Positions 1-64,000 of a stretch of 64,000 nucleotides of DNA are shown here, piece by piece. The position numbers and the translations under genes are program-made. The stretch is from the NCBI RefSeq assembly GCF_004138325.1, contig NZ_SBLB01000005.1, positions 496,001 to 560,000 of the forward strand, given 5' to 3'. Below the pieces are notes generated by a model, which saw nothing but the letters and a program-made list of their open reading frames with translations, had not been told where the DNA came from and searched no databases. This DNA is from Spirosoma sordidisoli. GTDB taxonomy: Bacteria; Bacteroidota; Bacteroidia; Cytophagales; Spirosomataceae. Positions within the stretch are counted from its first letter, which is position 1; every line of letters begins with the position of its first letter.

Positions 1-1
1 G

Positions 2-241
2 GTGCCCCTGGTTGTCAGTGAGTGGGGCGGCTTTGGGTTCGTTAACTACGGCGGCCCTACCGATACCGACGACCGGGTCGAGCGCATCCGGCTTTTCAAG
101 GAAGAATTACGCCAGCGGGCCATTGCGGGCGATGTATATACCCAGGCCACCAACATCGAAGAAGAACAGAACGGCCTGATCGATTTCCATACCGGCGAGC
201 TGATGGTACCCGCCGGGCTCCTCCGTTCGCATAACCGCTGA
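2..241 (+). CDS. Glycoside hydrolase family 2, C-terminal fragment
   Basis: The reading frame is open at the left window edge and ends at 241, so only the last 79 or so residues are visible. The motif VVSEWGG near the start resembles the strand of the GH2 TIM barrel that carries the nucleophilic glutamate. The later stretch GDVYTQATNIEEEQNGLIDF matches the end of GH2 catalytic domains, where a tyrosine-threonine-glutamine and an asparagine-glycine-leucine are typical. By family it would hydrolyse a beta-linked sugar, but substrate and localisation cannot be judged from this tail. The family call is fairly safe; the substrate is unknown. Confidence 0.75.
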   Translation: MPLVVSEWGGFGFVNYGGPTDTDDRVERIRLFKEELRQRAIAGDVYTQATNIEEEQNGLIDFHTGELMVPAGLLRSHNR

Positions 242-396
242 ACGGTCAGGCAGAGGGAGCCTATGCGATCGGCACATTAATCTATTATATCTGTCCACTT
301 AAAAGATTAAATAAACCAATGCGGGAAGGAGCTGTTAGCCAATGAACGGCCGACGCTCATTAGTAGCAGGTCGGGTCGATTCAACAACGTTATGGT

Positions 397-1554
397 ATGA
401 AAGCAGCAGTCTTCCACAAGATGGGTGATATCCGGTACGAAACAACGGAGGACCCTACAATCGAGGAATCGCGGGATGTTATTCTGCGGGTTACGTCTAC
501 CGCCATCTGCGGATCGGACCTTCACATTTACGACGGGTTTCTGCCCCAGCTTCGCAACGAGGTCCTTGGCCATGAGTTCATGGGTATCGTTGAAGAGGTC
601 GGTTCCGGGGTTACGAACCTGAAAAAAGGCGACCGGGTGGTGGTGCCGTTCACCATTGCCTGCGGCCAGTGCTATTTCTGCCAGCACGAGTTGCAGATGC
701 ACTGCGAACACTCGAACCCCGAGTTCTACGGGCCCGACGGTGGTCTGCTGAGCGAGAAGGGGGGCGGCCTGTTCGGCTACTCGGACCTCTACGGCGGCTA
801 CAATGGCGGGCAGGCCGAATACGTTCGGGTGCCTTATGCCGACTATGGCCTGCGCCACGTGCCCGAGGAGCTGAAAGACGAGCAGGTGCTGTTTCTGTCC
901 GATATCTTCCCGACCGGCTGGAGTTCTATCGAGTGGGGCGAACTGCGCGGGGGCGAAACCGTAGCCATTTTCGGGTCGGGTCCGGTGGGGCTGATGGCCC
1001 AGAAATCGGCCTGGATACAGGGTGCGGGCCGCGTCATAGCCATCGATCCGGTCGAGTATAGGTTGGAGCGGGCCCGGCGGGTCAACAACGTAGAAACGCT
1101 GAATCCCCGGGAGGTAGACGTGGTCGAAGCGATTCGGAGTATGACCGAAGGGCGCGGGGCCGACCTCTGCGTCGATGCCGTCGGTATGGAAGCCGACCGT
1201 ACGATACTGGATAAGGCCAAAGCCGTTATCAACCTCGAAAAAGGAACGACCAGCGTGCTGGAACAATGCTTCCGGGCCGTTCGGCGGGGGGGTATCGTAT
1301 CGGTAGTGGGCGTTTACGGCTCGCCGACCGATAACTACCCCGTTGGCCGTATTTTCGACAAAGGACTGACGGTTCGGTACGGACAGTCGCAGGTGCACAA
1401 AAACATCGATCACCTGCTCGATCTCGTTGTGCAGGGTAAGGTGGTGCTGGACGATATCGTATCGCACGTGCTGCCGCTGGCCGAGATTTCCCGCGCTTAC
1501 GACATCTTCAAGAAGAAAGAGGACGACTGCACAAAAGTCATCCTGAAGCCTTAA
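397..1554 (+). CDS. Zinc-dependent alcohol dehydrogenase, FdhA-like MDR family
   Basis: This 385-residue medium-chain dehydrogenase has a complete zinc set. The catalytic site is built from C38 (in ICGSDLH), H59 and E60 (in GHEFMG), and a four-cysteine structural lobe is formed by C89, C92, C95 and C103. A Rossmann motif GSGPVG lies at about 193-198. The long insert after the cysteine lobe and the ICGSDLH signature place it with glutathione-independent formaldehyde dehydrogenase-like enzymes, but the substrate is not proven. It is a clear paralogue of the gene at 8535. The SDR gene follows 91 bases downstream on the same strand and may be co-transcribed. Confidence 0.93.
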   Translation: MKAAVFHKMGDIRYETTEDPTIEESRDVILRVTSTAICGSDLHIYDGFLPQLRNEVLGHEFMGIVEEVGSGVTNLKKGDRVVVPFTIACGQCYFCQHELQMHCEHSNPEFYGPDGGLLSEKGGGLFGYSDLYGGYNGGQAEYVRVPYADYGLRHVPEELKDEQVLFLSDIFPTGWSSIEWGELRGGETVAIFGSGPVGLMAQKSAWIQGAGRVIAIDPVEYRLERARRVNNVETLNPREVDVVEAIRSMTEGRGADLCVDAVGMEADRTILDKAKAVINLEKGTTSVLEQCFRAVRRGGIVSVVGVYGSPTDNYPVGRIFDKGLTVRYGQSQVHKNIDHLLDLVVQGKVVLDDIVSHVLPLAEISRAYDIFKKKEDDCTKVILKP

Positions 1555-1645
1555 TTCTAACAATCGTACCAATAACTTACAGCACCTGGGTCAGGCGATC
1601 TGTCGCGATGGCATGGCCCAGGTGTCTGCTTACTCAAACTCAACT

Positions 1646-2698
1646 ATGGAAACGCAGACAAACGGAAAAACGGTTCTGATTACGGGTGCATCGAGCGGTA
1701 TCGGTCGCGAACTGACGCGGCTTTTCGCCAAAGATGGCTACAACCTGGTGCTGGTGGGGCGTGATGAAGAAACGCTGCAGCAGCAGGCCTATAACTTCAA
1801 AAATCAATACGGCACCACCGCTACGATCATCCGGAAAGACCTGGCCGATCCGAACGCACCGGAAGAAATCTACGCCGAAACCAGCGGACAGGGTCTTCAG
1901 ATCGACGTGCTGGTCAACGATGCCGGGTTCGGTGAGTACGGCCAGTTTGCCACCCAGACCGATTTGCAGAAAGAGCTGAGCGTGGTGCAGGTCAACGCCA
2001 TTGCGCTCATGCACCTGACCAAGCTGTACCTGAAAGACATGGTGAGCCGCAACGACGGCAAAATTCTAATGCTGGGTTCTGAAGTGTCGGTTTTCCCGAA
2101 TCCAATGATGGCGGTTTACGGAGCCACGAAGGCGTTTATCAAGTCGTTCTCGGAAGCGATCCGGGACGAGCTGAAAGACACCAATATAACGGTTACGGTG
2201 CTGATGCCGGGCGCTACGAACACCAACTTCTTCAACGTGGCGGGTGCGGCCGACGTAAAAGGCGCCGATCCGCAGAAAACGGCCGACCCGGCTGCGGTGG
2301 CCAAAGAAGGCTATCAGGCCCTCATGGCTGGCAAAGACCACGTGGTGGCGGGCTGGATGAACAAGGCCCGCGTAGCCATGGCCCACTTGTTGCCCGATCC
2401 GCTGCTGGCGGCTGGCGTTCGCAGGGACATGACCCCGAAAGACGAAGCCGAACAACAGCAGAAGCAAACCATTGCTATTGCGCTGGGCGTAGCGGCCGCC
2501 GTAGTGGGTGGTATATGGCTGTTATCACGCAGTAACCGGCTGTCGGTGCCGACCATCAGTCCGTACGACAAAGCCCGGTACCGTTACAAAGCGCACAAAG
2601 CCAGCCGGTCGGCGCAAAACGCGATCGGCGCGGTCAGCGACTCGGTAAAAGGAGCCTACCACAACGCCAAATCAACCGTAGAAGAGGCCCTGGCCTAA
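1646..2698 (+). CDS. SDR family oxidoreductase with C-terminal membrane anchor
   Basis: This is a classical short-chain dehydrogenase. The nucleotide-binding motif TGASSGIG is at residues 13-20, NDAG at 91-94, and the catalytic S145, Y158 and K162 are in place. The family reduces or oxidises carbonyl or hydroxyl substrates with NAD(P)H. Unusually, a hydrophobic helix at about 275-294 follows the catalytic domain, then a basic tail of about 55 residues, which suggests a tail-anchored enzyme. I chose the ATG at 1646 because the SDR fold begins directly there; an in-frame ATG at 1613 would add 11 residues. A hairpin at 2722-2773 follows and probably ends the transcript. Confidence 0.88.
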   Translation: METQTNGKTVLITGASSGIGRELTRLFAKDGYNLVLVGRDEETLQQQAYNFKNQYGTTATIIRKDLADPNAPEEIYAETSGQGLQIDVLVNDAGFGEYGQFATQTDLQKELSVVQVNAIALMHLTKLYLKDMVSRNDGKILMLGSEVSVFPNPMMAVYGATKAFIKSFSEAIRDELKDTNITVTVLMPGATNTNFFNVAGAADVKGADPQKTADPAAVAKEGYQALMAGKDHVVAGWMNKARVAMAHLLPDPLLAAGVRRDMTPKDEAEQQQKQTIAIALGVAAAVVGGIWLLSRSNRLSVPTISPYDKARYRYKAHKASRSAQNAIGAVSDSVKGAYHNAKSTVEEALA

Positions 2699-2721
2699 AA
2701 GCCGACCCCACCGTGGTTCGC

Positions 2722-2773
2722 GCGTCTCTACAACCCTGGTCTGTGGGAACACGAACCAGGGTTGTAGAGACGC
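2722..2773. terminator. Perfect 19-bp hairpin carrying the GTAGAGACGC motif
   Basis: Arms at 2722-2740 and 2755-2773 are perfect reverse complements separated by 14 bases. The outer arm ends contain GTAGAGACGC, the same motif found in the repeat element at 7354-7544, and a further GCGTCTC follows at about 2781. It lies just past the SDR stop. It may act as a terminator, but there is no T-tract, and it may instead be a member of a dispersed palindrome family. Confidence 0.6.
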
Positions 2774-2833
2774 AACCCCTTGCGTCTCCTGTCCGGATGG
2801 CGTGTTACTGCCGCACGAGTGGTCCGACGCCTG

Positions 2834-2862
2834 TTTGATAGACTAGTAAAGTAATACATTTC
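2834..2862 (+). promoter_or_regulatory. Near-consensus Bacteroidota promoter for the 2902 dehydrogenase
   Basis: TTTG at 2834-2837, a 17-base spacer and TACATTTC at 2855-2862 resemble the Bacteroidota TTTG / TAnnTTTG promoter with one mismatch in the -7 box. It lies 40 bases upstream of the ATG at 2902. Confidence 0.4.
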
Positions 2863-2901
2863 CCGGAGCCGGTCTGGTCGGCAGAAGGGCAGAAAAATGG
2901 T

Positions 2902-3990
2902 ATGGAAGCAATAAAAACGAAAGCATACGGAGCGAAAGCCTCGCTCATCGACTCGCTCAGCCGCCTGTCCCGGATGGACATCGAGCGGAGCGCTCCCCAG
3001 GCCGACGAAGTACAGATCGATGTCCTGTACTGTGGCGTCTGCCACTCCGATCTGCACCAGGTCAAGAACGACTGGGGCAACACGATTTATCCCTGCGTAC
3101 CCGGCCATGAAATTGTTGGGCGGGTGGTACAGGTAGGCAGCGCCGTTCGTACGTTCAACGAGGGCGATCTGGTAGGCGTTGGCTGTATGGTCGACTCCTG
3201 CGGGCAGTGCCACTCGTGTCAGGAAGGGACCGAACAATACTGCGAAGGCCCCGTTGGCTGGACGGCTACCTACAATGGCTACATGAAGCCCGACGGGAGC
3301 GGCTACAATACCTTTGGCGGCTATTCAACGACCATTGTGGTTAAAGAATCGTTCGTGCTCCGCATCCCCGAAGCGCTCGACATCAAGGCCGCTGCGCCCA
3401 TCCTCTGCGCGGGCGTAACGACTTATTCTCCGCTGAAGCACTGGAATACCCAACCGGGCGATAAAGTAGCCGTGGTCGGTCTGGGTGGCCTTGGTCATAT
3501 GGCGGTGCAACTGGCCAAAGCGATGGGGGCCGAGGTGACAGTCATCTCGCATACGGGCGACAAAAAAGCTGATGCGGAAGCGCTGGGTGCACAAACGGTC
3601 ATCGTCTCGACCGATAAAGAAGCCATGAAAGCCAGTGAGCTGGCGTTCGACCTGATCCTGATTACCATTCCCGACGCCTTCGACATCAACCCCTACGTCA
3701 AGCTGGTCAAGCGCGACGGCGCGCTGGTCGTTGTGGGTATGCTGGGTAAGTTCAAAAGCGCTTCCAACAACATGGAAGTGGCGTTTCACCGGCGTACGCT
3801 GTCGGGTTCGCTGATTGGTAGTATTCAGGAAACGCAGGAAGTCCTCGATTTCTGCGCTGAACATGCCATTGCGCCCGACATCGAACTGATTCCGATTCAG
3901 GATGTCAACAAGGCTTACGACCGGATGCTGGATAACGATGTCCGGTTCCGGTTCGTCATCGACATGCAAACGCTCAAAGACGAAAACTAA
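2902..3990 (+). CDS. NAD(P)-dependent alcohol dehydrogenase, cinnamyl-alcohol dehydrogenase type
   Basis: This 362-residue zinc MDR enzyme belongs to the CAD/YahK branch, which reduces a broad range of aldehydes with NADPH. The catalytic zinc ligands are C47 (in CGVCHSD), H69 and E70 (in GHE); structural zinc cysteines are C100, C103, C106 and C114. The Rossmann motif GLGGLGHMAVQLAKAMGAEV is intact. DUF4126 starts nine bases after the stop, so the two are probably one operon. Its aldehyde substrate is unknown. The surrounding genes (two other alcohol dehydrogenases, an SDR) suggest aldehyde or carbonyl detoxification, which is inference. Confidence 0.93.
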   Translation: MEAIKTKAYGAKASLIDSLSRLSRMDIERSAPQADEVQIDVLYCGVCHSDLHQVKNDWGNTIYPCVPGHEIVGRVVQVGSAVRTFNEGDLVGVGCMVDSCGQCHSCQEGTEQYCEGPVGWTATYNGYMKPDGSGYNTFGGYSTTIVVKESFVLRIPEALDIKAAAPILCAGVTTYSPLKHWNTQPGDKVAVVGLGGLGHMAVQLAKAMGAEVTVISHTGDKKADAEALGAQTVIVSTDKEAMKASELAFDLILITIPDAFDINPYVKLVKRDGALVVVGMLGKFKSASNNMEVAFHRRTLSGSLIGSIQETQEVLDFCAEHAIAPDIELIPIQDVNKAYDRMLDNDVRFRFVIDMQTLKDEN

Positions 3991-3999
3991 CCTACCGAT

Positions 4000-4503
4000 A
4001 TGGTTCAAACGTATTTTCGGGCCTTTGGTCTGGGCGTGGTAGCGGGCATGCGCTCGCTGGTCGCCCCGGCCCTGCTTAGTCATAAGCTAGCCCGCACGAT
4101 GCCGGCCAAAGAGCCGCAGAAACCGATTCATTACCTCACGTTGCCGCCGGTCTCGCTGGGCCTGAAAGCCATTGCCGGTATCGAGATACTGGGCGATAAA
4201 ATTCCGAATGTGCCTGACCGCACTTTCGCGCCTGAATTTGGCGCCCGCATTGCCTCGGGGGCTACCTGCGGAGGATTCCTGAGCCAGGCCGAAGGGGCCG
4301 ACATTCCGGTGGGCGCCGTAGTGGGCGGACTGGGTACAGTTGTTGGCACGCTGGCATTCTTCCGGCTTCGGCAATGGTTAACCCACGAGCTGGGCGTGCC
4401 CGATCCGGTAGTGGCGCTGGCCGAAGACGCCCTGGCCATCGGGGTGGGCTGGTCCATCGTTAACGCCATGCAGCCCGCTCCGCAGCTGAACCGGGCTCAG
4501 TAA
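4000..4503 (+). CDS. DUF4126 family membrane protein
   Basis: This 167-residue hydrophobic protein has the DUF4126 pattern: an N-terminal GMRS motif after a glycine-rich helix, an internal DKIPNVPDRT segment, and glycine/alanine-rich helices rich in small residues (SGATCGGFL, GAVVGGLGTVVGTLAFFRLR). Several membrane segments are likely. The family has no established function. It sits nine bases behind the CAD-type alcohol dehydrogenase, so the two are probably translated from one message. A strong hairpin at 4522-4561 closes the unit. Confidence 0.85.
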   Translation: MVQTYFRAFGLGVVAGMRSLVAPALLSHKLARTMPAKEPQKPIHYLTLPPVSLGLKAIAGIEILGDKIPNVPDRTFAPEFGARIASGATCGGFLSQAEGADIPVGAVVGGLGTVVGTLAFFRLRQWLTHELGVPDPVVALAEDALAIGVGWSIVNAMQPAPQLNRAQ

Positions 4504-4521
4504 ACGAACTCGAAATTATAT

Positions 4522-4561
4522 CGGCCGCAGCCAGCTCCCAAACGGGGTCTGGCTGCGGCCG
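4522..4561. terminator. Bidirectional terminator between convergent genes
   Basis: Arms at 4522-4534 and 4549-4561 form a perfect 13-bp GC-rich stem with a 14-base loop. It sits between the stop of the plus-strand DUF4126 gene and the stop of the minus-strand saccharopine-dehydrogenase-like gene. Confidence 0.7.
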
Positions 4562-4581
4562 GACTGTATACAGACGTAGGC

Positions 4582-5637
4582 TTATCCGCGCGAGGTACCG
4601 GGTAGTTCCAGAATCAGGTCGGCTCCGTACAGCCCGGCGGGGGTCTGGTAGCCAGCCTTCCAGTTTCCGTTCAAAACATGCCGGGTAATGGTCAGGGCGG
4701 CCTCGGCGGTGAGCGTATAGCCTTCGGGCCCGTGCTGCCGGGCTTCTACAGTCTGGCCCTGGGCGTTGCGAGCGCGACCCCAGACGTGCGTACGGGCACG
4801 CTGCCGAACCGTTTCGTCGGGGCCGGTAACGCGGCTGGCGATCTGACGACGCAGAAACGACTGAACCCACGGCAGGCGTACGAGCCAGCCGAGGTAATTG
4901 CCCAGCCGGGCCATCCGGATCTGCCGGGTTGTGGTGCCCATGTAGGTTTCGATAGTCGGGATGCCGGTCGTACGGTAGGCCGTCGAGAGGTCGCCCCACG
5001 GAATCGCCATACAGGGCTGCGGTTGGCCGTTGCCGAAATCGACCGTTAGGGTATGGTGGACGTAGGGAACCGGAACGAGCCGACCGTTCTGCCGAATCAT
5101 GCCGCCCGCGCCCAACCCTTCGAGTGCCGTTTGCGCCGTACCGTGCGATAGGGCACCTTCTTCATTGGCGAAAGCCAGTTGGAGGTGGGTGGCATCGGGT
5201 AGCCGCTCGTGCAGATAACGCGCCATACAGTCGGTCGGCACCACGTCGAAACCCACGCCCGACATCAGCATGATATTCCGGTTTACAGCCGCTTCATGCA
5301 GGGAGAACCCGTGTTCAAATACGGCCACCTCGCCCGTAATGTCGAGGTAGTGAGTTCCGGTGCGCAGGCAGGCTTCCTGCATGGGAGCTGCCGTTTGGGA
5401 GAAAGGCCCGGCGCAGTGCAGCACCACCGGCATGTCGGCTAAGGCCGCATCGAGGGCCGTGGCATCGCTCAGATCCGCCACCCGGTATGACAGGCCATAC
5501 TGCTCGGCCAGGGGGCGGAGTCTGGCTTCGTTACGCCCCGCCAGGACCGGCCTCAGACCAAACGCGGCAAGCCGGTCGAGCATGAGCCGGGCCGTATAGC
5601 CGTTGGCGCCGTACAGCAGAAAGGTGTTGGTAGCCAT
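4582..5637 (-). CDS. Saccharopine dehydrogenase-like NAD(P)-binding protein
   Basis: This 351-residue protein starts with a Rossmann fold (LLYGANGYTARLM, then VLAGRN and VLHCAGPF) typical of the saccharopine dehydrogenase NADP-binding domain. Family members include lysine-pathway enzymes and trans-acting enoyl reductases, and the sequence does not decide between them. The first helix GANGYTA and the HYLDITGE motif favour the enoyl-reductase-like group over true saccharopine dehydrogenase. The start lies six bases after the gldG stop on the same strand, so it is probably translated from the gldG message. A link to gliding is not implied by the family. Confidence 0.85.
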   Translation of the reverse strand: MATNTFLLYGANGYTARLMLDRLAAFGLRPVLAGRNEARLRPLAEQYGLSYRVADLSDATALDAALADMPVVLHCAGPFSQTAAPMQEACLRTGTHYLDITGEVAVFEHGFSLHEAAVNRNIMLMSGVGFDVVPTDCMARYLHERLPDATHLQLAFANEEGALSHGTAQTALEGLGAGGMIRQNGRLVPVPYVHHTLTVDFGNGQPQPCMAIPWGDLSTAYRTTGIPTIETYMGTTTRQIRMARLGNYLGWLVRLPWVQSFLRRQIASRVTGPDETVRQRARTHVWGRARNAQGQTVEARQHGPEGYTLTAEAALTITRHVLNGNWKAGYQTPAGLYGADLILELPGTSRG

Positions 5638-5643
5638 AGCGAA

Positions 5644-7311
5644 TTAGTGCGTATACCGACGTCGGCGAACTACCTGCCAGACCAGACCGACCAGCCCTAC
5701 CAGCGCCAGCGGACCGAGCAGGTTCAGCAACTGCCAGCCCGTTCGGTTGGCGTTGAGCCGGATTTTGTCGAGTGGGCGCAGGGCTACCGACCGGGTACGG
5801 GCCGCGATGACGCCGTTCGGGTCGACCAGATAGTCGACGGCGTTAAGCGCGAAATCCTTGTTGGCAAACGTACTGCGCGTGAACCGGTCGAAGCCGAGCG
5901 GATAGGGCGTGTTTCGTTTGTAGTCGACATCGTTGATGACCAGATCGCCATCGGCGCAGATCAGTACCCGGCTCGGCTCGCCACTGGCCCTGAACCCGGC
6001 GGCCCGCGCATCGCCCGGCAGAATCCGGTTGGCGTATACGGACTGAAACCGGCCTTCGAGCAGGCAGCCCACCAGCCGAACCCCACCCGTGTAGGTTTGC
6101 GGATCGGGTTGCTGACGGGCTTCGTTATACGAGATCAGCGCGGGCGTTTTCAGCACCTGCGTGTAGGGCGAAGTCATCAGCAGCGGAATTTTCCGGATGC
6201 CCGGCGCCTGTACCGTATCCAGGGTGCTGATGAACCGGCCCAGTACCGCGTCGAGGTTTCGGACAATGGGATTGCCGGAGGTGCCGAAGTTGTTCAGCAG
6301 CGGAAAAAATCGCCACGGCAGCAGCTGAATATTGGGTTTATCGCCGAGGTTACCCACGTTGAGCGGGATGGGGGCGCAGTACATATCTTTCACCACATCG
6401 CGGTTGACACGCACGCCCCAGCGGAAAAACAGCTCGTCGAGGTTGAGGTTCAGCGGCTGGGCGTAGTTGCCTTCGTTGCTGACACTGTCGATGCGCTGGC
6501 CGTCAACGAAGAACAAGGCCCGTCCGCCGTTGACGACGTACTGGTCGAGCTTAAAGAGTTCGTCGTCGGAAAAAGGACGATCGGGTTTGGGAACCAGCAC
6601 GGCGTCGAGGCCCGTAATGGGGCCGGGTTTGCTCAGATCGATGAAAAACAGGTCGTAGCTCTGCTGCACGGAGGCCAGCAGGTCGGCAAAACGTGACGGC
6701 GGCACCTGCGTATGGCTGTAGAGTAGCCCTACCCGCCGACGGTTACCCTCGGTTTGGGTCAGCTTCCGGATGGCCGACGCCAGTTCGAACTCCACCCCTT
6801 CGTACGACTGGTTCAGCTGTTCTTCTTTCGAGGCCGCTTTGTTGCCTTTCAGCAGCAGTACGGCCGTTTCTTTGCCCTTGTAGGAGACGATAGCCCCCGG
6901 AAAAACCAGCTTTTCGGTGCGTTTGCCGCCTTCGTTCGCAACCAGGTTGGTGGGGAGCAGACCGCGCTGCTGGAGCCGATCGATGAGTTTGTTCTTTTCG
7001 TCTACGTTCGTAACTACGTCGGGGTCGATGAAGCGGAAAGTAACGGTCTTGCCCGCCTGGACCTGAAACTCGTCCAGCGTTTCGCGCACGGCGTTTTCGA
7101 GTCGTTTAAACGCGGGGGGCAGATCGCCGGTGAGGTATACGTCGACGTGAATGTCGTCGGGAAGTTCGGCCAGGAGCGTGCGGGTAGCGTCGGAGAGGGT
7201 ATACCGTTTCTCTTCGGTCAGATCGAGCCGGAAAAACACAAAAGCAGACAGCACATTGACGGCCACCAGAGCCGCCACAATCAAAAGCGTTTGTACCGAA
7301 GCGGATTTCAT
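5644..7311 (-). CDS. gldG: Gliding motility-associated ABC transporter substrate-binding protein GldG
   Basis: GldG is the extracytoplasmic component of the GldA-GldF-GldG ABC-type complex needed for gliding in many Bacteroidota. From the ATG at 7311 the protein has 555 residues: an N-terminal membrane helix at about 6-27, the sequence DLTEEKRYTLSD right after it (the family hallmark), a long periplasmic region, and a C-terminal helix ending in the basic tail VVRRRRYTH. The longer frame upstream would run into the repeat element, so I chose MKSASVQTLL as the start. No gldF or gldA lies next to it in this window; the 5' side is occupied by a repeat element. The saccharopine-dehydrogenase-like gene follows after six bases. 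Confidence 0.92.
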   Translation of the reverse strand: MKSASVQTLLIVAALVAVNVLSAFVFFRLDLTEEKRYTLSDATRTLLAELPDDIHVDVYLTGDLPPAFKRLENAVRETLDEFQVQAGKTVTFRFIDPDVVTNVDEKNKLIDRLQQRGLLPTNLVANEGGKRTEKLVFPGAIVSYKGKETAVLLLKGNKAASKEEQLNQSYEGVEFELASAIRKLTQTEGNRRRVGLLYSHTQVPPSRFADLLASVQQSYDLFFIDLSKPGPITGLDAVLVPKPDRPFSDDELFKLDQYVVNGGRALFFVDGQRIDSVSNEGNYAQPLNLNLDELFFRWGVRVNRDVVKDMYCAPIPLNVGNLGDKPNIQLLPWRFFPLLNNFGTSGNPIVRNLDAVLGRFISTLDTVQAPGIRKIPLLMTSPYTQVLKTPALISYNEARQQPDPQTYTGGVRLVGCLLEGRFQSVYANRILPGDARAAGFRASGEPSRVLICADGDLVINDVDYKRNTPYPLGFDRFTRSTFANKDFALNAVDYLVDPNGVIAARTRSVALRPLDKIRLNANRTGWQLLNLLGPLALVGLVGLVWQVVRRRRYTH

Positions 7312-7353
7312 ACAACTATAGTAACGAACAAATACCCCCAAAATGTCTCCCCT

Positions 7354-7544
7354 GTAGAGACGCGATCCCTCGCGTCTCACATGCGTCAGCCATTGGTTTC
7401 GCGTCTCACATGCGTCAGCCATTGGTTTCGCGTCTCACATGCGTCAGCCATTGGTTTCGCGTCTCCTATGCGTCAGCCATTGGTTTCGTAGGAAAATTGG
7501 CTGGCACCCAGGAGACGCGAGGGCCGGTGCGATCGCGTCTCTAC
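7354..7544. repeat. Four 29-bp tandem units inside nested inverted repeats
   Basis: The core is four copies of a 20-base unit starting at 7381, 7410, 7439 and 7468, joined by 9-base GCGTCTCAC or GCGTCTCCT spacers, giving an exact 29-bp period. The core is bracketed by two nested inverted pairs: GTAGAGACGCGATC at 7354-7367 pairs with 7531-7544, and CCTCGCGTCTC at 7368-7378 pairs with 7512-7522. Open frames across it are repeat-driven and not coding. It lies between divergent gldG and the 7712 gene, and shares GTAGAGACGC with the hairpin at 2722-2773. Confidence 0.9.
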
Positions 7545-7711
7545 GCAGGGTTCCGGTGGGCAAGATACGGGATTTTGGCGTGTGGTGCCTGCCAGGCTGT
7601 TTCCACGAGCGCCATAGCCCGCCCATGCCCCAGGCTCATATTTGCCTGGTCTTCTTAACATTCCCTAAATACTCTGGTTAAAAAGTAGAGTAAACTAACT
7701 ACCCGATCATC

Positions 7712-8554
7712 ATGGCAAAAACAACGGAATTAGCAAAAAGTGGTGTGCTTGATATAGCCCCTGTCGACCCGATTCCGAGCGGATCGAGTCTGATCAATGT
7801 CGGACCGACCGAGCGCTACCTGTCGGTGGGAGCCGGTGCGTTGCTGCTTACCATAGGGCTTCGGCGCGGAGGGCTGGGCGGATTGCTCACAGCCGCCCTG
7901 GGTGGCGTACTGACCTACCGGGGGGCCACTGGCTACTGCCCCATCAACAGCGCCATTGGCCGCGACACATCGGGCGAGAAAACCGAAACCGACGTGGTCG
8001 AAATCAGCAAAAGCGTTACCATCAATAAACCCCGCGAAGAGGTGTACCGCTTCTGGCGTCAGCTGGAGAACCTGCCGCTATTCATGCAGCACCTCGAATC
8101 GGTTACCCAAACCGACAACCTGCGGTCGCACTGGGTTGCCAAGGTGAGCACCGGCAATGCGCTAACCCGGGCTTTACCAGCCGTGGAATGGGATGCCGAG
8201 ATTGTGGAGGAGGAAGAAAACAGCCGCCTGGTCTGGCGTTCGGTACCGGGCGCTACCGTCGATAATTCGGGCGAGGTCCGGTTCATCGACGCGCCGGGCA
8301 ACTGGGGCACCGAGGTGCATGCTACCATCAAATACCGCGCGCCCGAAGGCATTATCGGCGAAGCGGTGGTAAAGCTGTTCAACCCGGCTTTCAAACAGAT
8401 GATCAAAGAAGATATTCGCCGGTTCAAACGCCTGCTCGAAGCGGGTGAAATACCGACGATAACCGGCCAGCCGTCGGGCCGGGCGAACGAGCACGAGTCG
8501 ATCCCGAAGAAACAACCCACTAAACACAAGGAACATGAAGGCGTTGTGCTATAA
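7712..8554 (+). CDS. DUF2892 and SRPBCC (START-like) fusion protein
   Basis: The first 90 or so residues form a YgaP-like inner-membrane DUF2892 segment with two short hydrophobic stretches (VGAGALLLTIGLRRG and GGLLTAALGGVLTYRGATGYC). Residues from about 98 to 230 form an SRPBCC domain, the helix-grip fold that binds hydrophobic ligands (KSVTINKPREEVYRFWRQLENLP, then later WDAEIVEEEENSRLVWRS). The role is unknown; such proteins often sit near stress-related oxidoreductases. The last 20 bases overlap the start of the next dehydrogenase in another frame, so the two are probably translationally coupled. Confidence 0.88.
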   Translation: MAKTTELAKSGVLDIAPVDPIPSGSSLINVGPTERYLSVGAGALLLTIGLRRGGLGGLLTAALGGVLTYRGATGYCPINSAIGRDTSGEKTETDVVEISKSVTINKPREEVYRFWRQLENLPLFMQHLESVTQTDNLRSHWVAKVSTGNALTRALPAVEWDAEIVEEEENSRLVWRSVPGATVDNSGEVRFIDAPGNWGTEVHATIKYRAPEGIIGEAVVKLFNPAFKQMIKEDIRRFKRLLEAGEIPTITGQPSGRANEHESIPKKQPTKHKEHEGVVL

Positions 8555-9704
8555 CGGAAAATACGACCTGCGCGTGGAGCGGGTACCTGACCCGGAAATC
8601 CTGAATCCGCGCGATGCCATTATCAAAGTCCGGAAGACAGCCGTTTGCGGGTCAGACCTGCACCTGATCAACGGCTACATCCCCACCATGCGTGAGGGTG
8701 ACATTATCGGTCATGAATTTATGGGCGAGGTCGTAGAGACGGGGTCCGGCATCACGAACCTGAAAAAAGGCGACCGGGTATCGGTGGCGGCAACCATCGG
8801 CTGCGGTCATTGTACCTACTGCTCAACGGGTTCCTACTCCCTCTGCGACAACTCGAACCCCAACGCGTTCATGCCCGAAAAAATTATGGGTGATTCGCCG
8901 GCCGCCATCTTCGGATATACCCACTCGTTTGGCGGCTATGCGGGTAGCCATGCCGAGTATATCCGGGTTCCGTTTGCCGATGTGGGCATGTTCAAGGTAG
9001 ACGAACGGCTGACCGATGAGCAGGCGGTATTCCTGGGCGACGCGTTTCCGACTGGGTTCATGGCGGCCGACATGTGCGGTATCCAGCCGGGCGATACGGT
9101 AGCGGTATGGGGCTGCGGTGGCGTTGGTCAGATGGCTATCCAAAGCGCATTTCTGCTGGGGGCCGAGCGGGTCATTGCCATCGACCGCGAGCCCAACCGA
9201 CTCGAAACCGCCCGGCGCGTTGGCAAAGCCGAAACCCTCGATTTCTCGAAAGTCGACGTACTCGAAGCGCTCCGCGAGATGACCGGCGGCCGGGGTCCCG
9301 ACCGCTGTATCGATGCCGTTGGCCTGGAGTCGGTAGATGATAGCGTACAATACTATTACGATAAAGCCAAGCAGTTTGCGGGGCTGGAGATCGATCGGGC
9401 TATTGTTTTGCGTCAGGCTATCATGGCGTGCCGCAAAGGCGGGACGGTATCGATCGTGGGCGTCTACGCCGGATTCATCGACAGTATGCCGATGGGCGCA
9501 GCCATGAACAAAGCGCTCACGTTCCGGATGGGGCAGCTCCACGCGCAGAAATACATGCCCCGGCTCATGGAGTACGTAGCCAACGGACAGGCCGACACCG
9601 GGTTTCTGGTAACCCACCGCATGTCGCTGGACGATGGCATGAAAGGCTACGACCTCTTCAGCAAACGTGCCGACGATGTCATGCGCGTCGTATTCACCCC
9701 GTGA
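8535..9704 (+). CDS. Zinc-dependent alcohol dehydrogenase, FdhA-like, paralogue of the 397 gene
   Basis: This 389-residue MDR enzyme has the same layout as the dehydrogenase at 397: VCGSDLH with the catalytic cysteine, GHEFMG with the histidine-glutamate pair, a structural cysteine lobe CGHCTYCSTGSYSLC, and a coenzyme motif GCGGVGQMA. The shared phrase GSGITNLKKGDRV (GSGVTNLKKGDRV in the other) shows the two are close paralogues. Formaldehyde dehydrogenase-like activity is possible but unproven. The ATG lies inside the 3' end of the SRPBCC gene. A perfect 30-bp inverted repeat follows the stop. Confidence 0.93.
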   Translation: MKALCYNGKYDLRVERVPDPEILNPRDAIIKVRKTAVCGSDLHLINGYIPTMREGDIIGHEFMGEVVETGSGITNLKKGDRVSVAATIGCGHCTYCSTGSYSLCDNSNPNAFMPEKIMGDSPAAIFGYTHSFGGYAGSHAEYIRVPFADVGMFKVDERLTDEQAVFLGDAFPTGFMAADMCGIQPGDTVAVWGCGGVGQMAIQSAFLLGAERVIAIDREPNRLETARRVGKAETLDFSKVDVLEALREMTGGRGPDRCIDAVGLESVDDSVQYYYDKAKQFAGLEIDRAIVLRQAIMACRKGGTVSIVGVYAGFIDSMPMGAAMNKALTFRMGQLHAQKYMPRLMEYVANGQADTGFLVTHRMSLDDGMKGYDLFSKRADDVMRVVFTP

Positions 9705-9708
9705 TTAT

Positions 9709-9796
9709 TGAGTGAGTTGTCTATTGAGTGATTGAGTGGACGGCCTGGTCGACACAAAAAACAATTCACTCAATCACTCAATAGACAACTCACTCA
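9709..9796. terminator. Perfect 30-bp inverted repeat between convergent genes
   Basis: Arms 9709-9738 and 9767-9796 are perfect reverse complements with a 28-base loop. Each arm contains internal GAGTGA-type direct repetition. The structure fills the gap between the dehydrogenase stop and the lptD stop codon at 9798-9800, so it can terminate both genes. Confidence 0.8.
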
Positions 9797-9797
9797 G

Positions 9798-12700
9798 TTA
9801 AAACCCGCCCCGGTCGTAGAAGCTGCGACGGCGGCTCAGTTTGAGCTCCTGCAGAATGGACGAGCGGGCGCGCAGGTCGAAGGAGTAGTTGCCAGCCCGG
9901 ATGTTGCTGCCGGAGTAGGGCGTCCAGTTGAAGGCCATCTCCCAGCAGTGGAGGTCGCGGTTGATGCCGATGGTCGTAAGGGTCGGGCTGCGGAACTGGA
10001 AGTCGTAACCCGTCTGCACCGTTATTTTCCATTTGGGCGTCAGGCTCAGGTCGCCCGTCAGCGTCAGCGCCTGAACCACCTGCGATAGCTCCGGCGTGAG
10101 TTTGGTAAGCCCGAAGGTGTAGCTCATGTTGATCGACCACGGAATATTGAAGTCGACGTACAACTCGGGGTTGTTGTTGATGGCCTTCATCTGGGCCTCG
10201 CTGGCGTTGGCGCTGGTCTTGGGCTTGTCGGCCTGTTTGGGCGCAAACCGGGCACTCAGATACGCCTGTATGTTGGTGAGCCGCAGCAACCCCTGTCCGG
10301 CCTGAAAAGCGTACAGGTTGGGCACCCGAACGTACTGCTGGTTGACGTATTCGGTCGTGTTCAGGATCAGGGGTGAGTACGTCAGGGGCGGAACGGGTAT
10401 GGTACCGAACGTATAGGCCTGGAGCAGATACTGCGGAGTGCCGCCATAGCCCCGGTTGGCATACGGATCGAAGGTCGACGAGAAGTTGAAGCTGATGTTC
10501 TTGAAAATCTGCGTGTTGGCGTTGACCGAAATGGGCGAAAGCTGGTAGTCGGGCGCCAGAATGTTGTAACTGCCCGTCAGGCTGATATTGTCGAAGATCG
10601 GCACCTTCTTGAAGTCCTGCCCCGTTGTATCGCCCCGCGTTCTGACTTTCATCTCCAGCTGATTGACAATGCCGAATGAGATAAACGCCGACTCGGTACT
10701 GCCGCTGCCACCGCTGCCGCCCAGGCCCCTGAACCGGGAGAGCGTACGGCGGTAGTCGGGCAGGGCGGCCAGGCTTCCTACGGCCGGCAGTACCTGAAAC
10801 TGCCCGAACGAGGGGTTCGTAAAGTCGGGTATGTAGCTGAACGATATGGAGGGCGCTACCGTATGGCGAATGGCCTCCACGCGTTTGCCGCGGATGAAGT
10901 ACGTGCCGTAGAAGCGCGTGTTCATGCTGGCGTTGACCGAGAAGTTATACGACGGGAAAAAGCCCCGGGCCGTATCGATCCGAACCGCGTCGTTTTCCTG
11001 AACGTAAACATAATCGAGCCGTTTGCTGTAGATATCGCCCTGCAGGGCGAAACCCGGCGTCAGGTTGATATACCGGAACAGCTTCAGGTTGGGCAGCGAA
11101 ATTGGAATGCTGTAGCGGGCCTGTACAACCCGGTTTTCCCAGATCCGGTCGGCGTTGGCCAGGCTGAAGGCAATCAGGTTCGGGTCGGACTCCACGATAC
11201 CCAGCCGGATGTTGTTGGCCCGGCGGGTGCTGTCGAGAATCCGGTCGATGGCGCTGATGGTTGGGATGTTAGTGATAACCGGAAAACCCAGTCCCGTAGT
11301 GTCGACCTGCCGGCGGATGGTATTGTTGATCGTGATGGACCCGCTAACGTCCAGACCGACCCGGAAACTCTCGTACCAGCGGCCCGTACCCCCTTTGAGC
11401 GCGAAGGGCGAGATCTGGTTGATGCCGAAGTTGAAATCTGACGACACGTCGGTTTTGCCGTTCTCGCGTACGCCGGTGCGCTGGTTTACCTGCCCGAACT
11501 GCTGGTTCACCCGGACGTTAGCCCCGGCCCGTGCAAACTGCCCGAAGGTGCGGCTGTACTGGACCGACGAACCCGCCACGTTGGAGATGTACTGCTGCTG
11601 GTTGAAGGAGTTGAACTGGTTGTAGCTGTTGCTGCTGACGTTTACGTTGGCCGAAAAACTACCCCGCCCGCGCGGTACCGGCGAGTGCGACCAGGTGAAG
11701 GCAAAGTCATTACGTGGGGTTTGGGTGGTATCGACCCGGTCGCCGGAACGGTTTCGGTTAAAACGCAGGTCAACACCCCCGCTGTAGCGATACCGTTTGT
11801 TGTAGGCCGAAGCGACGCCCAGCCCCCAGCTTCCCCGCGAGTAGATCTGTCCTTTGAACTGAAGCCCCAGGTTCTCGCTCACGGCCCAGTAATAGCCGCC
11901 GTCGCGCAGGTAGAAGCCGCGTCCGTTGGGTTCTTCGCCGTACTGCGGCACGATAACGCCCGATACCCCGATTTCTTTTCGCTTCGGAAACGGGAAAAAC
12001 CCAAACGGCAGCCCGATCGGAAGCGGAATCTGGTTGATGACCAGGTTGAAGGGCCCGGCCACGACCTGCCGGTTATGAATCACCTTCAGTTTGCTGGCAT
12101 TGATGTGAAAGTGGGGCGTTGCCAGATTACAGGTGGTGTAGATCGCCTTGCCGATGTAGAGGTTATCTTCAGCATCTTTTTTTACCGTTGTGCCCCGAAT
12201 GTTGCCCTCGCCCTGCTGCGTAATGACGCCCTGGATGCGCCCTTTCTTGCTTTTGAAGTTGTAGCGAATCTCTTTGGTATCGTATTTTCCTTCACCATCC
12301 TGAAAAATGGGTCTTCCGATTGTCTTCTTTGTTGTCGAATCATACCGACCTTTGGCATATACTTCGTTAGTAAGATAGTTTAGACGGATATAGTCGGCTT
12401 TTAGCGAGATGTCACCGTATTCAACGCTGGCATCGCCGAACAGCTCGACCGTCTGGCCATCGGCAGCGTAGATGGTAGAGTCTTTGGCCTGATACTTGAC
12501 TGTTGTACTGAACTGATCGGCCTGGGTCGTATCGGATAGGGCGGTGTCACCGGCGGCTACACGCAGCGAGTCACCACCCACCCGGCGCTGGGGCCGAACG
12601 GTGCTGGGCGATACAAGACCGGGTTGCAGGCGTCCGCGGGTGCTGGTCTGGGAGGCTGGGGTAGTGGCCGTGGTGGTCGTCGCGCCGGTCGATGTGGTGG

Positions 12701-12932
12701 AGGCCGGGTTATTGGAGCGGGTGGCCGGGTTAGCGACCGAGGGCACGCCGGAGGCTGCGTTCGGCACGCGCTGGGCGGGTACCGTGGCGGGGGGAAGTCC
12801 ACCCTTGTCGGGCTGTACCGACGTTGACTGCGGAGAGGTTGCTGCCTGTGCCAGTGCTACATAGCTGCCGAAGAGCAGGAGTAAACAAAGTGCGGCTCGA
12901 AGCCATGCCGGACGTGCTGGAAGGGGCCGCAA
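9798..12932 (-). CDS. lptD: LPS-assembly protein LptD, Bacteroidota type
   Basis: LptD is the outer-membrane barrel that inserts lipopolysaccharide at the cell surface. The protein has a signal peptide (LRAALCLLLLFGSYVALAQA), a low-complexity threonine/alanine/proline-rich stretch, an OstA-like N-domain (DSTIYAADGQTVELFGDASVEYGDISLKADYI is the beginning of that fold), and a long beta-barrel region with many aromatic strands. No ATG is available near the 5' end. I chose TTG at 12932, which has an AAAAAAGGA site nine bases upstream and gives 1044 residues. A longer frame from TTG at 13022 would begin upstream of the likely -7 box at 13004-13011. It is divergent from the amidase gene. Confidence 0.88.
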   Translation of the reverse strand: MRPLPARPAWLRAALCLLLLFGSYVALAQAATSPQSTSVQPDKGGLPPATVPAQRVPNAASGVPSVANPATRSNNPASTTSTGATTTTATTPASQTSTRGRLQPGLVSPSTVRPQRRVGGDSLRVAAGDTALSDTTQADQFSTTVKYQAKDSTIYAADGQTVELFGDASVEYGDISLKADYIRLNYLTNEVYAKGRYDSTTKKTIGRPIFQDGEGKYDTKEIRYNFKSKKGRIQGVITQQGEGNIRGTTVKKDAEDNLYIGKAIYTTCNLATPHFHINASKLKVIHNRQVVAGPFNLVINQIPLPIGLPFGFFPFPKRKEIGVSGVIVPQYGEEPNGRGFYLRDGGYYWAVSENLGLQFKGQIYSRGSWGLGVASAYNKRYRYSGGVDLRFNRNRSGDRVDTTQTPRNDFAFTWSHSPVPRGRGSFSANVNVSSNSYNQFNSFNQQQYISNVAGSSVQYSRTFGQFARAGANVRVNQQFGQVNQRTGVRENGKTDVSSDFNFGINQISPFALKGGTGRWYESFRVGLDVSGSITINNTIRRQVDTTGLGFPVITNIPTISAIDRILDSTRRANNIRLGIVESDPNLIAFSLANADRIWENRVVQARYSIPISLPNLKLFRYINLTPGFALQGDIYSKRLDYVYVQENDAVRIDTARGFFPSYNFSVNASMNTRFYGTYFIRGKRVEAIRHTVAPSISFSYIPDFTNPSFGQFQVLPAVGSLAALPDYRRTLSRFRGLGGSGGSGSTESAFISFGIVNQLEMKVRTRGDTTGQDFKKVPIFDNISLTGSYNILAPDYQLSPISVNANTQIFKNISFNFSSTFDPYANRGYGGTPQYLLQAYTFGTIPVPPLTYSPLILNTTEYVNQQYVRVPNLYAFQAGQGLLRLTNIQAYLSARFAPKQADKPKTSANASEAQMKAINNNPELYVDFNIPWSINMSYTFGLTKLTPELSQVVQALTLTGDLSLTPKWKITVQTGYDFQFRSPTLTTIGINRDLHCWEMAFNWTPYSGSNIRAGNYSFDLRARSSILQELKLSRRRSFYDRGGF

Positions 12933-13003
12933 AATAAAGTATCCTTTTTTCAGTTCTATCAAAAAAATTACATTTGCCAATTGGCCGTTAAGCCTATGGC
13001 TTA

Positions 13004-13011
13004 CAAAGGTA
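13004..13011 (-). promoter_or_regulatory. -7 promoter box for lptD
   Basis: Read on the minus strand, 13011-13004 is TACCTTTG, an exact TAnnTTTG box. It lies 72 bases upstream of the chosen lptD TTG. No good -33 element is visible. Confidence 0.5.
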
Positions 13012-13038
13012 TTCACGAACAATTATCCCACTATCGCT

Positions 13039-13950
13039 TTGAAACGTTTTCAGCCGTTAAAAATTATTAAATCAACCGGTGTTCGGGCGTTGTTGCTGGC
13101 TCCCGGAAAAATGACAACCGGTTTGCTGATAACGCTGCCGCTGCTGGCCATGACCGTGGTCTCTCCGGACGTTGTTCAGGCTGATCTGAATCAGGATACT
13201 ATTCGCACCAGCCAGGAAAGCAGCGAGGAGTCTGCCGCCCCCAACCGGCTCCGCACCATCGTGCTCGACGCCGGTCATGGCGGTAAAGATCCCGGTACAC
13301 ACGGCCGATATGCCAAGGAGAAAACCATCAACCTGGAACTCATATTGCAATTAGGCCGGAAAATTAAAGCAAATCATCCAGACGTTCGCGTTATCTACAC
13401 CCGGGTTTCGGACCACTTCGTCGATTTATACGAGCGGGGGGCTATTGCCAACCGGAATCGGGCCGACCTGTTCATCTCCATTCACTGCAACGCCAGCCCA
13501 TCCAGCAACCGGGTTTATGGCACCGAAACCTACACCCTGGGGCTGCACCGAACCCAGAGTAACCTCGACGTGGCCCGGCGCGAAAACGCCGTAATCCTGC
13601 AGGAAAAAAATTACCAGCAGACCTACAAAGGCTTCAACCCCAACTCGCCCCTGGCCACCATCATGCTGGCCAATTATCAGCATGCGTTCATGGAAAGCAG
13701 CATCAACTTTGCCGAAAAGGTAGAGCGCAGCTTTCGGCGGAATGCCGAACGGAAAAGCAACGGCGTAAAACAGGCCGGGTTTATTGTACTCTGGAAAACC
13801 ACTATGCCGAGCGTTCTGATCGAAAGCGGCTACCTGACCAACCCGGCCGAAGAACTGTATCTGAAGTCGGACGAAGGTCAGAAAACCATGGTCAACGCTA
13901 TTTACAAGGCGTTTGAACAGTACAAAGAAGAAATTGAAGCCAACGGGTAA
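13039..13950 (+). CDS. N-acetylmuramoyl-L-alanine amidase (Amidase_3)
   Basis: The enzyme cuts the bond between N-acetylmuramic acid and L-alanine in peptidoglycan. The catalytic domain starts at about residue 70 with TIVLDAGHGGKDPGT (first zinc histidine), includes EKTINL (zinc glutamate), SIHCNA (second histidine) and ends with VLIESGYLTNPAEE, which holds the general base glutamate. A hydrophobic stretch GLLITLPLLAMTVV acts as signal sequence or anchor. The frame starts with TTG at 13039 (303 residues); an ATG at 13111 with GGAAAA just upstream is an equally plausible start. The gene is divergent from lptD and closed by a hairpin at 13991. Confidence 0.9.
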   Translation: MKRFQPLKIIKSTGVRALLLAPGKMTTGLLITLPLLAMTVVSPDVVQADLNQDTIRTSQESSEESAAPNRLRTIVLDAGHGGKDPGTHGRYAKEKTINLELILQLGRKIKANHPDVRVIYTRVSDHFVDLYERGAIANRNRADLFISIHCNASPSSNRVYGTETYTLGLHRTQSNLDVARRENAVILQEKNYQQTYKGFNPNSPLATIMLANYQHAFMESSINFAEKVERSFRRNAERKSNGVKQAGFIVLWKTTMPSVLIESGYLTNPAEELYLKSDEGQKTMVNAIYKAFEQYKEEIEANG

Positions 13951-13990
13951 ACCGACGGATCGGCGGGCAGAAGCCTCCAGACACGACACG

Positions 13991-14026
13991 GGACGAACGG
14001 TGTAAAATTGCCGTTCGTCCTTTTTT
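13991..14026 (+). terminator. Intrinsic terminator of the amidase gene
   Basis: Arms 13991-14000 and 14011-14020 form a perfect 10-bp stem with a 10-base loop, followed by six Ts. This is a textbook rho-independent terminator. Confidence 0.85.
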
Positions 14027-14123
14027 CGGCGTTCAGGGGCACAAACAGGCGCCGAAGATGGTTATACGTTAAGTCTAATTGGCAGGTGTACCCCGAGCAA
14101 GGCGGCTCACCTTCTTCACACGC

Positions 14124-15119
14124 ATGAAACTATCGCAGGAAGTAAAAGTTGGTTTACTGGCTGTCGTCTCGCTGATGATGCTTTATTTCGGATTCGAGTT
14201 CTTGAAAGGGTCCGATTTCTTTTCCAATAACCGAACCTATCAGGTCATCTACGACAACGTAGACGGGCTGACATCCTCTAATCCCGTAAGGATCAACGGG
14301 TTGTCGGTTGGGCAGGTCAAATCAATCGATATTCTTCAGGATCAGGGTAATAAGCTGCTGGTAACGGTGGAGCTGAAAAACGACATCCGGGTTACGCAGG
14401 GCTCGCAGGCTATCCTGGCCGACGATGGGCTGCTGGGCGGCAAATCGATTCGGCTGGTCGTTAAACCCGGCACGCCCCAGCTGGAAGAAGGTGGTCAGCT
14501 GGTCGCTACCAAAGAAACCGGCCTGACAGCTCTTATCCGCGAAAAAACCCTGCCGGTGCTCAACAACGTCGACTCGCTGACGTACCAGCTCAATCGGGTG
14601 GTGGCTCAGTTTGACCAGACGGGCGTTGTGCTGAACAAGACACTCAACAGTGCCAATGCCGCCGTTGGTACGCTCGACCTCACCATTGCCGAGAACCGCG
14701 CTGGCCTCCGAACCACGCTCGCCAATGTGAACCGGCTGTCGGCTTCGCTGATCGAGACGGAACGCCAGCTCAAGCCTATTCTGGCCAAAGCCGATACGTT
14801 TGCCGACTCGCTGCAGGGCCTGCAGCTGAAGCAGACGCTCGGCAGCGTGAACAAAACCGTCGACAACCTGCAGCGGATTCTGGGCGACATCAACAACGGT
14901 CGGGGTTCGCTGGGTAAACTGGCGTCTGATGAGCAGCTGTACCGGAATGTAAACGCTACGACCGCCAGCCTCGAAAAACTCCTGACCGACCTGCGCGAGA
15001 ACCCCAAGCGCTACGTCCATTTCTCGCTCTTCGGCCGCAAAGATAAAACCGGCACGGCCACCGGGACGCAGCCCACCAGCACAACAGACGTCACCAGCCA
15101 GGCCGATTCTACCAAGTAG
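14124..15119 (+). CDS. MlaD/MCE family lipid-transport protein
   Basis: MCE proteins are the periplasmic lipid-binding parts of Mla-type ABC transporters that move phospholipids between membranes. From the ATG at 14124 the protein has 331 residues: a single N-terminal membrane helix (VGLLAVVSLMMLYFGFEFL), the MCE domain (YQVIYDNVDGLTSSNPVRINGLSVGQV, then ILADDGLLGGKSIRLV) and a long helical tail rich in leucine, asparagine and threonine. The start MKLSQEVKVG is the usual Bacteroidota form, and the frame upstream begins with TTG. No mlaE or mlaF partner lies beside it here. The 3' side is the large repeat array. Confidence 0.9.
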   Translation: MKLSQEVKVGLLAVVSLMMLYFGFEFLKGSDFFSNNRTYQVIYDNVDGLTSSNPVRINGLSVGQVKSIDILQDQGNKLLVTVELKNDIRVTQGSQAILADDGLLGGKSIRLVVKPGTPQLEEGGQLVATKETGLTALIREKTLPVLNNVDSLTYQLNRVVAQFDQTGVVLNKTLNSANAAVGTLDLTIAENRAGLRTTLANVNRLSASLIETERQLKPILAKADTFADSLQGLQLKQTLGSVNKTVDNLQRILGDINNGRGSLGKLASDEQLYRNVNATTASLEKLLTDLRENPKRYVHFSLFGRKDKTGTATGTQPTSTTDVTSQADSTK

Positions 15120-15159
15120 AGCACAGCGCAGGCCGTTCCATCATGCCACCCCTTCCATG

Positions 15160-15755
15160 GCCTCAACCGCATAGCGTCGGTAGAGGTTGAGGTACGACGG
15201 CGCCCGCAAGACCATGGCCCGTCAGGGCCCATACCGCGCAGCGTCGGTAGAAACCGACGGGCGCATGACCAGGCGACCAGGCCCGTCAGGGCCTATACAG
15301 CGCAGCGTCGGTAAAATCGGTGGGCACCCGCAGGATCAGGCCCGTCAGGGCCTATACAGCATAGCGTCGGTAAAATCGGCGCGCCCACCCGATCTATGGC
15401 CCGTTAGGGCCTATACAGCGTAGCGTCGGTAGAAATTAACGCCCCACCCGCATGACCAAGGCCCGTAGGGCCTACACAGCGTAGCGTCGGTAGGGCGATG
15501 CATCCAATATTTCATGAGCCGTCAGGTATACCACCGCGATTGTGATGTACCTGACGGCTCATGTGCCGGGTTAACCCTAAACATTGCTGATCAATTTCTA
15601 CCGACGCTGCGCTGTATAGGCCCTGACGGGCCTGGTCGTACGGGTGGGCCGCCGATTTCTACCGACGCTGCGCTGTATGGGCCCTGACGGGCCTGGTCCT
15701 GCGGGTGCCCGTCGATTTCTACCGACGCTGCGCGGTGAAGGCCCTGACGGGGCAT
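15160..15755. repeat. Convergent arrays of a ~60-bp repeat around a central hairpin
   Basis: The marker AGCGTCGGTA occurs at 15173, 15240, 15304, 15363, 15422 and 15483 on the plus strand, spaced 67, 64, 59, 59 and 61 bases. Its reverse complement occurs at 15599, 15660 and 15720, spaced 61 and 60. Each unit joins a GGCCCGTCAGGGCC near-palindrome, a TATACAGCG link, the marker and a more variable GC-rich stretch. The two sets face each other across a 16-bp perfect hairpin. The block fills the space between the convergent MCE and VPS10 genes. No protein-coding gene is supported in it. Confidence 0.92.
15513..15563. repeat. Central 16-bp hairpin of the repeat array
   Basis: Arms 15513-15528 and 15548-15563 are perfect reverse complements with a 19-base loop. 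The arm contains CCGTCAGG, echoing the core of the flanking units, so it may be a related or seed element or a bidirectional terminator. Confidence 0.75.
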
Positions 15756-15769
15756 TCGTTGGAAATCCG

Positions 15770-18700
15770 TTAGTTAACCAGGACAACGCCCTTGTCTTTG
15801 GCCATCTGGTTGATGCGCATGAGGTTGGTTTCTATGGTCATTTTGAGCTTCCCCAGCTGGGCGTCCACTTCCTGCGTGAGCTGACTACGAACCTCTTCGC
15901 CCTGTTTGGTTGGGCGGAAGTCGCCCTGGGCCTGCTCGCTCATGAGGTGCGCCAGCCGGTTGTTGAGCTTGATACCGTAGTTGAGCGGGTCCTGCACACT
16001 CATGTTCCTGGTCTGGTGAATGTCGTTCTCGATGGTCTTGAGCTCGTCTTCAAACTTCTTAATGACGTCGTTTATGTCTTTGTTCTTCTCGTCGGACCCC
16101 ATCTTGTTTTTGAGATAGGTCAGGTCTTCCTTGATCTTCCGGAGGTTGATGATGCCTTCGTTGGCTTCCGTTACCTTGTTACGCACTTTCATCAGGAAAT
16201 CGAACTGGGCCTGATAGTCGGCCGGTGTCGTTTTCAGCCGGGGGTCTTTGAGGATCTCGAACGGCTGGGTCTGCGATTGCCCGTTTACCGTTAACCTGAC
16301 CTGGTAATTGCCCGGTACGGCTTTGGGACCGAGGTTGGGCGATCCGTAGAAGACCATACCGGGAAAGGTTTTATAGCCGGGGTAGCGCATGTCCCACACG
16401 AAACGGTCGCCCCCCGATTTGACTTTCAGCAGGTCGGCTTTTTCTTTCGCTTTCGTGCTGAACGAGCGGATCAAGGTACCGTTGCTTTCGAGAATGTCCA
16501 GCCTGACCTCCGCAGCCGGGTCAGTTTTTTTGATGAAGTAATGAATCATGACGCCGTTGGGGTGATTTTCGCCTTCGAGCTGCGCGTCGCGTTTGCTGGT
16601 ACCGGCCATGCGGTAGGTAGGCATCGGCTGGTAGAGAATGGCTTCTTTGGCGGCCAGGTCGCTCCTGAGCTGGTGCAGGGGCGTCAGGTCATCGATCAGC
16701 CAGAAGCTACGGCCGTGGGTGGCGGCAATGAGGTTATCGTTCTTGATGGCCAGGTCGTGGATGGGTACCGGAGGCAGATTAAGCTGAAGTTTCGACCAGC
16801 TCTCGCCATCGTCGAACGATACCCAGACGCCCCGCTCGGTGCCGGCATAGAGTAGTCCTTTTCGCTTCGGATCGGCCCGGACCACCCGAACAAACTCGTC
16901 TTTGGGAATCCCTTTGGTCATCACCGTCCAGGTTTTGCCGTAGTCCAGCGTCTTGTAGATGTAGGGCGTGTAATCGCCGAACTTGTACGAAGTAGCCGCC
17001 ACGTAAGCGCCCCCTTTCACGAACGGATTGACCTCCACCGAATTCATCATATTGTACTTCGGCGACACGGAGGGGGTAACGTTCTTCCAGGTTTTGCCGC
17101 CATCTATGGTGACATGGATCAATCCGTCGTCGGACCCCGTCCAGATTTCGCCTTCGGTATAGGGCGACTCGGTAGCGGCAAACACGTTGGCGTAGTACTC
17201 GGCACCCGTGTTGTCCTGCGTAATCGGCCCGCCCGACGATTTAATGGTTTCGGGCTCTCCCCGCGACAGATCGGGGCTGATCACCTCCCAGCTTTCACCA
17301 CCCGTGTAGCTGACGTGCAGATGGTTCGAGCCGGCATAAAGCTTTTTCGGGTTGTGCGGGCTGAAAAAGACCGGGTAATTCCAGTTGAAGCGGTATTTCA
17401 TGGCATCGGCTCCCGAACCGGCGGGCAGGTCGGGGTGTACGTTGGTAGACCGCTCCTGCCCGGTAGCCAGGTCCTGCATGGTCATGTAGCCTTTGTAGTC
17501 GCCCCCGAAAACGACCTCGCTGTTGAGCGGGTCGGGCGCCAGGTGGGCACTTTCGCCGATGGCCAGCGCTACCCAGTCTTTTTCGGTCACGGAAGCGCTG
17601 CCCGTCCGGTGCGAAATCCGGACGCTGGAGTTGTCCTGCTGGGCGCCGTAGATGCGGTACGGGAAATGGTTATCGGTCGAAACGCGGTAGAACTGCGCCG
17701 TTGGCTGGTTGTGGTAAGTTGTCCAGTGGTTGCCGCCATCGGTCGAGACCTGAGCGCCCCCGTCGTCGGCAATCGCCATGCGCTGGTTGTTGGTCGGGTC
17801 GATCCAGAGGTCGTGATGGTCGCCATGGGGCGCATTTTTCAGCTCGAAGGTTTTACCACCGTCTTTCGATACGCCGTAGCTGACGTTCATGACGTAGACA
17901 ATATCCTCGTTCTGCGAGTCGGCATAGATGCGGCAGTAGTACCAGGCCCGTTGCAGCAGCGCGCGGTCCTGATTGATGCGGGCCCAGGTTTTGCCGGCAT
18001 CGTCGGACCGATAAACCCCGCCAGCGTCTTTGTTTTCGATGATGGCCCAAACCCGGCTGGAGTTTTTGGGAGATACCGTTACGCCGATGATGCCGTTGAT
18101 ACCCGAGGGCATGCCCGACTTATCGGAGAGGTTTTCCCAGGTGTCGCCCCCGTCGGTACTTTTCCAGAGTTTGGAGTCGGGCCCGCCACTGTCCATCCGG
18201 TAGCCGTTGCGTTTCATGTTCCAGGTGCTGGCGTACAGGATGCGCGGATTATTAGGGTCGAGCACCAGATCGGCAGCGCCCGCCTGATCGTTGATGTACA
18301 GGACTTTTTTCCAGGTCTGCCCCCCGTCGGCACTGCGAAAAATACCCCGCATCTCATTGGGTTTCCAGAGGTTGCCCATGGCCGCTACGTAGACCAGGTC
18401 GGGGTTTTTGGGGTGAATACGGATGCGGGCAATGTGTTTCGAATCGGTCAGGCCGATGCGTTTCCAGCTGGTGCCGGCGTCGGTCGATCGCCACATTCCC
18501 GTACCCGAAGCCACGTTGTTGCGCAGGGTCTGCTCGCCTTCGCCCACGTAAATCACGTTGGGGTCGCTCTCGGCCACGGCCACCGCGCCAATGCTCCCGC
18601 CGAAGTAGGCATCGCTGATGTTTCCCCAGGTTTGGCCGCCGTCGGTTGTTCGCCAGACGCCCCCGCCAACGGTGCCCATGTAATACAGATTGGGGTTGCC

Positions 18701-18877
18701 GGTCACGCCCGTAACGGTACAGGAGCGCCCACCCCGAAACGGACCCAGCTCCCGCCAGCGCAGCCCCTCGTAGGTGGCCGGGTCGAAGGAGACCGTTGCC
18801 GGTGTCTTTGGCGATTGGCTGTAGACAAACTGGCTAACAAACAGCGAGAGGAAAACGTAAAGGAAAGGTGGCTTCAT
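15770..18877 (-). CDS. Secreted VPS10/sortilin-like BNR-repeat protein
   Basis: This 1035-residue protein starts with a signal peptide (FLYVFLSLFVSQFVYSQ). The body is a beta-propeller made of BNR/Asp-box repeats such as TTDGGQTW, STDAGTSW, SADGGQTW, STDGGDTW, SDDAGKTW and SKDGGKTF, as in sortilin VPS10 domains and exo-acting glycosidases. A C-terminal stretch of about 150 residues is rich in charged helices. The family in Bacteroidota is large and poorly characterised; binding or hydrolysis of glycans or proteins cannot be decided. I chose the ATG at 18877 because the signal peptide begins there. The stop abuts the repeat array. Confidence 0.88.
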   Translation of the reverse strand: MKPPFLYVFLSLFVSQFVYSQSPKTPATVSFDPATYEGLRWRELGPFRGGRSCTVTGVTGNPNLYYMGTVGGGVWRTTDGGQTWGNISDAYFGGSIGAVAVAESDPNVIYVGEGEQTLRNNVASGTGMWRSTDAGTSWKRIGLTDSKHIARIRIHPKNPDLVYVAAMGNLWKPNEMRGIFRSADGGQTWKKVLYINDQAGAADLVLDPNNPRILYASTWNMKRNGYRMDSGGPDSKLWKSTDGGDTWENLSDKSGMPSGINGIIGVTVSPKNSSRVWAIIENKDAGGVYRSDDAGKTWARINQDRALLQRAWYYCRIYADSQNEDIVYVMNVSYGVSKDGGKTFELKNAPHGDHHDLWIDPTNNQRMAIADDGGAQVSTDGGNHWTTYHNQPTAQFYRVSTDNHFPYRIYGAQQDNSSVRISHRTGSASVTEKDWVALAIGESAHLAPDPLNSEVVFGGDYKGYMTMQDLATGQERSTNVHPDLPAGSGADAMKYRFNWNYPVFFSPHNPKKLYAGSNHLHVSYTGGESWEVISPDLSRGEPETIKSSGGPITQDNTGAEYYANVFAATESPYTEGEIWTGSDDGLIHVTIDGGKTWKNVTPSVSPKYNMMNSVEVNPFVKGGAYVAATSYKFGDYTPYIYKTLDYGKTWTVMTKGIPKDEFVRVVRADPKRKGLLYAGTERGVWVSFDDGESWSKLQLNLPPVPIHDLAIKNDNLIAATHGRSFWLIDDLTPLHQLRSDLAAKEAILYQPMPTYRMAGTSKRDAQLEGENHPNGVMIHYFIKKTDPAAEVRLDILESNGTLIRSFSTKAKEKADLLKVKSGGDRFVWDMRYPGYKTFPGMVFYGSPNLGPKAVPGNYQVRLTVNGQSQTQPFEILKDPRLKTTPADYQAQFDFLMKVRNKVTEANEGIINLRKIKEDLTYLKNKMGSDEKNKDINDVIKKFEDELKTIENDIHQTRNMSVQDPLNYGIKLNNRLAHLMSEQAQGDFRPTKQGEEVRSQLTQEVDAQLGKLKMTIETNLMRINQMAKDKGVVLVN

Positions 18878-19130
18878 AGAACGTATAGATTGAGGACAGG
18901 AAATCATAAATAGCTTACACAGAGCTGGTCTTTATAATTTTATTAAACTTAACAATTGTCTATAATTTAATCTGATATCAATCTGTATTTCATTATTTTA
19001 TATTGAAAAATCTATAAAAATCAAAATATGATGGCTGTCGGCTTGGCGGCTCGGCTTGCTGTTGATCGTACGTCGTTACGGACCGCCGGTGTTGGAGACG
19101 GCAACAACTCGCTTACTTTAGGGTTTTCTA

Positions 19131-20783
19131 ATGGCCGATCTGGCCGACTCTTCATTCATGCAAACCCTTCTCGACGAACTCACGCAGCGCACTACCAAAA
19201 CTCAGCTGGGTGGTGGGCAAAAGAAAATAGATGACCAGCACCGCAAGGGCAAACTGACCGCCCGCGAGCGCATCGACTACCTGACCGATTCTGACCGCCC
19301 CTTCGTAGAGATCGGCTTGTTCGGGGGCGAGGGTATGTATGCCGAACATGGCGGCTGCCCGTCGGGAGGGGTGGTGGTGGGTATTGGCTACATCTCGGGG
19401 CGCCAGTGCGTCATTGTGGCCAACGATGCCACGGTGAAGGCGGGGGCCTGGTTTCCGATAACGGCCAAAAAAAACCTGCGCGCCCAGGAAATCGCGATGG
19501 AGAACCACCTGCCCATCATCTACCTCGTCGACAGTGCGGGCGTTTATCTGCCCCTGCAGGACGAGGTGTTTGCCGACAAAGAACACTTTGGCCGAACGTT
19601 CCGGAACAATGCCCAGCTCTCGGCCATGGGAATACTACAGGTGGCAGCCATCATGGGGAGCTGCGTGGCGGGGGGCGCCTACCTGCCCATTATGTCCGAC
19701 GAAGCGCTCATCGTTGAGGGCACCGGCTCTATTTTTCTGGCCGGTCCTTATCTCGTAAAAGCCAGCATTGGTGAAGATGTGGATGCCGAAACCCTCGGTG
19801 GCGCCGTAACCCATACCGATATTTCGGGGGTTGTGGACAACCGCTATCCCGATGATCAGCGTTGCCTCGATGCCATCAAACGGATCCTGTCCCGGACAGG
19901 GCAGCGCGAAACGGCTGGCTTCGACCGCATCGAATCGGCTCCGCCCGCCAAAGAGCCGGCCGATATCTACCAGTTACTGCCGTCGGACCGGGTAAAACCG
20001 TACGATATGCGCGAGATTGTGGATAGACTGGTGGATAAGTCTGAGTTCGATGCCTATAAACCAACCTACGGCCAGTCGCTGCTGTGCGGATACGCGCGTA
20101 TCGACGGCTGGGCGGTAGGGATTGTGGCCAACCAGCGCAAGGTGGTGAAGGCTAAAATACCGAAGCAGGGCGGGGCGCAGAGCCAGCCCGTAGAAATGCA
20201 GATGGGGGGCGTTATCTACGGCGATGCAGCCGATAAAGCCGCCCGGTTCATCATGAACTGCAATCAGAAACGGATTCCGCTGGTGTTTCTGCAGGATGTG
20301 TCGGGCTTCATGGTGGGCAGCCGGGCCGAGCAGGGCGGAATCATCAAAGACGGGGCTAAAATGGTCAGCGCCATGGCCAACTCGGTGGTGCCGAAATTTA
20401 CCGTAGTGATCGGTAACAGCTACGGCGCGGGTAACTACGCCATGTGCGGCCGCGCCTATGACCCGCGCCTGATGGTAGCCTGGCCCACTGCTCAGATGGC
20501 CGTCATGAGCGGGGCATCGGCTGCCAAGACCCTGCTGCAAATTCAGGTGGCTGCGCAGAAAGCGAAAGGGCAGCCGCTCACGCCGGAGCAGGAACAGGCC
20601 CAGCTCGACAAAATCACCGACCAGTACAACGCCCAGCTATCACCCTACTACGCAGCCGCCCGGCTCTGGATCGATGCCATCATAGACCCGCTCCAGACCC
20701 GACAGGTGCTGTCGGAAGGCATCGCGGCTGCCAATCACGCGCCGATCACCAAACCGTTTTCGGTGGGTATTATTCAAACCTAG
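19131..20783 (+). CDS. Acyl-CoA carboxylase carboxyltransferase beta subunit
   Basis: This 550-residue biotin-dependent carboxyltransferase transfers CO2 from biotin to an acyl-CoA. The domain order is the usual N and C carboxyltransferase halves: GKLTARERIDYL, then GGCPSGGVVVGIG, MGSCVAGGAYLPIM and, in the second half, FLQDVSGFMVG and GNSYGAGNYAMCGRAYDP. Length and motifs fit methylcrotonyl-CoA carboxylase beta best, with propionyl- or geranyl-CoA carboxylase as alternatives. No alpha (biotin) subunit lies beside it. It is divergent from the VPS10 gene, with an AT-rich gap of about 250 bases between them. An ATG 27 bases further in could also be the start. Confidence 0.9.
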   Translation: MADLADSSFMQTLLDELTQRTTKTQLGGGQKKIDDQHRKGKLTARERIDYLTDSDRPFVEIGLFGGEGMYAEHGGCPSGGVVVGIGYISGRQCVIVANDATVKAGAWFPITAKKNLRAQEIAMENHLPIIYLVDSAGVYLPLQDEVFADKEHFGRTFRNNAQLSAMGILQVAAIMGSCVAGGAYLPIMSDEALIVEGTGSIFLAGPYLVKASIGEDVDAETLGGAVTHTDISGVVDNRYPDDQRCLDAIKRILSRTGQRETAGFDRIESAPPAKEPADIYQLLPSDRVKPYDMREIVDRLVDKSEFDAYKPTYGQSLLCGYARIDGWAVGIVANQRKVVKAKIPKQGGAQSQPVEMQMGGVIYGDAADKAARFIMNCNQKRIPLVFLQDVSGFMVGSRAEQGGIIKDGAKMVSAMANSVVPKFTVVIGNSYGAGNYAMCGRAYDPRLMVAWPTAQMAVMSGASAAKTLLQIQVAAQKAKGQPLTPEQEQAQLDKITDQYNAQLSPYYAAARLWIDAIIDPLQTRQVLSEGIAAANHAPITKPFSVGIIQT

Positions 20784-20844
20784 CTGGTGCGGCCCTGGCT
20801 TTTGCCGGGTCGTTACGATCCCGGACCCGCCCCCGGACACCCGT

Positions 20845-21042
20845 TCAGACCGTTGGCAGGGTGGGCGTCTCAAACAGAAGCCAGGCAAGCAGAATAGCGA
20901 CGAACAGGTACAGGAAACCGGCGATGGCGCACTTCACCCGGCAGAAGGTACCCTGGTCGGTAGTGAGCGCTTCCCGCGCAAAGCTAATGGTCATAAGTAG
21001 CTGACCCAAAATAGAGAGGACGACGAAAATAGGAAGATTCAT
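20845..21042 (-). CDS. Small two-helix membrane protein, unknown function
   Basis: I do not recognise this 65-residue frame. It has two strongly hydrophobic helices, LPIFVVLSILGQLLMTISFA and IAGFLYLFVAILLAWLLF, separated by a polar loop with two cysteines (CRVKC). The composition is that of a real small membrane protein, and no longer frame competes on either strand. It has a clear ATG. It stands alone between the carboxylase and the two-component genes. A chance frame remains possible. Confidence 0.5.
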   Translation of the reverse strand: MNLPIFVVLSILGQLLMTISFAREALTTDQGTFCRVKCAIAGFLYLFVAILLAWLLFETPTLPTV

Positions 21043-21370
21043 TGCCGTAAAAACCGTACGTGAGAGGAGATAGATACTACTAAATTTTTCTTTAAGATAT
21101 TGACTGTCAGAAGATTGGTTATCGAAGATAGTTCGTTGCAGCGGAAAAAGCAGCCTGCTCGTGGTGTTGTCTAGACTTACTAGATGGGTAGTGTAAATCG
21201 TTGCATATCTAAGACGATCATTTATAAGATATGTAACATAGATTTAGTAGAATATTTATCAATTTTTTTTCAGTGCGATAATCGGCAGGTGAGTAAGGTG
21301 GGTTATTTTGAAAGTAATACTATCATGTTCCGGTTTGGTAGTACCTTTACCCCGTCAAACTGAATTGGTT
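21043..21370. other. AT-rich intergenic gap with no recognised gene
   Basis: This 328-base gap lies between the minus-strand small membrane gene and the plus-strand response regulator. It is AT-rich and probably holds both promoters. TACCTTTA at 21342-21349 resembles a -7 box with one mismatch. I see no conserved frame, RNA gene or repeat. Confidence 0.5.
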
Positions 21371-22063
21371 ATGAGCCTGTCGAAACCCAATATTCTCGTT
21401 GTCGAAGACGAAACGAAAGTGGCGCTTTTTCTCAAAAAAGGCCTGGAAACCCAGTCGTACAGCGTGACTGTGGCGGCCGATGGACGTGAGGGGAAGCGAC
21501 TGATCGGGACCGAACATTTTGACCTGGTTATTCTGGATGTCAATCTGCCGGTGCTGAGTGGGGTTGAACTGGCCCAGTATATCCGTACCCGAAATACACA
21601 GCTCCCCATTCTGATGCTGACAGCGCTCGACTCCACGACCGACAAGCTGATGGGGTTTGAAGCGGGGGCCGACGATTACCTGGTCAAACCGTTCGATTTT
21701 CTGGAGTTGCTGGCCCGCATCCGGGCTTTGCTGCGCCGGGCCACGCCCCCTGACGAAAGCGAGGCCGTACTGAAGATGGCCGATCTTGAGCTGGACCTGC
21801 GCGAGAAAGTAGCCCGTCGTATGGGACAAAGTATCGACCTGACCGCCCGTGAATTTTCTCTGCTCGAGTACCTGATGCGCAACCAGGGCCGGGTCGTGTC
21901 GCGTGTCGACATTGCCTCGCAGGTCTGGGATCTCAACTTCGACACGGGTACTAACGTGATCGATGTTTATATCAACTACCTGCGCAACAAAATCGATAAA
22001 GATGCGCCCGTTAAACTGATTCATACCGTAATCGGCCTGGGCTACGTGCTGAAACAGAAATGA
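21371..22063 (+). CDS. OmpR-family response regulator
   Basis: From the ATG at 21371 the protein has 230 residues. The receiver domain has the acidic pair E12/D13, the phospho-acceptor D56 (in LDVNLP), T84 and K106 (in DYLVKPFDF). The C-terminal half is a winged-helix DNA-binding domain (LTAREFSLLEYLMRNQGRVVS, then INYLRNKIDKD and GLGYVLK). It pairs with the histidine kinase that starts ten bases downstream. The frame upstream of 21371 has no family homology. Target genes are unknown; neighbours give no clear hint. Confidence 0.93.
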   Translation: MSLSKPNILVVEDETKVALFLKKGLETQSYSVTVAADGREGKRLIGTEHFDLVILDVNLPVLSGVELAQYIRTRNTQLPILMLTALDSTTDKLMGFEAGADDYLVKPFDFLELLARIRALLRRATPPDESEAVLKMADLELDLREKVARRMGQSIDLTAREFSLLEYLMRNQGRVVSRVDIASQVWDLNFDTGTNVIDVYINYLRNKIDKDAPVKLIHTVIGLGYVLKQK

Positions 22064-22073
22064 TCGCTGCGCA

Positions 22074-23438
22074 ATGACCATCCGCAATCGACTGACGCTG
22101 CTTTTTACGGCCATCGTATCGGGCTTACTGCTGGTATTCTGCGCTACGATCTACCTGGTTGCCGAACGGCATCGGGAGAACGAATTCCGCGAGCGTCTGC
22201 ATGCCGAAGCCCTGACCTCTGCCGAACTGCTGTTTGGGCCGGATACCATGGGGCGGCAGCTGTATAAGCTGCTGGACAAGAACCACATGACGGTGCTGAA
22301 CGACGAGGAGATCATTATTTACAACCACCGGAACCAGATCGTTTTCGAAAGCGGCACCGATTACCTGACGGTATCGAAAGAGCAGCTCGACGAAGTAAGG
22401 CTGCACAACAGCCTTTACTGGCGGGTAGGCCCCCGCGAGGTGGCGGGCGTGCGCTATTACGACCGCTACCACCGGCTGGTGGTGCTGGCGTCGGGCGTAG
22501 ACAAGTATGGAGTCAGTAAGCAGCGGAATCTGGCCGGCTTGCTGACGGTGGGCTGGCTGCTGGCTACGGCCGTCGTATTTGGGGCGGGCCGGGTCTACGC
22601 CGGTCGGGCGTTGCAGCCGATTCGCCGGATTATCGATCGCATCGATACCATTACGGCCTCGCAACTGGACCAGCGCTTGAAAGAAGGCCCTAACCCCGAT
22701 GAGCTTACCCAGCTGGCCCACCGCTTCAACCGGATGCTCGACCGGCTCGAAGATGCCTTTCAGCAGCAGCGCACCTTTGTCTCGCACGCATCCCACGAAC
22801 TACGGACGCCCCTGACGGCCATTACCGGACAGCTTGAGGTGTCGCTGCTGGCCGACGATGACCTGACCGAGTTACGCACTACTATAGCATCGGTCCTGGA
22901 AGATGTGCGTGACCTGAACCAGCTGACCAACGGCCTGCTGGCACTGGCTAACGTCAGCCTGGACGAAAAAGCGGTAGTGACCGGTCCGGTAGCGCTCGAC
23001 GAACTGACCGAACAGGTCCGGGAGGAGTTGCTTCGGCTCCGGCCTGGCTACAGCGTACAGGTCGTTACCGAGCCGGCCGCGTCGGGGGCCGATGGGTTTC
23101 GGGTAACGGGCAACGAACCCCTGCTCCGAACGGCGCTGTTCAACCTGATGGAGAACGGCGGCAAGTTTTCGCCCAGCCACGAGGTGAACGTGCAGCTGAC
23201 GGCAGACCGGCACATGATCCAGCTGACGGTACAAAACCAGGGTACTCCCATCGACCCCAGCGAACTGCCCGATATATTCAAACCTTTCCGGCGGGGTACC
23301 AATGGCCGCGCTGTACCCGGCCACGGCATCGGTCTGTCGCTGACTCAGCGGATCATCCAGCTGCACCGGGGCCGCATCACGGTCGAGTCGAACGCCGTGC
23401 GCGGCACCACCTTTCAGTTGATGCTCCCACGCGCCTGA
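22074..23438 (+). CDS. Sensor histidine kinase
   Basis: This 454-residue kinase has two membrane helices at about 7-29 and 153-175 with a periplasmic sensor of about 120 residues between them. A HAMP linker follows (LQPIRRIIDRI), then the dimerisation domain with the phospho-acceptor H241 in SHASHELRTPL, and the ATPase domain with N and G boxes (NLMENGGKF, GHGIGLSLTQRII). It works with the response regulator ten bases upstream. It resembles heavy-metal or envelope-stress kinases of the CusS type in layout, but the signal cannot be read from sequence. Confidence 0.93.
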   Translation: MTIRNRLTLLFTAIVSGLLLVFCATIYLVAERHRENEFRERLHAEALTSAELLFGPDTMGRQLYKLLDKNHMTVLNDEEIIIYNHRNQIVFESGTDYLTVSKEQLDEVRLHNSLYWRVGPREVAGVRYYDRYHRLVVLASGVDKYGVSKQRNLAGLLTVGWLLATAVVFGAGRVYAGRALQPIRRIIDRIDTITASQLDQRLKEGPNPDELTQLAHRFNRMLDRLEDAFQQQRTFVSHASHELRTPLTAITGQLEVSLLADDDLTELRTTIASVLEDVRDLNQLTNGLLALANVSLDEKAVVTGPVALDELTEQVREELLRLRPGYSVQVVTEPAASGADGFRVTGNEPLLRTALFNLMENGGKFSPSHEVNVQLTADRHMIQLTVQNQGTPIDPSELPDIFKPFRRGTNGRAVPGHGIGLSLTQRIIQLHRGRITVESNAVRGTTFQLMLPRA

Positions 23439-23538
23439 AGCAGGTGTTCCCCACTTTCTAATGGCTTTCTAACACGGGGTTAATGGGGCTCTAAAGCGGG
23501 TCGGAGACCTTTGTTTCCGCAACCGACCGCTAGTAGCC

Positions 23539-23868
23539 ATGAACCAATACATTCTCGATTACTCCAATCCAGGCAGAGCGAAGCGCCGTTCTGGTCGCAA
23601 TTTCCGGGCGCGGTTGCGCATGTACCGGGTCTATCGACGGATGCTTATGTTGCTGAGCGGTCTGGTCTGTGGCATCTCTTTGCTCAGTCTGGCCCATCAG
23701 CGTACTGAAACGCAGCTGATTCAGCAGCGGTACGATGCGCAGCTGATTCAGTACGACTCGTTGCTGGCCGCTAAGCTGGAAGTAGACCAGCAGCTGGCCA
23801 AGGTGTATCGCCGGCTGTCGCTCGAACCCCGAACCGACCGCGTGCGCTACGCGCCCAGCCGGGACTGA
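23539..23868 (+). CDS. Small membrane protein with coiled-coil tail, unknown function
   Basis: I do not recognise this 109-residue protein. It has a very basic N-terminal part (AKRRSGRNFRARLRMYRVYRR), a single hydrophobic helix (MLMLLSGLVCGISLLSLA) and a heptad-like tail (LIQQRYDAQLIQYDSLLAAKLEVDQ), so it is probably a membrane-anchored coiled-coil protein with its N-terminus in the cytoplasm. It sits 100 bases after the kinase and 77 bases before the SPFH gene, all on the plus strand. It may belong to either unit. Confidence 0.55.
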   Translation: MNQYILDYSNPGRAKRRSGRNFRARLRMYRVYRRMLMLLSGLVCGISLLSLAHQRTETQLIQQRYDAQLIQYDSLLAAKLEVDQQLAKVYRRLSLEPRTDRVRYAPSRD

Positions 23869-23945
23869 CCACGGGCGGCTATCGGTCGTGTGTACCCGGC
23901 AACAGCCGGTTTTTCTGATCAGACCATCCATTCATCACAACAGCC

Positions 23946-24731
23946 ATGAAACCGATCACCATTCTGCATATTGGCTTAGCGGTAGTAACCCTGAGCAGTT
24001 GCGCCATTGTCCGGCAGGGCGAAGTGGGCGTCAGACGAACGCTTGGAAAAATAAACCCGCAAACCCTGCCCGAAGGCGTACAGATTTTCAACCCAATTCT
24101 GACGCGGGTCATCAAAATTCCAACGCGGACCGTCAATCTCGAAGTGCGTGCTCCGTTGCCTTCCAAAGAAGGCCTGACGGTGCAGTCGGAGGTGTCGATT
24201 CTGTACCGCGTTGAAGGAAGCTACGCGCCCCGGATCGTGGAGCAGATCGGGCCCGACTACGCCGAAGTGGTCATACTACCCGTGTTTCGCTCGGCCGTAG
24301 CGGATGTGTCGTCGCGGTACTTTGCCAAGGATATGCATACCGGACAACGGGCCGATATTGAACGGTCTATCCGGGAGGTAATGATGACCCAGCTCAAAGA
24401 TCGGGGCTTTCTGATCGAGTCGGTGCTGCTCAAAAGCATTTCGTTACCCGCGGGCCTGACCAAAGCCATTGAAGATAAACTCGCGGCTGAGCAGGACGCG
24501 CAGCGCATGCAGTTCGTGCTGGACAAAGAACGGCAGGAAGCCCAGCGCCGAATCATCGAAGCCGAAGGCACCCGCGACGCTCAGCGGATTATCAACGAAG
24601 GGCTAACCCCCATGCTGATCCAGTTCAAGGCTATCGAAGCCTTCAACAAGCTGTCGACCTCGCCCAATAGTAAGGTGATTATCACCAACGGTAACTCCCC
24701 CCTGATGCTGTCGGCAGGCAGCGTTCAGTAA
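23946..24731 (+). CDS. Prohibitin/SPFH-domain protein with lipoprotein signal
   Basis: The first residues form a lipoprotein-type signal ending in LSSC, so the mature protein may be lipid-anchored on the periplasmic side. The SPFH/band-7 domain follows (IVRQGEVGVRRTLGKINPQTLPEGVQIF, then VSILYRVEG), and a long charged helix rich in E, A, Q and R makes up the second half, as in prohibitins. SPFH proteins form large membrane-bound rings that organise membrane proteins or proteases. An SPFH protein with a lipobox is less usual than one with a plain helix. The TerB-like gene starts 24 bases after its stop. Confidence 0.88.
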   Translation: MKPITILHIGLAVVTLSSCAIVRQGEVGVRRTLGKINPQTLPEGVQIFNPILTRVIKIPTRTVNLEVRAPLPSKEGLTVQSEVSILYRVEGSYAPRIVEQIGPDYAEVVILPVFRSAVADVSSRYFAKDMHTGQRADIERSIREVMMTQLKDRGFLIESVLLKSISLPAGLTKAIEDKLAAEQDAQRMQFVLDKERQEAQRRIIEAEGTRDAQRIINEGLTPMLIQFKAIEAFNKLSTSPNSKVIITNGNSPLMLSAGSVQ

Positions 24732-24755
24732 ACAACACATAAACCTTTAATCGAT

Positions 24756-25151
24756 ATGGATGCTAACAAAGTAGGTAGTAAACCAGCGCCGTTGACCGCT
24801 GCGCCCGCCGATCTGTACCTGGGCCTGGGTAACGTTGTTTACGCGCTGGCCAAAGTAGACGGGGGTATTGATCCCGAAGAAACCAGACTGGCTCGTCAGC
24901 TACTGGGCGAACAACCCTACGGCGAACTAGCACTTCACACGTTTTTTTTGCTGGAGAACTGCGCCGTTCCGGTAGAGGAAGCCTATGATTTTGCGTTACG
25001 GCGATTTACTACGCACCGTAAATTTTTGACTGTGCCAATGAAAAAACGCTTTGTGAACATCCTGCTGCAAATTGCCGAAGCGCATAACAACACATCCGCC
25101 CGGGAACTGGAACTCATCCAGCGGTTTCGGCACGACCTCGGCCGTCTGTAA
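24756..25151 (+). CDS. TerB-like protein
   Basis: This 131-residue soluble protein resembles the TerB fold: an all-helical, metal-binding domain with an acidic loop (YALAKVDGGIDPEET is typical of the first D-G-x-I-x-x-E motif) and helices ending in LLQIAEAHNNTSARELELIQRF. TerB proteins are named from tellurite resistance but occur widely in membrane stress systems. It follows the SPFH gene closely, so the two are probably one operon. A 25-bp perfect hairpin closes the unit. The exact activity is unknown. Confidence 0.7.
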   Translation: MDANKVGSKPAPLTAAPADLYLGLGNVVYALAKVDGGIDPEETRLARQLLGEQPYGELALHTFFLLENCAVPVEEAYDFALRRFTTHRKFLTVPMKKRFVNILLQIAEAHNNTSARELELIQRFRHDLGRL

Positions 25152-25175
25152 AAACCGCCTGGTACCGATGTGAAG

Positions 25176-25232
25176 TTACGTTTACGCCATAGCCGCCTGG
25201 TTATCAGCCAGGCGGCTATGGCGTAAACGTAA
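25176..25232. terminator. Perfect 25-bp hairpin after the TerB-like gene
   Basis: Arms 25176-25200 and 25208-25232 are exact reverse complements with a 7-base loop. No T-tract follows on the plus strand. It sits between convergent genes and is unusually long for a terminator. Confidence 0.75.
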
Positions 25233-25257
25233 GTTATTGACAGGCAGAGGTGGCTGG

Positions 25258-25470
25258 CTAGTGCGTTTGAGCAGGCCAGGCTTCCAGGCCGGCCGCAATG
25301 CGTAAGGCTCGCTGGGTATCCTCCCAGTAGAACCCGCTTTCGTAGCCGGTGCTCATGCGGTCGCAGGTTTCCAGAAAATCATTGGCTGCGTCGAACCGCT
25401 CTTGCGGCAGCGACGACCGATCGGGTTGTTCAGTTGGTGCTTCCATGTCAGCTTGCTGGTAAATAGACAT
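25258..25470 (-). CDS. Small acidic hypothetical protein
   Basis: I do not recognise this 70-residue frame. It has no hydrophobic segment, is rich in acidic and aromatic residues (FLETCDRMSTGYESGFYWEDTQRAL) and has a tryptophan near the end. The composition looks protein-like rather than random. It lies between the 25-bp hairpin and the barrel gene, on the barrel gene's strand. An alternative start is the methionine at residue 9. Support is modest. Confidence 0.4.
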   Translation of the reverse strand: MSIYQQADMEAPTEQPDRSSLPQERFDAANDFLETCDRMSTGYESGFYWEDTQRALRIAAGLEAWPAQTH

Positions 25471-25560
25471 CCCATACGCTGTCCTGTTACCGACATAAGG
25501 CGGTTATGTCGCTGTGTCTGGCTGATGGGTTGGTTGGCAAGCTAGGCTATTTTCAGGAAT

Positions 25561-26175
25561 CTAGTATTTCTTACCGATGAGATAGTTGATCCCGAGTTGC
25601 GGCTGAACCAGCGGCTGATCCAGCCACTGCTGATAGCTGAGGGCCAGATCAACCCGGAGCGCGGAGCTTATACCGGCACTCACCCCTGCTCCGCACGAAA
25701 AAATTCCCACTGATCTGGAGATTCCGGTTCCGCCTATACGGGCTGTACCGGTTATGACTAAGGGGCCACCGGTGGTGTTGACTACACTCGTCATGGTCTG
25801 GCTCTCGCTCCCGGATAACGATCGGCCCCCGAACTGGTAAGAAGCCGTCAGAAACGGCGAAAAACGGGTGCGGCTGAGTTGGTAGCGAGCCATTGGCCCC
25901 ACCGTATAGGTCTGGCTGCGAACCAACCTGAACCATTCCTGACTGCCCGACGCACCCAGCCCCAGCAGGAGCCGGTTGGCAATGAAATACCCGGCGTACA
26001 ACTGGGCTGTACTGTTATTCTCCAGAATAAGACCTTTTGAATACCCCGCGTGTACACCCACCGACCAGCTCCCTTTTGCGTAAGCGGACGTATACGCGTT
26101 GCCGGTTTTTGATGGCTGTTGAGCCTGAACAGAACCACACAGGCCTAGAAGACAAAGGAGTAGGGCTTCTTTCAT
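25561..26175 (-). CDS. Outer-membrane beta-barrel protein (porin-like)
   Basis: This 204-residue protein has a signal peptide (LLLCLLGLCGSVQAQ) and a body of alternating polar and hydrophobic strands with many aromatic ends (WSVGVHAGYSKGLIL, YAGYFIANRLLLGLGASG, FSPFLTASYQFGG). It ends in the tail YLIGKKY rather than a classical terminal phenylalanine. This is the pattern of the small 8-stranded Bacteroidota barrel family. The role is unknown. It faces the nitroreductase gene on the same strand, 166 bases away. Confidence 0.7.
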   Translation of the reverse strand: MKEALLLCLLGLCGSVQAQQPSKTGNAYTSAYAKGSWSVGVHAGYSKGLILENNSTAQLYAGYFIANRLLLGLGASGSQEWFRLVRSQTYTVGPMARYQLSRTRFSPFLTASYQFGGRSLSGSESQTMTSVVNTTGGPLVITGTARIGGTGISRSVGIFSCGAGVSAGISSALRVDLALSYQQWLDQPLVQPQLGINYLIGKKY

Positions 26176-26341
26176 GATGTGCGTTTAGCCCCCTAACGCA
26201 CCACCCCCACGATTTTCTTGTACTATATTTATTAGAAGGTAACTTTTCGTTGTCTATTGGATGCAAACTGAAACAGCCGGATGCCCTGATCAGACGTCAG
26301 TTGGCACCCGGCCGTTCAGCGTACCTGTTCGGGCTGGCAGA

Positions 26342-26974
26342 CTATACCAGTTCTGTAAACAATTCATCGTGTGGTTTACGTACTTTCGGCGCTTTGGCCA
26401 GAAAATCCTTGGCTTCGTCGCGGTAGCCGAGTGCCATCACCAATACGCTGGTGAGGTTTTTTCCGGGCAGGCCCAGCAGTTCGTCGAGGGCGGTGGCGTT
26501 AAAACCTTCTATGGGACAGGAATCCACTTCTTCAACGGCGGCCGCCACCAGTCCGAAGCCCAATGCAATGTAGGCCTGGCGAGCGGTCCAGTTCCTGAGC
26601 TCATCGGCACTTCGGGTTAGCAAAGATCCTTTGATAGACGTGGAAAAGCCATTCAGCGACTCGACGGGTATGGCCCGGGTTTGCGCAATGCGCTGCATGT
26701 AGGTGTCGATGTGGTCGGCGTTTACCGTCAGCTGCGAGGCAAAAATCAGGATGTGTGATCCGTCGACGATCTGCGGCTGCGGACAGGCCAACTCGTGTAT
26801 TTTAGCTTTCAGGACCGGGTCCGACACCACCAGGATTTCGTAGGGCTGGAGGCCAACCGAAGAGGCCGATAGCCGGATTGCTTCCAGAATGGCGTTTACT
26901 TTCTCCTGAGCTACTACCTGCCCGTTCATGTTCTTGACGGCATAGCGCCAGTGAAGTGCATCAACAAAATTCAT
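26342..26974 (-). CDS. NAD(P)H-dependent nitroreductase-family flavoenzyme
   Basis: This 210-residue protein belongs to the FMN-dependent nitroreductase family, which reduces nitro-aromatics and quinones. Features are the early WRYAVKNMNG, the helix AIRLSASSVGLQPYEILVV (the family FMN-contact region) and the later QAYIALGFGLVAAAVEEVDSCPIEGF followed by LVMALGYRDEAKDFLAKAPKVRKP. It is divergent from an HxlR regulator across 128 bases holding a 32-bp perfect palindrome and a CAAAGCTA box at 27010-27017 (TAGCTTTG on its own strand). This arrangement suggests control by the regulator. Confidence 0.9.
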   Translation of the reverse strand: MNFVDALHWRYAVKNMNGQVVAQEKVNAILEAIRLSASSVGLQPYEILVVSDPVLKAKIHELACPQPQIVDGSHILIFASQLTVNADHIDTYMQRIAQTRAIPVESLNGFSTSIKGSLLTRSADELRNWTARQAYIALGFGLVAAAVEEVDSCPIEGFNATALDELLGLPGKNLTSVLVMALGYRDEAKDFLAKAPKVRKPHDELFTELV

Positions 26975-27009
26975 ATCGATATATTTAAAAATTTGAAACT
27001 ATTTGCCTG

Positions 27010-27017
27010 CAAAGCTA
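27010..27017 (-). promoter_or_regulatory. -7 promoter box for the nitroreductase
   Basis: On the minus strand 27017-27010 reads TAGCTTTG, an exact TAnnTTTG box, 36 bases upstream of the nitroreductase ATG. A CAAA (TTTG on that strand) at 27033-27036 could be a -33 element, though the spacer is short at 15 bases. Confidence 0.5.
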
Positions 27018-27045
27018 TGTATGTCCGATATGCAAAAGATAGTAG

Positions 27046-27077
27046 TATCCCAAAGGATACCGGTATCCTTTGGGATA
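27046..27077. promoter_or_regulatory. 32-bp perfect palindrome, candidate HxlR operator
   Basis: 27046-27077 is an exact inverted repeat: 15-base arms flanking a CG centre. It lies between the divergent nitroreductase and HxlR genes, immediately upstream of the nitroreductase promoter box. Its symmetry fits a dimeric winged-helix regulator. The half-site contains TATCC and AAAGGATA. Confidence 0.65.
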
Positions 27078-27102
27078 GTGATCACGCTTTACAACCAGGA
27101 CT

Positions 27103-27462
27103 ATGTTAGCCGAACACAGACAAACGATGAGCCAGGCCGAATGCATCCATAAACTGAGTGGTGTTCATGACGCGCTGTATGTGCTCAGCGGAAAATGGAA
27201 GCTACCCATCGTTATTGCGCTGCACGAAGGCCCCAAACGATTTGGTGAATTGCAGCGGGCTATCGGCGACATTACGCCCAAGCTGCTATCGAAAGAGTTG
27301 AAAGAGCTGGAAATGAACGAGTTTGTGAAGCGTCAGGTATACACCAGCACACCCGTCCTGATCGAGTACGAGCTGACCGACTACGGCAGCTCGCTCGACG
27401 GGATCATTCAGGAACTTTGCGCCTGGGGTATACAGCACCGTGCCCGGATTCAGTCCCGGTAA
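27103..27462 (+). CDS. HxlR/DUF24 family transcriptional regulator
   Basis: This winged-helix regulator of 119 residues has the family core VLSGKWKLPIVIALHEGPKRFGELQRAI, then ITPKLLSKELKELEMNEFVKR and the beta-wing. A cysteine lies before the core, at residue 14 from this ATG or residue 6 from an alternative ATG at 27127. In related regulators such as YodB a conserved cysteine at that place senses diamide and quinones. The divergent nitroreductase is a natural target, since YodB controls enzymes of that type. Redox sensing here is inference. Confidence 0.9.
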   Translation: MLAEHRQTMSQAECIHKLSGVHDALYVLSGKWKLPIVIALHEGPKRFGELQRAIGDITPKLLSKELKELEMNEFVKRQVYTSTPVLIEYELTDYGSSLDGIIQELCAWGIQHRARIQSR

Positions 27463-27504
27463 GCGGCCTCGCTGGGGCAGGTGCCCGCAACCGGAAGAAG
27501 CCGC

Positions 27505-27918
27505 TTATTTCTTAACCCGGACGGTTTTTACCTGGTCGGCGGTTACGGCCTCGGCCTTGTTGCCGAAACTGCTGCGGATGTAAGTCAGCACATCGGCAAT
27601 TTGCTGATCGTTCAGAAAATCGTGGGCGGGCATCGCGTTATCGTAGACCTCGCCTTCGATCTCCTGGCCCTGTAAGCCGTTCAGCAACACGTTGATGAGC
27701 CGGGTTTTATCGCCCGTGACCCAGTCGGTGTTGCGCAGGGGCGGATTCAGGTTCGGCACGCCCGAGCCATTGGCCTGGTGGCAGGTGAGGCAATGTTGCT
27801 CATACAGCAGCTGGCCCGGCGTTTTGGTAGCCACCTTGGCCGTTGAAGCTGGTTTGGTAGTCTGGGCCATAACCCCGGATACGAGGAGGCAGAAAAGAAA
27901 AGCAAGCCGTTGTTTCAT
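27505..27918 (-). CDS. c-type cytochrome, mono-haem
   Basis: This 137-residue protein has a signal peptide (LAFLFCLLVSGVMAQ), a haem-attachment motif CLTCH early in the mature part and a distal methionine in NAMPAHDF, which is the usual axial ligand. It is a short class I cytochrome c, an electron carrier of the periplasm. I chose the ATG at 27918; a GTG-like extension upstream adds five residues with no support. The gldD stop lies 33 bases upstream on the same strand, so the two are probably in one transcript. Confidence 0.9.
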   Translation of the reverse strand: MKQRLAFLFCLLVSGVMAQTTKPASTAKVATKTPGQLLYEQHCLTCHQANGSGVPNLNPPLRNTDWVTGDKTRLINVLLNGLQGQEIEGEVYDNAMPAHDFLNDQQIADVLTYIRSSFGNKAEAVTADQVKTVRVKK

Positions 27919-27951
27919 AATCGTGACAAGCACCGCAGCGGGTTAGCCCGG

Positions 27952-28542
27952 TCAGCGCCATTTCAGGGTATTCAGCAGGTGCAGAACGTCCTTGCGAATA
28001 TACTGGATAACGGGCTGTAACGAGTCGTTCTGGGTGGCGGTATTGAAGTATAACGCGCCCCGCAGGAAATGGGTTGTCGAATCGGTAACGACAAACTGTA
28101 CCTGACTCGGCACCTCGCCCGACAGGTCGATCAGGCTGGCTTCCATACCGGACCTGAGCCGGATCTTGCGCTGCTCAATGGCGTAGGCTTTGATGTTATG
28201 CCGCGCGGCCAGCTTGTACGAATCCTCGAGCATGGCCCGCAGGCGGTTTACGTCATTGCCAACCGGTTTGTAGGTCAGCTGCACACTGGCCTGAAAAGCC
28301 GGGTAATGAACAAATATCCAGTGTGGTTCTGATCGGGCAAACGTATCGGGCAGAATCCGGGCTATTTTATTGTAATCAAACTGGTACGGGTGGGTTGGCG
28401 GCAGCGGCTGATAGCGCGCCACGGGCAGGTCGATGCGGGGGTACCCTTTGGGTTTGGGTACGTAAGTATCAGACGTATCGGTACCACAGGCTGCCAGTAC
28501 GAGCAGAAACCCAAACAATAAGCAGGAGCGAAGGTGTTTCAT
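27952..28542 (-). CDS. gldD: Gliding motility lipoprotein GldD
   Basis: GldD is a lipoprotein needed for gliding in Flavobacterium and relatives. From the ATG at 28542 the protein has 196 residues: a lipoprotein signal ending in LAAC, then PKPKGYPRIDLP (the family hallmark after the signal), YQFDYNKIARI and later FRGALYFN-like strands (FLRGALYFNTATQNDSL). The frame upstream of 28542 is not needed. gldE, its usual neighbour, is not seen beside it. A cytochrome c gene follows 33 bases downstream. Confidence 0.9.
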   Translation of the reverse strand: MKHLRSCLLFGFLLVLAACGTDTSDTYVPKPKGYPRIDLPVARYQPLPPTHPYQFDYNKIARILPDTFARSEPHWIFVHYPAFQASVQLTYKPVGNDVNRLRAMLEDSYKLAARHNIKAYAIEQRKIRLRSGMEASLIDLSGEVPSQVQFVVTDSTTHFLRGALYFNTATQNDSLQPVIQYIRKDVLHLLNTLKWR

Positions 28543-28651
28543 AAGGAGTGCAATGCTAAACAAACGTTTACGGTTCCTGTCTTATTTCGCCTGATTCCCA
28601 AACCTAAAGAAGCATTCGGGTCTTTTAGAGATGAACAATGCTGACTAACCA

Positions 28652-29521
28652 ATGAAAAAACGTCCCGCCTGGTTTGCACCCGTGAAAAATTTTATCCTGA
28701 TCGTAGCCGGTATTTTAAGTGCCGGTATGGGTCTCAAGGGCTTCCTGCTGTCGAGCCGGTTCATCGACGGGGGCGTTACGGGCGTCTCCATGTTACTGGC
28801 CGATATTCTGAGCCTGCCGCTGGCGGTGCTGATTCCGGCCATCAACCTCCCCTTTATCGTACTCGGTTACCGACAGATCGGTGGTCCCTTTGCCATCAAA
28901 AGCGCCGTAGCTATTGCCGGACTGGCGGTGTGCGTGGCCGTAGTACCCTACCCCGACGTTACCCCCGACCTGCTGTTGACGTCTGTCTTTGGCGGCTTCT
29001 TTATCGGGCTGGGTATTGGTCTGGCCATGCGGGGCGGGGCCGTGCTGGACGGCACCGAAATTGCGGCTTTGCTGATCAGCAGGACTAGCAATTTGTTGAA
29101 GATCAGCGATGTTATTTTGCTGATGAACGTGGTGATCTTTGGCCTGGCCGCTTTCTTTCTGACCATTGAGCAGGCGCTCTACTCCATCATCACCTACTTC
29201 GCGGCCTCCAAGATGATCGATTTCCTGGTGCACGGTCTCGAGGAATATACGGCTGTGATGATTGTTTCGCCCCAGCACCTGCTTATTCATGATCAACTGG
29301 CCGAGATGGGCTGGGGGGTTACCGTGCTGGCTGGCCACCAGGGCTATGGCAAACATGGCGTGCGGGAGCAGGCGCAGGATGTGCTGTATACGGTGATTAC
29401 CCGGCTGGAAATAGGACGGCTCAAAGCTATCATCAACGAACTCGACCCCAACGCCTTCGTGATTCAGTACGGGATCAACGACGTGTCGAATGGTAAGGTA
29501 AAGAGTATGCCGCTGCATTGA
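28652..29521 (+). CDS. YitT family membrane protein
   Basis: This 289-residue protein has five or so membrane helices in its first 170 residues (ILIVAGILSAGMGLKGFLL, ADILSLPLAVLIPAINLPFIVL, and others) and a C-terminal soluble DUF2179 domain (TAVMIVSPQHLLIHDQLAEMG, then GVTVLAGHQGYGKHGVREQAQDVLYTVITRLEI). This is the YitT layout. The function of the family is unknown; transport or stress roles have been suggested. It is divergent from gldD and convergent with glpK, and a 15-bp hairpin closes it. Confidence 0.9.
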   Translation: MKKRPAWFAPVKNFILIVAGILSAGMGLKGFLLSSRFIDGGVTGVSMLLADILSLPLAVLIPAINLPFIVLGYRQIGGPFAIKSAVAIAGLAVCVAVVPYPDVTPDLLLTSVFGGFFIGLGIGLAMRGGAVLDGTEIAALLISRTSNLLKISDVILLMNVVIFGLAAFFLTIEQALYSIITYFAASKMIDFLVHGLEEYTAVMIVSPQHLLIHDQLAEMGWGVTVLAGHQGYGKHGVREQAQDVLYTVITRLEIGRLKAIINELDPNAFVIQYGINDVSNGKVKSMPLH

Positions 29522-29528
29522 TTTTTTT

Positions 29529-29565
29529 GCATGGGGGCAGATACCCAGAGTATCTGCCCCCATGC
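29529..29565. terminator. Bidirectional terminator between yitT-like gene and glpK
   Basis: Arms 29529-29543 and 29551-29565 form a perfect 15-bp stem with a 7-base loop, preceded by seven Ts at 29522-29528 on the plus strand (a T-tract for minus-strand transcripts reads as As). It separates convergent stops. Confidence 0.75.
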
Positions 29566-29572
29566 GGGCTGG

Positions 29573-31084
29573 TCAGGCGGGGTCTTCCCAGCCGAACGAC
29601 CGCTCGATGGCTTTCTGCCAGCCACGCATAAGTTTCTGACGCTGGTCGTCGGCCATGGTCGATTCGTAGGTGTGCGCAATGCCCCAGTTCTGCCGCAAAT
29701 CGTCGAGTCCGTTCCAGTACCCAACGGCCAGTCCGGCGGCATAGGCGGCTCCGAGGGCTGTGGTTTCGGTCATGCGTGGGCAGATGACGGGACCGTTCAG
29801 GACATCGGCCTGGAACTGCATCAGCAGTGAGTTGACAACCATACCGCCATCCACGCGCAGGGATTTGAGCGATACGCCCGCGTCCTGTTCCATAGCCCGC
29901 ACTACGTCGACGGTTTGATAGGCCGTCGCTTCCAGCACGGCCCGGGCCAGGTGGCCTTTGGTCACGAAGCGCGTCAGGCCGGCAATGACGCCACGTGCAT
30001 CGGCTTTCCAGTGAGGGGCGTACAGGCCCGAGAACGCCGGCACGAAATAAGCCCCGCCATTGTCATCGACCGAGCGGGCCAGGGCTTCGATATCCGTACT
30101 TTTTTTGATGATGCCGAGGTTGTCGCGCAGCCACTGTACCAGGGCGCCGGTGATGGCAACCGATCCTTCGAGCGCGTACTGGGTAGGCTGGTTCTCAAAC
30201 TGATAGGCTACCGTTGTCAGCAGGCCGCAGGTAGAGGGGCGCAGTTCGGTGCCGGTATTCATGAGCAGGAAGCAGCCGGTGCCGTAGGTGTTCTTGGCTT
30301 GCCCCGGTTCATAACACGTTTGCCCAACCAGAGCCGCCTGCTGATCGCCCAGGATACCCGCAATCGGAACCCCCGGCAGTACCTCCGAAGCCACCGTGCC
30401 GTACACGGCGCTGCTGGGCCGGATGTCGGGTAACATGGCGCGGGGTACCGTGAAGGCGTCGAGCAGGGCGTCGTCCCAGCTCAGGGTATGCAGGCTCATC
30501 AGCTGGGTTCGGCTGGCGTTGGTAACGTCGGTGAGGTGTAGCCCGCCCTGCGGCCCACCCGTCAGATTCCAGACCACAAACGAGTCCATGTTGCCGAAAA
30601 GAGCGTCGCCCCGCTCGGCATCGTCCCGCAGACCAGGCACATGATCGAGCAGCCACTTCAGCTTCAGACCACTGAAGTAGGTAGCCAGCGGCAGGCCCGT
30701 CTGTTCGCGAAACCGATCCTGACCGAGTTCACTGGCAGCCGCGTACTGATTGACGAGATCGCCGGTGCGCGTATCCTGCCAGACGATGGCGTTATGATAG
30801 GGTTTGCCGGTTCGGCGGTTCCAGACAACGGTGGTTTCGCGCTGGTTTGTGATGCCCACGGCCACGATGTCCTGCGTCGACAGTTTGGCTTTGATCCGCG
30901 CCAGCGCCACCACTTCGAGCGTATTTCGCCAGATTTCTTCCGGGTTATGTTCGACCCAGCCAGGCTGCGGGTAAATCTGCTTATGTTCTTTCTGGGCCAG
31001 CGAAACGATCTGACCCTGCCGGTCGAAAACAATGCAGCGGGTGCTGGTGGTACCCTGATCGATAGCGGCTACGTAGGTAGGCAT
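29573..31084 (-). CDS. glpK: Glycerol kinase
   Basis: GlpK phosphorylates glycerol to sn-glycerol-3-phosphate with ATP. The 503-residue protein has the sugar-kinase motifs [14 protein letters not shown] (phosphate 1), [19 protein letters not shown] and IVWQDTRT in the first half, and [22 protein letters not shown] and [18 protein letters not shown] in the second, with the usual family length of about 500. The glycerol channel glpF lies upstream on the same strand across 54 bases, so the pair forms a glycerol uptake operon. No regulator is visible. Confidence 0.96.
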
Positions 31085-31138
31085 GAGAAGGCTGAGATTA
31101 CAACGATAAAATAAAGACAGGTAGGGTAGATACGGCTG

Positions 31139-31864
31139 CTACAGGGCGTACCACCGGATCAGCAAGCCACCGAGAAGAGCGCCCGCCAGCGGTCCGGCCA
31201 CCGGAATCCAGGCATAGGCCCAGTCTGACGAGCCTTTTCCCGACACCGGTAGTACGGTATGCGCCAGGCGCGGCCCAAAATCGCGGGCGGGGTTGATGGC
31301 GTATCCCGTTGTACCCCCCAGCGACAGACCGAGGCTCCACACCAGTACACCCACCAGATACGGGCCGACGCCAATAGCCAGCTCACCCAGATTTTTGGAC
31401 GAAATACCGGCCAGACCCAGGATCAGCACCAGCGTACCGAGCGCTTCGCTGAAAAAGTTGGCACCCAGACTCCGGATGGCCGGCCCCGTACCGAAGCACG
31501 CCAGCTTGTCGAACGGGTCGGGCGTGGTGGCCCAGTGGGGCAGATACTGTAGCCAGACCAGCGTAGCGCCCAGAAAGGCACCAATCAGCTGGGCCGAGAT
31601 GTAAGGCAATACATGGCTGTAGTCATCGGTGGCTACGGCAAAGGCAACGGTAACAGCCGGGTTTAGGTGCGCATCGACGCTGCCGAAGGCTTTGGCTACA
31701 AAGACGCCGATGGTTACGGCAAATGCCCAGCCTGCGGTAATCACGATCCAGCCCGAGGAGTTTCCTTTTGTTTGTTTCAAAACCACATTGGCCACGACCC
31801 CGTTGCCCAGCAGCAGGAGCACCATCGTGCCAATTAATTCACCCAGGAAAGGAGAGGTTGTCAT
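31139..31864 (-). CDS. glpF: Glycerol facilitator / aquaporin (MIP family)
   Basis: This 241-residue membrane channel has six helices and the two half-helix signatures: NPA in HLNPAVTVA and NPARD in INPARDFGPRLA. The aspartate after the second NPAR is the marker of glycerol-conducting GlpF-type channels rather than water-only aquaporins. It is followed by glpK on the same strand. Function: passive uptake of glycerol, which GlpK then traps by phosphorylation. The start ATG is 110 bases from the divergent MDR gene. Confidence 0.94.
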   Translation of the reverse strand: MTTSPFLGELIGTMVLLLLGNGVVANVVLKQTKGNSSGWIVITAGWAFAVTIGVFVAKAFGSVDAHLNPAVTVAFAVATDDYSHVLPYISAQLIGAFLGATLVWLQYLPHWATTPDPFDKLACFGTGPAIRSLGANFFSEALGTLVLILGLAGISSKNLGELAIGVGPYLVGVLVWSLGLSLGGTTGYAINPARDFGPRLAHTVLPVSGKGSSDWAYAWIPVAGPLAGALLGGLLIRWYAL

Positions 31865-31962
31865 TCAAGCGGTAGTTGGGAGCCGACAGCGGGAGACTCA
31901 CGAACAAGGAGCTGGTACCGGCTGGCGACTGAGTTTAGGAATAGTTTGTGCGAATTAAGTGA

Positions 31963-31970
31963 TATTTTTG
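31963..31970 (+). promoter_or_regulatory. -7 promoter box very close to the 31975 start
   Basis: TATTTTTG at 31963-31970 is an exact TAnnTTTG box ending four bases before the ATG at 31975. A TTTG at 31945-31948 could serve as -33 but the spacer is only 14 bases. If real, the message would start at about the ATG and be leaderless. Confidence 0.4.
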
Positions 31971-31974
31971 GCGT

Positions 31975-32946
31975 ATGAAAAGCATCCTATTCGAACAAAC
32001 GGGTAAGCCCACCGATATTCTCAACGTTACAGACGTCGCCATTCCGGAGCCCGGACCCAACGAAGTACGCATCCGGGTCGTTGCCAGCCCTATCAATCCG
32101 TCCGATATTATGTTCGTCCAGAACCTGTACGGCATCCGGCCACAGCTGCCGTCGGGGGCGGGTTTCGAAGGGATGGGCGTCGTGGATGCGGTGGGCGAAG
32201 GCGTGCAGATGCGCACCGGCGTCCGGGTCAGCTTTACCGGCGTTGGAACCTGGGCCGAGTACGCCATTGCGCACCAGCGCAGCCTGATTCCGGTGCCCGA
32301 TGCCATGACCGACGAGGTGGCGGCTCAGCTGTTCGTTAATCCGTTCACGGCCTATGCTATGGTAAAAGATTCGGGTGTACCCGAGGGTGGCTGGCTGATG
32401 CTGACGGCGTCCGGTTCGGCGTTCGGCAAAATGGTCATTCAGCTCTGCGCCATGCGGGGTATAAAGACCATTGGTACGGTTCGGCGCAACGACCTCAATG
32501 ACGAGCTGAAAGCACTGGGCCTGACCGAAGTAATCAATACCGAAACCGATGATCTGACCGCCCGGGTAAAACAGATTACCGGGGGCGCCGGTGTGAGCTG
32601 CGTGCTCGACGCGGTCGGTGGTCATACGGCCTCGCAGGCCCTGACCTGTCTGGGAAAAGGTGGAACCATGCTGGTTTACGGCCTGCTCAGTGGGCAGGAC
32701 CCGGCTGTCAACATAGGGCTGATGATTTTTCGCGAGCTGACCATCAAAGGATTCTGGCTGACGGACTGGATGCGCCGTGTAGACAGCGCGACCCGACAGG
32801 ATGTGGCGCAGAACGTGATCTCGCTGCTATCGTCGGGCACGATTCAGTTACCCGTCGAAGCGACCTATTCCCTCGATCAGATTACGGAAGCTGTTGCCCA
32901 CGCCGACCGGCCCGGACGATGGGGAAAGATACTCATCAAGCCGTAA
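31975..32946 (+). CDS. MDR-family enoyl/quinone reductase-like protein
   Basis: This 323-residue medium-chain reductase has the GroES-like N-domain (INPSDIMFVQNLYGIRPQLPSGAGFEGMGVV) and a Rossmann C-domain (LTASGSAFGKMVIQLCAMRG, then CVLDAVGGHTASQAL). The zinc ligands of true alcohol dehydrogenases are missing: there is no CGSD motif, no GHE and no four-cysteine lobe. The INPSD motif and the YG-x-x-P-x-L-P stretch resemble mitochondrial trans-2-enoyl-CoA reductase (ETR/MECR) and quinone oxidoreductase. It is NADPH-dependent by family. It is divergent from glpF and has its own promoter box. Confidence 0.87.
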   Translation: MKSILFEQTGKPTDILNVTDVAIPEPGPNEVRIRVVASPINPSDIMFVQNLYGIRPQLPSGAGFEGMGVVDAVGEGVQMRTGVRVSFTGVGTWAEYAIAHQRSLIPVPDAMTDEVAAQLFVNPFTAYAMVKDSGVPEGGWLMLTASGSAFGKMVIQLCAMRGIKTIGTVRRNDLNDELKALGLTEVINTETDDLTARVKQITGGAGVSCVLDAVGGHTASQALTCLGKGGTMLVYGLLSGQDPAVNIGLMIFRELTIKGFWLTDWMRRVDSATRQDVAQNVISLLSSGTIQLPVEATYSLDQITEAVAHADRPGRWGKILIKP

Positions 32947-33244
32947 TGCTCCTGCACACCCTGGCCGTGGTCAACGACCCGGCCAGTGGTAATGGGTGGT
33001 ATGGCGTAACACAGGGCCGGGGGGTGTCCCACGCCCGGGTGTACTGGTCAGCGCAGCAACGTAAAAACGGCGGCTGGTCGTACCGGATTCTGGTCCGTAT
33101 AGATGAAAAACGGACAAAGTCTATCGCTGGCTGAACCACTTTCTATAGCCTTCGTTATCTTTGACAACAATATTGGACGAAACCGGGGCGTTTGTTCCTG
33201 AAACGACTGCCGGTCAGTCTGATCCACTTACTCACAAAGACCGT
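32947..33244. other. Intergenic region before exbB with one promoter box
   Basis: About 298 bases between the MDR gene and exbB. It includes a short frame that overlaps the MDR stop (rejected as a gene) and a TATCTTTG box at 33156-33163. I see no RNA gene or repeat. Confidence 0.5.
33156..33163 (+). promoter_or_regulatory. -7 promoter box for exbB-exbD
   Basis: TATCTTTG at 33156-33163 is an exact TAnnTTTG box. A TTG that could start a longer exbB frame lies inside it at 33161-33163, so that TTG is unlikely to be the real start. No -33 element is clear. Confidence 0.55.
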
Positions 33245-33958
33245 ATGCTCCTGCTTCAGGTTCCGGCTGTTGACACCACGGCCGCATCGCTCTCGGCCAC
33301 CTCGGCGGCTGCTCAACCCCAAAGTCTGCAATTATTCGATCTCGTTGCCAAAGGCGGCTGGGTCATGATTCCTATTGCGTTCCTGTTCTTCTCCGCGTTG
33401 TACCTGATCTTCGAACGGCTTTTCGTCATTCGGTCGCAGACCCGCTCCGATTCCAATTTCATCGACAACATCCGCGACATGGTAGCGCAGGGCAATGTGA
33501 AGTCGGCCGAGTCGTTTGCCCGTAACCAGCGGACTGCTATGGGGCGTGTGTTCGAGAAAGCCATTGGCCGGATCGGATCGCCGATCAAAGAGATCGAAAG
33601 CACCGTTGAAACCGTTGGGCAGATCGAACTGGCCCGGCTGGAGCGGAACATGGGTTATCTGGGCATCATTGCCGGTATTGCGCCCATGCTCGGGTTTATC
33701 GGAACGATTTCGGGGATCATCCGGATTTTCTACGACATCTCCCTCTCCGACAACATCAGCGTCGGTATCATTGCCGGTGGTCTGTACGAGAAAATGATTA
33801 CCTCGGGGGCCGGGCTTATCGTAGGGGTCATTGCCTATACCGGCTATCACCTGCTGAACATGATGATCGAACGGTTTACGCTTACTCTCGAAATGAACGC
33901 CTTTGAGTTCATCGAGGTCCTGCAGAAACCCACGGCCGAAACCGCCCGGATGCGCTAA
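33245..33958 (+). CDS. exbB: MotA/TolQ/ExbB proton-channel protein
   Basis: ExbB forms the proton channel that energises TonB-type transport across the outer membrane. The protein has a hydrophobic helix after a short N-terminal tail (GGWVMIPIAFLFFSALYLIFERLF), a cytoplasmic loop, and two further helices (YLGIIAGIAPMLGFIGTISGIIRIFYDI and GAGLIVGVIAYTGYHLLNMM) in the usual ExbB pattern. From the ATG at 33245 it has 237 residues. A longer frame from TTG at 33161 would start inside the promoter box. exbD follows 100 bases downstream; no tonB is present. Confidence 0.9.
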   Translation: MLLLQVPAVDTTAASLSATSAAAQPQSLQLFDLVAKGGWVMIPIAFLFFSALYLIFERLFVIRSQTRSDSNFIDNIRDMVAQGNVKSAESFARNQRTAMGRVFEKAIGRIGSPIKEIESTVETVGQIELARLERNMGYLGIIAGIAPMLGFIGTISGIIRIFYDISLSDNISVGIIAGGLYEKMITSGAGLIVGVIAYTGYHLLNMMIERFTLTLEMNAFEFIEVLQKPTAETARMR

Positions 33959-34058
33959 TCCGTAGCACCGGCTGGCCCGTTGAATCGTCAGATTCAGTAC
34001 GGACCAGCGGCTACCTAACTTCTTTCACCGCCAGTTCTTCCGATCGGGCATTACGTGT

Positions 34059-34451
34059 ATGAAACTCCGACGAAAAAATAAGTTTGCGGCCGAAGTGGCA
34101 ACCTCGTCGCTGAACGACATCATGTTCTTTCTGCTGTTGTTCTTCCTGATCATTTCAACGGTTGCCAACCCAAACGTGATCAAGCTGATGCTGCCCAAGG
34201 CGGCTTCGTCTCAGCAGCTCAGCAAGAAACAGGTAACCCTCTCGGTCGATGACAAGAAACAGTATTACATCGATAAAAAACCAGTCGATCCGGCCAACCT
34301 CGAAAATGAGTTGAAAACGATCATGGCCGGTATTGCCGAACCAACCGTGGTGGTGCGGTTCGATAAGTCGCTAACGGTTCAGGATCTGGTCGATGTGCTG
34401 CAAACGGGCGCTAAACTGAATATACGGATGGTCATGGCCACCTCAAAATAA
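34059..34451 (+). CDS. exbD: ExbD/TolR family protein
   Basis: ExbD works with ExbB to couple the proton gradient to TonB. The 130-residue protein has a basic cytoplasmic tail (KLRRKNKFAAEVA), one membrane helix (IMFFLLLFFLIISTVANPN) with the expected aspartate just before it (LNDIMFF), and a periplasmic domain (VTLSVDDKKQYYIDKKPV and VVVRFDKSLTVQDLVDVLQTGAKL). This matches the family in order and size. It lies behind exbB. An intrinsic terminator with a T-tract follows. Confidence 0.92.
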   Translation: MKLRRKNKFAAEVATSSLNDIMFFLLLFFLIISTVANPNVIKLMLPKAASSQQLSKKQVTLSVDDKKQYYIDKKPVDPANLENELKTIMAGIAEPTVVVRFDKSLTVQDLVDVLQTGAKLNIRMVMATSK

Positions 34452-34471
34452 TCACACAAATCGATAGTTTG

Positions 34472-34508
34472 AAGTCGGTGCAGCTTATAGCGGCACCGAC
34501 TTTTTTTA
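34472..34508 (+). terminator. Intrinsic terminator after exbD
   Basis: Arms 34472-34481 and 34493-34502 form a perfect 10-bp stem with an 11-base loop, and the T-tract runs on to 34507. It ends the exbB-exbD message. A longer frame of the following gene runs into this hairpin, which argues for the later start at 34556. Confidence 0.85.
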
Positions 34509-34555
34509 TAACCATTCGGCACCAACAGCTAGTTATTAGGGCAAACGTTCAGGAT

Positions 34556-36136
34556 ATGACAACCAACTACGCCGAAGCTGCAGTATGCCGGGTCGATGAT
34601 CTGGCCAATGGTGAGATGAGAGAAGTTCAGGTGGGCGACAAAACCGTTTTACTCGCCCGTGTGGATGGCGAGTATCACGCGTTGCATCCGCAATGTACTC
34701 ATTACCAGGCTCCGCTGGCGAAAGGGTTGCTCCACGGGAACCGGCTGGTCTGCCCCTGGCACAACGCCTGCTTCGACGTCCGTACGGGTCACCGGCTCGA
34801 AGCCCCCGCCCTGAACGGACTGCCCAAACATGCGGTGCGTGTCGAAGATGGTCAGGTCATCGTTCAGCTCACGACCGACAGCGAGAGCGTAGAAAACCCC
34901 ATGGTTGAGCCCGATCCGGCGTCGGCAGACACCTGCGTCATTGTGGGTAGTGGCGGGGCGGGCGCGTTTGCGGCCGAAGGGCTTCGCGAAGGCGGTTTCA
35001 CCGGCCGGATCGTGATGCTGACAGCCAGCGAGGAAGCTCCCTACGACCGCCCCAACTGCTCGAAAGATTACCTGCAGGGCGAAGCGCCCGACGAGTGGAT
35101 GCCGCTTCGGGCTGACGAATTTTATCAGACGCATCATATCGAGATCCGTACCGGCCAGCGGGTCGTTTCGCTCGATCCGGCTACCAAAACCATAGAGCTG
35201 GCATCTGGCGAAACGCTAACCTACCAGCAGGCGGTGCTCGCGCCGGGCGGCTCCCCCAATCCTCTGCCGGTACCCGGTGCCGGGCTGGCGGGCGTTTATA
35301 CCCTCCGGAGCCTGCACGACAGCCAGCTCCTGCGCGCAGCCGGGCAGCCCGGCAAACGGGTGGTCGTTATTGGCAGTTCGTTTATCGGGCTGGAAGCGGC
35401 CATGAGCCTGCGCAAACTCGGCTGCGAAGTCGATGTGGTTGGCCGGGATACCATTCCTTTTCAGAAAATTCTCGGGCCAGCGATCGGTCGGGTTATTCAG
35501 GGATGGCACGAAGAAGCAGGCATCCGGTTTCACCTCGGTACCGAAGTGGAGCAGTTAACCGGCGATACCACGGTTCGGGAGGTCGTGCTGAAATCCGGCA
35601 AGTCGCTGGCGGCCGATCTGGTGCTGGTCGGGCTGGGCGTTAAACCGCAGACCGCGTTTGTGCAGGGCGTAGACCGGCAAGACGATGGGGGAATACGGAC
35701 CGACGCGTATCTCCGCATTGCGCCCGACCTGTATGCCGCCGGCGACGTAGCCGTATATCCGGTCGGCGACGGGGCACAGCGCATCGAGCACTGGAAAGTG
35801 GCGGGCCAGCAGGGGTACGTAGCCGGTCTGAACATGGCCGGTCAGCAGCAGGCCTACCAGCAAGTCCCGTTTTTCTGGACCAACCAACACGGAAAACGAA
35901 TTAATTATATCGGTCATGCCGACTCGTTTGACGACATTATTTACGACGGTGACCCCGAAAAAGACGACTCCTTTCTGGCGTTCTACGTTGCCGGGGAGCA
36001 AATTCTGGCTGTGGCCGGGCTGAAACGCGACGTCGATATAGCCATTATCCGGGAACTGATGCAACTGGGGCGGTTGCCGTCGGCTGCGTCGGTGCGGGCC
36101 GGGGTAAACTGGACCCGCGAGTTGAAAAAAGCCTGA
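34556..36136 (+). CDS. Rieske-FAD/NAD oxidoreductase (AIF-like)
   Basis: This 526-residue protein joins an N-terminal Rieske [2Fe-2S] domain to an FAD/NAD-dependent disulfide-reductase-like domain. The cluster ligands are C47 and H49 (in CTHYQAPL) and C66 and H69 (in CPWHNACFD). The FAD motif GSGGAG is at 131-136 and the NAD motif VVVIGSSFIGLEAA lies in the middle. The layout is that of AIF-like reductases that pass electrons from NADH through FAD to a Rieske cluster. Electron acceptor unknown. I chose the ATG at 34556; the longer frame begins inside the exbD terminator. Confidence 0.9.
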   Translation: MTTNYAEAAVCRVDDLANGEMREVQVGDKTVLLARVDGEYHALHPQCTHYQAPLAKGLLHGNRLVCPWHNACFDVRTGHRLEAPALNGLPKHAVRVEDGQVIVQLTTDSESVENPMVEPDPASADTCVIVGSGGAGAFAAEGLREGGFTGRIVMLTASEEAPYDRPNCSKDYLQGEAPDEWMPLRADEFYQTHHIEIRTGQRVVSLDPATKTIELASGETLTYQQAVLAPGGSPNPLPVPGAGLAGVYTLRSLHDSQLLRAAGQPGKRVVVIGSSFIGLEAAMSLRKLGCEVDVVGRDTIPFQKILGPAIGRVIQGWHEEAGIRFHLGTEVEQLTGDTTVREVVLKSGKSLAADLVLVGLGVKPQTAFVQGVDRQDDGGIRTDAYLRIAPDLYAAGDVAVYPVGDGAQRIEHWKVAGQQGYVAGLNMAGQQQAYQQVPFFWTNQHGKRINYIGHADSFDDIIYDGDPEKDDSFLAFYVAGEQILAVAGLKRDVDIAIIRELMQLGRLPSAASVRAGVNWTRELKKA

Positions 36137-36153
36137 TAATCGGCTTACCTTTG
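36122..36153 (+). promoter_or_regulatory. Full Bacteroidota promoter for the exonuclease gene
   Basis: TTG at 36122-36124, a 21-base spacer and TACCTTTG at 36146-36153 match the consensus on both sites. It begins inside the 3' end of the Rieske gene, 27 bases upstream of the exonuclease ATG. Confidence 0.6.
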
Positions 36154-36179
36154 TAGCCTTACCGTGAATCGGTTTGGTT

Positions 36180-37001
36180 ATGACGCATCAACTTGTACTT
36201 CGTAAGCCGCTTGCTTTCTTCGATCTGGAAACAACCGGTATCAATACCGCCAAAGACCGCATCATCGACATATGCATCATTAAAGCATTGCCCGGTGGCG
36301 AGGTTGTCAGCAAAACGCAGCGTGTTAACCCCGGTATACCGATCCCGCTCGAAACCAGTATGATTCATGGCATCTACGACGACGATGTCAAAGATGCCCC
36401 TCCCTTCAAAGCCGTTGCCCGTACGCTGGCTCAGTTTCTGGAAGGCTGCGACCTGGCTGGTTTCAACTCCAACCGGTTCGATGTGCCGCTGCTGGTAGAA
36501 GAATTCCTGCGGGCCAGTGTGGACTTCGATGTCAAAAACCGTCGGCTGGTCGATGCGCAGCGGATTTTTCATCTGATGGAGCCCCGTAATCTTACGGCTG
36601 CCTACAAATTTTACTGTGATAAGGACCTGATCGGCGCGCATGGTGCCGAAGCGGACACCATTGCCACGCTCGAGGTGCTCAACGCGCAGGTGCAGCGGTA
36701 CTCGGGGCGGGTGGCCCGGACCGATAGCGGGCAGGATGTCGTGTTCGACAATGACATGGACATGCTGCACAGCCTGACCGCCAACCGAAATGTAGACCTG
36801 GCCGGCCGGATTGTTCTCAACAGCGAAGGCGTTGAAGTATTCAACTTCGGCAAGCACAAAGACCGGCCCGTTCTGGACGTTTTGCAGAAAGAACCTGCCT
36901 TCTACGACTGGATGCTGAAGGGCGAGTTCCCGCTCGATACCAAACGGCGCCTGACCGAGATAAAACTCAGGATGTTCAGCAACGTGAACGGAAAACGGTA
37001 G
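36180..37001 (+). CDS. DnaQ-like 3'-5' exonuclease
   Basis: This 273-residue protein has a DEDDh exonuclease domain: DLETTG at residues 15-20 (first D and E), NSNRFDVPLL (third acidic site) and HGAEADT (histidine and last aspartate). The C-terminal part has an extra conserved segment (FNFGKHKDRPVLDVL) that is common in the Bacteroidota members and unassigned in function. It is either a proofreading subunit-like protein or a general exonuclease. The ATG at 36180 was chosen over a TTG six bases upstream. It has its own promoter and no operon partner. Confidence 0.9.
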   Translation: MTHQLVLRKPLAFFDLETTGINTAKDRIIDICIIKALPGGEVVSKTQRVNPGIPIPLETSMIHGIYDDDVKDAPPFKAVARTLAQFLEGCDLAGFNSNRFDVPLLVEEFLRASVDFDVKNRRLVDAQRIFHLMEPRNLTAAYKFYCDKDLIGAHGAEADTIATLEVLNAQVQRYSGRVARTDSGQDVVFDNDMDMLHSLTANRNVDLAGRIVLNSEGVEVFNFGKHKDRPVLDVLQKEPAFYDWMLKGEFPLDTKRRLTEIKLRMFSNVNGKR

Positions 37002-37108
37002 CTGACAACGGACCGGCAGAGGCCCCCCGGCCGGTCAGGTTCGACCGATAGCGCATAAACTTCTGTTTCACTGCTTCATTGGGAGTTCCACCAATATCGA
37101 ATAATCTT

Positions 37109-37116
37109 TACCTTTG
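37109..37116 (+). promoter_or_regulatory. -7 promoter box for the nuoKLMN genes
   Basis: TACCTTTG at 37109-37116 is an exact TAnnTTTG box, 27 bases upstream of the nuoK ATG. A TTG at the usual -33 distance is not seen. It implies that nuoK to nuoN are transcribed without upstream nuo genes. Confidence 0.5.
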
Positions 37117-37142
37117 CGGCACTTTCTATTAACCGGCATCCC

Positions 37143-37487
37143 ATGCAACCCACGCAGGACGTACTTATTCCGGACGTAATTCAGCAAATACCGCTTACCT
37201 ATTATCTGATTCTCAGCACGGCCCTGTTCGTGATCGGTATCATCGGTGTGCTGACCCGGCGCAATGCCATTATCATTTTCATGTCGATCGAGCTTATGCT
37301 GAATGCAGTGAACCTGCTGCTGATCGCCTTCTCCTCGTACCGCTCCGACTCGGCCGGGCAGGTATTCGTCTTTTTTATCATGGCTGTTGCGGCCGCCGAG
37401 GTCTCGGTGGGGCTCGCTATTATTGTCATGATTTACCGCAACACCCGCTCTATCGACGTGGGTCTGCTGAACAAGTTAAAATGGTGA
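37143..37487 (+). CDS. nuoK: NADH-quinone oxidoreductase subunit K
   Basis: NuoK is a small membrane subunit of complex I that takes part in proton pumping. The 114-residue protein has three helices; conserved glutamates lie in [17 protein letters not shown] and in [18 protein letters not shown]. It is the first of four membrane-arm genes here, with nuoL 83 bases downstream. No nuoA to nuoJ are visible upstream; the exonuclease gene occupies that side, so the complex I operon seems split. Confidence 0.93.
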
Positions 37488-37570
37488 AAAAGGCTGGCGT
37501 CGCCGGTGGTTCTTCATGGCTACCCGGTTCCCTACCCGACGCCTGACCCCTGTTGACTATTGACTACATT

Positions 37571-39496
37571 ATGAAGCCTGAACTACTTTGTGCGTTAATA
37601 CCTCTCTTTCCGCTGATTGGTTTTCTGATCAACGGTATCGGTTTTCGGCATATTTCGAAAGGGGCTGCCGGGGCCATTGCGGTTGGAGCCGCGCTGGCCT
37701 CGTTCCTGACCACCGCTTATCTGTTCGGTGCCTTTATGGGGCAGGCGGCCTTCCGCGATGATGCCGGACCGCTCGTTGCTACGCTCTTCAACTGGATTAG
37801 CGTGGGCGATCTTCAGATCAACTTTTCGTTCCAGATCGATCAGCTCAGCCTGTTGATGCTGCTGGTTGTAACGGGAGTTGGCACGCTGATCCACCTCTAC
37901 AGCATCGGCTACATGAAGCACGACGAAGGATTCGGTAAGTTCATGGCTTTCCTGAACCTGTTCGTATTTTTCATGCTGCTGCTGGTGATGGGCTCCAACT
38001 ACGTCATCATGTTCATTGGCTGGGAGGGCGTTGGGTTGTGCTCGTACCTGCTCATCGGCTTCTGGAACACCAACACGAGCTATAACAACGCGGCCCGCAA
38101 AGCCTTCGTGATGAACCGAATCGGTGATCTGGGCTTTTTGCTGGGCATTTTCATGCTCATCAATACCTTCGGTACGGTTGAGTATATCGATATTTTCAAA
38201 CAGGCTACGAGCCTGCCCGTGGGCGACAGCACGATCCTGATCATTACGCTCCTGCTGTTCGTGGGGGCCATGGGGAAGTCGGCACAGATTCCACTCTACA
38301 CCTGGTTGCCCGATGCCATGGCTGGTCCAACCCCGGTGTCGGCCCTGATCCACGCAGCCACCATGGTAACGGCGGGGATCTACATGGTCGTTCGCTCGAA
38401 CGTGCTGTACACGCTGGCGCCCCTGACGCTCGAGATCATCGGTGGTATTGCCATCGCTACGGCTCTGCTGGCCGCTTCGATCGGTCTGTTGCAGAACGAC
38501 ATCAAAAAAGTGCTGGCTTACTCAACGGTATCGCAGCTGGGCTATATGTTCCTGGGGTTAAGCGCTACGGCCTATACGGCGGGTATGTTCCACGTTGTTA
38601 CCCATGCTTTCTTCAAAGCACTGCTGTTCCTGGGGGCGGGTAGTGTTATTCACGCCATGTCTGACGAGCAGGATATCCGAAAAATGGGGGGCCTGCGGAA
38701 AGCGCTGCCCATAACGTTCATCACCTTTCTGATCGGCACCATTGCTATTTCGGGTTTGCCGCCCTTTGCCGGTTTCTTCTCGAAAGACGAGATTCTGGCG
38801 CATGTATTCGTCCACAACAAGGTGCTGTGGGCGCTGGGTGTGCTGGGCTCGGGCTTAACGTCGTTCTACATGTTCCGCCTGCTGTTCCTAACCTTCTTCG
38901 GGGAGTTTCGCGGTACCGAAGAGCAACGCCACCACCTGCACGAATCACCGGCAACGATGACGGCTCCGCTTGTTTTTCTGGCTATACTGTCGGCGGTGGG
39001 CGGGCTGCTTAACCTGCCGGGCGGGGGCTGGCTGAGCCGTTTCCTCGATCCCGTTTTCATGTTTTCGCGGGAGGTAAACCCAACGGCGCTGACGCTGGAA
39101 CTCGACCATTCGACCGAGTATACGCTCATGGCGGTATCGGCGGGGGTAGCCTTACTGGCGCTGGTTGTGGCGTATGTGATGTACGTCAGCCGGCGGGCGG
39201 TTCCGGCTCCCGAAACGGCCGAGCGCTCATTGCCCGAGCAAGTGGTCTACAACAAATACTACATTGATGAGCTGTACGATACCATCATTGTTCGGCCCAT
39301 TCGCGGGCTGGGCGACGCGCTCTACAGCTTCGGCGAAGGCCTGGTCGATGGCGTTGTCAACGGAGTGGCCTGGCTGGTCCGGCAAAGTTCGGCCCAGTTG
39401 CGGCTGATGCAAAGTGGTTCGATCGGGTTTTATGTGCTGGCCATGGTCGTCAGTATTGTTGCCATCTTCGCGCTGCGTTTTTTCGTTCGATTCTAA
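37571..39496 (+). CDS. nuoL: NADH-quinone oxidoreductase subunit L
   Basis: NuoL is the distal antiporter-like proton-pumping subunit of complex I. The 641-residue protein has the antiporter core: WEGVGLCSYLLIGFW (with a conserved glutamate), TWLPDAMAGPTPVSALIHAATMVTAGIYMVVRS, KKVLAYSTVSQLGYMFLGL and ISGLPPFAGFFSKDEIL. The C-terminal region carries the usual extra helices. I chose the ATG at 37571; a TTG six codons upstream would extend the frame. It is in the same transcript as nuoM, which starts eight bases after its stop. Confidence 0.95.
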   Translation: MKPELLCALIPLFPLIGFLINGIGFRHISKGAAGAIAVGAALASFLTTAYLFGAFMGQAAFRDDAGPLVATLFNWISVGDLQINFSFQIDQLSLLMLLVVTGVGTLIHLYSIGYMKHDEGFGKFMAFLNLFVFFMLLLVMGSNYVIMFIGWEGVGLCSYLLIGFWNTNTSYNNAARKAFVMNRIGDLGFLLGIFMLINTFGTVEYIDIFKQATSLPVGDSTILIITLLLFVGAMGKSAQIPLYTWLPDAMAGPTPVSALIHAATMVTAGIYMVVRSNVLYTLAPLTLEIIGGIAIATALLAASIGLLQNDIKKVLAYSTVSQLGYMFLGLSATAYTAGMFHVVTHAFFKALLFLGAGSVIHAMSDEQDIRKMGGLRKALPITFITFLIGTIAISGLPPFAGFFSKDEILAHVFVHNKVLWALGVLGSGLTSFYMFRLLFLTFFGEFRGTEEQRHHLHESPATMTAPLVFLAILSAVGGLLNLPGGGWLSRFLDPVFMFSREVNPTALTLELDHSTEYTLMAVSAGVALLALVVAYVMYVSRRAVPAPETAERSLPEQVVYNKYYIDELYDTIIVRPIRGLGDALYSFGEGLVDGVVNGVAWLVRQSSAQLRLMQSGSIGFYVLAMVVSIVAIFALRFFVRF

Positions 39497-39504
39497 TCTG
39501 AGAT

Positions 39505-40980
39505 ATGCTCACATTATTCCTGATTCTCTACCCTGCCGTTGCTGCTGCGTTACTTCTGATCGTGAAAGGCGAACGGGTGAAACAGGTCGCGCTGGTAGCC
39601 GCGCTGGTTGAACTGGTTGGCGCCGTTGCCGCTTTTGCGCAGTTTCAGCCCGATGCCAGCTCGCAGTTTGGTTTCGACTACGCCTGGATTAACTCGCTGG
39701 GTATTCGTTTCAGCGCCGGTATCGACGGCATCAGTGTCCTGCTGGTGTTGCTGACCGGGCTGCTGGTTCCGTTTATTATCCTGTCGACCTTTAACCGGCA
39801 GTACGACCGGCCAGCGCTGTTTTATGCGTTGATGCTGTTTATGCAGGCGGCACTGATGGGCGTATTTACGGCCCGCGATGGCTTCCTGTTTTACTTCTTC
39901 TTTGAAGTGGCCCTGATTCCGATTTACTTCCTGGCTGCAATGTGGGGTGGGGAGAACCGGGTACCAGTCACCTTCAAGTTCTTCGTCTATACAATCTTTG
40001 GCAGTCTGTTCATGCTCGTTGCGCTGGTGTACCTGTATTATCAGACACCCGTAACCGGCGGGCACCACAGCTCGGCCATTGCTGACTTCTACCAGCTTAA
40101 ACTGACCCCCGCGGCCCAGGGCTGGGTCTTCTGGGCGTTCTTTATCGCGTTTGCCATTAAGATGCCGGTATTTCCGTTTCATACTTGGCAGCCAGACACT
40201 TACGTTGAGTCGCCAACGCCAGCTACGATGCTGTTGGCCGGGATCATGCTGAAAATGGGCGTTTACGGCCTGATTCGGTTCATTCTGCCCATCGTGCCGC
40301 TGGGCGTCGAAACCTGGGGGAAAACGGCCATCATTCTATCCGTGATTGGTATTGTTTACGGATCGATTATTGCCATCCGCCAGCGCGATATGAAACGGCT
40401 CATTGCTTACTCGTCGTTCTCGCACGTTGGTCTGATGGCGGCCGGTGTTTTCTCGCAGACCGAAACCGGTATGCAGGGCGCCCTGATTCAGATGCTGGCT
40501 CACGGCGTCAACGTAGTGGGCATGTTCTTCGTGGCCGATGTCATTTTCTCGCGGACCAACACCCGCCAGCTCGACCAGCTGGGCGGCATCACCCGCACGA
40601 CGCCGAAACTGACCGTTTATTTCATGATTATGCTGCTGGGTAGCGTAGCGCTGCCGCTGACGAACGGATTCATTGGCGAGTTCCTGTTGCTGCATGGCGT
40701 ATTTACGTACAACCACTACCTGGGTCTGGCCGCTGGCTTTACCATTATTTTCGGGGCGGTATATATGCTGCGGATGTTTCAGAAAAGCATGTTCGGTCCA
40801 ACATCGGTACGTACCGGTACGTTTGCCGATCTGACCAGTTCGGAAAGCCTGGTATTTGTGCCACTGGTGATTATGGTCTTCTGGATGGGAATTTACCCCC
40901 AAACGTTCCTCAAAGTAACTGAACCTGCCGTAGTCAACCTGATGAAATACATCGGTGCCTCGGCTGTATCTCTGAAATAA
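39505..40980 (+). CDS. nuoM: NADH-quinone oxidoreductase subunit M
   Basis: NuoM is a second antiporter-like pump subunit. The 491-residue protein has about 14 helices with the conserved FEVALIPIYFLAAMWGGENR (glutamate), FPFHTWQPDTYVESPTPATMLLAGIMLKMGVYGLIRF (lysine helix), KRLIAYSSFSHVGLMAAGVF and LPLTNGFIGEFLLL. The start is ATG at 39505, eight bases after the nuoL stop. nuoN follows 118 bases later. All expected motifs are intact. Confidence 0.95.
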   Translation: MLTLFLILYPAVAAALLLIVKGERVKQVALVAALVELVGAVAAFAQFQPDASSQFGFDYAWINSLGIRFSAGIDGISVLLVLLTGLLVPFIILSTFNRQYDRPALFYALMLFMQAALMGVFTARDGFLFYFFFEVALIPIYFLAAMWGGENRVPVTFKFFVYTIFGSLFMLVALVYLYYQTPVTGGHHSSAIADFYQLKLTPAAQGWVFWAFFIAFAIKMPVFPFHTWQPDTYVESPTPATMLLAGIMLKMGVYGLIRFILPIVPLGVETWGKTAIILSVIGIVYGSIIAIRQRDMKRLIAYSSFSHVGLMAAGVFSQTETGMQGALIQMLAHGVNVVGMFFVADVIFSRTNTRQLDQLGGITRTTPKLTVYFMIMLLGSVALPLTNGFIGEFLLLHGVFTYNHYLGLAAGFTIIFGAVYMLRMFQKSMFGPTSVRTGTFADLTSSESLVFVPLVIMVFWMGIYPQTFLKVTEPAVVNLMKYIGASAVSLK

Positions 40981-41098
40981 AGCTTACAAACGGTTTCGGC
41001 TGGCTGGCCCGAACGGTTGCTACTGATGCAGACGAGAAGTCTACCTGATCAGGCAATGTTCTGAACGCAGCCCACCGAACACTGAAAACCAAACTAAT

Positions 41099-42505
41099 AT
41101 GCTTCCCATCGTTCTGTTATCGGTTTCTGGTATTGGGCTGCTCTTCCTGGGCTTCCAAAAGTCGCGGACATTGCTGTTACCCGCAGCGTTGCTGTTTCTG
41201 CTGGTGGCGCTGGCCGCTAACTTCTACGACTGGAACAAGACGTACCTGTATTTCAACGACATGCTGCGTACCGATAACCTGTCGATGGTATTTACCGCCA
41301 TCGTGCTGGGATCGGCTTTCCTGGTCATCGCCCTGTCGACCCGGTTTATCGAAGATGAGGAAGCACAACCGGCAGAGTATTACGGTATTATCATGTTCTC
41401 TCTGGTGGGAGCTATCATGATGATTTCGTTCGAGAATCTGATCATGCTGTTTGTGGGCGTCGAAACGCTGTCCATTGCCATGTACATCCTGACGGGTAGC
41501 GACAAACGCAATCTACGGTCCAACGAGGCCGCGCTCAAGTACTTCCTGATGGGAGCGTTCACGACCGGGATCATGCTGTTCGGGATGGCGCTGCTCTACG
41601 GGTCAACGGGATCGTTTACCCTCGAAGGGATTGCCGCCAGTACCGTTAATCCGCAGCAGGGCCTTTCCTTGCTGCTGTACGTCGGGCTGCTGATGCTGCT
41701 GATCGGACTGCTGTTCAAGGTATCGGCCGCGCCGTTTCACTTCTGGACACCTGACGTATACGACGGAGCCCCAACGATTTTCACCGCTTTCATGTCGACG
41801 GTGGTCAAGACAGCAGGTTTTGCCGCCCTATTTAAACTGTTATCGATTTCGTTCGGCGGGGTTTACACCTTCTGGTGGACCATACTGGCCATTATTACGG
41901 CCATTACGCTGGTTGTGGGTAACGTAACGGCGGTGTACCAGAACAGCTTCAAACGGATGATGTCGTACTCCAGCATTTCCCATGCGGGTTATCTGCTGAT
42001 TGGGCTGGCGGCTCTGGGCGCGCAGACCAAACAGGCCATTGTCTTTTACTCGCTGGCCTATTCAGTAGCTACTATTTCGGCATTCGGCGTGCTCTTGCTG
42101 GTCGCGCAGCAGCGCAGTACGCAAACCCTGTCGAGCACGGGCTTAGCGAACGAAGGTTTCGATGACTTCAACGGACTGGCGCGTCAGAACCCGTTGCTGG
42201 GCTTCGCCATGGCCGTATCGATGCTGTCGCTGGCCGGCATTCCGCTGACTGCCGGGTTCTGGGGTAAATTCTACATATTCTCCACCGCGGTAGAGCGGGG
42301 CCAGATCTGGCTGCTGGTAGTGGCGGTGCTGATGTCGGCCGTGGGTATCTACTACTACTTCCGGGTAATCATCGCGATGTACTTCCGCGACGGTGCCACG
42401 GAGCCGATCCGGGTATCGCCGGTCTATCGGTATATACTGCTGGCGGCTACTATACTGACGCTCGTACTGGGAATTGCGCCTGGCTTACTGCAGGGTTTGT
42501 TTTGA
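41099..42505 (+). CDS. nuoN: NADH-quinone oxidoreductase subunit N
   Basis: NuoN is the third antiporter-like subunit. The 468-residue protein has the expected motifs: FVGVETLSIAMYILTGSDKRNLRSNEAALKYFLMG, FKVSAAPFHFWTPDVYDGAPTIFTAFMSTVVKTAGFAALFKL, KRMMSYSSISHAGYLLIGLAA and LSLAGIPLTAGFWGKFYIF. It closes the nuoKLMN set. The 118-base gap before it could hold a second promoter, but none was recognised. Confidence 0.95.
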   Translation: MLPIVLLSVSGIGLLFLGFQKSRTLLLPAALLFLLVALAANFYDWNKTYLYFNDMLRTDNLSMVFTAIVLGSAFLVIALSTRFIEDEEAQPAEYYGIIMFSLVGAIMMISFENLIMLFVGVETLSIAMYILTGSDKRNLRSNEAALKYFLMGAFTTGIMLFGMALLYGSTGSFTLEGIAASTVNPQQGLSLLLYVGLLMLLIGLLFKVSAAPFHFWTPDVYDGAPTIFTAFMSTVVKTAGFAALFKLLSISFGGVYTFWWTILAIITAITLVVGNVTAVYQNSFKRMMSYSSISHAGYLLIGLAALGAQTKQAIVFYSLAYSVATISAFGVLLLVAQQRSTQTLSSTGLANEGFDDFNGLARQNPLLGFAMAVSMLSLAGIPLTAGFWGKFYIFSTAVERGQIWLLVVAVLMSAVGIYYYFRVIIAMYFRDGATEPIRVSPVYRYILLAATILTLVLGIAPGLLQGLF

Positions 42506-42571
42506 TTGACAATTTGGAGCCGCTCACTCAGTTAATCGGGTGATCGGTAAGCGACTACATCCTTATTTGTC

Positions 42572-42579
42572 TATTTTTG
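42572..42579 (+). promoter_or_regulatory. -7 promoter box for the GtrA gene
   Basis: TATTTTTG at 42572-42579 is an exact TAnnTTTG box. A TTG start for a longer GtrA frame at 42577 lies inside it, so the real start must be downstream, at GTG 42622 or 42628. Confidence 0.5.
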
Positions 42580-42621
42580 CCGCAGAAGCTAAAACCAACG
42601 CTGGCTTCTACTGGCAAGCCC

Positions 42622-43098
42622 GTGAACGTGAGTAGTATACAACAGCCCAAATACAAGGTCTCCCGAAGTTTCTTCTCGTTCTTTCTAACGGCTCTGCTGG
42701 GTGCGTCCGTTAACTTTCTGTCCCAGATATTCTATCGGAATTACTTCGAGTTCGGTACCAGTGTGTTTCTGGGCTATCTGACGGCTACCGTTGTTAGTTT
42801 CATCCCGACCAAGCGGTTCGCTTTTTCGGCTGGTAAAACAGGGAATACGGGTCGCGAGGCTATCAAGTTCTTTATCATCGCCCTGGTGGCACTGGCTGTG
42901 CAGGTAGGCGTTTCCAAGTTTACCCTGTCGTATATTGCCAACCCCTTCTTCCCCAATCTGTCTCCTTTTGCCCGTGAAAAGGCCTCGCACGTGGTGGGCA
43001 TGGGGCTTAGCTTCATGGCTAATTACTTTGGTCACAAACTGCTTACCTTCCGGAGCACCGGTATGTACGATCGGATTCGGTCGAGACCGGTGAAATAG
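42622..43098 (+). CDS. GtrA family membrane protein
   Basis: GtrA-like proteins are four-helix membrane proteins often linked to flipping of lipid-linked sugars. This protein has four hydrophobic stretches (FFSFFLTALLGASVNFLSQI, SVFLGYLTATVVSFIPTKRFAF, AIKFFIIALVALAVQVGVSKF and VVGMGLSFMANYFGHKLLTF) and the GtrA hallmark of basic loops between them. No ATG fits the frame near the 5' end, so a GTG is used: 42622 or 42628. A promoter box ends at 42579, which excludes the upstream TTG. Neighbours give no glycosyltransferase context. Confidence 0.8.
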   Translation: MNVSSIQQPKYKVSRSFFSFFLTALLGASVNFLSQIFYRNYFEFGTSVFLGYLTATVVSFIPTKRFAFSAGKTGNTGREAIKFFIIALVALAVQVGVSKFTLSYIANPFFPNLSPFAREKASHVVGMGLSFMANYFGHKLLTFRSTGMYDRIRSRPVK

Positions 43099-43212
43099 GA
43101 AAAGTTGTATTTAAAGTCTATATATTCGATATTCTATTTCTTTCTTTTGTTTTACCCAACACAGGATTTTTCAAAGGTCAGTGGCGTATCACATTAAAAG
43201 GACGGGTATTTA

Positions 43213-43242
43213 TTTGCATCTTACTAAAAAAAAGTATATTTG
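43213..43242 (+). promoter_or_regulatory. Strong promoter for the small lipoprotein gene
   Basis: TTTG at 43213-43216, an 18-base spacer and TATATTTG at 43235-43242 match the Bacteroidota consensus on both sites. It lies 34 bases upstream of the ATG at 43276. Confidence 0.65.
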
Positions 43243-43275
43243 CGGCTGAAACCATTAAAGACCACCAAAGTACAA

Positions 43276-43473
43276 ATGAAAAAAGTATTCGCACTCCTGT
43301 TTGTCGGCAGCATGCTGACCTTCGCTGCCTGCCAGAGCAAACCTAAGACGGAAGAAGCTGCTGTAGATTCAACAGCTACCATGTCGACCGACACCACCAC
43401 GATGGCTACGGATTCGGCTGCTACGGCCGTTACCGACACCGCTGCTGCTGCTGCTGCTGATAGCGCGAAATAA
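43276..43473 (+). CDS. Small low-complexity lipoprotein
   Basis: This 65-residue protein has a lipoprotein signal with the lipobox cysteine at residue 19 (LTFAAC). The mature part is almost wholly threonine, alanine, aspartate and serine (MSTDTTTMATDSAATAVTDT), with no folded domain. Its own strong promoter and a very stable terminator make it a monocistronic and possibly abundant transcript. I do not recognise a named family. The mature tail may be a spacer or a surface-exposed flexible region. Confidence 0.65.
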   Translation: MKKVFALLFVGSMLTFAACQSKPKTEEAAVDSTATMSTDTTTMATDSAATAVTDTAAAAAADSAK

Positions 43474-43488
43474 GCCAGTCGCTTTCGA

Positions 43489-43536
43489 GTATACAGTAAA
43501 AAAGCCCTATTTTTATAGGGCTTTTTTACTGTATAC
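43489..43536 (+). terminator. 22-bp perfect hairpin terminator of the small lipoprotein
   Basis: Arms 43489-43510 and 43515-43536 are perfect reverse complements with a four-T loop. The 3' arm includes a run of six Ts, so it is an excellent intrinsic terminator. The next gene's GTG starts at the very next base. Confidence 0.85.
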
Positions 43537-44148
43537 GTGTCTGATCTGTTTGCCCATCACCTACCAGCTACAGCCGCTCTGCCCTGTCGGCAGTTGCAGC
43601 AGCAATACGGCTTCGCGTTTCGGGTCACCAAGCCACGCCGGACTAAACTGGGCGATTTTCGGCGCTGGCCCGATGGCCGTATGCAGATTACGGTCAACGC
43701 CAACCTCAACCCTTACGCTTTCCTGATCACGTACGTGCACGAAGTGGCTCATGCGGTGGTCAGCCAGACCCATAAACGGCGGGTGGTACCCCACGGAACA
43801 GCCTGGCAACAAGCTTTTCAGCGGCTCATGCAGCCTTTTCTGCACCAGGCGGTTTTTCCGGCCGATGTGCTCCTTCCGTTACAGCAGTATATGAGCCGGC
43901 CGGCAGCTACCACCTACGCCAGTCCCGTACTGATGGCGGCCCTCCGTCGGTACGATCAGCCCGCGCCATCGGGTAGTGCCCCAAACACCCGCCTGCTACG
44001 CGACGTACCGGAGGGAAGCCTGTTTCTGTTTGCAAAAAAGACCTATCAGCGTGGCACGATGCGCCGGACCCGCGTCGTTTGTAAAGAACTATCCTCCGGT
44101 CGATCATATGCCATTCTGGCTCATGCGGTTGTTGAAATGGATACATAG
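43537..44148 (+). CDS. SprT-like zinc-metalloprotease-type protein
   Basis: This 203-residue protein has a HEVAH zinc-site motif at residues 68-72 and a third candidate ligand H86 in VVPHGTAW, as in SprT and the SPRTN protease core. SprT-like proteins in bacteria are of uncertain role; eukaryotic relatives degrade DNA-protein crosslinks. The only early start is GTG at 43537, one base after the preceding terminator; a TTG at 43594 is an alternative. Its 3' end overlaps the porU start by about 40 bases, so the two may be coupled. Confidence 0.8.
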   Translation: MSDLFAHHLPATAALPCRQLQQQYGFAFRVTKPRRTKLGDFRRWPDGRMQITVNANLNPYAFLITYVHEVAHAVVSQTHKRRVVPHGTAWQQAFQRLMQPFLHQAVFPADVLLPLQQYMSRPAATTYASPVLMAALRRYDQPAPSGSAPNTRLLRDVPEGSLFLFAKKTYQRGTMRRTRVVCKELSSGRSYAILAHAVVEMDT

Positions 44149-47100
44149 TGGCAGCACTGTGTATCGTGGTGTCCCCCTGAACCAGCTGATCGGGTCGGGG
44201 CAGGCCTGGCTATTGGCTGGACTGGTGCTGATCGCTACGGTGCCTGGCCTGCGGGCGCAGTCGGTATTACAGCAAGGAAACTGGCTCAAAATTGGCGTAA
44301 CCCAATCGGGCGTGTACCGTCTGAACCAGGAAACCCTGGTACGGCTGAATCCCGCCTTTGCTACGGCGAATCCGCGTAACCTCCGATTATACGGGAACGG
44401 AGGAGCACCCCTGCCGCAGGCCAACTCGGCTCCTCGGGCGGTAGATCTGGTCGAAAACGCCGTGCTCGTAACGGGCGAGGCCGATGGCCGGTTCGATGCG
44501 GGTGATGCGCTTCTGTTTTTCGGCCAGAGCCCGCATACTATCCGGTACGACACGACGGGAGGGCGGTTCGTGCATCAGATCAACCCCTACAGCGATACAA
44601 CGTTTTATTTCGTGAACATCGGGTCGGGGCCGGGCCGGCGCATCAGCGAACGTTCGGCCGGGTCACCAGCCGCCCCAACCGTTACTGCCTTCGCTGACTA
44701 TCAGTACTATGAACCCGAACTGCGCAAAGTTCAGTCGGTGCGCTCGGGCCGGGCGTGGCTGGGCGATTTTCTGAGTACCGATACGACCCGAACCGTAGCG
44801 TTTGCCATGCCCGGCCTGCTTGCTTCGTCGGCCATTCGGGTGCGGGCATCGGCTATGTCGCGCGATACATCGACAAGGCTGTTTCGGATTCAGGTGAACA
44901 GCCAGCTGGTGGGTACTATCCCGATTCCCGATGTGTCGGGCTTCGAATACGACTACCAGGGCATTGTTCGTGCCGACACGTTTCTGACCCGACTGGCGAG
45001 TACAGACAACACCGTCAGGGTAAGCATGACTTTCCGCAACAACCGGGACAACTCGGGGCAGGGGTATCTGGACTTTCTGGCGGTTGAAGCCCGGCGCGAA
45101 CTCCGGCAGTACGAACAGCCTCTGTGGGTACGGCGGCTTCCGGCTGGTTCGGTGGCGGTGCAGCAGGCCAGTGCAGGGCTCCGGGTCTGGGATGTGTCGC
45201 AGCCGCTGGCGCCCACCAGTCAGCTGTACACCCTGTCTGCTACCCAGACAGCTACCTGGCGGGCCGCGCAGCCCGCCGACTACTTTCTGTTTACGGATGC
45301 GCAGCTACTGGCGCCTGTCTCAGTAGTGCCTGTAGCCAATCAGAACCTGCGCGTGCAGCCAGCTCCGGATCTTCTCATTATCAGCCCGGCGGCCTGGCGC
45401 GATCAGGCCGACCGACTGGCCGAATTCCGGCGGCAGAACGACCGATTATCGGTTCTGGTTGCCACAACGCAGGAAGTTTATAACGAATTTGGCTCAGGAC
45501 AACCCGACCCGACGGCGATCCGCGATGCCGTTCGACATTTTTACCAGCAACAGCCGGGGCGGTTAAAGTACCTCCTGCTGTTCGGCGACGCTACCTTCGA
45601 CTATCGGAACATAAACAAAGCCGCTAGTCCGGCCGCGCAGGCCAATATGGTTCCGGTCTACGAAAGCCGCGAGTCGTTGCATCCGGTACTGAGTTACTCG
45701 TCCGATGATTACTACGGGTTCATGGACGACGCGGAGGGCGAGTGGGAAGAGCCCCGGCAGGGAGAACTCGACTCGGCAGACCATTTGCTCGACGTAGGCA
45801 TTGGCCGGCTACCGGTCAAGTCAGTTCAGGAAGCCCAGACGGTTGTTGACAAGTTGATTCGGTACGCAACGGACCGATCGCTGGTTGGCGACTGGCAAAC
45901 CCGGGTTATGCTTATTGCCGATGATGGCGATTACAACCTGCACCAGAACGACGGCGAACTACTGGCCACCCAGATTGAACGGGTAGCCCCCGCGTTCAGG
46001 CCCGAACGTATTTATCTGGATAACTATCAGCAGACCGTTACCCCCGACGGGCAGCGGGCTCCCGTGGTAAACCAGCACATAAGCCGGGCCATGGCCGATG
46101 GTCGGCTCATTATCAACTACAGCGGTCACGGCGATATACTGACTCTGGCCGATGAAAAGGTCGTTACGCTCTCCGATATTCAGGGGTGGCGCAACCGGCG
46201 ACTGCCCCTGTGGGTAACCGCTACGTGTCAGTTTGGTCGGTACGATGATCCCAGCGTGAATTCGGGTGCCGAACTGTCGTTGCTCAGTCGGGTGGGTGGG
46301 GCCATCGGACTGTTGACCACGACCCGGCCCGTCTATTCAAATACGAACCTGCTGCTGAATCAGGCGTTTTACAATACCGTTTTTACCCCCATAAATGGGC
46401 AGATGCCCCGCTTAGGCGACGTTATGCGGCTTACCAAGAACGCGAGTCTGGCGGGGGCAATCAACCGAAACTTTGCTTTGCTGGGCGATCCATCGATGCG
46501 ACTGGCTTATCCGCAGGCTCAGGCAACACTAACCGCTGTAAATGGCAAACCACTGACCAACGCCCGCTTTGACACCTTACGGGCTCTGGAAACGGTTGAA
46601 TTAACCGGCGAAATTCGACTGAATGGGCAGCGGGTGGCCGACTTTACCGGTACAACCCGGCTAACCCTGTTCGATAAGGCGGCCCTGCTCACTACCCTGG
46701 GGCAGGAAGCCGGTAGTCCTAAAATGAGTTACCGGGCGTATACGAATCCGGTATTTTCGGGGCAGGTGGCTGTGCAGCAGGGGCGATTTACCGTGCGGTT
46801 CACCGTGCCCAAAGATATCGACTATACGGTTGGCCAGGCCAAACTGTATATGTATGCCGTTCGCGCTGACAGTATATTCGATGCGACCGGAAGTTATGAG
46901 AATCTGCGCATAGGTGGCAGTATTATTGCTGATGGTGTTGATAATCAACCGCCCAGCCTTACCTTGGCGGTTGTGGGCGGGCTGCGGCAGGGCGAGAGCT
47001 GGCAGGCGACAGGGCCGGATATACAGGTGCGCATCAGTCTACAGGACAACAAGGGCATAAATATTGCCCGATCAGGTCTGGGGCACGATCTGACGGCGGT

Positions 47101-47605
47101 ACTGGGTGATAACAGTCCGGTTGTCCTGAACAGTGAATACGTGGCTACAGGCACCGACGGGCTGCAGGGAGAGGTTGTTCATACGTTCAGGGGCGTATTG
47201 CCCGGAACCTACGGGCTGCGGGTCAAAGCCTGGGATATCAACAATAATTCAACCGAGGGCACGTTGACCTTAGTAGTTTCCGAACGACCGGGTCTGACCC
47301 TCCGCGAAATCCGGATCAGTCCGAACCCGGTAACAACACAAACGCTGCTAACGGCTGATCACGACCGCGCCGGCGAGCCGCTGGACTGGACACTGAGCAT
47401 CTATGATCTGAACGGACACCTGTTAACCCAGCAGACGGGCCAGTGCACCGACTGTCCCGGGCGGGTAGAAGCCGGTACCTGGAACGGTCAGTCGAACAGC
47501 GGTGCGTCGCTACCCAACGGAATCTATGTGGTTCGGATTCAGGTACGAGCCGCCACAGATGGCACAACAGCAACCGGTACCGGGCGAGTGGTATTAACCA
47601 AGTAA
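44108..47605 (+). CDS. porU: Type IX secretion system sortase PorU
   Basis: PorU is the gingipain-family (C25) sortase that cuts the C-terminal signal of T9SS cargo and attaches it to lipopolysaccharide on the cell surface. The 1165-residue protein has a signal sequence (WLLAGLVLIATVPGLRAQ), a long N-terminal beta region, the catalytic domain with H674 in YSGHGD and C707 in TATCQFGRYDDP, and a C-terminal FlgD-like Ig module (ISPNPVTTQTLLTADHDRAG). The ATG at 44108 overlaps the SprT-like gene by 41 bases; ATG 44123 is a close alternative. porV follows. Confidence 0.93.
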   Translation: MPFWLMRLLKWIHSGSTVYRGVPLNQLIGSGQAWLLAGLVLIATVPGLRAQSVLQQGNWLKIGVTQSGVYRLNQETLVRLNPAFATANPRNLRLYGNGGAPLPQANSAPRAVDLVENAVLVTGEADGRFDAGDALLFFGQSPHTIRYDTTGGRFVHQINPYSDTTFYFVNIGSGPGRRISERSAGSPAAPTVTAFADYQYYEPELRKVQSVRSGRAWLGDFLSTDTTRTVAFAMPGLLASSAIRVRASAMSRDTSTRLFRIQVNSQLVGTIPIPDVSGFEYDYQGIVRADTFLTRLASTDNTVRVSMTFRNNRDNSGQGYLDFLAVEARRELRQYEQPLWVRRLPAGSVAVQQASAGLRVWDVSQPLAPTSQLYTLSATQTATWRAAQPADYFLFTDAQLLAPVSVVPVANQNLRVQPAPDLLIISPAAWRDQADRLAEFRRQNDRLSVLVATTQEVYNEFGSGQPDPTAIRDAVRHFYQQQPGRLKYLLLFGDATFDYRNINKAASPAAQANMVPVYESRESLHPVLSYSSDDYYGFMDDAEGEWEEPRQGELDSADHLLDVGIGRLPVKSVQEAQTVVDKLIRYATDRSLVGDWQTRVMLIADDGDYNLHQNDGELLATQIERVAPAFRPERIYLDNYQQTVTPDGQRAPVVNQHISRAMADGRLIINYSGHGDILTLADEKVVTLSDIQGWRNRRLPLWVTATCQFGRYDDPSVNSGAELSLLSRVGGAIGLLTTTRPVYSNTNLLLNQAFYNTVFTPINGQMPRLGDVMRLTKNASLAGAINRNFALLGDPSMRLAYPQAQATLTAVNGKPLTNARFDTLRALETVELTGEIRLNGQRVADFTGTTRLTLFDKAALLTTLGQEAGSPKMSYRAYTNPVFSGQVAVQQGRFTVRFTVPKDIDYTVGQAKLYMYAVRADSIFDATGSYENLRIGGSIIADGVDNQPPSLTLAVVGGLRQGESWQATGPDIQVRISLQDNKGINIARSGLGHDLTAVLGDNSPVVLNSEYVATGTDGLQGEVVHTFRGVLPGTYGLRVKAWDINNNSTEGTLTLVVSERPGLTLREIRISPNPVTTQTLLTADHDRAGEPLDWTLSIYDLNGHLLTQQTGQCTDCPGRVEAGTWNGQSNSGASLPNGIYVVRIQVRAATDGTTATGTGRVVLTK

Positions 47606-47654
47606 TTTACCAGAGAGGGGATTATCTGTTTTTTTCTTATCCAACGATTCATCG

Positions 47655-47662
47655 TAATTTTG
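47655..47662 (+). promoter_or_regulatory. -7 promoter box for porV
   Basis: TAATTTTG at 47655-47662 is an exact TAnnTTTG box, 61 bases upstream of the porV ATG. It suggests porV can be made independently of porU. Confidence 0.45.
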
Positions 47663-47723
47663 ACCGCACAGGACTGCCACACTTCCCCCAATCAGTTGCT
47701 GTCGTTGACCAACAACTTGTAGT

Positions 47724-48932
47724 ATGAAACTCAATTTTTCCCGTGTTTTTCTCGGCGTTTGCAGCTTTCTTCCCTTCGTTAGTTCAGCGCAGAATACCAT
47801 TCCAATACTAAACGGCCAGCAGCTTCAAGTTCCCACCTCGTCTGTCCCTTTTCTGAATTTTACGCCCGATGCCCGATCGGGGGCGCTCGGTGAAGCCGGG
47901 GTAGCGCTCAGCGATCCCGATGCCAACTCCATTTTCTGGAATCCTGCCAAACTCGTTTTTGCCAAACAGGATAAAGGCGCTACCATTTCGTATACGCCCT
48001 GGCTGCGCGATCTGATTGGCGACATGTACTATACCAACCTGAGCGGCTACTCTAAAGTGGGTAAAAACTCGGTGATTGGCGGTTCTCTGCTTTATTTCGA
48101 CCTTGGTACGGTCGACTTTACTACCGCAACGGGTGTGGCGGCCGGTACCTTTAACTCGCGTGAGTATGCGGTAACGGCTTCGTTCGGACAGCGGCTTTCG
48201 CAGAATTTTTCGCTGGCCGTAAACCTCAAGTACCTAAACTCGAACCTGGCAGCTGGCAGCTCGTTGCAGGGCCTGAAACCGGGTGCTACGGCCGCGGCCG
48301 ACATCGGTGCCTATTACCAGAACGAAGTGCGGGACGACGCAACCGGCAAAGGCATCGGCTGGGCATTTGGGGCCATGATCTCCAACCTGGGGGGGCGGAT
48401 TAACTACGGCGGCAACGAGCGCTACTTTATCCCGACCAACCTGCGCCTGGGAACGAACCTGACATTCCATGTCGACCAGTACAACAAGTTTAATTTTGTC
48501 GTCGACGTCAACAAACTGATGGTGCCTACGCCGAATGTACAGCTGGTAGGCGGGCGTCCGGTAAACCTGAATGCGAACAAAGGCTATTTCCAGTCCGTAT
48601 TCGGTTCGTTTGCTGACGCGCCGGGCGGGTTCAGTGAAGAGTTAAAAGAGTTTACCATCTCGACCGGGGTCGAGTACTGGTATAACGAACAATTTGCGGT
48701 ACGGGGTGGCTTTTTCAATGAATCGAACCTGAAAGGTGGCCGCAAATACATTACAACGGGCTTAGGCCTGAAATTGCAGCAGCGCTTTGGCGTCGACTTC
48801 TCATATCTGCTTCCCGTGAGCCAGAGCAGCCCGAGCCCATTGACCAACACCTTCCGGATCTCGTTACTGTTCAACTTCAACAGCGCCAACCGCCTGTTCA
48901 GCGACGACGAAACCACCAGCGAAGATTATTAA
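47724..48932 (+). CDS. porV: Type IX secretion system outer-membrane protein PorV
   Basis: PorV is a FadL-like 14-stranded barrel that carries T9SS cargo from the translocon to the PorU sortase. The 402-residue protein has a signal peptide (FLGVCSFLPFVSSAQ), the conserved VPFLNFTPDARSGALGEAGVALSDPDANSIFWNPAKL, and many barrel strands ending in FRISLLFNFNSANRLF. Following porU directly is the usual order. The gene has its own promoter box and a 20-bp inverted repeat at its 3' end. Confidence 0.95.
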   Translation: MKLNFSRVFLGVCSFLPFVSSAQNTIPILNGQQLQVPTSSVPFLNFTPDARSGALGEAGVALSDPDANSIFWNPAKLVFAKQDKGATISYTPWLRDLIGDMYYTNLSGYSKVGKNSVIGGSLLYFDLGTVDFTTATGVAAGTFNSREYAVTASFGQRLSQNFSLAVNLKYLNSNLAAGSSLQGLKPGATAAADIGAYYQNEVRDDATGKGIGWAFGAMISNLGGRINYGGNERYFIPTNLRLGTNLTFHVDQYNKFNFVVDVNKLMVPTPNVQLVGGRPVNLNANKGYFQSVFGSFADAPGGFSEELKEFTISTGVEYWYNEQFAVRGGFFNESNLKGGRKYITTGLGLKLQQRFGVDFSYLLPVSQSSPSPLTNTFRISLLFNFNSANRLFSDDETTSEDY

Positions 48933-48941
48933 CGAATAACC

Positions 48942-49004
48942 GCAAAAGAGTGAATGAGCAAAACGGGTAGCCAGGTTGGCCCCGTTGCTCATTCACTCTT
49001 TTGC
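48942..49004. terminator. 20-bp perfect inverted repeat after porV
   Basis: Arms 48942-48961 and 48985-49004 are exact reverse complements with a 23-base loop that adds a further AACGGG/CCCGTT pair. A longer frame of the next gene starts inside this hairpin, which is why the later ATG was chosen. Confidence 0.75.
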
Positions 49005-49016
49005 TATTCTGACACC

Positions 49017-50294
49017 ATGGTAGACAGAACGCAGTCACCGGCTTTTCAGGCCATTCATGAAGTACGGCTCCCGGCCGTCAAAACCCATACGCTGGACAAT
49101 ACCGTAAGGCTGCACCGGATAGATGTAGATCATCAGCCCGTTTTGCGACTGGAGTGCATTTTCGATGCGGGAACGTGGTACGAGCAGGTACCGGCTACGG
49201 CCTTCTTCGCCGTTAAAATGCTGTCAGAAGGAACGCGCACCCGCTCGTCGGCCCAGATCAGCGAGTACTTCGACCGGTACGGCGCTTTTCTGGAGCTTAG
49301 CAGTGGTCCCGACCGGTCTAGCGTAGTCGTTTACTGCCTGACCAAATTCCTGCCAGACGTACTGCCCCTGCTGCGTGAGCTGCTGACAGAGCCGACGTTT
49401 CCGGAAAAAGAGTTCGACGATCTGCGGAATATAACCTTGCAGAACCTGCGGGTCAACTACGAGAAAAATGCGTATCTGGCCAGCGTGTTGTTTCGGCAGA
49501 AGCTGTTTGGCATCGATCACCCCTACGGCCGCAGCCAGCAGCCCGACCAGATCGAAGCGCTGACCCGGCAACAGGTTGTTGACTTCTACCAGCGTGCCCT
49601 GCATAACCGCCCATTCCAGATCCTGGTAGCGGGTCAGGTTTCCGAGCTCGACGTAGCGCTCATCAACCGGGAACTGGGAAAGGTACCTATCCAGACGGGC
49701 GCAGCGCCCATAGCCCCCGTTGAGACCGTTAGAGCCGACGGGCTGGCGACGCTGGCCGAGAAACCTGACAGCATACAGTCGTCTATCCGGGTTGGTCGGC
49801 GGCTGTTCACGCGGTCGCACCCGGATTTTTTCCGGATGCTGGTCACCAACGAAATCCTGGGTGGTTATTTCGGCTCGCGGCTGATGAAAAACATCCGCGA
49901 AGAAAAAGGCTTTACCTATGGCATCTCGTCGAACATGCCCTCGTTCCGGCGGGATGGGTATTTCCTGATCGGAACCGACGTCAACAAAGAAAATACGCAG
50001 CAGACCCTGGACGAAATCCGGAAGGAAATTCGGATCTTACAAACCGAGCCGGTACCGCCCGACGAACTCGAGACCGTCAAGAACTTCATGGCGGGTGAGT
50101 TTGTAGGATCGCTCAACACGCCGTTCGAGATTGCGGATCGGTACAAAGTGATTCTGCTCGACGATCTGCCAGCCGACTTCCTGACCACTTATATTCAAAA
50201 CCTGCGGGCCGTTTCGGCGGAGGATATTGTACAGATGGCAAACCTTTATCTAACGGATACGCATCTGAGTGAGGTAGTTGTGGGCGGAAAATAG
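49017..50294 (+). CDS. M16-family peptidase-like protein lacking the zinc motif
   Basis: This 425-residue protein has the two-domain fold of M16 (pitrilysin/insulinase) proteins: RLHRIDVDHQPVLRLECIFDAGTWYEQ, then LREL-LTEPTFPEKEFDDLRN and HPYGRSQQPDQIEALTRQQVVDFYQ, and in the second half VTNEILGGYFGSRLMKNIREEKGFTYGISSNM. The zinc motif HxxEH is absent where it is expected: the sequence there reads AVKMLSEGTRT. It is therefore probably a non-catalytic partner of an active M16 subunit, which is not in this window. I chose the ATG at 49017, since the longer frame starts in the porV hairpin. Confidence 0.85.
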   Translation: MVDRTQSPAFQAIHEVRLPAVKTHTLDNTVRLHRIDVDHQPVLRLECIFDAGTWYEQVPATAFFAVKMLSEGTRTRSSAQISEYFDRYGAFLELSSGPDRSSVVVYCLTKFLPDVLPLLRELLTEPTFPEKEFDDLRNITLQNLRVNYEKNAYLASVLFRQKLFGIDHPYGRSQQPDQIEALTRQQVVDFYQRALHNRPFQILVAGQVSELDVALINRELGKVPIQTGAAPIAPVETVRADGLATLAEKPDSIQSSIRVGRRLFTRSHPDFFRMLVTNEILGGYFGSRLMKNIREEKGFTYGISSNMPSFRRDGYFLIGTDVNKENTQQTLDEIRKEIRILQTEPVPPDELETVKNFMAGEFVGSLNTPFEIADRYKVILLDDLPADFLTTYIQNLRAVSAEDIVQMANLYLTDTHLSEVVVGGK

Positions 50295-50344
50295 GATGAT
50301 CTGGAAATTTATTCATTAGTCAAGTTGTTCAATAGGGTAGTCAA

Positions 50345-50376
50345 TTTGACTGATTAGTTATTTACGTGTAGTTTTG
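50345..50376 (+). promoter_or_regulatory. Full Bacteroidota promoter for plsY
   Basis: TTTG at 50345-50348, a 20-base spacer and TAGTTTTG at 50369-50376 match the consensus at both elements. The plsY ATG lies 72 bases downstream. Confidence 0.6.
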
Positions 50377-50448
50377 GGGTTCCTGCTGTTGGTTACAACC
50401 TCCTTACGTAGCTAACGATATCGATAACGTCTCACTTACATCCTTTCA

Positions 50449-51108
50449 ATGAACGTTTTTCTCATCTGTTTGACAGTGCTTCTGGCTTATCTGCTCGGCT
50501 CGATCCCAACGGCCGTCTGGTATGGTCAGGGTTTTTTCGGTATCGATATCCGCACCAAAGGAAGTGGTAATGCCGGGGCTACCAATACGTTTCGGGTACT
50601 CGGCAAACGGGCCGGAACCATTGTCATGCTGGTTGACGTGCTGAAAGGCTATACGGCAGCTATGCTGTCTATGCTGCTCTGGTATCTGGACGTGATCACG
50701 TTTCGCGAAATTCTGACGTTTGAACTGGTTTTTGGTCTGGTAGCCGTAATCGGCCACCTCTATCCGGTGTTTGCCGGATTCAAGGGGGGCAAAGGCGTAG
50801 CTACCCTGCTGGGTATGATCCTGGCCATTCATCCCGAAATGGCGGCTGTCTGCATCGGTATTTTTCTGCTGGTGGTTATTGCGTCGCAGTACGTATCGCT
50901 GGGGTCGATCCTGGCCGCGCTGGCGTTTCCGGTGCTGCTGCTGCTCCGCATTTTCGGGCAGAAAGAAAGCCCGCTGCTGATCGTATTCGGGTTTGTTATC
51001 TTTCTGATGGTCGTTCTGACGCACCAGAAGAATATTGCCCGGCTCCTGCGCGGCCAGGAAAACCGAACGGTACTGATTCGCCTGCGTAAAAAACGCGATC
51101 CGCAATAA
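50449..51108 (+). CDS. plsY: Acyl-phosphate:glycerol-3-phosphate acyltransferase PlsY
   Basis: PlsY adds the first acyl chain to glycerol-3-phosphate in phospholipid synthesis, using acyl-phosphate. The 219-residue membrane protein has the three conserved loops: GSIPTAVWYGQ and GSGNAGATNTFRVLGKRAG near the start, and GHLYPVFAGFKGGKGVAT in the middle, all intact. Five hydrophobic helices are present. It stands alone with its own promoter. It uses the glycerol-3-phosphate that GlpK, encoded elsewhere in this window, makes. Confidence 0.95.
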   Translation: MNVFLICLTVLLAYLLGSIPTAVWYGQGFFGIDIRTKGSGNAGATNTFRVLGKRAGTIVMLVDVLKGYTAAMLSMLLWYLDVITFREILTFELVFGLVAVIGHLYPVFAGFKGGKGVATLLGMILAIHPEMAAVCIGIFLLVVIASQYVSLGSILAALAFPVLLLLRIFGQKESPLLIVFGFVIFLMVVLTHQKNIARLLRGQENRTVLIRLRKKRDPQ

Positions 51109-51282
51109 AGCTATTTACTGCATTCATCGACGCCCCGTCGTTGCGCGAAAACTGCGTAACTTCGGGGCGATTTTATAGCTAACCGAATCAACTGGCGCAT
51201 CGCATCAAACCCGGCTGGCCAGGCGTAACCCGCTACCCGATGAACCACCGATGCCGTATCGTACCAGACCCAGACAAGACCT

Positions 51283-52647
51283 ATGCTAACAGACTTCCTT
51301 GCCGAAAATAAGCAGCGATTCCTGGATGAACTGCTCGAGTTACTACGTATCCCGTCGGTATCGGCCGACTCTTCTTTCAAAAAGGACGTTCGCCGGGCGG
51401 CCGAATTTGTTCGCGATAAGCTGACCGCAGCCGGGCTGGACGATGCCCAACTGCACGAAACTGCGGGCCACCCCATTGTTTTTGCGCAGAAACTAGTCGA
51501 TCCGGCCCGCCCAACGGTGCTGGTATATGGGCATTACGACGTGCAGCCAGCCGATCCGTACGAACTATGGAAAACGCCCCCTTTCGAGCCGACTATTCGT
51601 AACGAACGGATTTATGCCCGGGGTGCCTGCGATGATAAAGGGCAGTTTTATATGCACATCAAGGCGCTGGAAGCCATGCTGGCTACCGATGGGCTGCCCT
51701 GCAACGTAAAAGTGATGATCGAGGGCGAAGAGGAAGTCGGTTCCGACCACCTCGGCACTTTCGTGGCCGGAAACCGGGAACTGCTCAAAGCCGACGTAAT
51801 CCTGATCTCCGATACAAGCATCATCTCCAACGAAACGCCATCGCTCGAAACCGGACTGCGCGGTTTATCGTACGTAGAGGTCGAGGTGACGGGCGCTAAC
51901 CGCGACCTGCACTCGGGTGTATACGGGGGAGGGGTAGCCAACCCGATCAACGTACTGGCTAAAATGATCGCGAGTCTGCATGACGATCAGGGCCGCATTA
52001 CCATACCTGGTTTTTATGACAAGGTGGTTGATCTGAGCGAAGCCGAACGGGCCGAGCTGGCTAAAGCACCGTTCAGCCTGGACGAGTACAAGCAGGATTT
52101 AGGGATCAGCGACGTGATGGGCGAAAGCGGCTACTCGACCAACGAACGGACCAGCATACGCCCTACGCTCGATGCCAACGGCATCTGGGGCGGCTATACG
52201 GGCGAAGGCGCCAAAACGGTGCTGCCTTCCAAAGCCTCGGCCAAGATCAGCATGCGGCTCGTTCCGAACCAGACGCCCGAGGAGATTACGGATTTATTCA
52301 CCCGGCATTTTACCGCCATTGCACCGGCGGGCGTGACGGTAAAGGTGATGCCTCATCATGGCGGGCTGCCCTACGTGACCCCCGTCGACTCGGTCGAATT
52401 CGAAGCCGCGAGCCGGGCTTTCGAAGACGCCTGGGGGAAGAAACCGATTCCAACGCGGGGGGGCGGCAGTATTCCGATCGTAGCCCTGTTTGAGCGGGAA
52501 CTGGGTATAAAATCTATTCTGATGGGATTTGGTCTGGATACCGATGCGCTCCATTCACCCAACGAAAGCTACGGCCTGTTTAATTTTTATAAAGGCATCG
52601 AAACCATTCCGTACTTCTACAAAAACTACGCGGAGTTGAAGCAGTAA
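51283..52647 (+). CDS. M20-family metallopeptidase (dipeptidase)
   Basis: This 454-residue enzyme belongs to the M20/M25/M40 family of two-zinc exopeptidases. Metal and catalytic motifs are visible: VYGHYDVQPAD (histidine and aspartate), GACDDKGQ (bridging aspartate), EGEEEVGSD (general-base and zinc glutamates) and later the dimerisation domain and GGSIPIVALFE. It probably cleaves dipeptides. It starts with ATG at 51283, 174 bases after plsY. The DUF1207-like gene begins one base after its stop, so the two are probably co-transcribed. Confidence 0.92.
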   Translation: MLTDFLAENKQRFLDELLELLRIPSVSADSSFKKDVRRAAEFVRDKLTAAGLDDAQLHETAGHPIVFAQKLVDPARPTVLVYGHYDVQPADPYELWKTPPFEPTIRNERIYARGACDDKGQFYMHIKALEAMLATDGLPCNVKVMIEGEEEVGSDHLGTFVAGNRELLKADVILISDTSIISNETPSLETGLRGLSYVEVEVTGANRDLHSGVYGGGVANPINVLAKMIASLHDDQGRITIPGFYDKVVDLSEAERAELAKAPFSLDEYKQDLGISDVMGESGYSTNERTSIRPTLDANGIWGGYTGEGAKTVLPSKASAKISMRLVPNQTPEEITDLFTRHFTAIAPAGVTVKVMPHHGGLPYVTPVDSVEFEAASRAFEDAWGKKPIPTRGGGSIPIVALFERELGIKSILMGFGLDTDALHSPNESYGLFNFYKGIETIPYFYKNYAELKQ

Positions 52648-52648
52648 C

Positions 52649-54028
52649 ATGAAACACGCTTTATTGCCTCTTTTGCTAACCTGCCTGACCGGATCGCTGG
52701 TATTGGCTCAGCAGCCAGCCCCCCGAACGTTGACGCCAGCCGAGCAACGACAAAAAGAAAAAATTGAACGGGAAGTTCAGCGCGAACGTCAGGTCCGGGC
52801 CGAGTGGCTGCAGAAACAACGCGAGTACGAAGCCCGACAGGCCGAAAAAGAACGGCAGCGACAGGCAAAAAAAGCCGAAAAAGACCGTCCGGCACCGCCC
52901 GCCGAAAAACCCAAGCCAGCTGAGCCTGTCAAAACGGGCGCTGATGCGCAGACCGTAGCTCCGGCCCCAGCTCCAGCGCCAAAACCCGCTGAACCCAGTC
53001 GGCGCGAACGGCGGGAACAACGCCGGAAAGAGGCTGCACCAGCCGTAACGCCAGCTCCCGAGCCTGCCCCGGCGGTAGTAACGCCACCGCCAGCCCCGGT
53101 CGTAGTGACGCCCGCTGAGCCAGCGCCACCCGCAGCCCGGCCCGCCCGGCCCAAACGCGAACGCCGGAAAGCTACTGCGCCGGTAACGGACAGCCTGGCG
53201 GTAACTCCCGCGCCAGCCAATGCCGAGCAACCCCGACTGAGCCGACCCAAACATGAGTTTTTGCCCAAAGGTCATCTGTTCGACCCCATCCTGCTCGACC
53301 CGCTCGAAGCGCAGACCTATGGCTCCGTACTGCCCGCTTATTATACGGAGGGGAGTCGGTACAAAGGCAGCATTGTTCCGTTTGCGTTCGGGTTTGCGAA
53401 GCCATTCTACCGGCGTACTACCGAGCCGGGCCGGTCAGAGGAAGTTGTGCTGGATCTGGCGTCGTTTACCCAGTTTGAAGTATACTGGGATGCCGACAAA
53501 GGCCGTCAGCGCCGGCAACTCATGAACAACGATTACAAGATCAGCATCATCTATAACGTACGGCGGGGTGCAAACAACTACCGGTTCCGGTTCTATCATC
53601 TGTCGTCACATTTGGGCGACGATTACATCTACCGCAATCGGATCACGGCCCCTTCGCCCAATTCGGTGAATTACGAAGTCGTCGATGCGACCTACAGCCG
53701 GATGGTACAGAACTGGCGGCTCTACGGCGGTCTGGGCATCGGGCTACGCAAGACCAGCGAGCGGGAGCGGCTCAGCGCGCAACTGGGTGCGTACTACAAA
53801 AAGCCGTCTGAGCGGCTGGCCCGGCTGGTCGGTGGCGTCGATGTCAAGTTCTGGCAACAGACCGATTTCAGGCCGGGTATTCACGGCGGGGTGGGCGTAG
53901 AAGTGGGTCGTACGCAGAATAACCTGACGTTTTTGCTCGAAGGCTACTCGGGCTTCCGACCCTACAGCCAGTTCGAGCAGCAGCAGACCTCATGGATCGG
54001 TATTGGGGTTTACCTGAATCCATTCTGA
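52649..54028 (+). CDS. DUF1207-like outer-membrane protein with a basic, proline-rich N-terminal region
   Basis: The 459-residue protein has a signal peptide (LLPLLLTCLTGSLVLAQ), a strongly charged helical stretch (REVQRERQVRAEWLQKQREYEARQ), a long proline/alanine linker (VTPAPEPAPAVVTPPPAPVV) and a C-terminal beta-rich domain (RFRFYHLSSHLGDDYIYRN and later YSGFRPYSQFEQQQTSWIGIGVYLNPF). The last part resembles DUF1207. The domain order suggests a periplasm-spanning arm joined to a barrel or surface domain; function unknown. It is one base behind the peptidase gene. Confidence 0.7.
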   Translation: MKHALLPLLLTCLTGSLVLAQQPAPRTLTPAEQRQKEKIEREVQRERQVRAEWLQKQREYEARQAEKERQRQAKKAEKDRPAPPAEKPKPAEPVKTGADAQTVAPAPAPAPKPAEPSRRERREQRRKEAAPAVTPAPEPAPAVVTPPPAPVVVTPAEPAPPAARPARPKRERRKATAPVTDSLAVTPAPANAEQPRLSRPKHEFLPKGHLFDPILLDPLEAQTYGSVLPAYYTEGSRYKGSIVPFAFGFAKPFYRRTTEPGRSEEVVLDLASFTQFEVYWDADKGRQRRQLMNNDYKISIIYNVRRGANNYRFRFYHLSSHLGDDYIYRNRITAPSPNSVNYEVVDATYSRMVQNWRLYGGLGIGLRKTSERERLSAQLGAYYKKPSERLARLVGGVDVKFWQQTDFRPGIHGGVGVEVGRTQNNLTFLLEGYSGFRPYSQFEQQQTSWIGIGVYLNPF

Positions 54029-54037
54029 AAAAATAAG

Positions 54038-54098
54038 ACGGGCGGGTCAGCCAACGGCAAAGTCTACCGGGCATGCCGCTGGTTGACCCGCCCGTTTG
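54038..54098 (+). terminator. Terminator hairpin after the DUF1207-like gene
   Basis: Arms 54038-54059 and 54074-54095 form a long stem of about 22 bases with two mismatched or wobble positions, ending next to a run of Ts. It lies between the stop and the purB promoter box at 54099. Confidence 0.7.
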
Positions 54099-54106
54099 TA
54101 CCTTTG
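54099..54106 (+). promoter_or_regulatory. -7 promoter box for purB
   Basis: TACCTTTG at 54099-54106 is an exact TAnnTTTG box, directly after the hairpin and 17 bases upstream of the purB ATG. Confidence 0.5.
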
Positions 54107-54122
54107 CGTTTTACCTAATTGT

Positions 54123-55463
54123 ATGGATTTATCTGCACTTACGGCCATATCGCCCGTTGATGGCCGCTACCGGCGTCAGGTCGAATCACTGGCCCCCTAT
54201 TTCTCGGAGTTTGGCCTGATTCGTTACCGGATTCGTATCGAAGTCGAGTACTTTATCGCTCTCTGCGAATGGCCCGTTCCGCAACTGTCGGCGGTCAACG
54301 CGACCCATTTTCCGGCTTTGCGGGCTTTGTACGAGCAGTTTACCGAGGCCGATGCGCAACGGATCAAAGACATCGAGAAAACCACTAACCACGACGTTAA
54401 AGCCGTTGAATACTTCATCAAGGAGAAGCTGAAAGGGTCGCCCGTTGAGCCGTATCTGGAGTTCATTCACTTCGGTCTAACTTCCCAGGACGTGAACAAT
54501 ACGGCTATTCCGCTGTCGCTGTCCGAGGCCATGGACACCGAGATAACGCCCCTGTATCGGCAGGTATACATGCGGTTGCAACAGCTGGCCGACCAGTGGG
54601 CCCATATTCCTATGCTGGCCCGCACACACGGGCAACCAGCCTCCCCAACGCGTCTGGGCAAAGAACTGAGCGTGTTTGTAGAGCGAATCGAAAAGCAGCT
54701 GCTCCTGCTGGCGGCTATCCCGACGGCGGCCAAGTTCGGCGGTGCTACGGGTAATTTCAACGCCCATGCTGTAGCCTATCCGAACGAGAACTGGAAAGAG
54801 TTCGGCGACTCCTTCGTCAAAAGTCTGGGTATGGTCCGCAGTCAGTTTACGACCCAGATTGAGCATTACGACATGCTGGCGGCTACGCTGGATGCGTACA
54901 AGCGGCTCAACACGATCCTGATCGATCTCGACCGCGACATCTGGACGTACGTATCGATGAACTACTTCAAACAGAAGCTGAAAGAGGGTGAAGTTGGCTC
55001 GTCGGCCATGCCCCACAAGGTGAACCCCATCGATTTCGAAAACTCGGAAGGTAACCTGGGTATTGCCAATGCCCTGCTGGAGCACCTGTCGGCCAAGCTG
55101 CCCATTTCCCGACTTCAGCGCGACCTGACCGACTCGACCGTTTTGCGGAGCCTGGGTGTACCGTTTGCGCATTCGGTCATTGCGCTGAAATCGCTGCTGA
55201 AAGGACTGGATAAGCTGGAGCTAAACGAAGCCGCGCTGCAGGCCGACCTCGATGATAACTGGGCGGTTGTGGCCGAAGGCATCCAGACCGTGCTGCGTCG
55301 CGAAGGCTACCCGCAACCCTACGAAGCGCTGAAAGCCCTCACCCGCACGAACGAGAAAATTACCAAGCAAACGATCTGGCAGTTTATCGACGAACTGGCC
55401 GTATCGGACTCGGTCAGGAACGAACTACGGGCCATTACACCCTTCCAGTACACGGGCCTGTAA
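54123..55463 (+). CDS. purB: Adenylosuccinate lyase
   Basis: PurB catalyses two steps of purine synthesis: SAICAR to AICAR, and adenylosuccinate to AMP. The 446-residue protein has the superfamily signature SSAMPHKVNPIDFENSEGN, the early ISPVDGRYR that is typical of PurB, the TSQDVNNTA substrate loop and ARTHGQPASPTRLGKEL. Length is normal. I chose the ATG at 54123, the common PurB start (MDLSALTAISPVDGRYR). A strong hairpin follows its stop. Confidence 0.97.
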   Translation: MDLSALTAISPVDGRYRRQVESLAPYFSEFGLIRYRIRIEVEYFIALCEWPVPQLSAVNATHFPALRALYEQFTEADAQRIKDIEKTTNHDVKAVEYFIKEKLKGSPVEPYLEFIHFGLTSQDVNNTAIPLSLSEAMDTEITPLYRQVYMRLQQLADQWAHIPMLARTHGQPASPTRLGKELSVFVERIEKQLLLLAAIPTAAKFGGATGNFNAHAVAYPNENWKEFGDSFVKSLGMVRSQFTTQIEHYDMLAATLDAYKRLNTILIDLDRDIWTYVSMNYFKQKLKEGEVGSSAMPHKVNPIDFENSEGNLGIANALLEHLSAKLPISRLQRDLTDSTVLRSLGVPFAHSVIALKSLLKGLDKLELNEAALQADLDDNWAVVAEGIQTVLRREGYPQPYEALKALTRTNEKITKQTIWQFIDELAVSDSVRNELRAITPFQYTGL

Positions 55464-55475
55464 GCTATAAGCAAG

Positions 55476-55527
55476 CGATGGGGGCCGACCGGTAGACAAA
55501 CGCTGTTCTACCGGCCGGCCCCCATCG
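55476..55527. terminator. Bidirectional terminator between purB and proC
   Basis: Arms 55476-55496 and 55507-55527 form a 21-bp GC-rich stem with one mismatch and a 10-base loop. It sits between convergent stops. Confidence 0.75.
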
Positions 55528-55539
55528 TTTATAGTAAAA

Positions 55540-56343
55540 CTACCCTTTAGATAGCTCCGTAGCCCGGACCTGGGCGGCTTTAATGCCGGCAACCAGGGTG
55601 TCTGATAGAGCGCCCTGCTCAAACTGCCGAAGGGCGGCTTCGGTTGTGCCGCCTTTAGATGCCACCGCTTTAATCAGTTCATCGAGCGATTTGTCGGCGG
55701 TGTTGATCAGGTGGTAGGAACCCAGCATGGTCTGTTTAACCAGCAGAGCCGCTACTGCATCGTCGAAGCCCATCTGCCTGCCGGCTTCAATCATGGCCTT
55801 GACCACGTAATAGAAATAGGCCGGACCCGAGCCGCTGAGTGCCGTTACGGCATCGAGCATGGCTTCATCTTCCAGAAAGATAGAACGACCGGTGGCGTTG
55901 ATGAGGTTTTCGACCCGGCGCAGGTTGGCCAGGTCTACTTCTTTGGCGGCCGTAAAGCCGGTAATGCCCATGCCGAGCATGGCTGGTGTATTGGGCATGG
56001 CCCGAACGACCAGCGGGTGATTCAGCTTCTCCTGAATCTGCGCAATCGGAATACCGGCCATGATAGACAACACCACCTGGCGAGGTTGCATAACGCCCCG
56101 CAGCGATTCATGTACGCCGTTAAAATCCTGTGGTTTAACCGAAAGAATAATCAGGTCGGCTTCGCCAACGCGGTGGCTGATCGTGTCAACCACTACCCCC
56201 GCTTTCTCGGCACGAAGAGCCTCGGAGCGGTCGGCGCTTTTTTCGATCAGCAGCAGATCGTCCTGACTGACCAGATTATACTGGACAAACGATTTGGCAA
56301 AAGCCATACCCATGTTGCCGCAGCCAACAATCGCAATTTTCAT
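55540..56343 (-). CDS. proC: Pyrroline-5-carboxylate reductase
   Basis: ProC performs the last step of proline synthesis, reducing pyrroline-5-carboxylate with NAD(P)H. The 267-residue protein has the coenzyme motif GCGNMG at its start, ILSVKPQDF, MPNTPAMLGMGITG and the family signature ALSGSGPAYFYYVVKAMIEAGRQMGF. I chose the ATG at 56343 (MKIAIVGCGNMG), because the Rossmann strand begins there; the longer frame adds ten unsupported residues. It is on the strand of tlpA-like and gatB genes, with a small hairpin between. Confidence 0.95.
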   Translation of the reverse strand: MKIAIVGCGNMGMAFAKSFVQYNLVSQDDLLLIEKSADRSEALRAEKAGVVVDTISHRVGEADLIILSVKPQDFNGVHESLRGVMQPRQVVLSIMAGIPIAQIQEKLNHPLVVRAMPNTPAMLGMGITGFTAAKEVDLANLRRVENLINATGRSIFLEDEAMLDAVTALSGSGPAYFYYVVKAMIEAGRQMGFDDAVAALLVKQTMLGSYHLINTADKSLDELIKAVASKGGTTEAALRQFEQGALSDTLVAGIKAAQVRATELSKG

Positions 56344-56369
56344 AGGAAGGGAGGGGTGGGTAATAACAC

Positions 56370-56401
56370 GCATAGCCGGAAGAAATCGCTTCCGGCTATG
56401 C
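56370..56401 (-). terminator. Hairpin between the TlpA-like gene and proC
   Basis: Arms 56370-56382 and 56389-56401 form a perfect 13-bp stem with a 6-base loop, just after the stop of the TlpA-like gene on the minus strand. Confidence 0.65.
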
Positions 56402-56412
56402 CGTGTCTTCTC

Positions 56413-57537
56413 TTATTTTAGAATTTCTTCGAGTTTCTGCTCCAGCGCCGGTCCGCGAAGATTCTTGGCGATGATTTTTCCGTCTTTATCGAGCAGGAAC
56501 GTGGCCGGAATGGCCTGTACTCCGTATTGCTGAGCCGCAGCCGACTGCCAGAACTTCAGGTCCGACACGTGGGTCCAGGTAAGGTTATCGTTCCGAATGG
56601 CGCGGGTCCAGTTGGCTTTAGCCTGATCGAGCGAAACGCTGTAGATCGTGAAGCCTTTGTCTTTGAACTTGTTATACATCCGAACCACATTGGGGTTTTC
56701 GTTACGGCACGGACCGCACCACGATGCCCAGAAATCAATCAGAACGTACTTACCCCGCAGTGACGACAGCGGAACAACGGTACCGGCGGTGTCGCTGAGG
56801 GCGATTTCGGGCGCTGGCGAACCAACCATCAGGCCTTTGATCCGGGCCACGCGACCGATAAGCGATTTGGCGTGGGGGCTGTTGGGGTTCTCTTTCTCAA
56901 ACCGTTTGGCCAGCTCATCGTAGGTGGCAAAGTCGGTATCGATATTGATAAAGTTCAGCGCAAAGAGCGACACCAGCGACGTGCCCATTTCGGGCAGCAT
57001 GGCTTTCACTTTATTGACAACCTCGGCCTCGGCGGCTGTATAGTCCTGCTCGATCTGAGCGATGCGTTTGTTGTCTTTTTTCTCAGTGGCTGCGGCTACC
57101 TGCTTGTTCCAGTTAGCCACTTTAGCTTCCATATCGGTACGGAGCGTCATCAGCTTGTCGTAATACTCCATGTTTTTGGAGCCGGTAACGGTTGCTTTGC
57201 CGGGCTGGCCGGTTTTGGCGTCCATCCGGAATCCATCGGCAACGACATTCAGCGTTTCGCCCCCTTCGGCCAGGAGAGCCAGTTTCTGGCCCCCGCCCGT
57301 GTTCAGGACGAACACCTCGCCCCCGTCAACAACGGGGTGGGTCATGGTAAAGGTGTTGCCGGCTTCAACCTTAGCTGAGTCGAGCTTGCGGGTAGGCTGG
57401 CTGTTGGCCTCCAGGTAAACGTAGCTACCGGGGGCGGCTTTGTTCACCTTGCCCATAACGGTGAACGACTTCTGTTGCGCGAAAGCAACCGTACTCAGGG
57501 CCAACAGGCTTGTAACGCCAAAAAGCAGTTTTTTCAT
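56413..57537 (-). CDS. TlpA-like thioredoxin-fold lipoprotein or exported oxidoreductase with DUF4369-like N-domain
   Basis: The 374-residue protein has a signal peptide (LLFGVTSLLALSTVAFAQ), a beta-rich N-terminal region resembling DUF4369, a helical linker, and a C-terminal AhpC/TSA-type thioredoxin domain with the redox motif WCGPC in LIDFWASWCGPCRNENPNVV and the cis-proline in IPATFLLDKDG. Such proteins handle disulfides in the periplasm. The start ATG overlaps the gatB stop by four bases, so the pair is translationally coupled. Its partner protein is unknown. Confidence 0.9.
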   Translation of the reverse strand: MKKLLFGVTSLLALSTVAFAQQKSFTVMGKVNKAAPGSYVYLEANSQPTRKLDSAKVEAGNTFTMTHPVVDGGEVFVLNTGGGQKLALLAEGGETLNVVADGFRMDAKTGQPGKATVTGSKNMEYYDKLMTLRTDMEAKVANWNKQVAAATEKKDNKRIAQIEQDYTAAEAEVVNKVKAMLPEMGTSLVSLFALNFINIDTDFATYDELAKRFEKENPNSPHAKSLIGRVARIKGLMVGSPAPEIALSDTAGTVVPLSSLRGKYVLIDFWASWCGPCRNENPNVVRMYNKFKDKGFTIYSVSLDQAKANWTRAIRNDNLTWTHVSDLKFWQSAAAQQYGVQAIPATFLLDKDGKIIAKNLRGPALEQKLEEILK

Positions 57538-59024
57538 GTTGTTTGTAATGTCTTCACGACTAACTCGTTCACTAGCTTCGGATCGGCCGAGCCTTTTGAT
57601 TTTTTCATGACTTCGCCAACGAACATACCCAGCAGGTTTTTCTTGCCTTTTCGGTACTGATCTACTTTGTCGGGCCAGGCTGCCAGTACCTCTTCTACCA
57701 ACGTTTTCAAGGCGTCGGTATTGCGATTCTGTACCAGTCCATGCTGCTGAGCCAGTTCGGCGGGTGGTATGCCGGGTTGCTCCTGCATCAGCCCAAACAC
57801 CTGTTGCGCTGCGGTTTGGCTAACGGTGCCGTTGTCGATGAGGGTGATCAGGGCCGCCAGCTGCACCGCCGATACCGGAAACTGCCGATCGCGCAGCGTC
57901 TTTTCATTGAGCTGGCCCTTGACCGGCCCCATAATCCAGTTCGATGCGGCCTTGTAATTGCTCGTATGCTGACAAACGGCTTCGTAATATTCGGCCAGTT
58001 CTTTGGCATCGGTCAGCAGGGCCGCATCATAGTCCGGTAAGTTGTACTGGGTAGTAAATTTATGGTACCACTCGGCGGGCAACATCGGCATATTGGCCTG
58101 AATGTCGGCCAGCCACGCATCCTGAATCACGACCGGGGTGAGATCGGGGTCCGGGAAGTAGCGGTAGTCGTTCATCGTTTCTTTTTCGCGCATGGCGTAG
58201 CTGCGGCCCGTTGCGGCATCGAACGTGCGCGTTTCCTGCCCGATATACCCGCCTGCCTCGGTGACCTCGACCTGCCGCCGAAATTCGGCATCAACGGCCC
58301 GCATCACGTTACGAATCGAGTTCAGGTTTTTCACTTCAACCTTCGTGCCTAAGTGCGTAGCACCCCGAGGCCTGATCGAAACATTTACGTCGCAGCGCAG
58401 CGAACCTTCTTCCATGTTGCCATCGCAGATGTCGAGGTAGCGCACCAGCCGGCGAACTTCGGTCAGAAACTGGCCAGCTTCGTCGGCCGTGCGGATGCAG
58501 GGCTCGGTTACCATCTCGATCAGGGGCGTACCGGCGCGGTTGTAATCCAGGCAGGTAGCCGTCGGGTCGGCATCGTGAATACTTTTTCCGGCGTCTTCCT
58601 CGAGGTGAATATGGTGGAGCTGAATCGTCGTATCGTACGGCTGTCCCGTAGCCGGGTCTTTGGCTTTTACCGGAATGCCTCCGCCTACGCAGATGGGTCC
58701 TTTATCCTGAGAGAGCTGATAGCCTTTCGGAAGATCGGGATAGAAGTAATTTTTCCGGGCAAAAATATTGTGGCGGGTAATTGTACTCTCGCAGGCCAGT
58801 CCCATCCGTACGGCATATTCGATCGCCTTTCGGTTCAGGCGGGGTAGCGTGCCGGGGTGGGCCAGCGTAATGACACTGATATGGGTGTTGGGGTCAGCTC
58901 CGAAGGCGTTGGCGTCGGCTGCGAAGATTTTGCTGTTGGTCAGCAATTGGCAATGCACTTCCAGCCCGACAACGGCTTCGTACTGAGCAAGAATTTCCGG
59001 CGAAAGCGACGCATCGGCTACCAT
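57534..59024 (-). CDS. gatB: Asp-tRNA(Asn)/Glu-tRNA(Gln) amidotransferase subunit B
   Basis: GatB works in the GatCAB complex that turns Glu-tRNA(Gln) or Asp-tRNA(Asn) into the amide form. The 496-residue protein has VVGLEVHCQLLTNSKIF at the start, the zinc-and-catalytic-domain stretches GLACESTITRHNIFARKNYFYPDLPKGYQLSQ and YNRAGTPLIEMVTEP, and the helical tail ending in QYRKGKKNLLGMFVGEVMKKSKGSADPKLVNELV. It has a TATCTTTG box upstream at 59055-59048 and is followed by the TlpA-like gene with a four-base overlap. Confidence 0.97.
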   Translation of the reverse strand: MVADASLSPEILAQYEAVVGLEVHCQLLTNSKIFAADANAFGADPNTHISVITLAHPGTLPRLNRKAIEYAVRMGLACESTITRHNIFARKNYFYPDLPKGYQLSQDKGPICVGGGIPVKAKDPATGQPYDTTIQLHHIHLEEDAGKSIHDADPTATCLDYNRAGTPLIEMVTEPCIRTADEAGQFLTEVRRLVRYLDICDGNMEEGSLRCDVNVSIRPRGATHLGTKVEVKNLNSIRNVMRAVDAEFRRQVEVTEAGGYIGQETRTFDAATGRSYAMREKETMNDYRYFPDPDLTPVVIQDAWLADIQANMPMLPAEWYHKFTTQYNLPDYDAALLTDAKELAEYYEAVCQHTSNYKAASNWIMGPVKGQLNEKTLRDRQFPVSAVQLAALITLIDNGTVSQTAAQQVFGLMQEQPGIPPAELAQQHGLVQNRNTDALKTLVEEVLAAWPDKVDQYRKGKKNLLGMFVGEVMKKSKGSADPKLVNELVVKTLQTT

Positions 59025-59047
59025 AATTACAGAGAAGCAGTTCCCGG

Positions 59048-59055
59048 CAAAGATA
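59048..59055 (-). promoter_or_regulatory. -7 promoter box for gatB
   Basis: On the minus strand 59055-59048 reads TATCTTTG, an exact TAnnTTTG box, 24 bases upstream of the gatB ATG. It suggests gatB is also transcribed apart from crtB. Confidence 0.5.
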
Positions 59056-59074
59056 GCGAAAACAGACGAAGCCC

Positions 59075-59911
59075 TTAGATTACATTCAGTCGGTACTTCA
59101 GGTAAGTCTGGGCCAGGAGCGCCAGTTTTTGCGGGTTAGGTACCCGAATCCGCTCATTCTGGATGGTCGAAGCCGGCAGCTGCTTGATTTTATTGAACAG
59201 CGTCTGGTAATACGTATAGGCCAGATGAACCCCCATGCGCGCACCGCGTGGCAAATTCAGGATACCCACGTAGGCTTCGTCAAAATCGCGTTGGATGTCG
59301 CTCTCGATAAGCGCTTTGGCATCGCGACCGAACTGCGTGAAGTCGATACCCGGAAAATAAGTCCGGCCCCGGTCTACATAATCACTCTTGAGATCGCGCA
59401 GAAAGTTTACTTTCTGAAAGGCGGCTCCCAGCTTGCGGGCGGGCTCGCGCAGGCGGTCAAAATCGTCGCAGTTGCCTTCGCAGAAGACGCGCAGGCACAT
59501 GAGCCCGACTACCTCGGCCGAGCCGTAAATGTATTCGTTATACCCTTCGGCATCGTATTCCTGCTGATACAGGTCCATTTCCATACTGCGCAGAAACGCA
59601 TCGATCAGCTCGTGCTCAATCTTGTACTGGCGCACCACCAGCTGGAAGGACTGCAACACGGGGTTCAGGCTTATTTTTTCCTGAATGGCCTGGTACGTAT
59701 CGTGTTTGAACCGGTCAAGGAGGGTTTTCTTGTCGTAGTCATGGAACGTATCCACGATCTCATCGGCATAGCGTACAAACCCATAGATGGCATAGATGGG
59801 CATGTGGAACTTGCGGTCAAGCGTCTTGATCCCCAAGGTAAACGACGTACTGTAATGCTCAGTGATTAGCTTGCTGCATTCCAGTGCGGTCTTGTTGAAC
59901 AATGCCATCAT
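59075..59911 (-). CDS. crtB: Phytoene/squalene synthase
   Basis: CrtB condenses two geranylgeranyl diphosphates to phytoene, the first step of carotenoid synthesis. The 278-residue protein has the two aspartate-rich motifs of the family, VRYADEIVDT near residue 50 and FLRDLKSDYVDRGRTYFP near 170, both intact. It lies 32 bases downstream of crtI on the same strand, so it is in the carotenoid operon. An alternative ATG is one codon downstream. Squalene synthase activity cannot be excluded, but the crtI neighbour supports phytoene. Confidence 0.93.
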   Translation of the reverse strand: MMALFNKTALECSKLITEHYSTSFTLGIKTLDRKFHMPIYAIYGFVRYADEIVDTFHDYDKKTLLDRFKHDTYQAIQEKISLNPVLQSFQLVVRQYKIEHELIDAFLRSMEMDLYQQEYDAEGYNEYIYGSAEVVGLMCLRVFCEGNCDDFDRLREPARKLGAAFQKVNFLRDLKSDYVDRGRTYFPGIDFTQFGRDAKALIESDIQRDFDEAYVGILNLPRGARMGVHLAYTYYQTLFNKIKQLPASTIQNERIRVPNPQKLALLAQTYLKYRLNVI

Positions 59912-59943
59912 ACGGGTTTAAAGCGGAAGGTTAGGGTGACAAG

Positions 59944-61416
59944 TTATGAAAATTCTTTAGCAACCTCATTGGCGACGACCAGGCCGGAAATGAGCGACGG
60001 CGGAACTCCGGGGCCCGGTACCGTCAGTTGACCCGTGTAGAACAAATTGTTCACCCGTTTGTTCTTGAGCGATGGCTTTAAAAGTGCGGTTTGCTTGAGT
60101 GTGTTGGCCAGTCCGTACGCATTGCCCCGGAATGCGTTGTAGTCGCTTTTGAAGTCGCTGTGGGCATAACTGCGCTTATAAACGATGTAATTTCGAATAT
60201 CTTCGCCCACATAGGCTTCGAGCCGATCCATGATCATCTCGAAATAATGGGCCCGGGTTGCTTCGTCGTCGGTGAGATCGGGGGCTACCGGTATGAGCAG
60301 GAAGAGATTCTCGCAGCCAGCCGGTGCTACGCTGGGATCGGTTTTTGACGGGGCCGACGCGTAGAAGAGGGGTTTACTGGGCCATTGCGGGTTCTCGTAA
60401 ATTTCGTGAGCGTGCTGCTTGAAGTCCTCGTCGAAGAACAGGTTATGGTGTTCCAGCTTGGGTAAGCGTTTGCTGACACCCAGGTAGAAAAGCAGTGACG
60501 ACGGAGCCATGACCCGTTTTTGCCAGTAGGCATCGTCATAGTTGCGATAGGCCGGATCAACCAGGGTGGTTTCTACGTGGTTGTAATCCGTACCGGCCAC
60601 GACCACATCGGTTTCAAATATGCCCTGATCGGTTACGACTCGTTTGGCCAGGCCGTTGACGATGTCAATTTTCCGGACAGTCTGATTCAGCAGAATTTTC
60701 ACTCCTTTTTCTTCTGCCAGGCTAACCATGGCCTTTACGATCTCGTGCATGCCACCCATCGGATACCAGGTACCCAGCGCCATTTCGGCATAGTTCATCA
60801 AGCTGTACATGGCGGGCGTGTTCTCCGGCGTAGCCCCCAGGAAAAGCACCGGAAACTCAACGATTTCGAGCAGTCGGGGGTGCGAGAAAAACTTACGGGC
60901 GTGTACAGCGAAGGACTGAAATACGTCGAGTCGAGTAACGTCGTAGAGGAGTTTAAGGCTGAGAAATTCGGTAACCGACCGGCTGGGTTTCCAGACGAAG
61001 TTCTGCATACCGACCTTGTATTTATAGGAGGCCTGGCTCAGAAACTCGCGGAGCCGCGGCCCGCTGCCGGGTTCGAACTGCTCAAACAGGGCTTCCAGAT
61101 TAGGCAGACCGGCCGGCAGGTCAACCGCTTCGTCGGGGCCGAAGACGACTTTGTAAGACGGGTCGAGCCGGACGAGTTTGTAGTAGTCGGCTGTTCGTTT
61201 GCCGAAGCGGGCAAAATAGGTATCGAATACATCGGGCATCCAGTACCAGCTGGGACCCATATCGAAGGTGTAGCCTTCTGCCTGGAACAGCCGCGCCCGG
61301 CCACCTGGCATACTGTTCTTTTCGAGGATGGTAACGTCGTAACCCTGATCGGCGAGGCTAGTGGCGGCAGAGAGTCCGGCAAAACCGGCTCCCAGCACAA
61401 GAACGCGTTGGGACAT
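59944..61416 (-). CDS. crtI: Phytoene desaturase (CrtI family)
   Basis: CrtI oxidises phytoene toward lycopene or related carotenoids using FAD. The 490-residue protein has the FAD-binding N-terminus VLVLGAGFAGLSAATSLADQGYDVTILEKNSMPGGRAR and the family C-terminal motif NLFYTGQLTVPGPGVPPSLISGLVVANEV, both intact. I chose the ATG at 61416; the upstream extension runs across the terminator at 61510-61543. crtB follows it. The number of desaturation steps cannot be read from sequence. Confidence 0.94.
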   Translation of the reverse strand: MSQRVLVLGAGFAGLSAATSLADQGYDVTILEKNSMPGGRARLFQAEGYTFDMGPSWYWMPDVFDTYFARFGKRTADYYKLVRLDPSYKVVFGPDEAVDLPAGLPNLEALFEQFEPGSGPRLREFLSQASYKYKVGMQNFVWKPSRSVTEFLSLKLLYDVTRLDVFQSFAVHARKFFSHPRLLEIVEFPVLFLGATPENTPAMYSLMNYAEMALGTWYPMGGMHEIVKAMVSLAEEKGVKILLNQTVRKIDIVNGLAKRVVTDQGIFETDVVVAGTDYNHVETTLVDPAYRNYDDAYWQKRVMAPSSLLFYLGVSKRLPKLEHHNLFFDEDFKQHAHEIYENPQWPSKPLFYASAPSKTDPSVAPAGCENLFLLIPVAPDLTDDEATRAHYFEMIMDRLEAYVGEDIRNYIVYKRSYAHSDFKSDYNAFRGNAYGLANTLKQTALLKPSLKNKRVNNLFYTGQLTVPGPGVPPSLISGLVVANEVAKEFS

Positions 61417-61509
61417 TGGTAAGTAATGCGAATAAGTAAGCGATCCAGCGAACGGGTGCCAAGTTGCACATTTCCACGCTGAGTACCTATCCGCAACTCC
61501 TTGTAGCAA

Positions 61510-61543
61510 AAAAAAGTTGGACGGAAACCCATCCAACTTTTTT
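61510..61543 (-). terminator. Terminator between the ECF sigma factor and crtI
   Basis: Arms 61510-61521 and 61532-61543 form a perfect 12-bp stem whose outer part is A/T-rich, so it has a T-tract in both directions. In the minus direction it ends the sigma factor message before crtI. Confidence 0.7.
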
Positions 61544-61619
61544 GAACCTTCCTCTTTTTTAACCAAAAACTACTCAATCAATGTCTCTAAGACGAGACAA
61601 AGTCTGAAAAGTATCGCGA

Positions 61620-62135
61620 TTATGCGTTAAAATGCGCGTATACTTTAAGCTGGTCTTTCAATTCCTTACGGGCAATGTGAATCCGGTTTTTCACGGTACC
61701 GATAGGAATATCCAGTTTTGCAGCGATCTCGTGGTATTTGAAACCACGGAAGTGCATCATAAATGGGGTCCGGTATGTATCGTCGAGACTGTTGACGGCC
61801 CGGTTGATATCGTCCTGCGCAAATGACGAATAAGCCAGGTTGTCGGTGCTGCTCTCCATCGAGTTGATGTAGTGCAAGTTGTCAGTTGTATCAATGAAAG
61901 TATTCTTACGCACCATCCGTTGGTAGTTAGTGATGAACGTATTTTTCATGATGGTATAAAGCCAGGCTTTCAGGTTAGTTCCGTCGGTGTACTTATCACG
62001 GTTAGTAAAAGCTTTCAGCAGCGTATCCTGGAGCAGGTCGTTAGCATCTTCTACGTCTTTGGTGAGCCGGAGTGCGAACGGGCGCAACGACTTGGACACT
62101 TTTCCAATATGATGAGTGAATTCGAGCGCAGTCAT
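61620..62135 (-). CDS. ECF-type RNA polymerase sigma factor
   Basis: This 171-residue sigma-70 family factor has region 2 (LTKDVEDANDLLQDTLLKAFTNRDKYTDGTNLKAWLYTIMKNTFI) and region 4 (FRGFKYHEIAAKLDIPIGTVKNRIHIARKELKDQL), with no region 1 or 3, as in ECF factors. It lies upstream of crtI-crtB on the same strand, separated by a hairpin, and it may control those genes, as carotenoid loci of Bacteroidota often carry such a factor. No anti-sigma factor is next to it. It has a good promoter at 62164-62195. Confidence 0.93.
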   Translation of the reverse strand: MTALEFTHHIGKVSKSLRPFALRLTKDVEDANDLLQDTLLKAFTNRDKYTDGTNLKAWLYTIMKNTFITNYQRMVRKNTFIDTTDNLHYINSMESSTDNLAYSSFAQDDINRAVNSLDDTYRTPFMMHFRGFKYHEIAAKLDIPIGTVKNRIHIARKELKDQLKVYAHFNA

Positions 62136-62163
62136 AGCTGTTTAAGTTTTATCCCTGTTGAAT

Positions 62164-62195
62164 CAAATTTACACAGCTATTAAACAAAAAAGCAA
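62164..62195 (-). promoter_or_regulatory. Full Bacteroidota promoter for the sigma factor gene
   Basis: On the minus strand TTG at 62195-62193, a 21-base spacer and TAAATTTG at 62171-62164 match the consensus on both elements. The sigma factor ATG is 28 bases downstream. Confidence 0.6.
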
Positions 62196-62408
62196 CCAGC
62201 TTTGCTAAAATACTTAAGCTACTTCATCTTAGTAGTAAATACTGTTGATAATCAGACAGTTAATTGACATTAATTTTGATGCCAATTGTATATACGTTGA
62301 TATGTGAACTTGTGAAGTGTGGATTTTTTCCCACATTTTGTGGAACGCACACTGTGGATATTGTTTAACAATCCCGGTTTTTGATTAAACAGAAAGGGTG
62401 TTGTGTGG

Positions 62409-63380
62409 CTAGACAATGCCCTCCTTCAGCAGGTCATGCAGGTGAACAAAGCCCATAACCCGCTCGTTATGGGTCACTACCAACTGAGAAATGTTATATT
62501 CCTGCATCCTTTTCAGTGCGTCAACGGCATAAGCGTCGGGATCAATGCATTTTGGCGAATGGGTCATGATGTCGGCCGCCGTAAGTTGCCAGAATGCATC
62601 GTGAGCCGAAGCCGTCCGGCGAATATCGCCGTCGGTCACAATTCCCGCCAGTTGTCCGTTTTCGTCCACTACGGCCGTGGCACCCAGCCGTTTAGCGGAT
62701 ATTTCGAAAATAATATCCCGTACTGTGGTATTGGCGTTTACCTGGGGACAGCCGTTTTGGGGAAAAATATCCGCAACTTTTAAAAACAATCGCTTGCCCA
62801 GCGAACCGCCCGGATGATAGCGGGCAAAATCCTGCCGGGTGAACCCACGAGCCTCCAGCAGACTTACGGCCAGCGCATCGCCCAGGGCCAGCGCCACCGT
62901 AGTACTGGTGGTAGGCGCCAGATTGAGTGAATCGGCTTCAACGGGCGCGTAGGCGTGGAGAACGTAGTCGGCCTGCCGGGCCAGCGTAGAATTCTGCTCA
63001 CTGACCATTGCTATAATACGTACTCCTTTATCGCGCAGCATAGGAAGCAGCCCTTTAATTTCGGCCGTGTTGCCACTTTTCGAAATCAGAAGCACCAGGT
63101 CGTTGGTCTGGATCATGCCCAGATCGCCGTGAATGGCATCGGCAGCGTGCATGAACAGGGCAGGGGTGCCCGTCGAGTTCATAGTGGCCACAATCTTCTG
63201 ACCGATCAGCGCACTTTTCCCCACGCCAGACACGACAACGCGGCCTGTGAGGGCCAAAATAGCCTCAACAGCCGCATCGAACTGGTCGTCGAGCCGGTCG
63301 ATCGCTTCACGGATTGCGTCGGCCTCTGCCTGCAGTACAGTACGGGCTATGCTTTTATGATTTTTTATTACTTTCAGCAT
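62409..63380 (-). CDS. kdsD: KpsF/GutQ-type arabinose-5-phosphate isomerase
   Basis: This enzyme interconverts ribulose-5-phosphate and arabinose-5-phosphate, the precursor of KDO for lipopolysaccharide. The 323-residue protein has an N-terminal SIS domain (VVVSGVGKSALIGQKIVATMNSTGTPALFMHAADAIHGDLGMI) and two C-terminal CBS domains, in the KdsD layout (RDIIFEISAKRLGATAVVDENGQLAGIVTDGDIRR and TAADIMTHSPKCIDPDAYAVDAL). I chose the ATG at 63380; a TTG four codons upstream would extend it. The lptD gene elsewhere in this window uses the LPS end product. Confidence 0.92.
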   Translation of the reverse strand: MLKVIKNHKSIARTVLQAEADAIREAIDRLDDQFDAAVEAILALTGRVVVSGVGKSALIGQKIVATMNSTGTPALFMHAADAIHGDLGMIQTNDLVLLISKSGNTAEIKGLLPMLRDKGVRIIAMVSEQNSTLARQADYVLHAYAPVEADSLNLAPTTSTTVALALGDALAVSLLEARGFTRQDFARYHPGGSLGKRLFLKVADIFPQNGCPQVNANTTVRDIIFEISAKRLGATAVVDENGQLAGIVTDGDIRRTASAHDAFWQLTAADIMTHSPKCIDPDAYAVDALKRMQEYNISQLVVTHNERVMGFVHLHDLLKEGIV

Positions 63381-63433
63381 GGGTTTTGGCAATCAGGAAT
63401 GGTTTGCCGCGTATATTCGCTAACTTTATAAAG

Positions 63434-63441
63434 CAAAGATA
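63434..63441 (-). promoter_or_regulatory. -7 promoter box for the KdsD-type gene
   Basis: On the minus strand 63441-63434 reads TATCTTTG, an exact TAnnTTTG box, 54 bases upstream of the chosen ATG. It lies in the divergent gap with recQ. Confidence 0.5.
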
Positions 63442-63484
63442 CGGCAAGCACCTAAAGTGAAGTAACTTTTGTACGATTTGTAGA

Positions 63485-64000
63485 ATGATGCAGGTTGATC
63501 AGACGGTTTACACGACCCTCAAAGAACGGCTCAAAGAGATTTTCGGTTACAGCCAGTTCCGGGGCGACCAGGAAGCTATAATCCATAGTATTCTGGCGGG
63601 TCGCAATACGTTCGTTATTATGCCCACCGGCGCGGGCAAGTCGCTGTGCTATCAATTGCCCGCTATTGTGAGTGAGGGTACTGCTGTCGTTATTTCGCCC
63701 CTTATTGCCCTGATGAAGAATCAGGTTGACCAGCTGAATGCCTTTGGCGTAAATGCCCAGTTTCTGAATTCGACGCTCTCGAAAGCAGAAATGAACAAGG
63801 TAAAGAAAGATACGCTCAATGGTACATTGAAGCTCCTGTATATAGCGCCGGAGTCGTTAACGAAAGAAGAGAATTTGGATTTTTTGAAGAAAGCCAATAT
63901 CTCGTTTGTCGCCATTGACGAGGCCCACTGTATATCAGAATGGGGTCATGACTTCCGGCCGGAGTACCGCAAGATTCGGGGTATTGTCGATAACATCGGC
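63485..64000 (+). CDS. recQ: ATP-dependent DNA helicase RecQ, N-terminal part
   Basis: The frame is open from ATG 63485 to the right window edge, giving 172 residues of the N-terminal helicase domain. Visible motifs are FRGDQEAI (motif 0, glutamine), MPTGAGKSLCYQLPA (Walker A), ISPLIALMKNQVDQL (motif Ia), and IDEAHCISEWGHDFRPEY (Walker B with the aromatic-rich loop of RecQ). RecQ unwinds DNA in recombination and repair. A second ATG follows immediately and is an alternative start. It is divergent from the KdsD-type gene. The C-terminal RQC and HRDC domains lie outside the window. Confidence 0.96.
   Translation, partial: MMQVDQTVYTTLKERLKEIFGYSQFRGDQEAIIHSILAGRNTFVIMPTGAGKSLCYQLPAIVSEGTAVVISPLIALMKNQVDQLNAFGVNAQFLNSTLSKAEMNKVKKDTLNGTLKLLYIAPESLTKEENLDFLKKANISFVAIDEAHCISEWGHDFRPEYRKIRGIVDNIG

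Follow-up and report, generated by a model that had tools for sequence, protein, structure and literature searches.

The window, a 64,000-nt stretch of Spirosoma sordidisoli DNA, carries two facing arrays of a short repeat between an MlaD/MCE-domain gene and a Sortilin-Vps10/BNR-repeat gene, and their convergent setting was confirmed. A sequence-only reading had placed the marker AGCGTCGGTA at nine sites, six direct and three inverted, around a central hairpin, and we found the marker at each of them. Units were scored with R1, a sequence-only model built from 40 units that contains no base pairs, since loops of 3 nt and 4 nt fall out of register when aligned. The features of the locus are as follows.

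14079 to 15119, plus strand: left neighbour, MlaD/MCE-domain gene (context only)
15159 to 15183, plus strand: unit 1, a relic with the tail AGCGTCGGTAG and no intact head (R1 22.3 bits, model positions 14-38)
15213 to 15250, plus strand: unit 2, head hairpin and tail (R1 41.8 bits)
15278 to 15313, plus strand: unit 3 (R1 44.1 bits)
15337 to 15372, plus strand: unit 4 (R1 40.8 bits)
15396 to 15432, plus strand: unit 5, loop GTTA (R1 46.0 bits)
15458 to 15493, plus strand: unit 6, 3-nt loop GTA (R1 41.0 bits)
15513 to 15563, no strand: central hairpin, similar to the inner heads (CCGTCAGGTA) that facing pairs have in relatives (arms and folding)
15598 to 15634, minus strand: unit 7, inverted (R1 46.3 bits)
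15659 to 15695, minus strand: unit 8, inverted (R1 44.9 bits)
15719 to 15754, minus strand: unit 9, inverted (R1 41.2 bits)
15770 to 18907, minus strand: right neighbour, Sortilin-Vps10/BNR-repeat gene (context only)

With up to one mismatch allowed, AGCGTCGGTA matched the window 16 times against a shuffle mean of 4.03 (100 shuffles, maximum 9), and Tandem Repeats Finder reported two separate arrays, one of period 59 at 15195-15493 and one of period 61 at 15594-15751. The central hairpin proved to be as first described, with a perfect 16-bp outer part; its 22-nt arms (15513-15534 and 15542-15563) are 91% complementary, and its folding energy as DNA (-20.2 kcal/mol) was equalled by 0 of 200 shuffles. 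Read from its letters, this hairpin is two tail-less unit heads set face to face in inverted orientation. The near-palindrome ascribed to every unit was present in most heads, with loops that vary (GTCA, GTTA, GTA); it was not intact in the relic at 15159-15183, and some other heads are imperfect as palindromes.

Elsewhere in the window, at 7353-7540, a 29-bp tandem repeat (4.1 copies, 7370-7488) lies beside a GTAGAGACGCGATCCCTCGCGTCTC hairpin that has GTAG directly 5' of its stem and resembles, by eye, a canonical GTAG-REP. The window seems on this visual comparison to contain two kinds of REP, the GTAG-REP-like element at 7353-7540 and the facing arrays.

Each unit consists of a hairpin head, GGCCC-GTCA-GGGCC, and a conserved tail whose last bases are GTAG. 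The head has a 5-bp stem and a loop of 3-4 nt, the conserved core of about 36 nt runs from the head through three variable bases into ACAGCGCAGCGTCGGTAG, and GTAG lies 17 nt past the stem in the window's family. The rest of the ~60-bp period is spacer, alike within one array and unlike between arrays, a pattern that local growth of each array from a founder would produce. Among 123 distinct units (76 with a four-base and 47 with a three-base loop), stem sequence varied with pairing retained: 67 were GGCCC/GGGCC, 27 GTCCC/GGGAC and 5 GTGCC/GGTAC (with one G-T pair), GGTCC/GGACC and GCCCC/GGGGC occurred once each, and the stems of about a dozen units were not fully paired. The 17-nt linker, longer than the 9 nt of most other families, suggests a gain of 8 nt, because ACAACATCGGTAG near the G037 gene (locus L058) compares with ACAACAGCGCAGCGTCGGTAG in the window's family. 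A CRISPR array was rejected on the repeat layout, in which spacers are alike within arrays, orientation switches and spacing varies, and a plain satellite was likewise considered and dropped.

The sequence-only reading had proposed a search for the unit across the whole genome and related genomes. In the 7.37-Mb own genome (G000), R1 placed units at 114 sites at E up to 0.1, nearly all grouped and the weakest scoring 17 bits. Since scoring covered 150 of the 6777 candidates from a first look, this is a lower bound. The marker 10-mer occurred 133 times against 17 for its reversed control, some of the single matches not being units. The family is thus made up of dispersed intergenic short palindromes, many in inverted pairs, as are REPs and REPINs in the broad sense. 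Two arrays on contig C27 (30039-30303 and 250334-250541) had equal scores and spacing, one being inner and the other at the contig end, and are perhaps an assembly overlap or a contig-breaking repeat.

Three Y1_Tnp matches were found in the own genome. The first is an intact gene (C22:95202-95660) set among units of the window's family, at 94970-95007 (+) upstream and 95712-95757 (-) downstream with further units upstream, so that a cognate Y1 gene is flanked by its own unit family, again as in REP/REPIN systems broadly defined. The 153-aa protein carries DHVH, WQ and YIDAQEEHH, which fits TnpA-Y1 subclass 1.2, a group of ~148-aa proteins from Cyanobacteria and Bacteroidetes with the signature DH[IV]H, WQ and Y---Q--HH (PMC6006769). 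It has YIDAQ and no Y--NP motif of a class 2 RAYT or TnpA-REP, and it scored 37 bits against NCBIfam REP_Tyr_transpos (cut-off 80 bits) and above the cut-off of NCBIfam transpos_IS200. Both HUH histidines and the tyrosine were invariant in a 14-sequence alignment, and the nearest named relatives are from Bacteroidota (Cytophagales). The closest solved structures by sequence were the transposase chains 2xm3 and 2xma, which we take to be the ISDra2-type transposase (ISDra2). The gene is single-copy and so is no near-identical multi-copy element with tnpA of the IS200/IS605 kind, and a protein search of plasmids found no close relative (all 123 records below 60% identity).

The second subclass 1.2 gene (C1:1993993-1994394; L033 1420-1854) is 34-35% identical to the C22 gene and is surrounded by a different hairpin family, CGGCATNNATGCCGACGCTA. 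It matched 64 times in the own genome and 38 times in the sister species G007, compared with 0-2 times in four genomes lacking such a gene (0-1 for the reversed control), some sites being counted on both strands owing to the palindromic core. The third Y1 gene looks like an ordinary IS200 gene, and neither hairpin family was found in the 1.6 kb read around it.

Across genomes of the genus, family and order, units were found in 14 of 79 including the own genome, that is, in 13 of the 78 others. All seven other genomes of the genus with a full-length relative of the transposase at 70% identity or more had at least 7 units (7 to 50), and the remaining 28 had 0 to 4, none of them reaching 5. Five of those 28 lower-identity genomes had 1-4 units, among them G008 with 4 units and only a broken Y1 remnant. 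Outside the genus, 12 units were found in G042 (another genus, 59% identity) and none, within the 79-genome search, in G037 (70% identity across part of the protein). In G000, G007 and G012 the Y1 gene is flanked by units left and right, and in G016 and G035 units adjoin it. We attach no probability to this co-occurrence because the 70% cut was chosen after the table was seen, the genomes are related by descent, and low counts are minimum values (up to 84 candidates scored per genome under strict filters). The GTCGC family had 10-23 matches in four genomes with its cognate gene, 4 in G042 and 0 in three other genomes (reversed control 0-2), and the dispersal result draws on three families, the window's, GTCGC and CGGCATNNATGCCGACGCTA.

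Aligning the two flanks of each gene for inverted repeats discriminated poorly, since related loci were mixed in the control pairings (99th percentile 134.5), and a test of spacing was used instead. At 40 loci of related genes, hairpin density within 500 bp was 6.4 per kb versus 1.5 per kb at 3 kb or more and exceeded its own expectation at all 40, an increase that the more frequently intergenic near flanks may alone produce. This bias leaves the spacing peak of RTAG unaccounted for. An open 5-mer count beside the hairpins brought up TGTAG, GTAGA, TAGAA and TATAG, and RTAG was found exactly 9 nt past the end of the 5-bp stem 87 times, against an expectation of 4.3 derived from hairpins far from the genes at those loci. 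RTAG peaked again at 17 nt (22 versus 4.1), mainly through the window's family and close relatives. At their best positions, seven other tetranucleotide patterns gave 2 to 22 near matches versus the 87 of RTAG at 9 nt (raw counts include [CT]TAC 22 at 27 nt, [GA]TCG 21 at 13 nt and GCAG 12 at 8 nt). At least one 9-nt unit lay within ~500 bp of 25 of the 40 genes versus 27 of 800 random placements in the same DNA, and two or more lay near 21 of 40 versus 0 of 800; these loci are not independent, at least eight falling into two groups whose members are 90-96% similar in DNA over kilobases. At 10 of the 40 loci, units with 9-nt and with 17-nt spacing were both absent within ~500 bp, and at 6 there was no unit at 8-11 or 17 nt. 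Y..Q..HH, in the form Y[IV]xxQxxHH, was present in all 40 relatives and DH[VIL]H in 36.

The same geometry appeared in a further set of 80 loci from named records of a separate collection, the best 80 of at least 588, which were found by protein alone, had no 90%-identity DNA over 200 bases in common with the earlier loci and contained no near-identical pair. Here RTAG occurred 175 times at 9 nt versus 6.4 expected and 35 times at 10 nt versus 7.4; a 9-nt unit was present at 61 of 80 loci and an 8-11-nt unit at 72, and at the 19 and 8 loci lacking them some flanks are cut by contig ends. As a control, 9 loci had a 9-nt case at a distance of 2 kb or more. Y..Q..HH was found at 77 of the 80 loci. 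The records are mostly from Bacteroidota (Flavobacterium, Mucilaginibacter, Dyadobacter, Algoriphagus, Pedobacter, Chitinophagaceae and Bacteroidales), with a few metagenome bins labelled otherwise. A profile of the 61 loci, in which RTAG itself was the selection criterion, read GTCCC-GTTA/GTA-GGGAC, then an A/T-rich stretch with T at positions 5 and 7, then GGTAGAAA.

Around eight subclass-1.1-like genes (8 of 11 loci), RTAG stood at 9 nt once in 54 windows. Class-2-type Y1 genes of the genus (17 of 21 loci; L305, L306, L310-L327) showed a mild excess of RTAG, their 198 windows containing 7 cases at each of the spacings 9 and 10 nt. These class-2-type genes are also hairpin-rich nearby (5.87 per kb).

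We then compared the layout of units at 20 loci, of which 16 or 17 came from relatives. A strict pattern for a facing pair of units enclosing two inner heads (U-h-h-U) matched 5 of the 20, three of these without further units; at L151 it missed one end, and on reading both ends were present. Inner heads lay 26 nt apart at 9 of the 20 loci. In G032 the same order holds with the Y1 gene placed between the inner heads, which suggests that the facing arrays may be gene-less counterparts of that layout with the outer units multiplied. The opposite, outward order also occurs (L039, L043), and facing pairs of the GTCGC family lay 109-124 bp apart at 9 occurrences. At L157 (G012:C20), inverted GTGAATTCGGGATTA motifs stand outside the facing pair at about 1329-1345 and 1546-1563, and a sequence similar to GTGAATTCGGGATTA recurs to the left of other facing pairs.

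The site between the MCE and VPS10 genes differs among relatives. The MCE protein was matched in 36 genomes; of the 30 loci retrieved, 6 had VPS10 within 1.5 kb, and units were present at three of these six. G007, the sister species, has MCE and VPS10 proteins ~99% identical to those of the own genome; there, where the own genome has the array, a single unit is followed by a palindromic join, CGTCCGCAAGACCATGGTCTTGCGGACG (L121, G007:C17, after the MCE gene), which may be a deletion scar between inverted units. G035 carries two facing units with a single inner head, and in the three other syntenic genomes nothing in the MCE-VPS10 gap matched the unit pattern. In G011, two stretches downstream of the MCE gene fit the pattern but are, on reading, not units.

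Eight more sites shared with the sister, the fully matched ones of 9 own-genome arrays searched and 13 prepared, gave own/sister pattern counts of 5/3, 5/3, 5/0, 8/1, 3/1, 6/1, 13/1 and 10/1, with R1 finding two units in the sister at the last of them. Closely related species thus differ in array length at the same fixed sites. The 9 array sites compared with G007 are all shared and differ in unit number, with no new insertion seen among them, and so give better evidence of local amplification or loss than of transposition.

At the right end of IS200/IS605 elements, in the IS608 geometry, a hairpin is followed downstream by a tetranucleotide. The order of hairpin and tetranucleotide in our units resembles such an IS200-type right end, and the nearest structures (2xm3 and 2xma) likewise point to this group (IS608, ISDra2). 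Unlike IS200/IS605 elements, a single gene copy is here accompanied by many dispersed gene-less repeats. REP/BIME sequences with TnpA-REP (RAYT) enzymes, the GTAG superfamily, are short intergenic palindromes of tens to more than 100 copies (PMC3733652, PMC6006769, PMC8266576) that occur singly, as inverted pairs and in clusters, each family tied to one flanked Y1 gene, and our repeats are alike in these respects. In canonical REPs, which go with class 2 enzymes, GT[AG]G lies at the foot of the hairpin on its 5' side (PMC6006769 and PMC3733652), whereas the units here have RTAG 3' of the hairpin, at 9 nt or, in the window's family, at 17 nt, and their enzyme has YxxxQxxHH in place of the YxxNP motif of class 2. 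A canonical GTAG REP was accordingly rejected, the tetranucleotide being on the wrong side of the hairpin. CGTC-tagged REPs, which PMC3733652 reports from Bacteroidetes among others and without a known dedicated transposase, were considered since the tail holds CGTC and rejected by stem and foot, having 8-9 bp stems that start with AT pairs and a CGTC foot, in contrast to the 5-bp GC-rich stems of our units.

REPINs are inverted doublets regarded as the likely mobile unit, and evenly spaced tandem arrays of them are reported (PMC3116915); we observed both arrangements, with the difference that a pair here often encloses an inverted tail-less head pair (U-h-h-U) and that arrays may face each other. 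Subclass 1.2 has the REP entry 'no' in Table 1 of PMC6006769, which describes typical IS200 ends as generally absent; our protein fits the signature of that subclass, yet the genes here carry cognate repeats. Recognition of single-stranded DNA hairpins is described for IS200/IS605 and TnpA-REP enzymes (PMC8266576 and PMC6006769). A search of the open literature, with most subscription papers outside its scope, found no description of these repeats or of subclass 1.2 REPs. The earlier view that no known repeat explains the arrays thus holds for their architecture and not for their way of working, which is that of REP, BIME and REPIN systems.

Could the repeats instead be kept for transcription, terminating it in both directions or forming a barrier between convergent genes, so that the link to the transposase is a by-product? 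By a simple ORF rule, 9 of 15 arrays in the own genome lie between convergent ORFs, and the central hairpin is very stable; against this, 4 arrays lie between divergent and 2 between co-directional ORFs, and the two terminator-like sites in 14900-15950 both fall at 15047-15064, outside the array. The same gap has one unit in the sister species and no unit-pattern match in three syntenic relatives, and a role in transcription leaves both the fixed GTAG spacing and the gene link unaccounted for, so we consider it unlikely. Still less probable is that the units make a structured or repeat RNA, an idea of the sequence-only reading that gained no positive support. Stem variation with pairing kept and the G-T pair of the GTGCC/GGTAC type would suit an RNA, but no Rfam family reached its gathering score at 7 loci, unit number and orientation differ between sister species, no promoter-like site was found by the sigma-70 consensus (which may not suit this phylum), and the associated enzyme is one that acts on single-stranded DNA. 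An RRE match in the window, at 25 bits against a threshold of 104, was taken as chance.

We give equally little credence to the idea that the repeat is a MITE belonging to an ordinary DDE transposase and adjoins Y1 genes by chance. The short inverted GTGAATTCGGGATTA motifs that flank the facing pair at L157, and the similar sequence left of others, are what such an element might show; by eye, however, the motif is absent at the right end of L151 and L158, and unit families differ from gene to gene and track the Y1 gene across genera. The sequence-only reading had allowed for a local accident if the unit occurred nowhere else. Simple tandem duplication and inversion with no wider meaning is refuted as a complete explanation by the dispersal in the own genome and the units in 13 of 78 others, even though the different array lengths in sister species show that local duplication or loss does occur.

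We conclude that the arrays are probably clustered hairpin repeats, REP-like and non-autonomous, with the C22 subclass 1.2 Y1 (HUH) transposase as their cognate enzyme. The proposal of a mobile palindrome family expanded by amplification was borne out as to dispersal, association with a Y1 transposase and differing array length at sites common to sister species; its mobility is something we infer, as neither excision nor cleavage nor a fresh insertion was observed. If it acts like the IS200/IS605 and TnpA-REP enzymes, the transposase would bind the hairpin head in single-stranded DNA, and the downstream RTAG would be all or part of a cleavage or recognition site, as at IS200/IS605 right ends. 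The enzyme would spread facing pairs in the order unit, head, inverted head, inverted unit. One such pair would have entered the MCE-VPS10 gap, and its outer units would then have been copied in tandem, at ~60 bp, on each side, giving two facing arrays with a palindromic centre. The best reading is a variant of REP/REPIN-transposase systems that was amplified locally into arrays, a new variant because the tetranucleotide is on the other side of the hairpin and the enzyme is of class 1.

Beyond this locus, we lean slightly towards the view that subclass 1.2 Y1 transposases and hairpin-9 nt-RTAG repeats form a phylum-wide REP system of Bacteroidota, separate from class 2 RAYT/GTAG-REP, in which the recognition or cleavage tetranucleotide lies downstream as at an IS200 right end and facing arrays are amplified non-autonomous products. 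If true, this would assign a function to transposases whose subclass has been described as neither an insertion sequence nor linked to REPs, and would explain one class of hairpins found between genes in many Bacteroidota genomes. A simple rule, consisting of a 5-bp stem, loop, stem, 9 nt and RTAG, would then predict the binding and cleavage substrate of one small protein.
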